A DNA stretch of 46,824 nucleotides from Actinomycetota bacterium (lineage in GTDB: Bacteria; Actinomycetota; Actinomycetes; S36-B12; CAIYMF01), in NCBI GenBank assembly GCA_026393115.1, contig JAPLAU010000020.1:1-46824 (forward strand), written 5' to 3'. Made by a program: the position numbers and the translations under genes. Every line of letters starts with the position of its first letter. Position 1 is the stretch's first letter. Positions 1-46,824 of the stretch are shown here, one piece after another. Below the pieces are notes generated by a model that saw nothing but the letters and a program-made list of their open reading frames with translations, did not search any database and was not told the DNA's origin.

Positions 1-139
1 CGAGACCAAGTACAACCGCCGCCGACGCCAACGCGCCCTGGGCAAACTCACCCCGGTCGAGTTTGAGATGATCTACCAAGCCGCAGACGCGGCGTAGGAA
101 CCATCAACCCCGAGTGTCAACCAAACCGGGGGCAGACCC
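1..139 (+). mobile_element. Right end of an IS3-family insertion sequence
   Basis: The window begins inside an insertion sequence. A transposase C-terminus reads through to a TAG stop at 95-97, followed by a short tail that includes TGTCAACCAAACCGGGGGCA (115-134), which has the look of a terminal inverted repeat. The element seems to end near 138-139, because from about 140 on the minus strand the sequence reads as the body of a different, truncated gene. The other end lies outside the window, so the exact boundary and any target duplication cannot be confirmed here. Confidence 0.75.
2..97 (+). CDS. IS3-family transposase, C-terminal 31 residues (partial)
   Basis: This is the tail of an integrase-core (rve) transposase, entering from the left edge in frame from base 2. 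The visible residues include YNRRRRQRALGKLTPVEFE, the typical end of IS3-family OrfB: the YN..RR(H/Q) stretch, an LG, and a TP.EFE motif. The catalytic DDE residues are upstream of the window. It belongs to the element whose right terminus lies at about 115-139 and which truncates the next gene. Confidence 0.8.
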   Translation, partial: ETKYNRRRRQRALGKLTPVEFEMIYQAADAA

Positions 140-403
140 AAACGCCACCGACTCCGAGTAAGGAATGAACCACATCGTTCCGCCCACGATGGCAGCGGTG
201 AAGAAGACCGAGCAGCCAACGACCAGGCCCATACCGAGACGCGAATGCAGTGGGGGATGAGGAATCTTTCCCAAGATGGCGCGAGCACGACGGAAGCGTT
301 TGGGTGACGGCTCAGCAGGCGCCACTGCCCCAATAGACGATGAATGATCGGTTGATCCAGTCCCGGCACCGGGTGCGTCGCCTTCTGGTTCATCCATTGT
401 CAT
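104..403 (-). pseudogene. Membrane-anchored protein truncated by the IS3 element
   Basis: This is the first gene downstream of ccmF, 68 bp after it on the same strand. It starts at ATG 403 or ATG 397; the second has better spacing from AGGTG. The product has an acidic, Ser/Ala/Pro-rich N-terminus (about 45 residues), a basic stretch (KRFRRARAILGK), and one membrane segment at about residues 57-80. It then runs into IS sequence and stops: the last dozen residues are encoded by the IS terminus. The original C-terminus is lost or lies beyond the element. Its place at the end of a ccm operon would fit a CcmG/CcmH-type factor or a NapC/NrfH-like anchored cytochrome, but no motif survives to decide. 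Confidence 0.6.
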
Positions 404-471
404 TCACCTACTTCCACAATCCTCCGCCGAGCCTCACGAATCAATGCACTTTCACGTGCAATGGATCACGA

Positions 472-3313
472 TCAACTCGCCGACGGCGATGGTGACTTCG
501 TCGCCAAGGAATCCAGATGCTGCTGAACTGACTTGGCTAATTCGGACTTCGGATCGATCCGCACAACCTCCAGCCACTGGGCCTTCGCCTTGGCTTCCTG
601 CGGGGGCTTCTGCGACAGATACAAGAACCCCAAGTCGTAGTGAGCCTCGGCGTTGTTGGGGTTGACGGCGATTGCCTTCTCCCATGCTGCTTGCGCTGTG
701 GCAACGTCACCCGCGTTGTAAGCAGCCGCACCGTAGGCAACCCACGCGGAGTCCTTCTTGGGGTCTACTTCCACGGACTTCTTATAGAAAGTCTGCGCAT
801 TCTTGAAGTCTCCGGAATTGAAGTAGAGATCACCCAACGCGAGAAGCGACGCGTAGTCCTTGGGGTTCGCCGCGATCTTCTGCATTAACGCCCCCACCGC
901 AGCTTGATCGACCGGCGTCGATGAAGGCGATGGTGAACTACTGGTGGGAGTGCCGCTGAAACCAGGCACCGCCGATCCGCGTGAATTACCGAGCGCATAG
1001 GCGCCAAGGAGCAGCGCGGCAACAGCCACCACCGCCCCGATGACATAGAGACCGGTGGGTCGCTGCGTGGCTTCGCCGGGTTCTACAGCGGCCGACGGTG
1101 GTTTCTGTCCTCCCGATGGCTTCACCGGTGCTGCGGCGGCCTGAGGCGACTGAACAACCTCAGTGGTCACCTTGCTGCGCGCCTGCTCGAGAAATGCGAC
1201 AACGTCGTCTTGTTTCGCATCCGCGCCACTCTTGGCCTTGGCCAACTCCTCTGCGCGGGAGACCAAATCAGCGACGGGGTCACCTGCAACCGCAGACGCA
1301 GTGCCCGTGCGTGCAGCGACGATCGCCGCATCCAGTAGAGCTGCCAGTTCGTCGTCGGTGGCCGACATGGTTGCTTCCTCCGCTTGGTCGTCGCGGCGAC
1401 GTCGCCGCGGAATGGCAAACAAGACGCCACCAAGTGCGAGCAGACTGCCGCCTACCCAAATCCAGATGACGCCTGGGTTGTCGTAAACAGTGAGCACTGC
1501 AAACTCAGAACCCACCGTGCCGTCAGCTTCGTCAACCACCACGTAGATGTCGCGGAAGGCATTTGACAGAATGCCGACCTGCGCGTGCAGTTGTTCAGCG
1601 TTGGTGAACTGCTCGAGTTTGGGTTCGACTGTGCCGAGCGGATTACCGCTCTCGCTCGCAAGCTGAACCACGGCAGTGAACGAATCGCGATCTGGGAAGC
1701 GTTGAACATCAACGGTTTTGAGAGTTACTGACTGTCCAGCAATTGTTTCGGTCTTGCCCAGCGCGATCTTGCCCTGACCCTGCACTTGGAATGCAACGTT
1801 GATGGCCACAGCGGACAGTAGGACGACCAAACCCACGTGACCCACGTATGGACCTGAGGCACGAATGGCGCCCCACACCGGAGATTGGTCGTTTTCGTAT
1901 GCATCGCGCAGCCTCGGTCGCGCTTTATGAATCACTGTCAAGACCGAGAGCACGGCAAGCGTGATGACGATCGCGACGCCGGGGTTAGCTCCATGCGTCA
2001 GCACCATGATGCCGCCGAACACCACGACCGCGACGAGAACCCGCATCACGATTTCGCGTGCCCGATTCTCAACGTCCTGACCGGGCAGAAGAGGTGATAT
2101 CGCGAACAGCAGCAGAATCAACAGTGCTAACGGAGTGATCACCACGCGGAAGAAGCCCGGAGTGACCGCAATTTCCTGACCGGAAATCAACCGCGCGAAC
2201 AGCGGGTAGAGCGTGCCCCAGAGAACGACAACGGTGATGATGACGAGAAGCGCCAGCAGAATCAGTTGTCCGAGCCAGCCATGACCTCGCCGTTCTGGGT
2301 CACGCAGTCGCAACATCGGAAGCCGCCACACCACGAGCGCCCCGCAGGCGATCACAATCAACGAAATTGCGGTGCCCAAAATGGCACCCATGTTCGACTC
2401 ACCGAAGGCGTGCACCGACGAGATCACACCGGAGCGAGTGAGGAAGGTGCCGAAGAGAACCAAGTTGAAAGTGGTCATCACTGTGATGACCGAGGCAAGA
2501 CGCAACCGAGGTAGCCCGCGATAGGTCATCCCTGTGTGCAGCAAGATCGTGCCGGTGAGCCACGGCAGCAGTGAGGCATTCTCAACGGGGTCCCACGCCC
2601 AATAACCACCCCAGCCGAGCTCGGCGTACGCCCAACGAGCGCCGAGGACAATTCCGGCCGTGAGCGCAACCCACGAGATCACGTTCCAACGGTTGGCAAC
2701 CTTGACCCACGGGCCGCTGGTCTGGCCGGCCAGCAACGCGCCGACCACGATGGCAATCGGAATCGTGTACAGCACATACCCGGCGTACAGAGCGAGAGGG
2801 TGAATGATCTGCAGCGGGTCTTGCAGAAGTGGGTTGAGACCCATGCCGTCTGTTGTGATCTGCGTGGCAGCCGCGAAAGGGGGTAGAGACGAATGCCACC
2901 AGCCCGCTGAAAAGTCCGGTCACCACAGCGAATACCGCCGTGGTGTACGTCGACATTTCCCAGCCCTTGATGCGGTTCTGGTAGGTGATCCACGCAGCGC
3001 AAAGCGAGGCTAACCACGCCCACAGCAGTAGTGATCCCCCCTGACCGGCCCACATCGCACCCACGCGGTAGAAGGTGCTCAGGGTTGACGAGGTGTACTC
3101 ACCGACGTACTGAAGTGAAAAGTCACCGATGATCAGGGCCAGCTGCAGGACTGCCACGGCAACGCTGAGCGCTAGTGCTGCAGCGTAGGTACCGTACTCA
3201 GCACCCTTGATGCGACCAGGGGACGTGGAGCGCGCCGCCACCACCGACACGACGATCGTGTAGATAACTGCTGCAATCGCAACGAGGACAGCGACGCTCC
3301 CGATGGCACCCAT
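472..3313 (-). CDS. ccmF: CcmF heme lyase fused to a CcmI-like TPR domain; interrupted by one frameshift
   Basis: CcmF is the heme-ligating core of System I cytochrome c maturation, joining heme to apocytochromes on the outer face of the membrane. The N-terminal part (about 146 residues from ATG 3313) has the WAGQGGSLLLWAW motif and many membrane segments. The frame then changes by one base in the homopolymer AAAGGGGG at 2876-2883, and the rest continues in another frame with the tryptophan-rich motif WGGYWAWDPVENASLLPW. Removing one base gives about 648 CcmF residues, normal for the family. The frame continues without a stop into about 297 further residues: an acidic/Ala-rich segment, a membrane helix and three TPR-like repeats ending in Ser/Pro. 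These resemble CcmI (CycH). The frameshift may be a sequencing error in the homopolymer or a real lesion. It starts 2 nt after ccmD. Confidence 0.85.
1366..1381 (-). promoter_or_regulatory. Internal ribosome binding site and ATG inside the ccmF fusion
   Basis: On the minus strand GGAGG (1381-1377) lies 8 nt before an in-frame ATG (1368-1366) that begins MSATDDELAALL. This falls exactly where normal CcmF length ends and the CcmI-like half begins. A separate 297-residue CcmI-like protein could therefore be made from 472-1368 as well as the fusion. Translation from this site is inferred, not shown. Confidence 0.5.
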
Positions 3314-3315
3314 GA

Positions 3316-3465
3316 TCAGTTGCCACTTCCCTTGACTTTGCGCAACGTCGTCTCAAGACGCGATGCCTTCTGCTTGAGGTAAATCCAGTAACCGCCGTAG
3401 AGCACCACAGCGAGTCCGTATCCGACGGCCAACATCACCGGCCCGTTGACTTCAGCGCCACTCAT
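3316..3465 (-). CDS. ccmD: CcmD-like small membrane protein (49 aa)
   Basis: CcmD is a small single-span protein that helps release holo-CcmE from the CcmABC complex. This 49-residue product has one membrane helix (about residues 10-30, VMLAVGYGLAVVLYGGYWIY) followed by a basic tail (KQKASRLETTLRKVKG), the usual CcmD layout. It starts at ATG 3465, overlapping the ccmC stop as ATGA, and ends 2 nt before ccmF, so it is translationally coupled inside the ccm operon. A longer reading of the frame exists, but the coupling to ccmC supports this start. The call rests on size, topology and position, because CcmD sequences are poorly conserved. Confidence 0.75.
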   Translation of the reverse strand: MSGAEVNGPVMLAVGYGLAVVLYGGYWIYLKQKASRLETTLRKVKGSGN

Positions 3466-4187
3466 TTCGCTACCTCCCGCTTGATCTGCTGTTCGAGGTC
3501 GTTCACGTTGAATCGAAGGCGCACGAAGTACACATACACGAGCGTCATTGCGACGAGTCCCACCGTGAGCGCCACGATCATCATTCCGGGCAACTGAGGG
3601 CCTTGTTCGGTGATGATGACCTGTTCGGGATGCAGGGTGCGCCACCACTTCACCGACAGGTAGACGATCGGCACGTCAAGGAAAGCGACGATGCCCAGCA
3701 CCGCTGAGAAGCGCGCCTTGCGCGAAGGATCGGGAACATAGGCACGCAGTGCCACGTAAGCCAGGTACAACAGCCACAACACCAACACCGATGTCAGTCG
3801 CGGTTCCCAGGTCCAGAACACACCCCAGATGGCCTTGCCCCACAACATTCCGGTGACAAGCACCACGGTGGTGAAAAGCAGACCTACCTCCGCCGAAGCG
3901 CCCGCATACGCATCCCAGCGCATATTGCGGCTCACGAGGAATGCGATAGAGCCGGCAAAGACCACGAAGAAGGCAAGCGCGGCAATCCACGCGGACGCTA
4001 CATGCACGTAGAAGATGCGCTGAACAGATCCTTGGATGCTGTCTTCAGGTGCATAGAAGAACGATGCGTATGCGAATGCAACGATCGCCACGGCAGTTGC
4101 GATACCGAGCCACTTCGTCGTTCGTTGGGCGGACGAGTGCGCCGCCGTCGGTTCAGCGACCGACTCTGGGGCTGCCTGCTGGGTCAT
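3462..4187 (-). CDS. ccmC: CcmC heme-handling membrane protein
   Basis: CcmC presents heme to the chaperone CcmE on the outer side of the membrane. The 241-residue product has about six membrane segments and the tryptophan-rich heme-handling motif at IWGVFWTWEPRLTSVLVLW, with a His in an early outer loop (FYVHVASAW). Length and motif match the family. The start chosen is ATG 4187, just downstream of the ccmAB stop (5 nt gap); an upstream in-frame extension would overlap ccmAB and carries no membrane-protein features. It overlaps ccmD by ATGA. Confidence 0.9.
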   Translation of the reverse strand: MTQQAAPESVAEPTAAHSSAQRTTKWLGIATAVAIVAFAYASFFYAPEDSIQGSVQRIFYVHVASAWIAALAFFVVFAGSIAFLVSRNMRWDAYAGASAEVGLLFTTVVLVTGMLWGKAIWGVFWTWEPRLTSVLVLWLLYLAYVALRAYVPDPSRKARFSAVLGIVAFLDVPIVYLSVKWWRTLHPEQVIITEQGPQLPGMMIVALTVGLVAMTLVYVYFVRLRFNVNDLEQQIKREVAK

Positions 4188-4192
4188 GTCAT

Positions 4193-5647
4193 TCACTCCT
4201 CGATCACGTAACTGAACATGGCGATCGCTGCGAGCAGCACCATGATGTCGAACCCGGCCAGGATGCCGAGCCATTGCCACACCGATGTCGAATCTCCGGC
4301 GCCGAGTGCAAGGCGCGTCAACTCAACTGATCCCACCATCAGCGGAATCACTACGGGCATCACCAGAATCGGCAGCATCGACTCCCCCAGTCGAGAACCG
4401 ACGGCAATACCCGAGAACAAACTGGCCACCGTTACCAATCCCAGAGTGCCCAGTGCCACCGTGCCAATCAGGGCCAAGGGATTCGAGCCCTGCCCATCGC
4501 TGGTCATCATCACCAAGAACAACGGAATGATGACCACATCAACGACCGCCATCAGAACCAGGCTCGCCAGTGCCTTTCCGATGAATACTGATTCGCGCGG
4601 AGCAGGCGAGAGTAAGAGTCCCTCGATACCGCGGTCGGCCGATTCGCGAGCCATAGTGCGGCCAACACCGAGCAGCACCGCAAACAGGATGCTGATCCAC
4701 AGCACGCCGGTGGCGGCTCCTGCTGACGCGGCCGCGCCTGTGGGCATGGTGAAGCTCGCGGTCACGAGCACCGCGAGAGCGAACAATCCCGCCGAGCCGA
4801 TGACGTCGCGGGTACGAAATTCAACCCGCAGATCCTTGGCGGCGATCGCCAGCGCTGCGCGAAAGAGTTTGGGAGGGGTCGTCAGCGTTGGCCGCGTGAA
4901 GGCAGGCGCTTGGACCGGAGCCGGAGCTATCTCACGGGTTGGAAGGGGCAGTTCACGATCAACGGCCACGGTGCGGTTTTCGAGCAAGATGAGCCGACGC
5001 GGGCCGGCCTCAGCAACGGAGCGATCATGCGTGGTCATGACGACGGTGCGCCCCGAGGCTACAAGCGCGTCGAGCACCGTGAGCAATCGATCGGACGACT
5101 CTTCATCAAGCCCCGTGAACGGCTCGTCAAGCAACACAATGCGTGGGCCATGAAGCAACGCCCGGGCCAGGGTGAGCCGCTGGCGATTACCTCTCGAAAG
5201 TACTCCTGCGGGTCGATCGAGGATGCCGTCGAGGTCGAGCAGTTCGGACAGCGCCGCGATTGCGCTGGCGGGATCGGTCACCCCGAACAGTCGCGCGTGG
5301 AATTCTAGGTTTTCGCGACCGGTGAGGTCGGGGTAGAGGAGGGACTCGTGCGATACGAAACCCACGCGACGACGAAGTCCAGGGCCGGCGCGACGCAGAT
5401 CGACTCCGGCGATGGAGACTGACCCCTCCGTCGGAACCGAAAGCCCCGCACACATGCGCAGGAGCGTGGTTTTCCCCACACCATTGGAACCCATGAGGGC
5501 GACGTACTCGCCCTCCTCAATGGTGAGTGACACATTGGAAAGGACTCGCGTCCAGCCGAACTCCTTACCGAGCCCCTCGACCACGAGGGTGGTGGGGACT
5601 GCCGATGGCGAGCGGCTTTCGACCTCGCGAGACGCAAGCGCGGTCAT
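4193..5647 (-). CDS. ccmA: CcmA-CcmB fusion: heme-exporter-type ABC ATPase plus permease
   Basis: CcmA and CcmB form the ABC transporter that drives release of heme-loaded CcmE. Here both are one 484-residue polypeptide. The N-terminal half is an ATPase with Walker A GSNGVGKTT, signature LSRGNRQRLTLARALL and Walker B RIVLLDEPFTGLD, plus the switch His in MTTHD. After a Pro-rich linker comes a permease with about six membrane segments beginning AKDLRVEFRTRD, a CcmB-type start, and including the CcmB-like stretch ESADRGIEGLLLSPAPRES. The start at ATG 5647 overlaps the ccmE stop as TGATG. An in-frame extension of 19 residues upstream would overlap ccmE and is unlikely. Confidence 0.9.
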   Translation of the reverse strand: MTALASREVESRSPSAVPTTLVVEGLGKEFGWTRVLSNVSLTIEEGEYVALMGSNGVGKTTLLRMCAGLSVPTEGSVSIAGVDLRRAGPGLRRRVGFVSHESLLYPDLTGRENLEFHARLFGVTDPASAIAALSELLDLDGILDRPAGVLSRGNRQRLTLARALLHGPRIVLLDEPFTGLDEESSDRLLTVLDALVASGRTVVMTTHDRSVAEAGPRRLILLENRTVAVDRELPLPTREIAPAPVQAPAFTRPTLTTPPKLFRAALAIAAKDLRVEFRTRDVIGSAGLFALAVLVTASFTMPTGAAASAGAATGVLWISILFAVLLGVGRTMARESADRGIEGLLLSPAPRESVFIGKALASLVLMAVVDVVIIPLFLVMMTSDGQGSNPLALIGTVALGTLGLVTVASLFSGIAVGSRLGESMLPILVMPVVIPLMVGSVELTRLALGAGDSTSVWQWLGILAGFDIMVLLAAIAMFSYVIEE

Positions 5648-6051
5648 CACGAACCATCCGTTGCCGCCGCCGCAGGGCTGGCCGTCTGGAACTTGGAAGG
5701 GCACTTGGCAAGCAAGTTGGTGGCAACAAAGGTGCCGTCAGTTCCAAGTGAGCCCTCGGCCACCATCTGCGTTCCTGGCTTCGAGGCAGTGGTGAGAGCC
5801 GTGGTTGCGCCGCCCCGATAGATAACCGGCACCGACGTCTTACCGTCAGTGATCTTGAATACGGTCGCGCCTGCGGCGTCTCGCCCTACCGAGCTGATGA
5901 CCAGTTGCCCAGCAAGGCGCACAGGCTCACTCGAATGGGCAGAGACGACCTCCGTGGGTGTGCGGTAGTACAACACAGAGCCGCCCACCATGCTGATGGC
6001 CGCGAATCCCAGTCCCACAGCCACAACAAGGCCGAGGAAGACCCACAGCAC
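5647..6051 (-). CDS. ccmE: CcmE heme chaperone, CxxxF variant
   Basis: CcmE is a membrane-anchored periplasmic-side chaperone that binds heme covalently and hands it to CcmF. The product has an N-terminal anchor (about residues 3-26), the family motif YYRTPTEV, and an OB-fold-like beta-rich body. Classical CcmE binds heme through a His in an HxxxY motif; this protein instead has CPSKF near its C-terminus (C117, F121), so it belongs to the Cys-type group, with Phe where Tyr is usual. The start GTG 6051 is uncertain: there is no clear ribosome binding site, and an ATG at 6095 that would give a basic N-terminus (MRRIRRSVK) is out of frame by one base, so a second indel is possible. It is the first gene of the leftward ccm operon. 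Confidence 0.85.
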   Translation of the reverse strand: MLWVFLGLVVAVGLGFAAISMVGGSVLYYRTPTEVVSAHSSEPVRLAGQLVISSVGRDAAGATVFKITDGKTSVPVIYRGGATTALTTASKPGTQMVAEGSLGTDGTFVATNLLAKCPSKFQTASPAAAATDGS

Positions 6052-6075
6052 AATTCGCGAACGGCGGGCTTGACA
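6049..6075 (+). promoter_or_regulatory. Cramped divergent start region between ccmE and the TPR operon
   Basis: CACAAT (6049-6054) could be a -10 box for the rightward operon, with TTG 6070 as start. The same TTG opens a perfect -35-like TTGACA (6070-6075). Only 18 bp separate the two proposed start codons (6051 and 6070), so any promoter for either gene must overlap the coding sequence of the other. The assignments are tentative. Confidence 0.3.
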
Positions 6076-7002
6076 CTCCGGCGGATCCTGCGCATTTTAA
6101 TTATCTGCGCCGTCGCTCTGCTCGCCGTGTTCGCAGTGGTCTTTTATCTTGGTCAGCGAGCAAACTCGGGACCGACCATCCCCGATCGCGCCGTGACAGC
6201 CGCGGAACAAGCTGTGCGCGATGACCCCAACAACGTCAATGCCCGACTTGGCCTCGCCTCGGCATATCTGGCGAGTAACCGAAAAGACGAAGCGCTCACC
6301 CAGTACCGAACGATTCTCGAAGCAGAGCCCGCGAATCGCGATGCGCTCCTTGCCTCCGGCAAACTGGCTTACCAATCCAAGGACTTCGCAACCGCCCGCG
6401 ACCTCTTCGGCCGCATGCTCAAAGTGTCAGGCGGCGAGGAGTTTTCTGCCGCCGATCCGCAGATCGAGGAAGCCGAGTACTACTTCGGCCTGACCGAACT
6501 CGATTCGGGAAACGTGCCCGCCGCGATCAAACATCTGCAGGCAGCCCTAAGAATCGACAAGACCGATGCCGACGCGTGGAACACCCTCGCTGGCGCACAG
6601 GTCAAACAGGGCGACTATAAGTCGGCAGTCGCGTCGTACCAACAAGCAGTGCGATTCATTCCTTCGGGATGGTGCGAGCCCTACAACGGCATGGTCGTTG
6701 CTTACACGAGTCTCAAGGACACCGCCGGTATCGACTATGCCCAAGGGATGGCGTCCTTCTGCGATGGAGACAGCAAGGCTGGCATGGAATCACTTGCGAA
6801 GGTCACCACAGGGCCCCTCGCTGTTCCCGCCATGCTGGGTTTGGGTCTGGCCGCCGAGTCACAAGACGATGTCGCTGTTGCGGCCGGGTGGTTCAAGAAG
6901 GTACTCAAGGCTGACCCCACCAACATCACCGCCCGAACAGCGCTCGCCCGTCTCGGCGCCACCGCCGCGGCCTCACCGTCGGCCTCGGGAGGTAAGTCAT
7001 GA
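6070..7002 (+). CDS. Membrane-anchored TPR protein of the cytochrome operon
   Basis: The 310-residue product has a basic N-terminus and one membrane segment (about residues 8-27, ILIICAVALLAVFAVVFYL). A TPR array follows on the outer side: clear repeats begin near NVNARLGLASAYLASNRKDEA, NRDALLASGKLAYQSKDFAT and TDADAWNTLAGAQVKQGDYK. TPR proteins of this shape (CcmI, NrfG) hold apocytochromes for heme attachment. It is first in a three-gene operon ending with an octaheme cytochrome, so a role as apocytochrome chaperone or complex scaffold is inferred. The TTG start is chosen because it precedes the charged residues of the anchor; GTG 6127 would delete most of it. It overlaps the next gene by ATGA. 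Confidence 0.75.
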   Translation: MTLRRILRILIICAVALLAVFAVVFYLGQRANSGPTIPDRAVTAAEQAVRDDPNNVNARLGLASAYLASNRKDEALTQYRTILEAEPANRDALLASGKLAYQSKDFATARDLFGRMLKVSGGEEFSAADPQIEEAEYYFGLTELDSGNVPAAIKHLQAALRIDKTDADAWNTLAGAQVKQGDYKSAVASYQQAVRFIPSGWCEPYNGMVVAYTSLKDTAGIDYAQGMASFCDGDSKAGMESLAKVTTGPLAVPAMLGLGLAAESQDDVAVAAGWFKKVLKADPTNITARTALARLGATAAASPSASGGKS

Positions 7003-8063
7003 GCGACGATGTCGCGGTCACCGAAAGCCTCGAACCAGACCAAGAAGTTGTCGAAGGCGCGACAGTTGCTGAAGGCGCGACAGTTGCCGAAGCAGGCATG
7101 AGCCGCCGCACGCTCATCATCTTGATTTGCGTGGCGGCTGGCGTTCTCGCACTCCTCGGTTTGGCGCTCGCGTGGTACGTAATTACTGGCAAGTCCCCCA
7201 CCCAGATCCCTGGGCTGAGTAAGGAGATCCCCCCGCACTACTCGCGCGCTATCTATGACGTCAGCGCGCCCCTCGGTGTTGCCCTTGACGAGAAGAACGA
7301 CCGGGTCTACATCACGCAGTCGTCGGGCGATCGCAAGGTCGCGATCTTCACCCTCGATGGCACCCGCGTCGGAAATCTGCCAACACCTGGCAATGCCAAG
7401 GTGGCGCACATGCCGATTTACGTGGCAGTCGATCCGCTCACCCAAGACGTGTTCGTGACTGACCGCGCCGCCGCAGCGCTCTACCAATACGACTCGTCCG
7501 GCAATTACCTGCGCACCGTTATTCCGCGCGGAGTTGCCAAGTGGAACCCAATGGCGCTGTGTTTCGACACCAGCGGATTGCTCTACGTCTCCGACGTGAG
7601 CGGCAAGATCCCCGTGATCTACCAGATGAGGACCGACGGCGAAGTCATCCGCAAACTCGGCGCGAAAGACAAGCTCTCTTTTGTTAACGGCTTAGTCGTT
7701 CAATCCAACGGAACCCTCGCGGTTGCCGATTCGAACAACGGCCGCGTGCTCATCTACGGCGCCTCGCCTGAGGCCGAAGGCGGACTTGCTCGCGGCAAGG
7801 CTGACGCTCCTCTCGGCCTTCCCCGCGGTCTCGCGGTTGATGACCGAGAGCGGCTCTACGTCGTCGATACCGTCAACCAAATAGTTCGGGTGTACCTGCC
7901 CGCCGATGACGGAACGCCGATTCCGGTCTACGCGTTCTCCTTTGGAGGGCAAGGAACTGCGGACGGAGCGTTCGAGTATCCCAATGGGATAGCCGTGACG
8001 AGTCGCAACCAGCTCTTCATCACAGATCGAGGAAACAATCGTGTGCAGGTCTGGAGTTACTGA
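6999..8063 (+). CDS. Membrane-anchored NHL-repeat beta-propeller protein
   Basis: The 354-residue protein has an acidic N-terminus of about 35 residues, a membrane segment at about 39-62, and then repeated NHL-type blades. Examples are PLGVALDEKNDRVYITQSSG, LPRGLAVDDRERLYVVDTVN and YPNGIAVTSRNQLFITDRGN, each with the PxGIAV...G.LYV.D..N.R pattern; about six blades fit. The start is ATG 6999 with GGGAGG 7 nt upstream, overlapping the TPR stop. The propeller would lie outside the membrane. No catalytic residues are evident, so a binding or scaffolding role for the cytochrome encoded next is inferred. An 18-bp direct repeat near 7055-7090 duplicates EGATVA. Confidence 0.85.
   Translation: MSDDVAVTESLEPDQEVVEGATVAEGATVAEAGMSRRTLIILICVAAGVLALLGLALAWYVITGKSPTQIPGLSKEIPPHYSRAIYDVSAPLGVALDEKNDRVYITQSSGDRKVAIFTLDGTRVGNLPTPGNAKVAHMPIYVAVDPLTQDVFVTDRAAAALYQYDSSGNYLRTVIPRGVAKWNPMALCFDTSGLLYVSDVSGKIPVIYQMRTDGEVIRKLGAKDKLSFVNGLVVQSNGTLAVADSNNGRVLIYGASPEAEGGLARGKADAPLGLPRGLAVDDRERLYVVDTVNQIVRVYLPADDGTPIPVYAFSFGGQGTADGAFEYPNGIAVTSRNQLFITDRGNNRVQVWSY
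7055..7090 (+). repeat. 18-bp tandem duplication in the NHL gene
   Basis: Two adjacent copies of an 18-base unit containing GGCGCGACAGTTGC encode EGATVA-EGATVA in the cytoplasmic N-terminus of the propeller protein. They differ at one wobble base. The unit is in frame, so copy-number change would not break the gene. Confidence 0.7.
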
Positions 8064-10204
8064 TGAACACGTGCAGGGCACGCGAAGACGCACCTTCGCG
8101 AGGTCCTGCACGCCAATTCATGACCGCACTTGGCGTGGTCGCTCTCACTCTGGCAACCCTTGTGGGCGCCTCAGCCCTGAGCGCACCTACCTCAGCCATC
8201 GGCATTAGAACCGACGACTCGTCACCCAGTCCCACCACCTCCGTCGCACCTTCGCCCCTCATCAGCCCCGCCGCCGAACCCGTGCCGGTTGGGCAGATCG
8301 ATCCCGCGACACTCAGCCTCGCAACTGTTGCGGGCAGCGCTGTCACCCCCACAGTCGGATTCACGGCACCGTCGCTCACGGGAACCCTCGTCTACACCGT
8401 CAGTCCCGAACTTCCGATCGGACTCGCACTCGACGCAATCTCCGGGGCGATTAGTGGAACACCTGTCTACGCTCAGGCTGCTACGGACTACACCGTCACA
8501 GGCACCAGCGAATCCGGCTCGGCGACTGGCCAGGTGAGCATCGCCGTCACTCCCGTTGTCGCCCCGGCGACATTCACCGTGCTGGCCGAAAGGCGCACTC
8601 CACTCACGCCGACGTCAGGACTTTTCGCGATCGGGTTCAACGGTCCGGTCGCCTTCAGCACCTCGCCCGCATTGCCTCAGGGATTGAAACTTGACTCACG
8701 CAACGGATCAATCTCGGGAACTCCCACCACTGCGCTACTCCCGATGACGAGCACAATCACAGCCACGGACGGCACTTTCAGTGCCACCTCACAGGTCACG
8801 ATTTCGGTGTCGTGCGGCACGGGTCAGGGGGTCGCCCCCACCTGCCGCATGGTTCCTCTGACCAAATCGGGAGCAAATCCCAACGCTGCCGCCGGTTTCT
8901 CACTGCTGGCCTCAACGCCCGACAACATTCACGGCCCATTCACCACCACGACCGACTCATGTGCCGCGTGCCACCGCAACCACTCTGACCCCGCCACCGA
9001 GTGGGCACCGGAAGTTGATCCGGTCGCCACCCTGTGCTTTACCTGCCACGACGGAACTGGCGCCAGCCCCAACGTCTACAACGAGTACTACGCGGGTACC
9101 AACCCCGCTGGAACACCTCGTTACACGAATGTTGCGGCCACGCGATCGATCTACACGCACGATGCACTGGTGGCCACTAACCATGTTGGCCCGACTGTCG
9201 ACTCAGAAGGCACGAGTTACATCGTCAACGAATTCCAGAACACGCTGAACCGGCACGCGGAATGCACCGACTGTCACAATCCGCACGATGCAACGACTGC
9301 CGCCTCAACCCAGACGAGCGCCGGCTGGACTGTCTCGGGCCGCACCCACGCCGCGGCGGGAGTGTCGGTGGTCAACGGCGCCGCCGGCGCCACCCCGACC
9401 TACACCCTGCTGGGCGCCAAAGCGACTCCCATGACCCTCGAGTACCAACTGTGCTTCAAGTGTCACTCGGGCTACACGACGCTGCCGAGTAACACCGGCT
9501 TCCCGAGTTCGCAGTGGTACCTCGACAAGGGCGTCGAACTGAACCCGGCGAACCTGTCGACTCACCCCATTGAAGGTGCCGGCTCGAACAGCACGGCGGC
9601 CATGACTGCCTCGCTCGCAGGAACGTCACCCTACAAACTATGGACATTCACCACCGGTTCCACCATTCGCTGCACCAATTGTCATGCCGGCGGCACGATC
9701 ACGGCTGTGGGTGGAGCGGGACAAAACTCTCAACCGCATGCCGCCGCCAACCGCGGAATCCTCCTGTTGCCCTACCGCGATCGGGTGCTGCGAAGTACTG
9801 CAGCACCGAATTACGCGGCCGCCGATTTCGCCCTCTGCTACGGCTGTCACACCGACATTCCGTTCAAACAGCAAACCGCCACTGCTACTAACTTTGCCGA
9901 TCACGGACTTCACGTGAGTTCCATGACCGGATCGGGCAGTGGAGGGGCTAGCACGAACATTGACACCGCCGGCGCCGGAGCTGGCACGGCCCTGTGCGCC
10001 GAATGTCATTACCGCCTGCACTCAACCCAAACAATGCTGGGTTCTCAGACACTCAGCGGCACTCGACTGGTGAACTTCGCGCCGAATGTCCAGCCGGTAA
10101 GCGTCGCAGGAGTGCCCACCATCAAGTGGAGTTCAACCTCAACCGGACACGGAACATGCACCCTGTTGTGCCACGGTAAGACTCACACGAACATGAGCTA
10201 TTAA
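8063..10204 (+). CDS. Secreted octaheme c-type cytochrome with two Ig-like domains
   Basis: The 713-residue protein starts at ATG 8063, overlapping the NHL stop (TGATG). A signal sequence lies at about residues 20-46, followed by a Ser/Thr/Pro linker. Two putative Ig domains of the He_PIG type follow: LPIGLALDAISGAISGTP (about 117-134) and LPQGLKLDSRNGSISGTP (about 204-221). The C-terminal 420 residues hold heme motifs at 300 CAACH, 325 CFTCH, 401 CTDCH (as CHNPH, the doubled-CXXCH signature), 464 CFKCH, 537 CTNCH, 592 CYGCH, 645 CAECH, and a CX3CH at 699 (CTLLCH). There are 22 His in all, enough for bis-His ligation of eight hemes. The protein is likely extracellular or cell-wall-facing and moves electrons; its partner and substrate are unknown. 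The heme count makes the adjacent ccm genes its likely maturation system. Confidence 0.9.
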   Translation: MNTCRAREDAPSRGPARQFMTALGVVALTLATLVGASALSAPTSAIGIRTDDSSPSPTTSVAPSPLISPAAEPVPVGQIDPATLSLATVAGSAVTPTVGFTAPSLTGTLVYTVSPELPIGLALDAISGAISGTPVYAQAATDYTVTGTSESGSATGQVSIAVTPVVAPATFTVLAERRTPLTPTSGLFAIGFNGPVAFSTSPALPQGLKLDSRNGSISGTPTTALLPMTSTITATDGTFSATSQVTISVSCGTGQGVAPTCRMVPLTKSGANPNAAAGFSLLASTPDNIHGPFTTTTDSCAACHRNHSDPATEWAPEVDPVATLCFTCHDGTGASPNVYNEYYAGTNPAGTPRYTNVAATRSIYTHDALVATNHVGPTVDSEGTSYIVNEFQNTLNRHAECTDCHNPHDATTAASTQTSAGWTVSGRTHAAAGVSVVNGAAGATPTYTLLGAKATPMTLEYQLCFKCHSGYTTLPSNTGFPSSQWYLDKGVELNPANLSTHPIEGAGSNSTAAMTASLAGTSPYKLWTFTTGSTIRCTNCHAGGTITAVGGAGQNSQPHAAANRGILLLPYRDRVLRSTAAPNYAAADFALCYGCHTDIPFKQQTATATNFADHGLHVSSMTGSGSGGASTNIDTAGAGAGTALCAECHYRLHSTQTMLGSQTLSGTRLVNFAPNVQPVSVAGVPTIKWSSTSTGHGTCTLLCHGKTHTNMSY

Positions 10205-10208
10205 GCGC

Positions 10209-11897
10209 CTAGTCGCAGACGGCGCCCTTCGAGGCCGAACCCACCAGTTGCGCGTACTTATGCAGCACTCCACGTGTGTAGACGGGCGGAAGTGACACCC
10301 ACTCGTTGCGACGACGCTCGAGTTCGGCTTCATCGACGAGCAGGTCGAGCGTGCGCTCGCGCAGATCGATGCGAATGCGGTCACCTTCCTGAATCAGAGC
10401 GATGGGTCCGCCATCGGAAGCCTCAGGCGCCACGTGGCCAACGCACAATCCAGTCGTTCCACCGGAGAAGCGGCCATCAGTAATGAGCAGGACGTCCTTA
10501 CCAAGTCCGGCACCCTTGATCGCTCCGGTGATCATCAGCATTTCGCGCATTCCCGGGCCACCCTTGGGACCTTCGTAGCGAATGATGACAACATCACCGG
10601 AGTTGATCGTTCCGTCTTCGAGTGCCTGCATGGCCGATTGCTCGCGTTCGAACACGCGCGCACTTCCTTCAAAGGATTCGACCGGAACTCCGGCGTTCTT
10701 CGTGACGGCACCTTCGGGCGCGAGTGATCCCTTGAGAATCGTGATTCCGCCGGAGACATCGAGGGGAGTCTTCGACGCCCGCAGAATGTCGCCATCGGGA
10801 TCGGGCGGGTTGATTTCGGCGAGGTTCTCCGCAACCGTGCGTCCGGTGACGGTCATGCAGTCACCATTCATCAGGCCAGCGTCGAGCAACGCACGCATAA
10901 TGACCGGCACTCCCCCAACGCGGTCAACATCGCTCATCACATATCGACCGAAGGGCTTAACGTCGGCGAGCAGCGGAACCTTCGAACCGATGCGGTGGAA
11001 GTCTTCCATCTCGAGCTCAACGCGCGCTTCGTGCGCAATGGCCAGGAGGTGCAGCACGGCATTGGTGGAACCGCCGAAGGCCATCACCACAGCAATGGCG
11101 TTCTCGAGTGACTGACGGGTGATGATGTCGCTGGTAGTGAGCCCGAGCCGCAACATGTTGACGACGGCTTCACCACTGCGACGTGCGATTCCGTCACGAC
11201 GACGGTCGACGGCAGGCGGTGCAGCCGAGCCGGGCAGCGACATTCCCATCGCTTCCGCGGCGCTGGCCATGGTGTTGGCGGTGTACATGCCGCCGCAGGC
11301 ACCTTCACCCGGACAGATGGCGCGCTCGATGATGTCGACATCTTCACGCGACATCAGTCCACGCGAACAGGCACCCACAGCTTCGAATGCATCGATGATT
11401 GTGACGTCCTTCTCGGTGCCGTCAGAGAGAGTGACGTGACCTGGAAGAATCGAACCGGCGTACACCAACACGCTGGCGACATTGATGCGCGCAGCCGCCA
11501 TCAGCATTCCGGGCAGGCTCTTGTCGCACCCGGCGAGAGTGACCATGCCGTCGAGTCGCTCACCCTCCATCACGGCTTCGACTGAGTCGGCGATGATCTC
11601 GCGACTGACCAGAGAGAAGTGCATTCCCTCGTGACCCATCGCGATACCGTCGCTGACCGAGATGGTGCCGAACTGAAGTGGATAGCCACCTGCGTGGTGC
11701 ACACCCTCCTTCGACGACCTCGCGAGTCGCTCGAGTGAGAGGTTGCACGGGGTGATCTCGTTCCACGATGAGGCAATACCGATTTGCGGCTTCGCGAAGT
11801 CCTCGTCGCCCATTCCTACGGCGCGAAGCATTCCTCGAGCGGCAGTCCGCTCAAGTCCATCGGTCACTTGCCTACTGCGCGGCTTAATGTCAGTCAT
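10209..11897 (-). CDS. ilvD: Dihydroxy-acid dehydratase
   Basis: This enzyme dehydrates 2,3-dihydroxy-isovalerate and -methylvalerate to 2-keto acids in valine/isoleucine synthesis, in the cytoplasm. The 562-residue product has the IlvD/Edd Fe-S cysteines in TPCN (C51), AGCDKSLPG (C124) and [14 protein letters not shown] (C201), plus the C-terminal [12 protein letters not shown] motif. ATG 11897 is preferred over GTG 11903 because a -10 box (TAGGCT) lies 6 nt upstream of it, giving a leaderless message. It is convergent with the octaheme gene, 4 bp apart with no visible terminator, and divergent from the aldo/keto reductase. Confidence 0.95.
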
Positions 11898-11903
11898 GTG
11901 CAC

Positions 11904-11909
11904 AGCCTA
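11904..11909 (-). promoter_or_regulatory. -10 box of leaderless ilvD
   Basis: TAGGCT on the minus strand is followed by 6 nt (GTGCAC) and the ATG of ilvD. This places transcription start at or next to the start codon. There is no ribosome binding site. Confidence 0.55.
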
Positions 11910-11962
11910 GAGCGTGCCTTTCCGAACCACTCGCCACCTGCGCCCTTGACGCAGGCGACCGC

Positions 11963-11968
11963 TAGGGT
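11963..11968 (+). promoter_or_regulatory. -10 box of leaderless aldo/keto reductase gene
   Basis: TAGGGT is followed by 7 nt (CACACAC) and the ATG at 11976. No Shine-Dalgarno sequence precedes the ATG. Confidence 0.55.
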
Positions 11969-11975
11969 CACACAC

Positions 11976-12929
11976 ATGCAAACACGCGCTCTTGGATCCA
12001 GTGGCATCACCGTCGGTCCGATTGGCTTGGGCTGCATGGGCATGTCGTACGCCTACGACAAAGCCGAACAGGACGACGCGCGCTCGACCGCGGTACTGCG
12101 CGAAGCACCGAGTCTGGGCGTGACTTTGATCGATACCGCTCCCGCCTACGGCGTGTATAGCAACGAGTCGCTGATCGGCGCCGCGTTTGAAGGTCGGCGC
12201 GACGAGGTCGTGCTCGCCACCAAGTGCGGGCTCTACCCCACCGGACCCGACAACTCACTGGTACGCGATGGACGACCCGAGTCGATCATCGCGGGATGCG
12301 ATGACTCACTGCGTCGACTGCGCGTCGACGTGATTGACGTTTTTCAACTCCACCGAGTCGACGAGAACGTGCCCGTCGAAGAGTCGTGGGGCGCGTTGGC
12401 TGAACTCAAAGCCGCCGGCAAGGTACGCGCCATCGGAATCTCCGAGGCAACGATCGACCAGGTGCGTTTGGTACACGCGATTGCTCCGATCGACGTCATC
12501 CAAAGTGAACTGTCGCTGTGGACTCGTCAGTGGGCCAACGATGTACTGCCCTGGAGTATCGAGAACGGCGTCGCATTCCTGCCGTACTGCCCGCTCGGCC
12601 GCGGCTTCCTCACCGGATCAATGCCGGTCGGCACCACGTTTGAGGAAGGTGACCTGCGCGCACGTAACCCGCGCTTCAGCGTTGAGGCGATCGAGGCCAA
12701 TCAAGTGATCGTCGATGTGGTGCGTGAGATTGCCGAAGCTCATGACGCGACGTCGGCTCAGGTGGCGTTGGCGTGGTTGCTCACCGTCGGCCCCAACGTC
12801 ATTCCGATTCCGGGAACCAAGCGTCCCGAGCGTTTGCGCGAGAACGCGGCGGCGGCCGATCTTGTCTTGACCGCATCGGAAGTACAGCGTCTGAACGACC
12901 TACCCGCACCGGCGGGCGAGCGCTACTAA
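11976..12929 (+). CDS. Aldo/keto reductase
   Basis: This is a 317-residue NADPH-dependent oxidoreductase of the AKR fold. The catalytic tetrad region is visible: Asp and Tyr in LIDTAPAYGVYSNE, Lys in LATKCGLY and His in FQLHRVD. Near the C-terminus, IPIPGTKRPERLRENAAA is the NADP(H)-binding loop. The N-terminus MQTRALGSSGITVGPIGLG is typical of the YajO/AKR13-like group. Substrate cannot be predicted. The start is set by the leaderless -10 box; a reading that begins further upstream would cross the ilvD promoter. The stop overlaps the end of the convergent PDZ gene by 4 bp. Confidence 0.93.
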   Translation: MQTRALGSSGITVGPIGLGCMGMSYAYDKAEQDDARSTAVLREAPSLGVTLIDTAPAYGVYSNESLIGAAFEGRRDEVVLATKCGLYPTGPDNSLVRDGRPESIIAGCDDSLRRLRVDVIDVFQLHRVDENVPVEESWGALAELKAAGKVRAIGISEATIDQVRLVHAIAPIDVIQSELSLWTRQWANDVLPWSIENGVAFLPYCPLGRGFLTGSMPVGTTFEEGDLRARNPRFSVEAIEANQVIVDVVREIAEAHDATSAQVALAWLLTVGPNVIPIPGTKRPERLRENAAAADLVLTASEVQRLNDLPAPAGERY

Positions 12930-13309
12930 GCAGCGCCGGCACGCGTCGCAGGCGGTTGGTACTCCTGCTGGGCGACCATTTCGTCAACCGGGTTGCGCAG
13001 ATCAATCGCGGCGACGTCGCTGGTGTAATGCCAGCGAGGTTCGGGCGCGACCACGAAGCACGAGAGCGAAGCGCCGGCCGGCACCGGAAGACTCAGGATG
13101 TCGCCTTCGCGCCAAATGGTGAGATCGTCGCGACCCATCACGTGCTGCTCGCGCCACGTCGCCTCGGCTTGGAAGGCGTTGCAGACGGGAATACCGCCGA
13201 CGTGGGTGAGCCGATCACCAGCCCTGATTCCGAGGGAATAGGCGGCGCTGCCAGGCGCTGCGGAATGAACGCGCACGCTTCGTTCCTCGAGCACGACCGT
13301 GATGTCCAT
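12926..13309 (-). CDS. Stand-alone PDZ-domain protein (127 aa)
   Basis: This small protein consists of one PDZ-like domain (about residues 1-75) and an extra C-terminal segment. Residues such as APGSAAYSLGIRAGDRLTHV and GGIPV match the PDZ 'APGSPA...GL..GD.I..V.G' pattern. There is no signal peptide, membrane segment or protease domain, so it is probably cytoplasmic and binds a peptide terminus. The start is ATG 13309; GAGGGG lies very close to it. It lies between the aldo/keto reductase (convergent) and gatB (same strand, 115 bp away). Function unknown. Confidence 0.65.
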   Translation of the reverse strand: MDITVVLEERSVRVHSAAPGSAAYSLGIRAGDRLTHVGGIPVCNAFQAEATWREQHVMGRDDLTIWREGDILSLPVPAGASLSCFVVAPEPRWHYTSDVAAIDLRNPVDEMVAQQEYQPPATRAGAA

Positions 13310-13346
13310 GACCCCTCATCTCGTGGGCCATCCCCCGGCCCGTGAG

Positions 13347-13396
13347 GGTCAGTATTCACCCGAATGGGTGGTCGTGTCACTCACATGGGTGAACGG
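13347..13396. repeat. Inverted repeat upstream of the PDZ gene
   Basis: In the 115-bp gap between gatB and the PDZ gene, TTCACCC and GGGTGAA form a 7-bp inverted repeat around inner GGGTG/CACTCAC elements. It could be a gatB terminator or an operator for the PDZ gene. No T-run follows it on either strand. The rest of the gap shows nothing else. Confidence 0.35.
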
Positions 13397-13424
13397 ATTC
13401 GGCGTGTCGTGCGGAATACCGAAC

Positions 13425-14948
13425 TTAGGCTTCCTCGACCACGCCGAGCTTGTCGAAGAGCAGAGCCCGTACGCGAGCCGCGTCGGCCTGGCCGCGGGTG
13501 GCCTTCATGACCGCACCCACGATGACGCCCGCCGCCTGTTGTTTTCCGCCCATGATCTTCTCGATCACGTCGGGGTTGGCCGCCAGCGCTTCGTCAATGG
13601 CGGCCAGTAGTGGACCGTCATCGCTGACCACGGCCAAGCCACGGGAAGCCACGACGGCGTCGGGGTCTCCTTCGCCGGCGATGACGCCCTCGATCACCTG
13701 ACGTGCAAGTTTGTCGTTAAGTGCACCTTCAGAAATGAGCGTCTCGATGCGCACGACATGCTCGGGAGTAACGCCCAGATCATGCACATCAACACCACGA
13801 TCGTTGGCGATGCGCGTGAGTTCACCGGTCCACCACTTGCGCGCTCGGGCCTGGTCACCGCCGGCCGCAACAGTGGCAATCACTAGATCGAGCGCACCCG
13901 CGTTGATCAGCGAGTCCATTTCGAAGTCGGTGAGTCCCCACTCAGTGGCAAGACGTGCGCGTCGCACCGCCGGGTTTTCTGGAAGGGTGGCGCGCAACTC
14001 CTCGACCCATGCGGGGTCGGGCGCGATCGGAAGCAGGTCGGGTTCAGGGAAATAGCGGTAGTCCTCGGCGCCTTCCTTGGAACGACCCGAGGTGGTCACT
14101 CCGGTGTCTTCGTGCCAGTGTCGCGTTTCCTGAACGACCTTGCCGCCTGCTTGGAGCAACGCCGCCTGGCGGCCGATCTCGTACCGCACCGCACGTTCAA
14201 CCGAACGAAGCGAGTTGACGTTCTTGGTTTCCGACCGAGTTCCGAGCGGGTCAGCGGGAGTGCGACGCAGCGACAGGTTCACGTCACACCGCAGCGAGCC
14301 CTGTTCCATGCGCACGTCAGACACGTCGAGCGAACGCAGAATTTCGCGCAAGGCGGCAACGTAGGCACGCGCAACTTCGGGGGCGAACTGTTCAGCCCCT
14401 TCGATTGGCCTAGTGACGATTTCAATCAACGGGATACCGGCGCGGTTGTAGTCGACGAGCGAGAAGTCAGCGCCGTGAATACGACCGGTGCTTCCGCCGA
14501 CGTGCAACGCCTTTCCGGTGTCTTCTTCCATGTGCGCGCGTTCGATTTCGATGCGCACCTTCTTGATGCCGTCGGCCGTGGGTACGTCAACGTCAAGGTA
14601 ACCGTCGAAGCAGATCGGCTCGTCGTATTGCGAGGTCTGGAAGTTCTTGGGCATGTCGGGGTAGAAGTAGTTCTTGCGCGCGAAGCGGCACCACTCGGCG
14701 ACGCTGCAGTTCAGTGCGAGGCCAATGCGAATCGCTGCTTCGATCGCTGCGGCATTGACTGCCGGAAGTGCGCCGGGAAGACCGAGGCACACCGGACACA
14801 CCTGGCTGTTCGGCTCTGCGCCGAATTCAGTGGGGCAGCTGCAGAACATCTTCGAAGCGGTCGAGAGTTCGACGTGCACTTCGAGTCCCATCACGGGGTC
14901 GAAGGCAGCAATCGCGTCGTCGAACGGAATTACGGCGTCGGCGGTCAT
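13425..14948 (-). CDS. gatB: Aspartyl/glutamyl-tRNA amidotransferase subunit B
   Basis: GatB binds mischarged Glu-tRNA(Gln) or Asp-tRNA(Asn) and activates it for amidation using ammonia from GatA. The 507-residue product has the family signature MGLEVHVEL near the N-terminus, four cysteines in two zinc pairs (MFCSCPTEF and [10 protein letters not shown]), the [13 protein letters not shown] region, and a C-terminal YqeY/GatB tail. The start ATG 14948 overlaps the gatA stop as ATGA, so the trimer genes are coupled in the order gatC-gatA-gatB. An in-frame 12-residue extension would overlap gatA. Confidence 0.97.
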
Positions 14949-16453
14949 AGGGCGGGAGCCTCCTCGATCAACAGGTGACCCCACCGATCGCGCAGGGCAG
15001 CTTCAAGTGCGGCGCCAGCGTTGTACAAACGCTCGTCGGCGCGGGCCGGTGCCATGATCTGCAGGCCAACCGGAAGACCATCTTCGGGTGCGAGTCCGAT
15101 CGGAAGTGACATCGCGCAGTTGCCGGCGAGGTTGACCGGAATCGTCGCGACATCGTTGAGATACATGGCAATCGGGTCGTCGACCTTCTCGCCGATGCGG
15201 AACGCAGTGGTGGGCGCTGTGGGCGAGATGAGCACATCGGCCTGTTCGAATGCCGCTGCGAAGTCGCGTTGAATCAAAGTGCGCACCTTCTGTGCCTGGC
15301 CGTAATACGCGTCGTAGTAACCACTTGACAGCGCGTACGTTCCGATCATGATGCGGCGCTTGACCTCAGCGCCGAATCCAGCTTCACGCGTGAGCGACAT
15401 GACTTCCTCAACACCAAGTTCGCCGGTGTCACCGGCGCGCAGTCCGAATCGCATTCCGTCGAAGCGCGCGAGGTTACTCGACGCTTCGGCCGGCAAGATG
15501 AGGTAGTAAGCAGCAAGTGCGTAGTCGAAGTGCGGGCACGATACCTCAACGACTTCGGCACCGAGTTCGGTGAGAATGTCAACGGCTTCGTTGAACCGCT
15601 GCGTCACACCGGCTTGGTAACCCTCGCCCGAGAGTTCCTTGACCAACCCAACGCGCAGTCCGCGCACGTCACCGCGACGTGCGGCTTCGACGACGGCGGG
15701 CACGGGGTCGGTGAGTGAGGTGGAGTCACGCGGGTCGTGTCCGGCGATGGCGGCGTGCAGCAGCGCTGCGTCTTCAACGGTGCGAGCGCAGGGGCCGGCC
15801 TGATCGAGTGATGACGCGAGTGCGACCAGGCCAAAGCGCGAGACGCCACCGTACGTCGGCTTGACGCCGACTGTGCCAGTGACGGCGGCAGGCTGACGAA
15901 TCGAGCCGCCGGTGTCGGTTCCGATGGCCAGTGGCGCTTCGAATGCGGCGATGGCCGCGGCCGAGCCGCCGCCGGAGCCACCGGGGATGCGATCGAGATC
16001 CCAGGGGTTATGTGACGGGCCGTAGGCCGAGTGTTCGGTTGACGAGCCCATGGCGAATTCATCCATGTTCGTCTTTCCGAGAATCACCACGTCAGCGGCG
16101 CGCAGCCGTTCGACGACGGTGCTGTCATAGGGCGGGCGCCATCCTTCGAGGATGCGTGACCCGCAGGTCGTCGGGATTCCACGCATCGTCATGACGTCTT
16201 TGAGCGCGAGCGGCACGCCAGCGAGCGGACCGAGTGGTTCACCGGCCTTGCGCTTGGCGTCAACGGCAGCGGCGGTTGCGAGTGCGCCTTCATCGTCGAT
16301 GTGCAGGAATGCGTGAACGCGCTCGTCGACTTCAGCAATGCGGTCGAGGTGGGCGCGGGTGACTTCGGTGGCCGAGACGTCGCCATCGGAAATTGCGGCG
16401 GCAATGTCGGCAGCACTCAGGCGCGTGAGGTGCTGCTGCATGGGTGTGCTCAT
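14945..16453 (-). CDS. gatA: Aspartyl/glutamyl-tRNA amidotransferase subunit A
   Basis: GatA is the glutaminase/amidase subunit that releases ammonia from glutamine. The 502-residue protein carries the amidase-signature triad Lys85 ([12 protein letters not shown]), Ser160 ([12 protein letters not shown]) and Ser184 ([13 protein letters not shown]). The spacings of 75 and 24 residues match the triad of characterised GatA enzymes. The usual GGSSGGS is GGSGGGS here, which leaves the catalytic cis-Ser in place. It starts at ATG 16453, overlapping gatC by ATGA, and ends overlapping gatB. Confidence 0.97.
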
Positions 16454-16746
16454 TCTTCATCCAAGATTCGCGGTACGCGAAAGCGGCGACCATCGGAGGC
16501 GGGAGCACCCGAGAGGGCTTCTTCGGCAGTGAGCCAGACTCGAGCAACATCCGCGCGCATCACATTGGTGAGCGGGATCGGATGGCTGGTGGCGGGCACA
16601 TCGGCCGCAGCGACTTCGGCTACGCGTGCCACCGACGCCAAGATGATGTCGAGTTGCTCGGCGTAGTGGTCAAGTTCGTCCTCGCGCAGGTCGAGGCGAG
16701 CGAGACGGGCCAGATGGGCCACCTCATCGCGTGAAATCGTCGGCAT
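16450..16746 (-). CDS. gatC: Aspartyl/glutamyl-tRNA amidotransferase subunit C
   Basis: GatC is the small clamp that stabilises the GatA-GatB complex. The 98-residue product begins [20 protein letters not shown], the family's N-terminal helix pattern, and contains the conserved VMRADV segment. ATG 16746 is chosen over an in-frame site three codons upstream because TAGGAT lies exactly 7 nt before it. It is first gene of gatCAB. A dispersed repeat lies just upstream of its promoter. Confidence 0.95.
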
Positions 16747-16753
16747 GAACCCC

Positions 16754-16759
16754 ATCCTA
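16754..16759 (-). promoter_or_regulatory. -10 box of leaderless gatCAB operon
   Basis: TAGGAT on the minus strand is followed by 7 nt (GGGGTTC) and ATG 16746. The dispersed palindromic repeat (16777-16821) starts about 18 bp further upstream, where a -35 element would sit. Confidence 0.55.
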
Positions 16760-16768
16760 GGCTTCCTC

Positions 16769-16821
16769 CCCCATTCGCATCGGGGGCACCCAAGCGCGCA
16801 CCTAGCGCGTCTAGGCGCCCC
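16769..16821 (+). repeat. Dispersed palindromic repeat, copy A
   Basis: This copy begins with CCCCC-ATTCGCATC-GGGGG, a possible hairpin. It continues CACCCAAGCGCGCACCTAG, CGCGTCTA and GGCGCCCC. The last 8 bases pair imperfectly with the GGGGCACC near the start, so the unit is a long imperfect palindrome. It lies between the lipoprotein gene and the gatC promoter. Near-identical copies lie at 17936-17979 (inverted) and at 46609-46707. Confidence 0.8.
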
Positions 16822-16848
16822 AGCGAGAGGGTCGTCAGCGCGCCTCGC

Positions 16849-17262
16849 TTACTCCGGTGCCGAAGGGAATAACTTGCCGTCGCGAATCTCGAGGACTACC
16901 GAAGTACAGACCGGCGCGCACCGCGGTCCATTGGGAGTGACGTTCGAGAGCACCGCTGGACTTCGGGAATCGACGAGAACCGTGTCGCCGCGAACGATGC
17001 GCAAGGTGGTGTCAACCACGTCACCCGCCGAGCGACCTTCGTTCACGGGAACCATCAGTCCAACCGTGTCTTTCTCAAGGACTCTCGAATCACACACACC
17101 ATCGGCACACAACGTCGCTGTCGCACCCACCGCGTTGAGCGTTGTGACATTGAGGTTGTTAACCGTCACAACTGATGCGCATCCCGCGGAACTACACCCA
17201 CAGCCAGCCAAGACCGGAATGGAGCACGCGGCCGCAATGAACTTCCACACTCTCCCCGTCAT
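16849..17262 (-). CDS. Small lipoprotein of unknown function (137 aa)
   Basis: The N-terminus is a lipoprotein signal peptide with lipobox VLAGC (Cys21) followed by GCSSAGC. The mature part is about 115 residues, beta-rich by composition, with two more Cys pairs (CADGVC and CAPVC) that could form disulfides. It should be anchored to the outer face of the membrane. No family is recognised. The start is ATG 17262 with AGGA close upstream. It lies 60 bp beyond the toxin gene on the same strand and is followed by dispersed repeat copy A. Confidence 0.7.
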   Translation of the reverse strand: MTGRVWKFIAAACSIPVLAGCGCSSAGCASVVTVNNLNVTTLNAVGATATLCADGVCDSRVLEKDTVGLMVPVNEGRSAGDVVDTTLRIVRGDTVLVDSRSPAVLSNVTPNGPRCAPVCTSVVLEIRDGKLFPSAPE

Positions 17263-17322
17263 GATTCCTGACTAACGGAGGACGTGAGACTCAGCAAGCA
17301 CCTCGGCGTAACGATTACTGGC

Positions 17323-17616
17323 CTACATGGACCGATAGACATCGCTTCGATGATCGATTCGAATGACGACAACAGCACGACGCAATTCATCAATGCGGTA
17401 CACCACGCGATAAGAGCCGCGCCTTGCAACCCACAGTCCGGCGAGTTCACGGCGCAGTTGCTTTCCGACTCGATGAGGATCACGCACGAGCGATCCGGTA
17501 ATCAACTGAATGACGGCATGTGCGACGCCGTCAGGTAGGTCGGTTTCAATTGCACGTCGTACTGGTGGAGTCACGACGAGTTCGTACGGTTCAGGGGCGG
17601 AGGGCACGGACAGCAT
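17323..17616 (-). CDS. RelE/ParE-family toxin
   Basis: RelE-type toxins cleave mRNA at the ribosome; ParE-type toxins inhibit gyrase. The product of about 97 residues has the fold's signature order: YELVVTPPVRRAI at the start, then the basic stretch DPHRVGKQLRREL, GSYRVVYRID and a final IDHRSDVYR. That pattern is typical of RelE-like proteins. The start is ATG 17616 (MLSVPSAPEPYEL) or GTG 17607; both overlap the antitoxin's 3' end, as expected for a coupled pair. Subfamily activity is inferred only. Confidence 0.85.
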   Translation of the reverse strand: MLSVPSAPEPYELVVTPPVRRAIETDLPDGVAHAVIQLITGSLVRDPHRVGKQLRRELAGLWVARRGSYRVVYRIDELRRAVVVIRIDHRSDVYRSM

Positions 17617-17857
17617 CCACACCGACCACGACGTCACCAGAGAGGTACGCCAGATCAGCTTCGCGGATATCGGCGAGGGCGATCGGATCTGACAGGATTC
17701 GCAGCGTTTCCTCAAGAACTGAAACTTCGTCGGCGCTCATCAACACGGCAACTACTCGACCGTTGCGAGTGATCTCAACCCGAGCCTGCTCGGCCTGGAC
17801 CTGATCAACAATCTCTGACAGGTGATCGCGCACGAATCGAATGGGTTCGGCAGTCAT
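17591..17857 (-). CDS. Phd/YefM-family antitoxin
   Basis: The 88-residue protein begins MTAEPIRFVRDHLSEIVDQV and has the Phd/YefM pattern RVEITRNGRVVAVLMSADE, the DNA-binding N-terminal domain. The C-terminal half (ETLRIL onwards) would wrap the toxin. The start ATG 17857 is 7 nt after a -10-like CACAAT that forms half of a palindrome, which fits autoregulation. It overlaps the toxin gene by about 26 bp. Confidence 0.88.
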   Translation of the reverse strand: MTAEPIRFVRDHLSEIVDQVQAEQARVEITRNGRVVAVLMSADEVSVLEETLRILSDPIALADIREADLAYLSGDVVVGVDAVRALRP

Positions 17858-17894
17858 GGACACAATTGTGGCGCTTTTCAAAGTGGGGCGTCAA
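17858..17894 (-). promoter_or_regulatory. Promoter and likely autoregulatory operator of the toxin-antitoxin pair
   Basis: On the minus strand TTGACG (17894-17889) is followed after 18 bp by CACAAT (17870-17865), then 7 nt to the ATG. The perfect 10-bp palindrome CACAATTGTG (17861-17870) covers the -10 box. This is where a Phd/YefM antitoxin would bind to shut off its own promoter. It is the best-formed -35/-10 pair in the window. Confidence 0.6.
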
Positions 17895-17935
17895 GTGCCG
17901 AAGCTCGGCTGTGGATGCCCAGAACGGGGATCATT

Positions 17936-17979
17936 GGGGCGCCTGAACGCGCTAAGTGCGCGCTTGGGTGCCCCCGATG
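17936..17979 (-). repeat. Dispersed palindromic repeat, copy B (inverted)
   Basis: Read on the minus strand this copy gives CATCGGGGGCACCCAAGCGC, then GCACTTAGCGCGTTCAGG and CGCCCC. It differs from copy A by only a few pyrimidine changes (CTTAG for CCTAG, TTC for CTA). It lies between the toxin-antitoxin promoter and the G-rich repeat that follows ligA. Confidence 0.8.
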
Positions 17980-17980
17980 G

Positions 17981-18083
17981 TGGGGGGAAAACCGCGGAAG
18001 GTGGGGGGGAAACCGCGGAAGGTGGGGGGGGGAACTGCGGAAGGGGGGAAACTGCGGGAGGGGACGGGGAGGGGACGGGGAAG
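17981..18083 (+). repeat. G-rich minisatellite after ligA
   Basis: Imperfect tandem units of about 17-22 bp alternate runs of 4-9 G with AAACCGCGGAAGG or AACTGCGGAAGG. They end in GGGGACGGGGAGGGGACGGG. Units start at 17981, 18002, 18023 and 18045. The tract is almost all purine on the + strand and has many runs able to form G-quadruplexes. It fills the space between the ligA stop and repeat copy B. No open reading frame in it looks real. Confidence 0.85.
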
Positions 18084-21228
<3,145 letters not shown>

Positions 21229-21280
21229 GAACACGCCGTACAGCGGGGAACCATCATCGGCAGATACACCCTTGAAAGGC

Positions 21281-21286
21281 TATCGT
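21281..21286 (+). promoter_or_regulatory. -10 box of the leaderless TRIC-like operon
   Basis: TATCGT is followed by 6 nt (CGATGT) and GTG 21293. The MetE-like/ligA transcript starts in the opposite direction from about 21230, with TACGGC at 21240-21235. The two promoters lie back to back. Confidence 0.5.
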
Positions 21287-21292
21287 CGATGT

Positions 21293-21985
21293 GTGATTCC
21301 GTTGGCCATCGACCTCGCGACGCTCACGCTTCCCAACTGGGCAGCGTTGGCAGCGGTGATCACTGGAAGCCTGGTCGGCGCCGAATTCGCGGCCCAGCGT
21401 GGATTCGACCCGATCGGCGTTTTCGGTCTTGCCTTTGCGCAGGGACTGGGCGGACTCATGATCCTCGAACTTCTTCTCCTCAACGGAACTCCGCAGTTTC
21501 TGTCCGATCCTCGGTATCTGATCGGCACCGCGATTGCATCGATTGCCGGCTTCTTCTTCGCGGGAGTTCTCACCCGATCGCGGCGAATACTCATGACCCT
21601 CGATGCCCTCTCGATGGGATTCTTGGTATGCGTGGGTGTTGACGCCGCGCTCACCGTGCAACTGCCCATGATCTCGGCGATGTTCCTCGGCACCCTGACG
21701 GCAACCGGCGGCATCGTGCTGCGCGACCTGCTCGCCGGTACCGCGCCCTCGCTGTTGCGCCCCGGCGTTCTCGTCGGAATGGCAGCCTTGCTGGGGTCAG
21801 TGTTTTACGTACTGCTCGCCCACTTTGTCAGCTGGCCACAGGGAATCGAGCAGTTGCTCACCGTCACTGTGGTGTTCTCGCTGCGCTTGCTGGCGGCTTG
21901 GCGCGGCTGGCGCACTCGCCCCACCAGCGAACTGAGCGACCAGTTGTGGGATCGGCTCACTCCCAGTTCAAGTAGCGACACCTGA
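21293..21985 (+). CDS. TRIC/UPF0126 membrane protein, first of a tandem pair
   Basis: The family (once called glycine transporter) forms seven-helix trimeric cation channels built from two inverted repeats. This 230-residue product has about seven membrane segments. The second repeat keeps the glycine/RD motif (TATGGIVLRDLLAG), but in the first repeat the usual GGGxxRD is GGLMILE. The C-terminus is polar (TRPTSELSDQLWDRL). The GTG start is set by the -10 box; an upstream reading would run into the opposing gene. It overlaps the next gene as TGATG, so two unequal subunits are made together. Confidence 0.8.
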   Translation: MIPLAIDLATLTLPNWAALAAVITGSLVGAEFAAQRGFDPIGVFGLAFAQGLGGLMILELLLLNGTPQFLSDPRYLIGTAIASIAGFFFAGVLTRSRRILMTLDALSMGFLVCVGVDAALTVQLPMISAMFLGTLTATGGIVLRDLLAGTAPSLLRPGVLVGMAALLGSVFYVLLAHFVSWPQGIEQLLTVTVVFSLRLLAAWRGWRTRPTSELSDQLWDRLTPSSSSDT

Positions 21986-22698
21986 TGGTCGGCGCGACCT
22001 TAGCCCTGCTCGCATCCGCCATTCACACGGTCGAGGTTCAACCACCCAACAACCTGTTCAACTTGCCTTCGTTTTTGGAAATCGTCGCCGTCACGACCGG
22101 AGCCCTCACCGGAGCTCTGCACGCAACCCACCGCAAACTCGACCCGATGGGTGTGATGGTGGTCGCCATTTGTACCGGTGTTGGCGGCGGCGCCATTCGC
22201 GATGTTCTGCTCAACAGCGGAATTCCGACGTTTCTGGTCAGCCCCACGTTGCTCGCAAATGCCATCCTCGCTGCGGCCGTAGCCACACTGTTTGCCCGTC
22301 CGATGCGGCATTTCACTCCGGTCATGAGCATCGTCGACACGCTGGTGATTGGCGTGTGGGTCGTCATCGGCGTGCAGAAGGCACTGCTCGTTGGACTCAA
22401 TCCCACAGCAGCGATGTTCGTGGGAGTTGTCGCGTGCAGCGGCGGCAGTCTGCTGCGCGATTTGCTCTGCAAGACCAAACCCGAAGTACTGCAGCCGGGT
22501 ACCTTCTTCGCGGCTGCCGCACTGGCCGGCGCGGGCGCGTACATCGCGTGCGCGCTGTTGGGCGCTCCCACCTGGGTCAGCATTACGGCCACCATGGGGA
22601 TCGCCACCGGACTACGAGCGGCGTCAACCATCTTCGGCTGGGAAACGCCGGTGGCTCCGGTACTTAGTGAGGCTGCGGCTGTCGCGCCGTCGACATGA
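21985..22698 (+). CDS. TRIC/UPF0126 membrane protein, second of a tandem pair
   Basis: This 237-residue paralog of the previous gene has about seven membrane segments. It carries both intact signature motifs: [17 protein letters not shown] in the first repeat and [18 protein letters not shown] in the second. The start ATG 21985 is coupled to the first gene's stop. The two could form mixed trimers. Its last 35 bp overlap the 3' end of mnmA on the other strand. Ion or substrate is not predictable. Confidence 0.85.
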
Positions 22699-23755
22699 TC
22701 GTGGCCGATCCGACGACGCGTGTTCGCTCATACAGCGCCACCGTCTGACCCGACGCCACGCCTCGCTCAGGTTCGAGCAGCGACACCTCGACACGATCGT
22801 CCTCGTACCGCACCGTCGCCGGCAATTCACGTCCGTGAGCGCGCATCTGCGCACCGACTGCGTCGCCCTGTTCGGGAGCAGGCCCGCACCAAATCGGCGA
22901 TTCGCCCACGATGAAGTCGACGCGCAGCAGTTGCTCGGGACCCACCAGAACCGTACGGGTCGAGGGGTCGACACCGACGACGTAACGCGGCGCACCGTCT
23001 GGGCGCGGCTGCCCGATGTGAAGGCCCTTACGCTGGCCCACGGTGAAGGCATGAACTCCTTCGTGCGCGCCGAGTTCGTCACCGGTTTCAGCATCAACGA
23101 TGGCTCCCGGCTCAGCGCCAATGTGTTCTCTAAGGAACTCACTGGTGCGACCGTCGGCAATGAAACAGATGTCATGACTATCGGGCTTGTCGGCGACCAA
23201 GAGTCCGCGTTCGACTGCGATGCGTCGTACTTCGTCCTTGCGTAGAGGGCCGAGCGGGAACAGTGAGTGTGCTAACTGCTCCTGCCGCAGCACCGAGAGC
23301 ACGTACGACTGATCCTTCGCATCATCTACTGAGCGGTGCAGTTCAACGTATTGACCGTTGTCATGCAGCGTTGCGTAGTGACCAGTGGCCACCGCGTCGA
23401 ACCCTAGATCGAGCGCACGATCGAGTACAGCCGCGAACTTGATTCGCTCATTGCAGCGCAAACACGGATTGGGCGTGCGACCCGCCGCATATTCAGCGAC
23501 GAAGTCATCGATGACGTCTTCCTTGAACCGATCGGCGAGATCCCATACGTAGAAAGGAATCCCGAGTACATCCGCAACGCGTCGCGCGTCGCGCGCATCT
23601 TCCAATGAACAACACCCACGGGCACCATCGCGGAATTCGCGGGGATCGGGAGTGAGCGCGAGGTGCACAGCCACGACTTCGTGTCCGGCATCAACGGCGT
23701 GCGCGGCCGCCACAGCTGAATCAACGCCACCGGAAAGCGCGGCGACAACCTTCAC
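22664..23755 (-). CDS. mnmA: tRNA-specific 2-thiouridylase
   Basis: MnmA activates U34 of tRNA(Lys/Glu/Gln) with ATP and inserts sulfur. The 363-residue protein has the PP-loop [12 protein letters not shown] at the N-terminus and catalytic cysteines Cys98 (NPCLRC) and Cys197 ([10 protein letters not shown]), followed by [11 protein letters not shown]. The GTG start overlaps the stop of the upstream cysteine desulfurase (GTGA), which would supply the persulfide sulfur. It ends with a 35-bp tail-to-tail overlap with the second TRIC gene. Confidence 0.96.
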
Positions 23756-24957
23756 TCCGAAGCACCCAACGAGCGTGACATCGGTCGGATGCGAGGGCGA
23801 CCAGCGCGGCGGGCGCGATCGACAACCGCGGGCAGAGCATCCAATAATTCGTCAACATCGGATTGTGTGGAGGTCCATCCGAGTGAGAAGCGCAGTGACC
23901 CGCGCGCAAGCTCAGGATCGACACCCATCGCCAGCAGTACGTGAGATGGTTCGGGAATTCCGGCGGTACACGCTGAACCGGTCGAGCATTCAACACCCTT
24001 GGCATCAAGCAACATCAAAAGCGCGTCACCTTCGCAGCCAGGGAAAGAGAAGTGCGCGTGGCCCGGCAGTCGGCCAGCAGGGTCACGATCTCCGGTGAGC
24101 ACTGCGTCTGGCACTGCCAGCAACACTCCACGCACGAGGTTGTCACGCAACGCACCGATTCTGACCGCCGAGTCTTCTCGGCATTCAACGGCAGCGGCGA
24201 GCGCAGCGGCGAACCCTGCAATTCCGGGGGCATCGAGAGTTCCGGAACGACTGCGCTCCTGGGATCCACCATGCAACACCGGCTCGAGAGTGCGACCCCG
24301 ACGAGCCACCAAAGCGCCGACGCCGTGGGGTCCGCCGACCTTGTGACTGCTGACCGTCAGTGCATCCAACCCCAGCAGCGCAAAGTCGATTGGAATCGAG
24401 CCCACGGCCTGGACTGCATCCGAATGCACCGGAATTGCCGCCTCACGAGCCAAGTCAACTATCTTCGCAACCGGCTCGATAGTGCCTACCTCATTGTTCG
24501 CTGCCATCACGCTGATCAATGCAATCGACGCAGGATCGCGCTCGATCAACTCGGCTAAGGCAGCCAGTTCAACGCGGCCCACCGAATCAACGCCGATTAG
24601 GTCGACATGGGCTTTCTCATGCTCACCGAGCCACAGCACTGGATCGAGCACTGCATGATGCTCGACTGCAGAGCACAGCACCCGCGTTCGCCCGGCATCA
24701 TCTGCCTGCCTGCTCCAGAAAATGCCCTTGATCGCGAGGTTGTCACTCTCAGTACCGCCGGAGGTGAACACCACCTCACCGGGACGACATCCGAGCGAAG
24801 CCGCGACCGATTCGCGGGCCTCTTCAACCAATTTGCGGGCATGGCGACCAGCCCCGTGCAGGCTGGACGCATTGCCGGTCTGCTCGTAGGCGGAAGTGAG
24901 TGCGGCGAGGGCCTCCGGTCGAACCGGGGTCGTTGCCGCATGGTCGAGATAGGCCAC
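23752..24957 (-). CDS. Cysteine desulfurase (IscS/NifS family)
   Basis: This PLP enzyme removes sulfur from cysteine and passes it as persulfide, here probably to MnmA. The 401-residue protein begins [20 protein letters not shown] and has the PLP Lys206 in [14 protein letters not shown] and the active-site Cys330 in [10 protein letters not shown]. The short ECSTGSAC loop is the class I (IscS/NifS) type. The GTG start 24957 is leaderless, with TACACT 6 nt upstream. It is the first gene of a two-gene operon with mnmA. Confidence 0.95.
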
Positions 24958-24963
24958 GCGACC

Positions 24964-24969
24964 AGTGTA
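24964..24969 (-). promoter_or_regulatory. -10 box of leaderless desulfurase-mnmA operon
   Basis: TACACT on the minus strand is followed by 6 nt (GGTCGC) and GTG 24957. There is no ribosome binding site. Confidence 0.55.
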
Positions 24970-25008
24970 GGCCCGGACGGATTACCCAGCCTCCGCAGAG
25001 CCGCCGCA

Positions 25009-25043
25009 CAGGGGCCCGGCAGGGGCTCGGGCAGGGGCCCGGG
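25009..25043 (+). repeat. Three GC-only tandem units after the SGNH gene
   Basis: The unit CAGGGGCYCGGG occurs three times in a row, ending in CGGGCC. The units can fold with each other (GGGCCC, GGCCCGGGC). They begin 5 bp past the SGNH stop and 40 bp before the desulfurase promoter, so they may act as a terminator between the two operons. Confidence 0.65.
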
Positions 25044-25048
25044 CGGGC

Positions 25049-26161
25049 CTAAGAAAGTGGCCCGTAGTCGCGCCCCATCGCATCGGCGACGAGTTTGGAG
25101 GTGATTTGAGCCGCCTTCCAACTCCAGTGGAAGTTATCTCCCATGCGGGCGCGGAAGGCGTCGTTGCCGAAGACGAGCGTGTCAACCCACTGACCGTCTT
25201 GCGCCGTGGGTCCGGCCAGATCGACAAAATGGGCGCCCTTGATACCCGTCGTTGCATTGGAAACCGCCACGTTGAGCTGGTGGTAGAGGTCGTTGTCGTG
25301 CGAGTTGCGGGCCGTCGGCGGGCCGCTCCAGTACACGCGGTCAACGCCGCGGTTGATCATGGCCTGGGTTACTACGGAGACTCGGCGCTGGTATTCCTTC
25401 TGCCATGCGTCGGTTCCACGCGGGAAGTAGGCCGATTGACGCTGCATGTCTTGGTTGTCGTTACCGCCCAAAATCACCACAACGGCGTCGGGCTTTTCCT
25501 TCTCGATCGTTGACAGGGCCCACGTGGCCCAGTTGAAGAACTGGGGTGTGGCCAATCCGGTGCCATCGCGCCAGATCACCTTCGACTTGGCAATCTTTTG
25601 GTGCGCAAACAACTCAGCGAGGCGATTGCCGGTGTAGGTCGTGAGTGAGTCACCAATCACCAACACCGATAAGGGCTTGGCAGCTGAGGGGTGTGCCACC
25701 TTGGCCGGCGCAACACGTGGCGGGTAGACGGGAGGAGGAGGGGGAGTATTGACGCCCGGCTTAGCCAGCGTGGCCGAGTCAACGACGGGGGCGCTGACGA
25801 TGTCGACTTCGATCTCACCGGAATTGTCGGTCACCGGCTCGCGGCCCAGCAACAGATCGAGTTGTTGACGAGGCCGATCAAGAGCCAACGCCGAACCCAC
25901 CACATCAAACGGAACCGCCACCGCGTGCACAACGGTGCGGCCCAATCCGGGCCGCATTCCCTCGGCCGTGTGCACCATCCAGTTCGAATTGAGCAGTCCG
26001 GCCACCAGCAGGGCGACCAGCACCACGATAAGCGCCTTACCGGCGGCCATTCCACGACTCGCGGGGGCCGACAGGGCGGGGTGATAGGTGGTTTCGCGAT
26101 CGGTGCGCTCGGCGGCGCGCTGCGCCCCACCCGTGCCCACCTGATCGTTGTCGCTACTCAT
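25049..26161 (-). CDS. SGNH-family (DUF459-like) hydrolase/acyltransferase, membrane-anchored
   Basis: The 370-residue protein has a polar N-terminus, one membrane segment (about 42-58), a Pro-rich linker (residues 140-148) and an SGNH domain outside the cell. Catalytic elements are visible: GDSLT with Ser172, the GGNDN block with Asn234, and Asp342/His345 in GDNFHWS. SGNH proteins paired with an MBOAT protein usually move acyl groups onto, or off, cell-wall or exported polysaccharides. ATG 26161 has GGGAGGGG just upstream and lies 30 bp after the MBOAT stop. The exact substrate is unknown. Confidence 0.88.
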   Translation of the reverse strand: MSSDNDQVGTGGAQRAAERTDRETTYHPALSAPASRGMAAGKALIVVLVALLVAGLLNSNWMVHTAEGMRPGLGRTVVHAVAVPFDVVGSALALDRPRQQLDLLLGREPVTDNSGEIEVDIVSAPVVDSATLAKPGVNTPPPPPVYPPRVAPAKVAHPSAAKPLSVLVIGDSLTTYTGNRLAELFAHQKIAKSKVIWRDGTGLATPQFFNWATWALSTIEKEKPDAVVVILGGNDNQDMQRQSAYFPRGTDAWQKEYQRRVSVVTQAMINRGVDRVYWSGPPTARNSHDNDLYHQLNVAVSNATTGIKGAHFVDLAGPTAQDGQWVDTLVFGNDAFRARMGDNFHWSWKAAQITSKLVADAMGRDYGPLS

Positions 26162-26191
26162 CTGCCCCTCCCTTCACCAATTGCGTGCGCT

Positions 26192-27790
26192 TTAGAACTG
26201 GAAGTAAATAAACGGCGCCACGCCGCCATCACCCACCAGCGCCAACATAAGGACGAGCAGCACACCCACGATGATTCCCTGAACGACCACTGGAATCCGG
26301 GAGAACCACCGCTCAAGTGTGCGCCAGATTCCACCCGGCAGGAATTGGGTGCCAATGCCCAGCACGATGGCCAGGAGCACCACGGGAGTCACCAGTGACG
26401 CACCGTCACCCCACGAGCCCACAAGACCGCCCAGCATCCCGAAGGCAGTCTCGAGGTCGGGCGACCGGAAGAACACCCAGGCAAGGCAGACGACCTGGAA
26501 CGTCACGAACCAACTCAGAATGCGCGCACCCGGAATGGGCCGTCGAGGTGTGGCATCTAACGGTGCCCGGGTCGCTACCGTTACGTCACCGTCGACTGCC
26601 GCCCCAGAGACTGGAGCCAGGCCTGGGCCGCTGGGAAGGATCGCCGTGTTGGCCCACTCCCCCGCAGTTTCTTCAGTGGGCTCGTGATCGACAGCGAGAG
26701 TCCCGGGAGTGGGAGCTCCTCGCCGGCCACCCGATCGCCGTTCGTTCCACCACCGTTCGACCGCCAAGCCCACTCCGTGGATGCCGCCCCAAATGACGAA
26801 GGTCCATGACGCTCCGTGCCACAAACCGCCGAGCAGCATGGTGATCATCAGATTGACGTACGTGCGCACATTGCCCTTACGACTGCCGCCAAGTGGAATG
26901 TACAGATAGTCGCGAAGCCATCGTGACAACGTCATGTGCCAACGACGCCAGAAGATCTGCAGACTCGTTGCCGAATAGGGCGAGGCGAAGTTTTGAGGAA
27001 ATCGGAACCCCAGCAGCATGGCGATACCAATGGCGATATCGGTGTAACCACTGAAGTCGCAGTAGATCTGCGCTGCGTACGCGTAAACGGCAGCGAGAGT
27101 GTCGGGCGACGAGTACGCAGAGGGACTGCCAAAGACAGGGTCAACAATTGCCGTCGCCAAGTAATCGGCGAGCACGACCTTCTTGAACAGCCCGCCGAGA
27201 ATGAGAAAGAGCGCCGGCACCACCGGAAGGTTGCGCGGACTCCTTGGCGTCGACAACTGCGGGATGAACTCTCGAGCCCGCACGATGGGTCCGGCCACCA
27301 CATGCGGGAAGAACGACAGGAAGACGGCGAAATCGATGGGCTTCGCCAGTTTCGTGATGCCGTGATAGACGTCGACCACGTACGAAATCGCTTGGAAGGT
27401 GAAGAAGGAGATTCCGATCGGCAACAGCACATTGAGCACCGGCATCGGCGCGCCGAGTCCGACTTTCGACAGGGCCGTGTTGAACGATCCTGCGAAGAAG
27501 TCGAAGTACTTGAACCAGCCGAGCAGACCGAGGTCAACAACGATCGCGACGATGAGCACTGCCTTACGAGCACGCTGTCGATCGAGTCGAGTGATAACCG
27601 TAGCTGCCGCCTGGTTGGCAACGATGGAAAACAGCAGCAGGAGAACCCAGTAGGCGTCAACGAAGCCATAGAAGAACAGCGACACCACGAGCATGAAAGG
27701 CTTCCACGCCGTGGGATTGGGCATGAGCAGCCACGACGCGGTCAAAACGATGGCGAAGAAGACCGCGAATTCGATAGTCGGGAAGATCAA
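26192..27790 (-). CDS. MBOAT-family O-acyltransferase
   Basis: This 532-residue integral membrane protein has about eleven membrane segments. It resembles AlgI/DltB/PatA, which pass acyl groups across the membrane to an extracytoplasmic acceptor. MBOAT hallmarks are WRRWHMTLSRWLRDYLYIPL and the catalytic His325 in GGLWHGASW. An inserted hydrophilic loop of about 75 residues (from about 345) precedes the last helices. The likely start is TTG 27790 (MIFPTIEFAVFF) with GGTGG upstream; no ATG fits. It forms a pair with the SGNH gene downstream. Confidence 0.92.
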   Translation of the reverse strand: MIFPTIEFAVFFAIVLTASWLLMPNPTAWKPFMLVVSLFFYGFVDAYWVLLLLFSIVANQAAATVITRLDRQRARKAVLIVAIVVDLGLLGWFKYFDFFAGSFNTALSKVGLGAPMPVLNVLLPIGISFFTFQAISYVVDVYHGITKLAKPIDFAVFLSFFPHVVAGPIVRAREFIPQLSTPRSPRNLPVVPALFLILGGLFKKVVLADYLATAIVDPVFGSPSAYSSPDTLAAVYAYAAQIYCDFSGYTDIAIGIAMLLGFRFPQNFASPYSATSLQIFWRRWHMTLSRWLRDYLYIPLGGSRKGNVRTYVNLMITMLLGGLWHGASWTFVIWGGIHGVGLAVERWWNERRSGGRRGAPTPGTLAVDHEPTEETAGEWANTAILPSGPGLAPVSGAAVDGDVTVATRAPLDATPRRPIPGARILSWFVTFQVVCLAWVFFRSPDLETAFGMLGGLVGSWGDGASLVTPVVLLAIVLGIGTQFLPGGIWRTLERWFSRIPVVVQGIIVGVLLVLMLALVGDGGVAPFIYFQF

Positions 27791-27832
27791 GTCAACCCAC
27801 CAGACCGCTCACACGCCCATTGTTCCGCCGAA

Positions 27833-27850
27833 TCCCGCTGCAGCGCGGGA
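27833..27850. terminator. GC-rich hairpin after etfA
   Basis: TCCCGC-TGCAGC-GCGGGA is a 6-bp stem and 6-nt loop, 15 bp past the etfA stop and before the MBOAT gene on the same strand. No T-run follows, so its action as an intrinsic terminator is doubtful. Confidence 0.4.
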
Positions 27851-27864
27851 CCTAAGAGGGTGTG

Positions 27865-28812
27865 TCAGCCCTTACGTGCGGTGACCTGATCGGTGAGCGC
27901 AGGAACGACGGTGAATAGATCGCCCACGACGCCGAAATCTGCCAGATCAAAGATCGGAGCTTCGGAGTCCTTGTTGACCACGATGATCGTTTTCGAGGTC
28001 TGCATTCCGGCCCGGTGCTGAATGGCACCGGAGATTCCGTTGGCGATGTACAGCTGCGGCGACACTGTCTTTCCGGTCTGACCAACTTGGAACTGGTGCG
28101 GGTACCAACCGGCGTCGGTTGCGGCACGCGAGGCACCCACAGCCGCACCGAGTGCGTCGGCGAGGCCTTCGATGACTGCGAAACCTTCCGCGCTTCCGAC
28201 CCCGCGACCACCCGACACCACAATCGCTGCCTCAGTGAGTTCGGGGCGACCATCCTTGGTCGAAACGACACGCGAGGTGATCGTGGCAAGCGTTGACGAC
28301 GCTGCGGTCTCGACCACAATGTCTTCGCGCGTTCCGGCGCCCGGAGCGGCTTCGGGTGCGGTGGCATTCGGTCGAACCGTGATGATCGGAACCCCGCGGG
28401 TGACCTTGGACTTGACCACGGTGGCTCCACCGAACACTGACTGCGTTGCGGTGAGGTCGGCGTCAACGTCGACGGCGTCGGTGAGAACGCCTGAACCGAT
28501 GCGCACGGCCAGGCGGCCAGCGATTTCCTTACCTTCGGCGGTGGAAGCGATCAGCACCGCAGCTGGCGACTTCTCGGCGACTACGGCCGCGAGGACATCG
28601 GTCTTAGGGGCTACCGGGTGCTCGAGCAACGTCGCGGAATCTGCCACGACGACCGTCTCGGCGCCGTATTCGGCGAGCGCTGCGGTGTCGGCATTGGGGC
28701 CAACCCACACGGCTACTGGCGTGCCCAAACGGCGGGCAAGCGTGAGCAATTCGAAGGTGACCTTCTTGATGTTTCCGTCGACGTGGTCGACGAGGACGAG
28801 GATCTGCGCCAT
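27865..28812 (-). CDS. etfA: Electron transfer flavoprotein subunit alpha
   Basis: EtfA binds FAD and, with EtfB, carries electrons from acyl-CoA dehydrogenases to the quinone pool. The 315-residue product has the alpha-type C-terminal FAD domain: VVSGGRGVGSAEGFAVIEGL, then GWYPHQFQVGQTGKTVSPQLYIANGISGAIQH as separate blocks, and a late IVVNKDSEAPIFDLADFGVV. The start ATG 28812 lies 15 bp after etfB. The order matches fixA-fixB (Rv3029c-Rv3028c) of mycobacteria. Confidence 0.96.
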   Translation of the reverse strand: MAQILVLVDHVDGNIKKVTFELLTLARRLGTPVAVWVGPNADTAALAEYGAETVVVADSATLLEHPVAPKTDVLAAVVAEKSPAAVLIASTAEGKEIAGRLAVRIGSGVLTDAVDVDADLTATQSVFGGATVVKSKVTRGVPIITVRPNATAPEAAPGAGTREDIVVETAASSTLATITSRVVSTKDGRPELTEAAIVVSGGRGVGSAEGFAVIEGLADALGAAVGASRAATDAGWYPHQFQVGQTGKTVSPQLYIANGISGAIQHRAGMQTSKTIIVVNKDSEAPIFDLADFGVVGDLFTVVPALTDQVTARKG

Positions 28813-28827
28813 GTCTGCTCGGCTCCC

Positions 28828-29607
28828 TTAGATGAACTTCTGGGTGGACAGGAATTCGGCGATCTTCGCGCCGCCGTCACCACCGTCTTCAACGATGGTG
28901 CCCTTCTCGCGCGGGGGACGGGCGGCGAATGAATCGACCGCACTCCACGCCTGAGCAAGACCGACCTGCGATGCGTCGATACCGGCATCGGCGAGTGTGA
29001 GCTTCTCAACCGGCTTCTTCTTGGCCGCCATGATGCCCTTGAACGACGGGTAGCGAGGCTCATTGATCTTCTCAACTACCGAGACCAACGCCGGGGTGCT
29101 GGCCTCGACTTCGTCGTAGCCGTAGTCGGTGACGCGCTGGATGCGCACGGTGCCGCCGTCGACCTCGACCTTGCCAGCGAAGGTGAGCTGGGGAAGTGAG
29201 AGGCGCTCGGCCACCATGGCGGGAACAACGCTCATGCGCGCGTCGGTGGATTCGGAGCCGAAGATGACCAGATCGAACTCGCGGCTCTGCAAGACCTGCG
29301 CGAGTGCGTACGAGGTACCGACCGCGTCGGTACCGCTCAGGCCGTCATCGATGAGGTGAATGCCGGCGTCGGCACCCATCGACAGTGCACGTCGGAGCGC
29401 TTCAGCTGCGTCTTCGGGACCCATGGTCAACACGGTGACGTCACCCCCGTGAGCCTCAGTGAGTTGGAGCGCGGCCTCAACGGCGTACTCGTCCAACTCG
29501 TTGAGAACCCGATCAACCGACGCGCGGTCGAGGGTGGAGTCTTCAGGCGACAATTTCTTGTCGGCCCAACTGTCAGGAACCTGCTTAATGCACACGACGA
29601 TTTTCAT
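28828..29607 (-). CDS. etfB: Electron transfer flavoprotein subunit beta
   Basis: EtfB is the AMP-binding partner of EtfA. The 259-residue protein starts MKIVVCIKQVPDSW and has the ETF-beta signature around DLVIFGSESTDARMSVVP and VEKINEPRYPSFKGIMAAKKK. ATG 29607 is preferred, though GGAGG lies 12 nt upstream, somewhat far; a 12-residue in-frame extension is unlike the family. It is the first gene of the etfBA operon. The 136 bp between it and the DUF2510 gene show no clear feature. Confidence 0.96.
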   Translation of the reverse strand: MKIVVCIKQVPDSWADKKLSPEDSTLDRASVDRVLNELDEYAVEAALQLTEAHGGDVTVLTMGPEDAAEALRRALSMGADAGIHLIDDGLSGTDAVGTSYALAQVLQSREFDLVIFGSESTDARMSVVPAMVAERLSLPQLTFAGKVEVDGGTVRIQRVTDYGYDEVEASTPALVSVVEKINEPRYPSFKGIMAAKKKPVEKLTLADAGIDASQVGLAQAWSAVDSFAARPPREKGTIVEDGGDGGAKIAEFLSTQKFI

Positions 29608-29743
29608 GGCGCGGCTGCGTCCTCCTTGACCTGACCCGTACACCGGGTCTGTGCCATGAGATTACCCGCCAGTAGCACAAAACTCACGTCGGCCCCCGGC
29701 CACAGTGAGCACGGTCACAACCGTCGAACGCCAACCGCCCCGA

Positions 29744-30547
29744 TTACTCCGTTCGGAGGGCGATGTAACGCGCGATGATTGCCAGCAACTTCCAGACCGC
29801 CCAGAGAACGACGGCATAGGCAATGGCCACGAGGCCAAGCATCAATCCCCCGAGGGCTCCGGCCTCCCCCAACTGGCCCGTCTGATCGGAGGGAAGTGCG
29901 AAGCCGGCGACGGCCACAAGAACGCCACCGATGATGCCCAGGATCAGAACCAGCAGAGCGAGCACATCAAAGACGGTCGCGACCATACGCGCCGACTTCG
30001 CCAACTTGGGGTCAACCGGACGAGCCTCGCCAGCGGCCACCACCACCGGCGCTCCGCCGACGACCGCGGGGGCAAGTACTTCGGGGACGACCACAGGCGC
30101 CACAGCAACGGGAGCAGCTACCGCCGGAACGGCCACCGCGGGGGCGGGCGTGATCGGAGCTGCTACCGCAACCGGGGTACTTGAACCGGGAAGAACCGTC
30201 GCGGGAGTGGCGAACCCGCCACCAAAATCGCCGGTCGAATCAGCGAATGCCGGAGCGGCAGCGGCGACCACCGGGGCAGCAACGGCAACCGCCGGGGCGA
30301 CCTGGACGGGCTCAATGGGCGCAGCGGGGGCGACCTGCACGGGTGCCACAGGCGCCACGGGTGCCACAGGCTCAGGCGCGACCGGAGCCATGACGGCTGT
30401 CGGTTCGGCAGCGGGGGGCGTCGCGGTGAGCGGCGCGGTGCGTTCGGTCCACCCCGAGCCGTCCCAGTAACGCATGCGATCAGCGGCAGCAGGGTCTGGG
30501 TACCAGCCGGCGACAATGCCACCGGACTGCGAGTTGTCAATGCTCAT
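29744..30547 (-). CDS. DUF2510-domain membrane protein with Ala/Pro-rich linker
   Basis: The N-terminal 35 residues are a DUF2510 domain (AGWYPDPAAADRMRYWDGSG, then WTERT), a short motif typical of Actinomycetota. A linker of about 130 residues follows, built from Ala, Pro and Val (VAPVAPVAPVQVAPAAP and similar). Two membrane segments (about 188-210 and 228-252) end the protein. The linker is low complexity and probably variable in length. Function unknown; likely a membrane protein with a cytoplasmic N-terminal domain. ATG 30547 has CACAAT 6 nt upstream. Confidence 0.8.
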   Translation of the reverse strand: MSIDNSQSGGIVAGWYPDPAAADRMRYWDGSGWTERTAPLTATPPAAEPTAVMAPVAPEPVAPVAPVAPVQVAPAAPIEPVQVAPAVAVAAPVVAAAAPAFADSTGDFGGGFATPATVLPGSSTPVAVAAPITPAPAVAVPAVAAPVAVAPVVVPEVLAPAVVGGAPVVVAAGEARPVDPKLAKSARMVATVFDVLALLVLILGIIGGVLVAVAGFALPSDQTGQLGEAGALGGLMLGLVAIAYAVVLWAVWKLLAIIARYIALRTE

Positions 30548-30553
30548 GATCTG

Positions 30554-30559
30554 ATTGTG
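30554..30559 (-). promoter_or_regulatory. -10-like box of the DUF2510 gene
   Basis: CACAAT on the minus strand is followed by 6 nt (CAGATC) and ATG 30547, another leaderless arrangement. The opposite direction serves the methyltransferase operon starting at 30615, for which no clear -10 was found. Confidence 0.4.
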
Positions 30560-30614
30560 CCCTACTCAACCGGCCGCGTCGGGGATTGCCGTGCTCGGAT
30601 GCGACGCTTAGGGA

Positions 30615-31382
30615 GTGGAACCCGGTCTAGTCACCCCCCTCACCCTCACCGGTGAACGCACCATCCCGGGAATTGATCGGGAGAACTACTGGTTCCGCCG
30701 ACACGAAGCCGTCTACGAATGGGTCGCCCAAACGCAGTCTCCCGACGCGACAGGAGTCATCCTCGAGGCTGGCTCGGGCGAGGGGTACGGAGCCGCACTA
30801 CTGCGTTCGCGACTGCGCCGACCGATCGTCGCGCTCGACTACGACGACACCGCCTGCCACCACGCCGGCGCGGAGTACCCGGGTCTTCCGGTCGTGCGGG
30901 CCAACCTGGCGCTGCTGCCCATCGCAGCCCAATCGGCCAGTTTGGTTGTGAGCCTGCAGGTCATCGAGCACCTGTGGGACGTCCGCTCCTTTCTCACGCA
31001 ACTACACGCTGCCGTTGTACCGGGTGGCCGCATCGTGATCTCGACACCCAACCGACTCACGTTCTCGCCAGGTGTGGCGCGTGGCGAGAAACCTCTCAAC
31101 CCATTTCACGTCGAGGAATTTGATCGCGAGCAACTGCTCGAATTGCTCCACGACGCGGGCTGTGTCGACGTGCAGGTGTTCGGCCTGGTTCATGCAGATG
31201 CGTTAGCTCACGACGAGCGTGCCAACGGCTCGATTGTTGATGCGCAGATCGCGGCGATCATGGGCGCCGGCTGGAACGACGAACTTACTGAGCGAGTGGC
31301 CGCAGTGACCACCTCAGATTTCGCAATCGTGGCTGCCGACGATGAGTGTCTTGATCTCATCGTCGTGGGAGTTCGCGAATGA
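30615..31382 (+). CDS. SAM-dependent methyltransferase (Rv3030-like)
   Basis: The 255-residue class I methyltransferase begins near LTGERTIPGIDRENYWFRRH. It has the SAM motif ILEAGSGEGYGAALL, an acidic residue after the second strand (IVALDYDD), and the motif VVSLQVIEHLWDV. It is first in an operon with the GH57 and GT4 genes, the order known from the mycobacterial methylglucose lipopolysaccharide (MGLP) locus, where Rv3030 holds this place. A role in O-methylating a glucan is inferred from that context. The GTG start 30615 fits homologues from memory but has no clear leader signal. It overlaps the next gene by ATGA. Confidence 0.85.
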   Translation: MEPGLVTPLTLTGERTIPGIDRENYWFRRHEAVYEWVAQTQSPDATGVILEAGSGEGYGAALLRSRLRRPIVALDYDDTACHHAGAEYPGLPVVRANLALLPIAAQSASLVVSLQVIEHLWDVRSFLTQLHAAVVPGGRIVISTPNRLTFSPGVARGEKPLNPFHVEEFDREQLLELLHDAGCVDVQVFGLVHADALAHDERANGSIVDAQIAAIMGAGWNDELTERVAAVTTSDFAIVAADDECLDLIVVGVRE

Positions 31383-32938
31383 GTTCCACGGCGACTCGCC
31401 CTTCCGAACCTGTCGGCCGGTTCTGCTTGGTGCTGCACACGCACCTGCCATGGCTGGCACATCACGGATCGTGGCCTGTGGGCGAAGAGTGGCTCTACCA
31501 AGCGTGGTCGACGTCGTATCTTCCGCTCGTTGACTTACTGCATGAATTGGCCGCGGAAGGTCGTCGCGACGTACTCACCCTCGGACTCACGCCCGTACTG
31601 GCCGCACAACTCGACGATCCCTACTGTCTACGCGAAGAGCAGACCTGGCTTGGATTCTGGGACGCCCGAGCGCTCGCGTTGGCCTCCGATCGTGACCCTG
31701 CGGTGCGTGAAGCTGGTGCTCGCGAGCACCGGGCCAGTCGACGTGCACTCAACTCGTTCGACCGGCACTGGCGCGCCGGTGGCAGCGGCGCGCTTCGCCC
31801 ACTCATCGACGCCGGTGTCATTGAGCTACTCGGTGGTCCGGCCACACATCCGTTCCAACCCTTGCTCGACGAGCGCATCGCGGGGTTTTCGTTGCGTACG
31901 GGCCTTGACGATGGCCGAGCGCGCCTCGGTGCACGACCTGCCGGAATCTGGGCACCCGAATGCGGATACCGACCTGGCCTTGAACAGCTCTACGCCGATG
32001 CGGGAGTTACGCACTTCCTGATCGACGGCCCCACACTTCGACATGTCGGAGCCGACACGTCAGCCGCCTACACAGTCGGCGACAGCGACGTCGTCGCCTT
32101 CGCTCGCGACCTCGACATCACCTACCGGGTGTGGAGTCCGAAGAAGGGCTATCCTGGTGGCCCGTGGTACCGCGACTTCTACGCCATCGACACCGACAGC
32201 GGATTTCGACGGTGGCGAGTTACGAACACCCATTCACCCGACAAAGCGCCATACGAACCCGAACGCGCCAACGACGCCGCCCTCGCCGATGCTCGCGATT
32301 TCGTTGCTCACGTGCGTGACCACCTCCTTACCATTCGCGAGCAACGAGACGGACGCCCCGGCATCGCCATTGCCGCCTACGACACCGAACTGTTCGGTCA
32401 CTGGTGGCATGAGGGACCCACGTGGCTCGGCCACGTTCTGCGACTACTTCCGCAAGCAGGAGTTGAAGTCAGCACGCTCAATGCGGCGTTAGAAGCCGGT
32501 GCGGTCGAAGGTCGCGTCGATCTTGAGTCCGGATCGTGGGGCTCGGGTAAAGACTGGCGCGTGTGGAATGGCGACAGTGTGCGCGACCTTGTCGATGACA
32601 ACAACGCACTCCAGTCGCGTGTGGTTGATGTGGTCGACAAGCAACTGGCTCACGGCGATGGATTTCGCGATCCGTTACTCGATCAATTGGTGCGTACCGG
32701 GTTACTGGCGCTGTCGAGTGACTGGGCGTTCATGGTCACGAAAGACACTGCTGCTCAGTACGCACGACATCGTCATCGCGACCACCATGCAGCGTTCACT
32801 CGACTCGCTGACCTCATCGAGTCTGCCGGCTTCTCACCCCGTGATTCCTCGAATCGCACCACCTTCGCACTCAACGAAGCCGCGTCACAACGACACAGCG
32901 ACGGACCCTTCGCTCACCTCGACGCGCGGCTGCTCTGA
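31379..32938 (+). CDS. GH57-family 1,4-alpha-glucan branching enzyme (Rv3031-like)
   Basis: GH57 branching enzymes cut an alpha-1,4-glucan and rejoin it through alpha-1,6 links. The 519-residue product starts with the family motif LVLHTHLPWL (the His-x-His loop). The nucleophile is Glu194 in IWAPECGY and the acid is Asp335 in AAYDTELFGHWW. The C-terminal domain has Trp-rich blocks (SWGSGKDWRVWNG). It is coupled to the methyltransferase and 8 bp from the GT4 gene. Together with glgB elsewhere in the window, this gives the cell two branching enzymes of unrelated fold. Confidence 0.92.
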   Translation: MSSTATRPSEPVGRFCLVLHTHLPWLAHHGSWPVGEEWLYQAWSTSYLPLVDLLHELAAEGRRDVLTLGLTPVLAAQLDDPYCLREEQTWLGFWDARALALASDRDPAVREAGAREHRASRRALNSFDRHWRAGGSGALRPLIDAGVIELLGGPATHPFQPLLDERIAGFSLRTGLDDGRARLGARPAGIWAPECGYRPGLEQLYADAGVTHFLIDGPTLRHVGADTSAAYTVGDSDVVAFARDLDITYRVWSPKKGYPGGPWYRDFYAIDTDSGFRRWRVTNTHSPDKAPYEPERANDAALADARDFVAHVRDHLLTIREQRDGRPGIAIAAYDTELFGHWWHEGPTWLGHVLRLLPQAGVEVSTLNAALEAGAVEGRVDLESGSWGSGKDWRVWNGDSVRDLVDDNNALQSRVVDVVDKQLAHGDGFRDPLLDQLVRTGLLALSSDWAFMVTKDTAAQYARHRHRDHHAAFTRLADLIESAGFSPRDSSNRTTFALNEAASQRHSDGPFAHLDARLL

Positions 32939-32946
32939 CGACGTCG

Positions 32947-34218
32947 ATGTCCACACCTCTGCGCATTCTGCATATCTCTTGGGAGTTTCCGCCCGTGATG
33001 TACGGCGGACTCGGCGCGCACGTGGTGGCGATCGCCACCGAACAAGCCCGGGCGGGCCATGACGTCACCGTGCTCACCCAACACGGCACTGATACCCCCG
33101 ACGACGAAGTCATCAACGGGGTGCGAGTGGTGCGCGCCCGCGAAATGGGCGAGCCTCAGGAACGCACCTTTGCCAACCTGCTGCCATGGGTTGCCTCAAT
33201 GCAACGCGCCATGAACCGGCAGGGTCGCGAACTGCTCGACGCGTGGAACCCCGCTGTCGTGCACGGCCACGACTGGGTTGTGGCAGCGGTCGCAATGACG
33301 CTCAGTCGTCACGCACAGGTGCCACTGATCGCCACCGTGCACGCCACAGAAGCGGGTCGGCATGACGGCTGGATCGTCGGACCACTGTCACAGACAGTGC
33401 ACCGTCGTGAGCGACGCCTTGTCGGCGCGGCCGACGCCATCATCGTGTGCAGTGGCGCCATGCGCGCTGAAGTCACAGCAGCACTCGGACCTTTCGATGC
33501 TGCCGTCACCGTCGTACCCAACGGCGTCGACCTTGATGTGTGGCGAGCAACAGAGGCGGGATGCGCCGCAGCGCGAGCACGCGTCGGTGTTGATTCCACC
33601 ACTCCCCTGATCATCTACTCGGGACGGTTGGCTCATGAGAAGGGTGTGGGCACACTCGTCGACGCCATGCCGGCGGTGCTCGCGCACATCAGTGCTGCTC
33701 GACTCGTCATCGCTGGCCGCGGACCGCTTGATGCCGCGCTTCGAGCCCGCGTCAGTGAACTGCACCTTGATGCGGCAGTTTCGTTCACCGGCTTCCTACC
33801 TGAGCACGAACTGCGTCCACTCGTCGCCACGGCAGACTGCGCCGTCATTCCGAGTCTGTACGAACCCTTTGGCATGGTGGCACTTGAAGCCGGCGCCCTG
33901 AGTACTGCGGTCGTGGCCTCACGCGAAGGCGGATTGATCGAAATCATCACCGACGGTGTCACCGGATTGCTGGTGACTCCGGGGCAGGCCGCGCCCCTCG
34001 CATCAGCGATCGTGCGCCTGCTCAGTGACAGAGATTTCGCTCGGCAACTTGGCGATGCGGCGTCTCGCGATGTGGCCATCAGATACAGCTGGCCGCTACT
34101 CGCGCAACACACTGTCGACGTGTATCGACACACGTCAGTCTCAGGTCAACAGCCACGCGTCATCGAGCGAATTCCCGACATGAATGTACTCACTGGAGAA
34201 CGAGTCACGAAGTCCTGA
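32947..34218 (+). CDS. GT4 alpha-glucan glycosyltransferase (Rv3032-like)
   Basis: The 423-residue GT-B enzyme has the N-terminal glycine-rich loop in SWEFPPVMYGGLGAHV (typical of GlgA/GlgM-like transferases), VVHGHDWV, and the C-terminal donor-site motifs SGRLAHEKGVGTLVDA and SLYEPFGMVALEAG (EX7E). In mycobacteria Rv3032 extends the alpha-1,4-glucan of MGLP. GlgM, which makes maltose-1-phosphate for GlgE, is in the same family, so that role cannot be excluded here. The start is ATG 32947, 8 bp after the GH57 stop. It ends convergent to the acyltransferase gene. Confidence 0.88.
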   Translation: MSTPLRILHISWEFPPVMYGGLGAHVVAIATEQARAGHDVTVLTQHGTDTPDDEVINGVRVVRAREMGEPQERTFANLLPWVASMQRAMNRQGRELLDAWNPAVVHGHDWVVAAVAMTLSRHAQVPLIATVHATEAGRHDGWIVGPLSQTVHRRERRLVGAADAIIVCSGAMRAEVTAALGPFDAAVTVVPNGVDLDVWRATEAGCAAARARVGVDSTTPLIIYSGRLAHEKGVGTLVDAMPAVLAHISAARLVIAGRGPLDAALRARVSELHLDAAVSFTGFLPEHELRPLVATADCAVIPSLYEPFGMVALEAGALSTAVVASREGGLIEIITDGVTGLLVTPGQAAPLASAIVRLLSDRDFARQLGDAASRDVAIRYSWPLLAQHTVDVYRHTSVSGQQPRVIERIPDMNVLTGERVTKS

Positions 34219-34232
34219 AGTCCTGAAGAACG

Positions 34233-34931
34233 TCAGCGCTTCGAAGCTTCTTGCGCCGCCACCCGCGTCTTGCGGGCGATGTCTTCCAGGGCTACCCGGG
34301 TGGCTTCCTTCGCCACCGCCACCTCGCGCCGATCTTTGAGTATCTTGCCCGGAACACCACCCACGACTGACATCTCGGGAATATCACCGCGCACCACCGT
34401 GTGGGCTGCCAGAACACACCCACGACCGACCGTCGTACCGCGCAAGACGGTGACCTTGGTGCCCACCCAGACGTCAGGGCCGATGCGCACAGGCGATTTC
34501 ACGATGCCCTGATCTTTGATCGGCACGGTGATGTCGTCGTAGACATGATCGAAGTCGCACACGTAGACCCAGTCGGCAACGATCGTGCCCACGCCGAATT
34601 CGACATCGAGGTAGCAGTTGATGGTGTTATCTCGACCGAACACGCACTTGTCACCTACCCGCATGGTTCCTTCATGAACCCGTAGGCGGTTCTCGTCGCC
34701 CAGATGCACCCAGCGGCCAAGAATCAACCGCCCGTAACCCTTGCGCGCATAGATTTCAACGCGTCGACCGATAAAGACGAAACCCTCAGTGATGATGTGC
34801 GGATTGCGCAGGCGAAACACCAGGAAGCGCCAATAGCGCACGAGGTACCACCACGACCACGCGCGATTGCGCACCACCCACTTGAGCGATGCCCAGGTGA
34901 GAAACCGGGCTTGCCGAGGGTCGCGCGCCAC
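34233..34931 (-). CDS. Hexapeptide-repeat acyltransferase (LbH family, Rv3034c-like)
   Basis: The 232-residue protein has a basic, aromatic N-terminal segment (KWVVRNRAWSWWYLVRYWRF) and a left-handed beta-helix built from hexapeptide repeats, ending VLAAHTVVRGDIPEMSVVGG and the family motif VPGKIL. Such enzymes transfer acetyl or other acyl groups from CoA to sugars. The catalytic His is probably within DFDHVYDD. A C-terminal charged helix of about 35 residues follows. The GTG start lies 2 bp after the upstream methyltransferase stop. The context suggests acylation of the glucan made by the neighbours. Confidence 0.87.
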   Translation of the reverse strand: MARDPRQARFLTWASLKWVVRNRAWSWWYLVRYWRFLVFRLRNPHIITEGFVFIGRRVEIYARKGYGRLILGRWVHLGDENRLRVHEGTMRVGDKCVFGRDNTINCYLDVEFGVGTIVADWVYVCDFDHVYDDITVPIKDQGIVKSPVRIGPDVWVGTKVTVLRGTTVGRGCVLAAHTVVRGDIPEMSVVGGVPGKILKDRREVAVAKEATRVALEDIARKTRVAAQEASKR

Positions 34932-34933
34932 GA

Positions 34934-35905
34934 CTACGTCGCCTCTGGCTTCACGCCTGTGACGCCCACGCTGTAGAAGAACTCGTCAGGCACGAAACGT
35001 TCCATGACATTTTCGTCGAGCCAACTGAGCCGCTGCCATCCGCGATAGGCGAAAACTGCCCAATTCCAACCCAGTGACCCCGGACGAACTGCCGCTTCGA
35101 TGGTACGAATCGGCCAGCCAAACCACGACGCGGTCAGTTCCTCAGTTTGCGTCTTCACGTCAATCGCACCAGCACGCATGCACAGCGCGGCGAGTCGGTC
35201 GGGGTCGAAGGTGTGCAGGTCAACCACCGCCTCAAGAGCCGCTTCACGCGATGACTCAGCGAGCTCGGTGGGTGGCCGGCCCCAGCGGTCGCGAAGGAGT
35301 GGCAACTGCGTGATGCGCGACGCAGTGAACCAGGTGAGTTGCGACAGCCGGCGTGCCACGATGTCACCGCGTTGCGTCGGCTCGCCGCAGAAGACGAAGC
35401 GCCCTCCAGGCTTGAGTACCCGCAGCACCTCGCGAATGGCTAACTCAACATCGGGGATGTGATGGAGCACGGCGTGCCCGACAACAAGGTCGAACTCGTC
35501 GTCGTCGTACGGAATCGATTCGGCGTCGGCCACTCGACCCTCGACACTGAAGCCCAACCCGTCGGCATTGCGCTGCGCTACCGCCACCATTCCTGGCGAG
35601 ATGTCGGTGACGTGACCTTCATCGAGAACACCAGCCTGACGAAGGTTGAGCAGAAAGAATCCTGTACCGCAGCCGAGTTCGAGAGCACGGTCGTAGGGCC
35701 AGTTGTCGTCGCCTGCGACTCGCACGAATCGATCGCGCACATAGTCAATGCATCGCGCGTCGTACGAGATGCTCCATTTATCGTCGTACGTACTGGCTTC
35801 CCAGTCGTGGTACAGCACGTTGGCAAGTTTCGGATCGGTGCGCGCCTGCTCAATCTGCTCGGCGGTGACACCTCCACCACTCGATACCGCGTTTGTTGCA
35901 CTCAT
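34934..35905 (-). CDS. SAM-dependent methyltransferase (Rv3038c-like)
   Basis: This 323-residue class I methyltransferase has motif I ALELGCGTGFFLLNL, motif II (HVTDISPGMVAVA), motif III (DLVVGHAVLHHIPD) and the post-I segment VLRVLKPGGRFVFCGEP. The C-terminal part is helical with many Trp. It overlaps the enoyl-CoA hydratase stop by ATGA and precedes the acyltransferase, so the three form an operon. The equivalent neighbour in mycobacteria is Rv3038c (from memory). Acceptor unknown: a sugar or small lipid is possible. Confidence 0.87.
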   Translation of the reverse strand: MSATNAVSSGGGVTAEQIEQARTDPKLANVLYHDWEASTYDDKWSISYDARCIDYVRDRFVRVAGDDNWPYDRALELGCGTGFFLLNLRQAGVLDEGHVTDISPGMVAVAQRNADGLGFSVEGRVADAESIPYDDDEFDLVVGHAVLHHIPDVELAIREVLRVLKPGGRFVFCGEPTQRGDIVARRLSQLTWFTASRITQLPLLRDRWGRPPTELAESSREAALEAVVDLHTFDPDRLAALCMRAGAIDVKTQTEELTASWFGWPIRTIEAAVRPGSLGWNWAVFAYRGWQRLSWLDENVMERFVPDEFFYSVGVTGVKPEAT

Positions 35906-36681
35906 CGGTCGGTGAATGCGGCCTTGCCGGGGCCGTTCTCAATGAACGACGTCATTCCCACGGTGCGGTCATCGGTGGCAAAGAGTCCGGCGAACTGCAG
36001 TCGCTCGATCTCAAGGCCAGTGACCAGATCGGTCTCGAGCCCGGCGTCGATTGCCTCCTTGGCAGCACGCAACGCCATCGCCGGACCGCGAACGAAGGAT
36101 TGGGCCAAGGCCACGGCCTCGGTGTACACATCGTCAGGTGCCACTACGCGATCGGCGAGGCCGATGCGCAGGGCTTCGTCGGCTGCGACGAAACGTCCGG
36201 TGAAGATGATCTCCTTGGCACGCGAAGGACCAACGAGGCGAGGAAGTCGCTGAGTGCCACCCGCCCCGGGAATGATGCCCAAGAGAATTTCAGGCTGACC
36301 CATCTTCGCGTTGTCGCCGACTACCCGCAGATCGCAACACATCGAAAGTTCGCACCCTCCCCCGAGCGCGTAGCCGGTGACCGCCGCAATAGTCGGCTTC
36401 GGAATGCTGGCGACCGCGGTGAAACACGCCTGCAACGCACCGGATGCTTCGACCATGTCCTGGTAGGACATGTCAGCCATTTCCTTGATATCGGCGCCCG
36501 CAGCAAACACTTTCGGACCGCCGTACACGATGACTGACTTGATGTCGCGGCGCGCCGACGCCTCGAGGGCAGCCTCGCGGATCTCCTCTTGAACCTGTCG
36601 CGAGAGAGCGTTCATCGGGGGTCGCTCGAGCCTGATGGTGCCAACTCCGGCCTCGACCTCAAGCCGTACGAACTCCGCCAT
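35902..36681 (-). CDS. Enoyl-CoA hydratase/isomerase (EchA17-like)
   Basis: The 259-residue crotonase-fold protein has the oxyanion-hole segments FAAGADIKEMADM and ALGGGCELSMCCDLRV. The catalytic Glu pair is in GQPEILLGIIPGAGGTQRLPRLVG. These motifs are typical of active short-chain enoyl-CoA hydratases. ATG 36681 has GAGAGG 7 nt upstream; an in-frame extension of about 80 residues upstream is Arg/Gly/Pro-rich junk and would enter the glgX gene. It is first in the leftward operon with the methyltransferase and acyltransferase. It matches echA17 in mycobacterial gene order. Confidence 0.93.
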   Translation of the reverse strand: MAEFVRLEVEAGVGTIRLERPPMNALSRQVQEEIREAALEASARRDIKSVIVYGGPKVFAAGADIKEMADMSYQDMVEASGALQACFTAVASIPKPTIAAVTGYALGGGCELSMCCDLRVVGDNAKMGQPEILLGIIPGAGGTQRLPRLVGPSRAKEIIFTGRFVAADEALRIGLADRVVAPDDVYTEAVALAQSFVRGPAMALRAAKEAIDAGLETDLVTGLEIERLQFAGLFATDDRTVGMTSFIENGPGKAAFTDR

Positions 36682-36786
36682 GTCACACCTCTCGTGGTTG
36701 CCGTCACCACGAGGGTACTCAGCCCGCGAAGGTGAGTCTCCTCGCGGTCTCCGGCCGTTAAAAGCGCACCGGCGCCGACGGGGGGC

Positions 36787-36792
36787 TAGTGT
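36787..36792 (+). promoter_or_regulatory. -10 box of glgX with leaderless upstream ORF
   Basis: TAGTGT is followed by 6 nt (CCCTCT) and a GTG at 36799. The same -10-to-start geometry marks other leaderless genes in this window, so transcription likely begins at this GTG. Confidence 0.5.
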
Positions 36793-36798
36793 CCCTCT

Positions 36799-36831
36799 GT
36801 GACCTACGTCCATCGCACCCTCGGAGGCTGA
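36799..36831 (+). CDS. Possible 10-codon leaderless leader peptide before glgX
   Basis: GTG at 36799 opens a short frame encoding MTYVHRTLGG and ending in TGA at 36829-36831, 4 nt before the glgX ATG. Its last codons GGA-GGC form the glgX Shine-Dalgarno sequence. Translating it would therefore pass ribosomes over the glgX start and could couple or attenuate glgX. The peptide has no obvious regulatory codon run. The call depends on the -10 box being real. Confidence 0.4.
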   Translation: MTYVHRTLGG

Positions 36832-36835
36832 CCCC

Positions 36836-38968
36836 ATGTTCGCTGACGGAACTCCTGGTTGGCCGCACGTTCGTCCCGGGGTCTTCGACCCCGTGGGCGT
36901 CACCCTCGACGGCGATGGCGTCAATGTGTCGGTATGGGCGGAGGGCGCCGATCAGGTCGACCTCTGCTTGTTCGATGACGACGGGAACGAGCGCCGCGTC
37001 GAGATTCACGAATCCACCTTCCACATGTTCACCGCCCACGTTCCCGGAGTCGGCCTCGGGCAGCGATACGGATTCCGCGTGCACGGCCCGTGGGACCCCC
37101 ACAACGGCGCCCGGTGGAATTCGGCAAAACTGCTCACCGATCCCTACGCCAAGGCAGTTGACGGCGCGCTCACACTCAATCCGGCAATCTTCGGTCATGT
37201 CTTCGAGGGTGACGACGACACCGTGCTCGACACGCGTGACTCCGCACCCTTCGTGCCACGCTCAGTGGTCGTCGACAACACATTCGACTGGGGTAACGAC
37301 CGGCCGCCAGCAGTCGCTTGGGGCGACACGGTCGTCTACGAAGCCCACGTACGCGGCATGACGATGCGCCACCCGGCAGTTCCCGAGCACCTGCGCGGAA
37401 CGTACGCGGGTATGGCCCACGATGCGGTCATCGATCATCTGGTCGAACTCGGCATCACCAGCATTGAATTGCTTCCTGTGCACCAGTTCGTCGACGAGGT
37501 GCACCTGATGCAGCGCAACCTCGTGAACTACTGGGGCTACAACACCTTGAGCTATTTCGCACCCCACGCCGCTTATTCCGCAAGTGGAACGCGAGGCGAG
37601 CAGGTCACTGAGTTCAAGACCATGGTGCGCCGCATGCACGAGGCCGGTATCGAGGTCATTCTCGACGTCGTTTACAACCACACGTCAGAGAGCAACCAGA
37701 TCGGCCCCACGCTTAACTTCCGCGGTCTCGACAATCAGGCGTACTACCACCTCCTCGACGAGCGCCGCCGCTACGCCGACTACACCGGCTGCGGTAACAC
37801 GCTCGACGTATCGCACCCGCACGTTCTGCAAATGGTGATGGATTCACTTCGCTATTGGGTACAAGAGATGCACGTCGACGGCTTCCGTTTCGACCTCGCG
37901 TCAGCACTTGCCCGCTCATTCCACGACGTCGACATGCTCGGCCCGTTCATGCAGACCATTCAGCAAGACCCGGTACTGCGACGCGTCAAGCTCATCGCCG
38001 AACCGTGGGACGTCGGCGCCGGCGGATACCAAGTGGGCGAATTCCCGCCACTATGGACCGAATGGAACGACAAGTTCCGCGGCACCCTGCGCAATTACTG
38101 GCGTGGCGCCGAGGTGGGTATCGGCGACCTCGGCTGGCGGCTGTCTGGTTCGGCCGATCTGTACGCTTCCGAAGGCCGTCGCCCCTACGCGTCGATCAAC
38201 TTCATCACCGCACACGACGGTTTCACTCTGAATGACCTGTACTCGTACAACTCCAAGCACAACGAAGCAAACGGCGAGGAGAACCGCGACGGTACCGACG
38301 ACAACCGTTCATGGAACTGCGGCGCCGAAGGAACCACAGACGACGCGGCTATCAATGCGGTGCGGCACCGAATGATTCGCAACCAGCTCACCACGTTGCT
38401 GCTATCGGCCGGCGTTCCGATGATCACCGCCGGAGATGAATTCGGGCGCACACAAGACGGCAACAACAACGCGTACTGCCAAGACAATGACATGAGTTGG
38501 GTCGACTGGCGCCTTGATGAATGGCAGCAATCGCTGCTGTCCTTCAGTCGCAAACTCGTGCATCTGCGACGCAGTCACCGCGTGTTCCGTCAGCGCCACT
38601 TCTTCCGCGGTTCACCCGTATTCGAGGGCGGCCCCGATGACCTCGGCTGGATCGATGAGAACGGCAGCGCGTACGGCGATTCCGAGTGGAACGATCCCAA
38701 CCGACGTATCATCGGCATGTACCTCTCGGGGTACAAGCGAGAGCGCGATGCCGAAGGTCATCCAGTCGACGACGCATCGTTCCTGATCTACCTCAACGCC
38801 TCACCCGACGACGCCGTCATCACGCTGCCCGGCGCACCGTGGGGAACGCACTACGACGCCGTTCTCGATAGTGCTGCCGATGATGGCGCCGTTGCCGCGT
38901 CGGCCGCCAGTGGTGAGCAGATCACGCTCACCTCCCACAGCGCCATGGTGCTACGCGTCACCGTGTAG
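36836..38968 (+). CDS. glgX: Glycogen debranching enzyme (GlgX/TreX type)
   Basis: GlgX hydrolyses alpha-1,6 branches of glycogen, usually after trimming by phosphorylase. The 710-residue protein has an N-terminal CBM48 domain and a GH13 barrel. Catalytic residues are Asp353 (GFRFDLAS), Glu389 (LIAEPWD) and a late Asp in TAHDGFTL. The pre-catalytic motif VVYNHTSE and GDEFGRTQDGNNNAYCQD are typical of GlgX. ATG 36836 has GGAGG 8 nt upstream. It diverges from the enoyl-CoA hydratase operon across 154 bp. Confidence 0.95.
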   Translation: MFADGTPGWPHVRPGVFDPVGVTLDGDGVNVSVWAEGADQVDLCLFDDDGNERRVEIHESTFHMFTAHVPGVGLGQRYGFRVHGPWDPHNGARWNSAKLLTDPYAKAVDGALTLNPAIFGHVFEGDDDTVLDTRDSAPFVPRSVVVDNTFDWGNDRPPAVAWGDTVVYEAHVRGMTMRHPAVPEHLRGTYAGMAHDAVIDHLVELGITSIELLPVHQFVDEVHLMQRNLVNYWGYNTLSYFAPHAAYSASGTRGEQVTEFKTMVRRMHEAGIEVILDVVYNHTSESNQIGPTLNFRGLDNQAYYHLLDERRRYADYTGCGNTLDVSHPHVLQMVMDSLRYWVQEMHVDGFRFDLASALARSFHDVDMLGPFMQTIQQDPVLRRVKLIAEPWDVGAGGYQVGEFPPLWTEWNDKFRGTLRNYWRGAEVGIGDLGWRLSGSADLYASEGRRPYASINFITAHDGFTLNDLYSYNSKHNEANGEENRDGTDDNRSWNCGAEGTTDDAAINAVRHRMIRNQLTTLLLSAGVPMITAGDEFGRTQDGNNNAYCQDNDMSWVDWRLDEWQQSLLSFSRKLVHLRRSHRVFRQRHFFRGSPVFEGGPDDLGWIDENGSAYGDSEWNDPNRRIIGMYLSGYKRERDAEGHPVDDASFLIYLNASPDDAVITLPGAPWGTHYDAVLDSAADDGAVAASAASGEQITLTSHSAMVLRVTV

Positions 38969-38981
38969 CACGCCGCACTAC

Positions 38982-39452
38982 CTAGCCGGCGAGGATGCCG
39001 GTGAGTGTGTCGAGGAATGCCCGCTCGGTGTCGTCGACCTTGTCGCCCCCGAAACCAAGTGGGCCACTGCCAGTGCGTTGTGCCGCTGCCAGCCCCACCG
39101 CTTTGAGCAATTCGGCCACGTCGCTGACCTCGTCGGGCGTGGCCTTTGACTTCAGCACTGCCCAACCTGCGGCAATCTGCTCGGTGAGGGCACCGACGAC
39201 GTCGGAGACCTTCTTGGACTTCATCCCCTGCGAGAGGTCAGCATTCGGACCATCCTCGCCAAAAGCTTGCACCAAGGTGTTGTTGGGGTATTTAGCAATG
39301 CCCTCAGCCAACGCCTTCTGCCCGCTCACAATCTCACGCACTGTGCTCACGACTTTGCGGCCGTCAGCAAATGCCGCACCCGCGGTCACCAGCACGGGCA
39401 GCGCACTGACCTGCGCCCACTCCTCAGTTGTGAAATCGTCCTTCGTGGTCAT
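38982..39452 (-). CDS. Unknown soluble protein (156 aa) between glgX and glgP
   Basis: The product begins MTTKDDFTTEEWAQVSALPV and is rich in Ala, Gly and Lys. It has an amphipathic-helix character and no membrane segment or signal peptide. Small actinobacterial hypothetical proteins with an 'FT.EEW..L..AP..AG.A...AD..G' start look similar, but no function is known to me. ATG 39452 has GAAGGG about 8 nt upstream. It ends 13 bp from the convergent glgX and follows glgP by 87 bp on the same strand. Confidence 0.7.
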   Translation of the reverse strand: MTTKDDFTTEEWAQVSALPVLVTAGAAFADGRKVVSTVREIVSGQKALAEGIAKYPNNTLVQAFGEDGPNADLSQGMKSKKVSDVVGALTEQIAAGWAVLKSKATPDEVSDVAELLKAVGLAAAQRTGSGPLGFGGDKVDDTERAFLDTLTGILAG

Positions 39453-39539
39453 CGCAGTCCCTTCATCGTTTCCGGTTCCCCCTAGTGCCCCGCTGCTTGC
39501 GACGGTAGCCGAGCGAAGGAGCCCATGAGGGGTTGAGTG

Positions 39540-42164
39540 CTAGCGAAGTTCCCCGAGCGCATCGTCGTGGTCGGGCGGTAGCGGATCGAATGGAACTGCC
39601 TGCAGTCCCATCTCGGCCGAGTTGGCCAGGAACTCGCTCGACGGGCGTACGCGCACGGTGTAGCCGAAGGGCCCGGTACGAGTCAACGGGAATGCCGCCT
39701 CGTAGCGCCAACGGTTTCCTTCGTACTGCTCAACAGCGACAAGAGGCGCCGAACCAGCGGCCACAATGCGGTCGTTGGGATCAACTCGACCATGAACGAC
39801 CTGCACCTCGACATCGGCCGGGGTCAATGAGCCCAACGCGACGTACGAACGCACCGTGAGTTCGTTACCCAACTGAGGTGAGTCGTCAACGCCCGACGTC
39901 TCGACGTGCTCGACCAGCACTTCGGGCCACGCGTCGTTGACCCGACGCGTCCAGGCTGCCGCGGCACGCGCGTGCTCGACACCCTCGGGACCGCTGAACT
40001 GACGAGCCGCATGCGCCGCCGGCGCGTACAACTCAGACACATAGTCGCGCACCATCCGGCTCGCGAGCACCTTCGGACTGAGTGTCTGCAGCGTGTGGCG
40101 CACCATCTGAATCCAGCGCCACGGCAGACCACGGTCATCAAGGCCGTAGAAGGTCGGGGCAACTGACTTTTCGATGAGGTCGTAGAGGGCGGCTGCTTCA
40201 AGATCGTCGCGGCGATCGGGTGAGGCGACACCGTCGGCAGTAGGAATTGCCCAGCCGTTCTCGCCGTCGTACCACTCATCCCACCAACCGTCGAGAATCG
40301 ACAGGTTGAGAGCGCCGTTGAGTGCTGCCTTCATTCCCGATGTGCCACACGCCTCGAGCGGACGCAGCGGGTTGTTGAGCCATACGTCGCAGCCCGGATA
40401 CAGCACCGACGCCATGCTGATGTCGTAGTTGGGCAGGAACACGATGCGATGACGCACGTCTTCAGCGTCGGCGAAGTTGACAAGTTCCTGAATCAGTCGC
40501 TTGCCACCATCGTCAGCCGGGTGCGACTTACCAGCGATCACCAGCTGAATCGGGCGATCGGGGTGCAACAACATCTTCTTAAGCCGCGCGGGATCGCGCA
40601 GCATCAGCGTGAGTCGCTTGTACGACGGAACGCGCCGCGCAAAACCGATCGTGAGTACGTCGGGATCAAGCACGCCCGAGATCCAGCCCAATTCCGCGTC
40701 GGAGGCGCCCCGATCGATCCACGACTGTCGCAGGCGGCGACGCGCGTTGTGCACCAGACGTTCGCGCAGGTGCCGTTTGACGCTCCAGATGCGGTGATCG
40801 TCAACGGAGGCGATGGCTTCCCAACCGGACGCCTCTTCGAGCTGGTCGGGGCCCATCTGCTCGATCGCAATCTGCATGATCTCGGGTGCCACCCACGTCG
40901 GGGCGTGAACACCGTTGGTAATGCTGGTGATCGGCACATCGTCGCCGTCGAAGCCTTCCCAGAGACCACCGAACATTTCGCGACTGACGCGACCGTGCAG
41001 CACGCTGACCCCGTTGGCGTGCTGTGCCAAGCGAAGGCCCATCACCGCCATGTTGAACACTGTGGGGTCACCGTCGGGGTAATCCTCAGCACCCAACTGC
41101 AGTACGCGCTCGACCGGAACACCGGCAGCTGCGTTCTCTCCGGAGAAGAACCTCTCGATGATGCCGACCGGGAAGCGGTCGATACCAGCGGGCACTGGGG
41201 TGTGCGTTGTGAAGACGGTGCCAGCGCGCACGGCAGCAAGTGCCGAATCGAAGTCGAGTCCACACTCTTCAATGAGTTCGCGAATGCGTTCGACACCCAA
41301 GAATCCGGCGTGACCCTCATTGGTGTGGAACACCTCGGGCGCCGGAACACCTGTCAGTCGCGTGTACGTGCGAATAGCGCGCACACCACCGATACCCAGG
41401 AGGATCTCTTGCAGGAAGCGCTGGTCGTGGCCACCCCCGTAGAGCCGGTCGGTGACGGTGCGCTCGACCGGGCCGTTCTGTTCGACGTCGCTGTCGAGCA
41501 ACAACAACGGAACCCGACCAACCTGCGCCTTCCAAATGTGCGCGTGCAGTCGCCCGCCGCCCGCGAGGCCGATTTCGACCGTGGCGGGAGTACCGTCAGC
41601 CTCACGCAGCAGTGACAACGGCATTCCGTCGGGGTCGAGCACGGGGTACTGCTCGAGTTGCCAGCCATCGCGCGACAAGGTCTGCCGGAAGTAACCCGAC
41701 CGGTAGAACAAGCCCACACCAATGATCGGAACCCCGAGGTCACTCGCGGCCTTGAGGTGATCGCCGGCGAGGATGCCCAGTCCGCCGGAGTACTGCGGCA
41801 GGGCGGCAGCGATGCCGAACTCCGGGGAGAAGTAGCCAATCGATGCGGGTCGCTCGTCGCCGTCGACCTGGTACCAGCGCGGCTTTTCCAGATAGTGGCG
41901 CAGATCGCCCATGCAGCGGTTGACCCACTCAACAAATCCCCCGTCTTCGGCAAGAGCAGCGAGCCGCTCTGGGCTCACCTCCCCCAGTAGACGCACGGGG
42001 TCGTATCCCGTGGACCGCCACAATTCGGCGTCAATCGAGCCGAACAAGGCCCGAGTTTCAGAGTGCCACGACCACCGCAGGTTGGTGGCGAGCTCTTCGA
42101 GGGGCGCAAGCGCCTCGGGCAGAACGGTGCGGACGGTGAACCGTCGAATGGCCTTCACAGACAT
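39540..42164 (-). CDS. glgP: Alpha-glucan phosphorylase (GT35)
   Basis: GlgP removes glucose-1-phosphate from the non-reducing ends of alpha-1,4-glucans using PLP. The product of about 874 residues has an N-terminal DUF3417-type domain (RRFTVRTVLPEALAPLEELA, then NLRWSW) and the phosphorylase core. The PLP Lys lies in ACGTSGMKAALNGALNLSILDG, and donor-site residues include KSHPADDGGKRLI. The start is ATG 42164 or GTG 42158 (MKAIRRFTV, which matches homologues better). TACGGT is 9 nt before the GTG and 3 nt before the ATG. Longer in-frame readings would run through glgE. Confidence 0.94.
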   Translation of the reverse strand: MSVKAIRRFTVRTVLPEALAPLEELATNLRWSWHSETRALFGSIDAELWRSTGYDPVRLLGEVSPERLAALAEDGGFVEWVNRCMGDLRHYLEKPRWYQVDGDERPASIGYFSPEFGIAAALPQYSGGLGILAGDHLKAASDLGVPIIGVGLFYRSGYFRQTLSRDGWQLEQYPVLDPDGMPLSLLREADGTPATVEIGLAGGGRLHAHIWKAQVGRVPLLLLDSDVEQNGPVERTVTDRLYGGGHDQRFLQEILLGIGGVRAIRTYTRLTGVPAPEVFHTNEGHAGFLGVERIRELIEECGLDFDSALAAVRAGTVFTTHTPVPAGIDRFPVGIIERFFSGENAAAGVPVERVLQLGAEDYPDGDPTVFNMAVMGLRLAQHANGVSVLHGRVSREMFGGLWEGFDGDDVPITSITNGVHAPTWVAPEIMQIAIEQMGPDQLEEASGWEAIASVDDHRIWSVKRHLRERLVHNARRRLRQSWIDRGASDAELGWISGVLDPDVLTIGFARRVPSYKRLTLMLRDPARLKKMLLHPDRPIQLVIAGKSHPADDGGKRLIQELVNFADAEDVRHRIVFLPNYDISMASVLYPGCDVWLNNPLRPLEACGTSGMKAALNGALNLSILDGWWDEWYDGENGWAIPTADGVASPDRRDDLEAAALYDLIEKSVAPTFYGLDDRGLPWRWIQMVRHTLQTLSPKVLASRMVRDYVSELYAPAAHAARQFSGPEGVEHARAAAAWTRRVNDAWPEVLVEHVETSGVDDSPQLGNELTVRSYVALGSLTPADVEVQVVHGRVDPNDRIVAAGSAPLVAVEQYEGNRWRYEAAFPLTRTGPFGYTVRVRPSSEFLANSAEMGLQAVPFDPLPPDHDDALGELR

Positions 42165-42227
42165 AGGACCGTACCCTGTCCGTGTTTCCGATATGTAACC
42201 GCTTCCTGAAACACGCCATGCGGCCGA

Positions 42228-42233
42228 TACGCT
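42228..42233 (+). promoter_or_regulatory. -10 box of leaderless glgE
   Basis: TACGCT is followed by 7 nt (GGTACCG) and ATG 42241. No ribosome binding site precedes the ATG. The glgP promoter points the other way from about 42170, so both directions start within a 76-bp gap. Confidence 0.55.
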
Positions 42234-42240
42234 GGTACCG

Positions 42241-44349
42241 ATGCCGACCACTCCTCGGGGCGCTAGCCCCATCCCCCGAAAACGGGCCACAACCCCTGCA
42301 GCGACCCCTGCGCCGCGCAGCCGTGTCGCCAAGAAGCCCACCACGGCCCAACTGCCTCTCACCGCGCCTGTCATCCCCGGTGCCACCGTGAGCCGCTTTC
42401 CTGTGCTCGACGTCGAACCCTGCGTCGAGGGCGGCCGTAGACCGGCGAAGGCCGCCGTGGGCGAACCCATCCCCGTACGTGCCATCGTCGTGCGCGACGG
42501 CCACGACGCACTCGGAGTCACCGGCGTGCTCACTGCGCCCGACGGACGCACCGTCGCCTGCCGCATGAGACCGCTCAATGACGGCCGCGACGGCTGGTCG
42601 GGGTGGGTGCGACCCGACGTCGAGGGTGACTGGGTGCTGACGATTGAAGGCTGGAGCGACCCGTACGCCACCTGGCGGCACCGAACCGACATCAAGGTGC
42701 CCGCCGGTCAAGACGTTGAACTCGAACTGGCCGAAGGGCTTGCCGTGCTGAACCGCAGCCTCAGTGGGCTGCCACGCGGAGCCGCACGCAATCCAGTGAA
42801 GGCCGCCATCGACGCCCTCGCCGATCACACGCGCCCCGCCGAGGCGCGACTAGCTGTTGCCACGAGCCTTGAAGTGGCCGCACTCATGTGGAAGTACCCA
42901 CTGCGCGAACTCGTGTCGCCATCGACTGCGTACCCCGTGCGCGTTGAACGCCGGCGCGCCCTCGTCGGAGCGTGGTACGAGTTCTTCCCCCGCTCTGAAG
43001 GCGCCACGCTCGAACCCCCTGTTTCCGGAACACTGCGCAGCGCCGAAAAGCGTCTTCCCGCAGTCGCCGCGATGGGCTTCGACGTCGTCTACCTACCGCC
43101 GGTCCATCCCATTGGGATGGCGCATCGCAAGGGGCCGAATAACACCCTCGAACCCGAACCGGGCGACCCAGGTTCACCCTGGGCCATTGGTTCGGCGCAG
43201 GGTGGTCACGACGCGGTTCACCCCGACCTCGGAACCATCAAGGACTTCGACCACTTCGTCGCAGCCGCGGCAAAACTCAACCTCGAAGTGGCCCTTGATC
43301 TCGCGCTGCAAGCCTCCCCCGATCACCCGTGGGTCACCGAACATCCGCTGTGGTTCCGACACCGCGCCGACGGAAGCATTGCGTACGCCGAAAACCCGCC
43401 GAAGAAATACCAAGACATCTACCCGATCAACTTCGATCACGATCCCGAAGGCATTTACGCCGAAGTTGAGCGCATCGTGCGGTTCTGGATGGCACACGGC
43501 GTGCGTATCTTCCGCGTCGACAACCCACACACCAAGCCGGTGTGGCTGTGGGAGAAACTCATCGCCGCGATCAACACCACCGACCCCGACGTGCTCTTCC
43601 TGGCCGAGGCATTCACACGTCCGCCCATGATGCGTGCGTTGGGCGAGGTCGGCTTCCAGCAGTCATACACCTACTTCACCTGGCGCAATTCCAAATGGGA
43701 AATCGAGGAGTACCTGCGCGAACTCAGCGGCCCTGCCTCTGCGTACATGCGGCCGAATTTCTTCGTCAACACTCCTGACATCCTCAGCGAATACCTGCAG
43801 TACAGCGGTCCAGCTGGCTTCGCGATTCGGGCCACTTTGGCGGCGACCTTGGCGCCCACGTGGGGGGTCTACAGCGGATTCGAGTTGTACGAGCATGAAG
43901 CCGTGCGACCCGGCAGCGAGGAGTACCTCGACTCCGAGAAGTACCAATACCGCCCGCGTGATTGGGCTGCGGCCGCGAAGTCGGGCACGTCGCTGATTCC
44001 GTACATCACGGCGCTCAATGCCATGCGCCGAGCTCACCCGGCTCTGCAAACCCTGAGCGGGCTCACCTTCCACGCCACCGACGATGACGCGGTGATCGCG
44101 TACTCACGTCGCGACGGCGACGACCCTGACGCCGACACGGTGATTGTGGTTGCTCTGCTCGACCCACATCGGCCACGCGAAACCATGGTTCACTTCGACA
44201 TGGGCGCACTCGGGCTCAGCGACGACGCGGTGTTTGCCGCACATGATCTGGTCACCGACAGCACGTGGCGTTGGTCGGCCCACCAATACGTGCGGCTTGC
44301 ACCCGCCGAGCACGTTGCCCACATCATTTCCGTGCGGCACGTGCCGTAG
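42241..44349 (+). CDS. glgE: Alpha-1,4-glucan:maltose-1-phosphate maltosyltransferase
   Basis: GlgE lengthens alpha-glucans with maltosyl units from maltose-1-phosphate. The 702-residue protein has a Pro/Arg/Ala-rich N-terminal tail of about 45 residues, a beta-sandwich domain, and a GH13_3 barrel. The nucleophile is Asp427 in [13 protein letters not shown] and the acid is Glu456 in [26 protein letters not shown] is a GlgE hallmark. Start ATG 42241 is leaderless. It is followed 17 bp later by glgB, the branching partner of the GlgE pathway. No treS, maltokinase or GlgC gene is in the window. Confidence 0.96.
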
Positions 44350-44366
44350 CAATCGGGAGGACAGCC

Positions 44367-46607
44367 ATGGCTAAGAAGAAGGACGACGCGAAGGACTCCA
44401 AGCCTGCCAAGGGCTCGAAGAGTCGCACGGCACCTTCCATCGTGCCGGTGCGCACGGCTGACCTCGATCGACTCGTTGATGGCACGCACCACGACCCGCA
44501 TTCCATCCTCGGGCCCCACGCGCACGAAGGCGCTGTCACCGTGCGCGTGCTTCGCCCCAATGCCACCGCGGTTGTCGTCATTGATCAAGACAGTCAACGC
44601 ACCGCGCTGGCTCACGAACACCGCGGTGTCTGGGTCGGAATGCTCGAGCGAACTGACGTTCCCGACTACCGCATCGACGTCACCTACGACAGCGACGATC
44701 CAATCCCGGCAGACGACCCCTACCGCTTTCTTCCCTCGCTGGGCGATGTCGACCTGCACCTCATTGGCGAGGGCCGCCACGAGCAGCTGTGGCAAGCACT
44801 CGGCGCGCACGTGCGTCATTTCCCATCGGTCATGGGTGCTGTCACCGGCACCTCGTTCGCTGTCTGGGCACCCAGTGCACGCGGTGTTCAGGTGGTCGGC
44901 GACTTCAATGGCTGGGATGGCAACGCCAGTCCCATGCGATCGCTCGGATCAAGTGGCGTGTGGGAACTTTTCCTTCCCAATGTGGTCGACGGCAATCGCT
45001 ACAAGTTCAAGGTGCTCGGCGCCGATGACGTGTGGCGTGACAAAGCTGATCCGATGGCCTTCGCAACGGAGGTGCCACCGCAGACCGGTTCGGTGGTGTT
45101 TACTCCGACGTACGCGTGGGGCGATGACGAGTGGCTTGAGCACAGAGCATCGACCAACGTGCTCACCTCACCCATGAGCATTTACGAAGTGCACCTCGGT
45201 TCCTGGCGTCAAGGCCTGTCGTACCTGCAGTTGGCCGACGAACTCACCGCCTACATCCTCGAGCAAGGTTTCACCCACGTCGAGTTCCTCCCTGTCGCCG
45301 AGCATCCCTATGGTCCGTCGTGGGGATACCAAGTCACGTCGTACTTCGCCCCGACGTCGCGTTTCGGTACGCCCGACGAACTGCGTCACCTCATCGACAC
45401 GCTGCACCGAGCCGGTATCGGCGTCATCATCGACTGGGTTCCTGCGCACTTCCCGAAGGATGAGTGGGCGCTGGCCCGCTTCGACGGAACTCCGCTCTAC
45501 GAACACTCCGACCCCATGCGCGGCGAGCACCCCGATTGGGGCACTTACGTTTTCAACTTCGGTCGTCGCGAAGTACGCAACTTCCTCGTCTCGAACGCTG
45601 TGTTCTGGTGCGAAGAGTTTCACGTCGACGGACTACGCGTCGACGCCGTCGCGTCGATGTTGTACCTCGACTACTCGCGCAAGGAAGGCGAATGGTCGCC
45701 CAACGAGTTCGGCGGACGCGAGAACCTCGATGCCGTCGCATTCCTACAAGAAGCCAATGCCACGGTGTACCGACGCGTGCCCGGAGTCGTCACCATTGCG
45801 GAGGAATCAACGTCGTGGCCGGGAGTCACTCGACCCACGCACCTCGGTGGCTTGGGCTTCGGTCTGAAGTGGAATATGGGCTGGATGCACGACTCCCTCG
45901 ATTACTTGTCGCGCGAGCCGGTGCACCGTCAGTGGCACCACAATGAGATGACCTTCGCGATGATGTACGCGTGGAGTGAGAACTACGTACTTCCCGTGTC
46001 ACATGACGAGGTCGTGCACGGTAAGGGCTCGCTCGTCGGTCGCGCGTCGGGCGACCGCTGGCAAGAGATGGCCACACTGCGCACGTACCTGGCGTACATG
46101 TGGGCGCACCCTGGCAAGCAGTTGCTGTTCATGGGTTCGGAATTCGGTCAGGGTGCCGAGTGGAACGACAATGACAGTTTGCAGTGGTGGTTGCTCGAGC
46201 ACGGCGAGCACCGGGGTGTACTCAACAGCGTGGCTCACATGAACCGCGTGTACCGCAGCTCACCCGCCCTCTACACCCAAGACACCTCCCCCAGGGGCTT
46301 TGAGTGGATCGACGCCAACGACGCTGCAGGCAATGTGTTCACGTGGCTGCGTTGGGGAAGCGACGGTTCGGCGATGGCGTGCGTGTTCAACTTCTCAGCG
46401 GTCGTTCTTCAGGGCTACCGGCTCGGGCTACCCAAGCCGGGTTGGTGGGCCGAGGTGCTCAACACCGACGCTGCCGAATACGGCGGCACGGGTGTAGGAA
46501 ATCTCGGCGGTGTTCACACCGAGGATGTGCCGTGGCACAACCGGCCGGTGTCGGCGAGCATCACGATTCCGCCGCTCGCAGCCGTGTGGTTCCAACTCAC
46601 TCCGTAA
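44367..46607 (+). CDS. glgB: 1,4-alpha-glucan branching enzyme (GH13)
   Basis: GlgB forms alpha-1,6 branches in glycogen. The 746-residue protein has a Lys-rich N-terminal tail ([20 protein letters not shown]), two N-terminal beta-sandwich modules including CBM48, and a GH13 barrel. Catalytic residues are Asp426 ([15 protein letters not shown]), Glu479 ([12 protein letters not shown]) and a late Asp in [16 protein letters not shown] 44367 has GGGAGG about 6 nt upstream; an in-frame extension would overlap glgE. It forms an operon with glgE. The next bases after the stop are the dispersed repeat. Confidence 0.96.
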
Positions 46608-46608
46608 C

Positions 46609-46707
46609 CCCCCACACTCCGCATCGGGGGCACCCAAGCGCGCACTCCGCATCGGGGGCACCCGTCCCCCACACTCCGCATCGGGGGCACCCAAGCGCGC
46701 ACCTAGC
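46609..46707 (+). repeat. Dispersed palindromic repeat, cluster C (three partial copies)
   Basis: The 20-bp core ACTCCGCATCGGGGGCACCC occurs three times (46616-46635, 46644-46663, 46673-46692). The first and third copies continue CAAGCGCGCAC, as in copy A. The third copy reaches CACCTAGC and stops there, where copy A goes on with GCGTCTAGGCGCCCC. An IS481-like terminus begins at 46708, so the third copy looks split by that insertion. Confidence 0.8.
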
Positions 46708-46824
46708 TGTACCCGGCCATCACTTTGGTAGCCGGCTGATGGGTGGGAGTCCGCCCAGGGAACTGTGGCGTCGTTCAGTGTTGTAGTGGTTGAGCCATTG
46801 TGCAAGGGCGTCGGTGCGTTGGTC
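46708..46824 (-). mobile_element. End of an IS481-like insertion sequence
   Basis: The element extends to the right edge. Its terminus TGTACCCGGCCATCAC (46708-46723) immediately follows CCTAGC (46702-46707). IS481-type elements are known to prefer NCTAGN targets and duplicate them, so CCTAGC is a likely target duplication. The transposase stop lies 12 bp inside the terminus. The other end lies outside the window. Confidence 0.75.
46720..46824 (-). CDS. IS481-family transposase, C-terminal 34 residues (partial)
   Basis: Reading leftward from the window edge, the frame encodes ALAQWLNHYNTERRHSSLGG followed by LPPISRLPK and a TGA at 46722-46720. The YN..RRHSSLGG..P..RL ending is characteristic of rve-type transposases of the IS481 group. 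The catalytic core is beyond the window. Confidence 0.85.
   Translation of the reverse strand, partial: DQRTDALAQWLNHYNTERRHSSLGGLPPISRLPK

Follow-up and report, generated by a model that had tools for sequence, protein, structure and literature searches.

What begins a cytochrome nanowire and what terminates it is an open question, and one legend in a structural paper on these filaments leaves possible tip proteins out of consideration (PMC9473688). The window, the whole 46,824-nucleotide stretch of Actinomycetota DNA analysed here, encodes an octaheme cytochrome with Ig-like domains. Its heme module, found in several phyla and either fused to a wire-type protomer or similar to another protomer's N-terminus, makes the nanowire-end question testable. 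The ATG of the ORF overlaps the stop codon of the upstream gene, and its features are as follows.

8063 to 10204, plus strand: octaheme cytochrome ORF, 713 aa, with a signal-peptide-like start, two He_PIG Ig-like domains, seven CXXCH motifs and a C-terminal CX3CH
8285 to 8809, plus strand: a pair of He_PIG (PF05345) domains spanning roughly residues 75-249, with the best stretch at 164-249; the start of the first domain is approximate
8915 to 10201, plus strand: conserved octaheme module, residues 285-713
8921 to 9085, plus strand: N-terminal two-heme segment of the module, resembling the N-terminus of an OmcS-like hexaheme; proposed docking segment
8960 to 8974, plus strand: heme motif 1, CAACH
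9035 to 9049, plus strand: heme motif 2, CFTCH
9263 to 9277, plus strand: heme motif 3, CTDCH
9452 to 9466, plus strand: heme motif 4, CFKCH
9671 to 9685, plus strand: heme motif 5, CTNCH
9836 to 9850, plus strand: heme motif 6, CYGCH
9995 to 10009, plus strand: heme motif 7, CAECH
10157 to 10174, plus strand: heme motif 8, CTLLCH (CX3CH)

Motif counts and Pfam searches confirmed the layout proposed in the sequence-only reading. CXXCH motifs begin at residues 300, 325, 401, 464, 537, 592 and 645, with CTLLCH at 699. He_PIG was matched in two stretches (4.2e-15; 56.4 bits against a gathering cut-off of 24) and Paired_CXXCH_1 (PF09699) in three (1.3e-16; 60.4 bits against 20.6); for OmcA/MtrC-type decahemes, the PF22113 MtrC-MtrF domain was a marginal match at 30.2 bits against a cut-off of 30, and the NCBIfam decaheme models scored far under their cut-offs. 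All 22 histidines fall within the heme domain, and 16 of the 19 cysteines lie inside heme motifs. The motif series goes beyond chance: elsewhere in the window, a single frame of at least 60 codons carries any CXXCH, and it carries just one. The sequence supports an exported octaheme chain, with a probable location at the cell surface.

To place the protein in a family, we compared the best 80 of 435 related loci found, a set that includes near-duplicates (L052 and L057) and one genome twice (L060 and L066). We took the longest ORF as the gene and chose the distances and score thresholds ourselves (40 bits for the hexaheme); the family tree was rough, its bootstrap not settled. Octaheme relatives ending in CX3CH are spread over several phyla, going by their record titles. 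A phylum search matched 49 of 396 genomes, the protein's own included and many over a short length; nearly the whole module, at >190 bits, was found besides its own genome only in two (G449 and G278). When 99 genomes were searched with the octaheme protein, 25 matched, again counting its own: five others in the heme domain and 19 in the Ig part only. A named strain of Intrasporangium calvum is in the set, and its locus L043 carries TPR, NHL, hexaheme, octaheme and decaheme genes. A scan of viral contigs found no octaheme relatives, and contamination was rejected because a genome of the same genus (G001) shares the synteny.

The conserved unit is, on these alignments, the heme domain and not the combination of Ig and heme parts. 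The two were seen together elsewhere only in the same-genus G001/L037, and when the He_PIG region was compared with family members and multiheme proteins, L037 was the sole match (69%). Pfam found He_PIG in none of 18 other family proteins. Among 27 members with seven CXXCH and a CX3CH, between 67 and 1289 residues of the ORF precede the first heme. In other members the N-terminal region is a subtilase, is OmcE-like or has no recognisable identity, and a C-terminal PKD domain also occurs. An Ig part that anchors or spaces the heme chain outside a thick wall, as had been suggested, therefore finds no support as a general rule. We also rejected an Ig-driven function because the Ig part is not conserved.

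Within the heme domain, 20 of the 22 histidines of the window protein fall in conserved columns of 38 aligned rows (window included), 8 in motifs and 12 outside them, leaving 12 conserved non-motif histidines for eight hemes. The least conserved of these columns is kept in 34 of 38 rows and the least occupied in 33 of 33, in keeping with the earlier claim of enough histidines for eight bis-His hemes. The claim of a CX3CH at the extreme C-terminus held across the family as well: of the best 80 of 435 loci, 72 have it as their final heme motif, at most 45 residues from the C-terminus in 68 of those 72, and it is absent from five closed ORFs (L089, L094, L098, L105 and L116). The rows of our octaheme profiles (A4 and A5) were selected for seven CXXCH and a CX3CH, so that the motif is invariant there because the rows were chosen for it, and 72 of 80 is the free count. 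These profiles left out partial rows (L064, L066, L079 and L108), L076, the near-copy L057, proteins with other heme counts and members lacking CX3CH (L094, L098, L105 and L116 among others).

The same counts bear on whether CX3CH carries a heme at all. A disulfide or metal site, which would make the protein a heptaheme, would fit with CXXCH being the usual motif, CX3CH the irregular one, and with the five ORFs that lack it. We consider this very improbable, however, given its terminal position in 72 of the 80 loci, the retention of a histidine four residues past it in 36 of 38 rows (themselves selected for CX3CH), and its occurrence in ImcH and some CymA proteins, where it is described as an atypical motif and putative heme site (PMC6295460). 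CX3CH probably binds heme, which might act as the electron exit proposed in the sequence-only reading, and heme counting by CXXCH only would miss one site in this octaheme family.

The genes around the octaheme in the window are the following.

134 to 403, minus strand: N-terminal 90 residues of a NapC/NirT-type decaheme (73% to G001), truncated close to the end of the contig
472 to 3313, minus strand: CcmF with C-terminal TPR in two frames (2582-3313 and 472-2844); one 944-aa ORF in the relative G001
3462 to 4280, minus strand: CcmC-type protein
4193 to 5704, minus strand: CcmA-CcmB in a single ORF
5647 to 6051, minus strand: CcmE-type heme chaperone
5905 to 7002, plus strand: TPR protein, first in a three-gene run; start codon uncertain
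6999 to 8063, plus strand: NHL beta-propeller protein with a TM at its N-terminus, its gene running into the start codon of the octaheme; the same partner occurs in relatives

No hexaheme was found in the window's own assembly, in which the contig ends inside the decaheme. Partner genes were counted in close-group loci within the best 80 of 435, using the 21 with at least 3 kb upstream. A hexaheme lay within 3 kb upstream of the octaheme in 19 of the 21 and an NHL propeller within 6 kb in 20, and 10 of the 13 that extend 8.5 kb or more downstream also hold a decaheme. In 12 genomes of our choosing, the hexaheme was present in all five that bear the octaheme and in none of the seven that do not. 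Among the distant loci with 3 kb upstream (best 80 of 435), 12 of 38 had no upstream hexaheme or tetraheme; these included Archangium/myxobacterial loci, one locus that is itself a fusion (L087) and one with hexaheme-like genes downstream (L101). The best PDB match of the hexaheme profile was OmcS (6ef8) at 5.9e-10; an earlier set gave 3.4e-14. The margin over other multiheme matches such as 6r2q (MtrA; 3.9e-8) and octaheme nitrite reductase (2.4e-7) was modest. The decaheme of relatives has a NapC/NirT domain, and NrfH was its best PDB match. The window's ccm genes and NHL propeller, together with OmcS-like and NapC/NirT-type partners in relatives, agree with the extracellular electron-transfer (EET) setting proposed earlier, and a role for the octaheme in EET is likely.

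Two lines of evidence tie the octaheme to nanowire proteins. The first is its N-terminal two-heme segment, which matched the hexaheme N-terminus at 99.4% over 54 columns, against a high background for heme profiles (decaheme versus hexaheme 96.8%, octaheme versus tetraheme 97.0%, tetraheme versus hexaheme 98.7%). After the heme letters were masked, each of 36 octaheme queries still matched a hexaheme (E 4.9e-10 to 0.017), and the best hexaheme match fell at the hexaheme's first heme pair in 35 of them; matches to the CX3CH family itself were dropped before listing, and best matches labelled OTHER were octaheme-family or hexaheme ORFs. The masked queries gave no match to decahemes at E<=1, and the decaheme profile reached 13-15% against the octaheme. 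The octaheme N-terminus aligns with columns 74-220 of an OmcE-like tetraheme and not with the tetraheme's N-terminus, so only the hexaheme shows the copied N-terminus. The segment common to octaheme and hexaheme may reflect mere shared descent.

The second is fusion. The octaheme module is fused to an OmcE-like tetraheme domain in nine proteins, with a tenth split. In one (L091), residues 15-208 match positions 12-231 of the 232 in chain 7tfs, which we take to be OmcE, at 2.3e-27. The C-terminal modules of the nine unsplit fusions matched octaheme profile A5 at 100% over 334 columns (hhalign). The window protein has no OmcE-like N-terminal part, its N-terminus being He_PIG.

These observations suggest a secreted electron-transfer cytochrome of an OmcS/OmcE-type EET system that docks at one filament end as a cap or adaptor, a reading we favour tentatively, at slightly under an even chance. 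Given a role in EET, an end piece is marginally the better bet. The octaheme recurs beside or fused to relatives of nanowire proteins in several phyla and therefore may be a wire end piece, and since its first two hemes resemble the hexaheme N-terminus they could dock where the next protomer would. Electrons would pass from quinol to a membrane decaheme with a NapC/NirT start and on to a putative OmcS-like hexaheme polymer, exchanging with an octaheme module at one end. There, the first two hemes would occupy the place of the next protomer, and the remaining hemes, that of CX3CH last, would halt polymer growth and relay electrons further. The Ig domains, for which other members have different N-terminal parts or a C-terminal PKD domain, would be an interchangeable piece that serves as anchor, as adhesin or in processing. 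More broadly, and with less assurance, the CX3CH module could be the missing end piece of OmcS/OmcE-type nanowires, capping the tip or serving as an adaptor at the base, in Gram-positive and Gram-negative bacteria alike: fused to the protomer in OmcE systems and copying its N-terminal docking segment in OmcS-like ones; both forms would put the module at the same filament face, the one at which the final protomer exposes its C-terminal end.

A secreted octaheme with an adhesin-like domain, in an operon with EET-type partners in relatives, could also be a monomeric cell-surface relay or terminal reductase, held in the wall by its Ig domains, that is supplied with electrons by the decaheme or hexaheme and gives them to minerals or shuttles with no polymer docking. 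The hexaheme polymer is itself putative, but a monomer leaves both the fusion to a whole OmcE-like domain and the likeness to the hexaheme N-terminus unexplained, and we regard it as rather unlikely. The octaheme module also points to a nanowire-type EET operon in I. calvum and in Actinobacteria related to Nanopelagicales, a group of small planktonic cells.

Known cytochromes offer partial parallels. The AlphaFold model of the octaheme, built without hemes, was of middling confidence (pLDDT 68.3) and had no fold match in the PDB (Foldseek, VIA-align 2); the hexaheme model reached pLDDT 35. Octaheme catalytic cytochromes (OTR/ONR/HAO) have a CXXCK or other catalytic heme site. We rejected a reductase of this type, as there is no CXXCK and all 16 heme-domain cysteines lie in CXXCH or CX3CH; octaheme nitrite reductase 8rv0 was not among the A5 PDB matches at E<=0.01. 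A full-length OmcS/OmcE filament protomer was likewise rejected: although partners in relatives' operons are OmcS-like or OmcE-like, the octaheme's own A5 matches were weak and short (7tfs, 6.9e-4, profile positions 5-41; 6ef8, 4.6e-3, profile positions 91-163), and with profile A1 the only OmcS/OmcE entry was 7tfs at 0.027. OmcZ entries are present in the PDB, and none was among the matches of the octaheme profiles (E<=1; E<=0.01 with A5). In OmcS/OmcE filament protomers, a histidine is donated to the heme of the neighbouring subunit (PMC9473688).

The Geobacter filament protein OmcZ is described as an eight-heme cytochrome with a single irregular site and tandem Ig domains, processed by a protease of the subtilisin type (PMC9473688), all with counterparts here: eight motifs, one irregular, tandem Ig domains, and a Peptidase_S8 domain in the same chain as the octaheme in three Chloroflexi members. 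The octaheme might then polymerise by itself once a protease removes the Ig part, as OmcZ does after OzpA. The irregular motif of OmcZ is at heme 1, however, with a 14-residue loop, and its Ig domains are C-terminal, whereas here CX3CH is heme 8 and the Ig domains are N-terminal; with OmcZ unmatched in the PDB search, and fusion and synteny tying the octaheme to OmcE/OmcS-like proteins, a self-polymer is improbable.

Gene clusters offer further comparisons. The OetABI/OmcX/OmcS-like clusters of syntrophic sulfate reducers also encode filament-type cytochromes beside other multiheme cytochromes but, compared by description, use porin conduits; the main text of that paper makes no mention of CX3CH (PMC10553843). 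The Uet cluster of Tenderiales and Gallionella comprises the undecaheme UetJ, tetraheme UetA, trihemes UetDEG, NHL proteins UetHI and porin UetC (PMC10734462). Judged against that published description, our fusion loci resemble it: L115, L110 and L088 encode a tetraheme like OmcE along with small heme proteins, NHL proteins, a 671-684 aa protein without a Pfam match, and a fusion of OmcE-like and octaheme parts that ends in CX3CH and, in L115, is split. UetJ may be a fusion of this type with the twelfth heme missing from its name. Unlike these loci, the window has Ig domains, no OmcE-like part and, among the genes scanned, no neighbour of about 670 aa; the C-terminal module of their fusion is the module of the window protein.

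The octaheme cytochrome gene begins with an ATG that overlaps the stop codon of the preceding NHL propeller gene; the latter in turn overlaps a TPR gene. The features concerned are:

8063-10204, + strand: octaheme cytochrome ORF, 713 aa, with two He_PIG domains, seven CXXCH and, at residue 699, a last motif CTLLCH (CX3CH); 22 His overall
Opposite (-) strand to the octaheme: ccmE, ccmA-ccmB, ccmC and ccmF, maturation genes of System I type
4193-5704, - strand: CcmA and CcmB in one ORF of 503 aa, equal in length in the same-genus genome G001
472-3313, - strand: ccmF, split into two overlapping frames, 2582-3313 and 472-2844
134-403, - strand: N-terminal part (first 90 residues) of a decaheme, a NapC/NirT-type cytochrome, at the contig end; its G001 relative has 571 aa

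The heme and His counts of the sequence-only reading were thus borne out. That reading had also regarded He_PIG domains ahead of a heme chain as an unrecognised architecture; the Ig part is shared with G001, and Pfam scans of 18 further family proteins showed no He_PIG. The ccmF gene is a single 944-aa ORF in G001 versus two frames in the window, where the split is either a sequence error or a true frameshift. At its C-terminus the window CcmF (472-2844, -) has a TPR part. From its start at 403 (-), the decaheme frame stays open for 99 residues before a stop close to the contig end; this truncation, within 1-403 (-), is probably an assembly edge. The genome is 3.5 Mb and 95% complete, and the window is one of its contigs (C19).

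The window protein is a real, conserved member of a wide octaheme family rather than an Ig oddity. Of 99 genomes of the order, 25 match some part of the protein, and the heme domain (residues 285-713) is matched only in its own genome and in G001, G013, G015, G017 and G031, each of these five with a module of seven CXXCH plus CX3CH; a second copy in G017 is interrupted by a contig end. The Ig part is common to the window and G001 (72% over the whole protein), while in G015 and G017 little or nothing precedes the module, G031 has a different long N-terminus and G013 an ambiguous start. A scan of genome contigs gave 435 related loci, and among the best 80 the final heme motif is CX3CH in 72, lying at most 45 residues from the C-terminus in 68. 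Extensions past it occur in L052, L057, L061 and L065, with PKD in L052 and L061. Eight of these 80 lack a final CX3CH in the called ORF: L066 and L079 leave the contig, L115 is split with CX3CH on the second piece, and L089, L094, L098, L105 and L116 are without this motif, L094 having CX4CH instead. Submitters' record titles assign the loci to Actinobacteria, Chloroflexi, Archangium and other Deltaproteobacteria, Eisenbacteria, Planctomycetota, Verrucomicrobia, Spirochaetes and others.

Seven CXXCH plus CX3CH is the smallest complete form seen, other members having 8 to 15, or 34, CXXCH ahead of CX3CH. An alignment of 38 rows of this form shows conservation of 20 out of 22 His in the window protein (eight motif His and 12 others). 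The tree groups the window with same-genus locus L037 (support 100/100), and much of the remainder is weakly resolved. Two cytochromes of 1616-1620 aa (L073:6317-11176 and L109:6329-11176) carry 34 CXXCH, two CX3CH and five CX4CH, with the same CX3CH module at the end. In three Chloroflexi loci (L077:7427-11161, L082:6164-11176, L096:6656-11161) a Peptidase_S8 (subtilase) domain precedes the module in one chain. Since OmcZ is processed by a subtilisin-like protease, according to a passage of PMC9473688, processing is by analogy a possible role of this domain.

Among the partner cytochromes, a tetraheme, L091:4711-5478, matched 7tfs at 6.9e-30; this entry, labelled 'Cytochrome c' in the PDB table, we take to be OmcE. 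The top PDB match of the hexaheme profile A6 (18 rows) was OmcS (6ef8, 5.9e-10), followed by 6r2q (3.9e-8; the Mtr complex in a passage of PMC9473688, labelled otherwise in the PDB result table) and octaheme nitrite reductase (2.4e-7). An earlier hexaheme profile also matched OmcS (3.4e-14). On these matches the hexaheme is, with moderate support, OmcS-like. The best PDB match of the decaheme was NrfH, and we infer that it corresponds to the one-TM ImcH homolog of I. calvum described in a passage of PMC6295460.

Nanowire-type operons are a frequent setting of the octaheme family. Of the 30 loci in the close group (L037-L066), 21 have at least 3 kb upstream, and 19 of these have a hexaheme within 3 kb upstream, the misses being L037 and L064 (frame broken); an NHL protein lies within 6 kb in 20 of 21, L064 being the sole miss. 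A decaheme is in the locus in 10 of the 13 with 8.5 kb downstream (absent in L053, L054 and L062). In G001 the hexaheme was found beyond the ccm genes, and in the window's own genome the hexaheme profile matched nothing but the octaheme itself. Among 12 genomes picked by hand, a hexaheme occurred in 5/5 with the octaheme and 0/7 without it. Outside the close group, 38 of 50 loci have 3 kb upstream; with a permissive threshold of 40 bits 17 of these contain a hexaheme, while 24 have an NHL protein, nine a fusion and nine an OmcE-like tetraheme at any position in the locus. Upstream hexaheme and tetraheme are both absent in 12 of the 38, including L087 (a fusion) and L101 (hexaheme-like genes downstream). 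In L075, L078, L107, L111 and L112 the hexaheme and CX3CH cytochrome genes are followed, some 3 kb further downstream, by a gene for a protein of 1050-1273 aa with 42 CXXCH.

Pfam domains on ten neighbours (L031, L035, L049, L090) were TPR, cupredoxin, NapC/NirT, DsbD_TM, ResB, Cytochrom_C_asm, AhpC-TSA and CcmF. The ResB and Cytochrom_C_asm domains, of System II type by Pfam, are in the L049 operon, where the window has System I type genes, which suggests that both maturation systems can accompany the CX3CH family. L032 and L043 resemble L049 in gene size and TM count alone.

Octaheme and hexaheme profiles share one aligned stretch, the first 54 octaheme columns on the hexaheme N-terminus (99.4%). 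Background scores were 96.8% for decaheme versus hexaheme, 97.0% for octaheme versus tetraheme, 98.7% for tetraheme versus hexaheme and 15% for decaheme versus octaheme. Because heme motifs alone may raise such scores, heme Cys and His were masked in query and database, and family self-matches were removed. All 36 octaheme first-pair segments then matched a hexaheme (E 4.9e-10 to 0.017), best at the hexaheme first pair in 35 (L055 lying outside the criterion applied); 13 decahemes gave no match at E<=1. Fusion modules showed the same likeness (98.7%). The octaheme aligns with later columns of the OmcE-like tetraheme instead of its N-terminus, which counts against a general rule.

Ten proteins join an OmcE-like part to the octaheme module (in L087, L091, L095, L106, L110, L113 and L115, and as second ORFs in L081, L088 and L093). 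L091:9290-11065 has 11 CXXCH plus CX3CH, and its residues 15-208 match 7tfs 12-231 of 232 (2.3e-27). This locus is titled a Bifidobacterium breve MAG, a doubtful label for a contig with NHL proteins, the fusion and an OmcE-like tetraheme. The C-terminal modules of nine fusions (split L115 left out) matched octaheme profile A5 at 100% over 334 columns. A separate OmcE-like tetraheme is present in 9/10 fusion loci, the exception being L087. The large protein upstream of the NHL gene ends in Phe in L081, L087, L088, L093, L110 and L115, not in L091, L106 and L113, and was not called in L095; five of these proteins had no Pfam match. Our guess is an outer-membrane barrel.

AlphaFold modelled the octaheme module with pLDDT 68.3 and pTM 0.73, best about residues 131-260, and the model had no fold match in the PDB. 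This says little, because structure servers find no OmcS or OmcE relatives beyond close homologs (in a passage of PMC9473688). The hexaheme model was of useless quality. In the open-access full-text literature searched, no listing or passage described this CX3CH module, its fusion to OmcE-like domains or a nanowire end piece; CX3CH is already in print as a putative atypical heme site (passage of PMC6295460).

The octaheme likely has a role in extracellular electron transfer. In OmcS the His shared between subunits is the second one of the first CXXCHXXH. At this place, module position 23, a His is conserved in the octaheme in 36/37 rows, as is a preceding His 6 in 33/33. Both OmcS and OmcE have a His in one subunit that serves as ligand to a heme in the next (passage of PMC9473688). 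An octaheme docking like a protomer would be placed at the face where the C-terminal hemes of the last protomer are open, and the same filament face would receive the module in the fusions, where it follows the protomer. As docking and fusion order would both point to one face, an end-piece role (cap or adaptor) is plausible. Placement at the base would fit the barrel-like neighbour in fusion loci, and an adhesive tip would fit the Ig and other variable N-termini.

In L088, L110 and L115 a tetraheme gene comes first, followed by those for small heme proteins, one protein of 671-684 aa, an NHL protein and lastly the fusion. Judged from the description of Uet in passages of PMC10734462, where UetJ candidates are tabulated with 11 and 12 motifs once CX3CH and CX4CH are counted, the make-up of these three loci resembles the Uet cluster.
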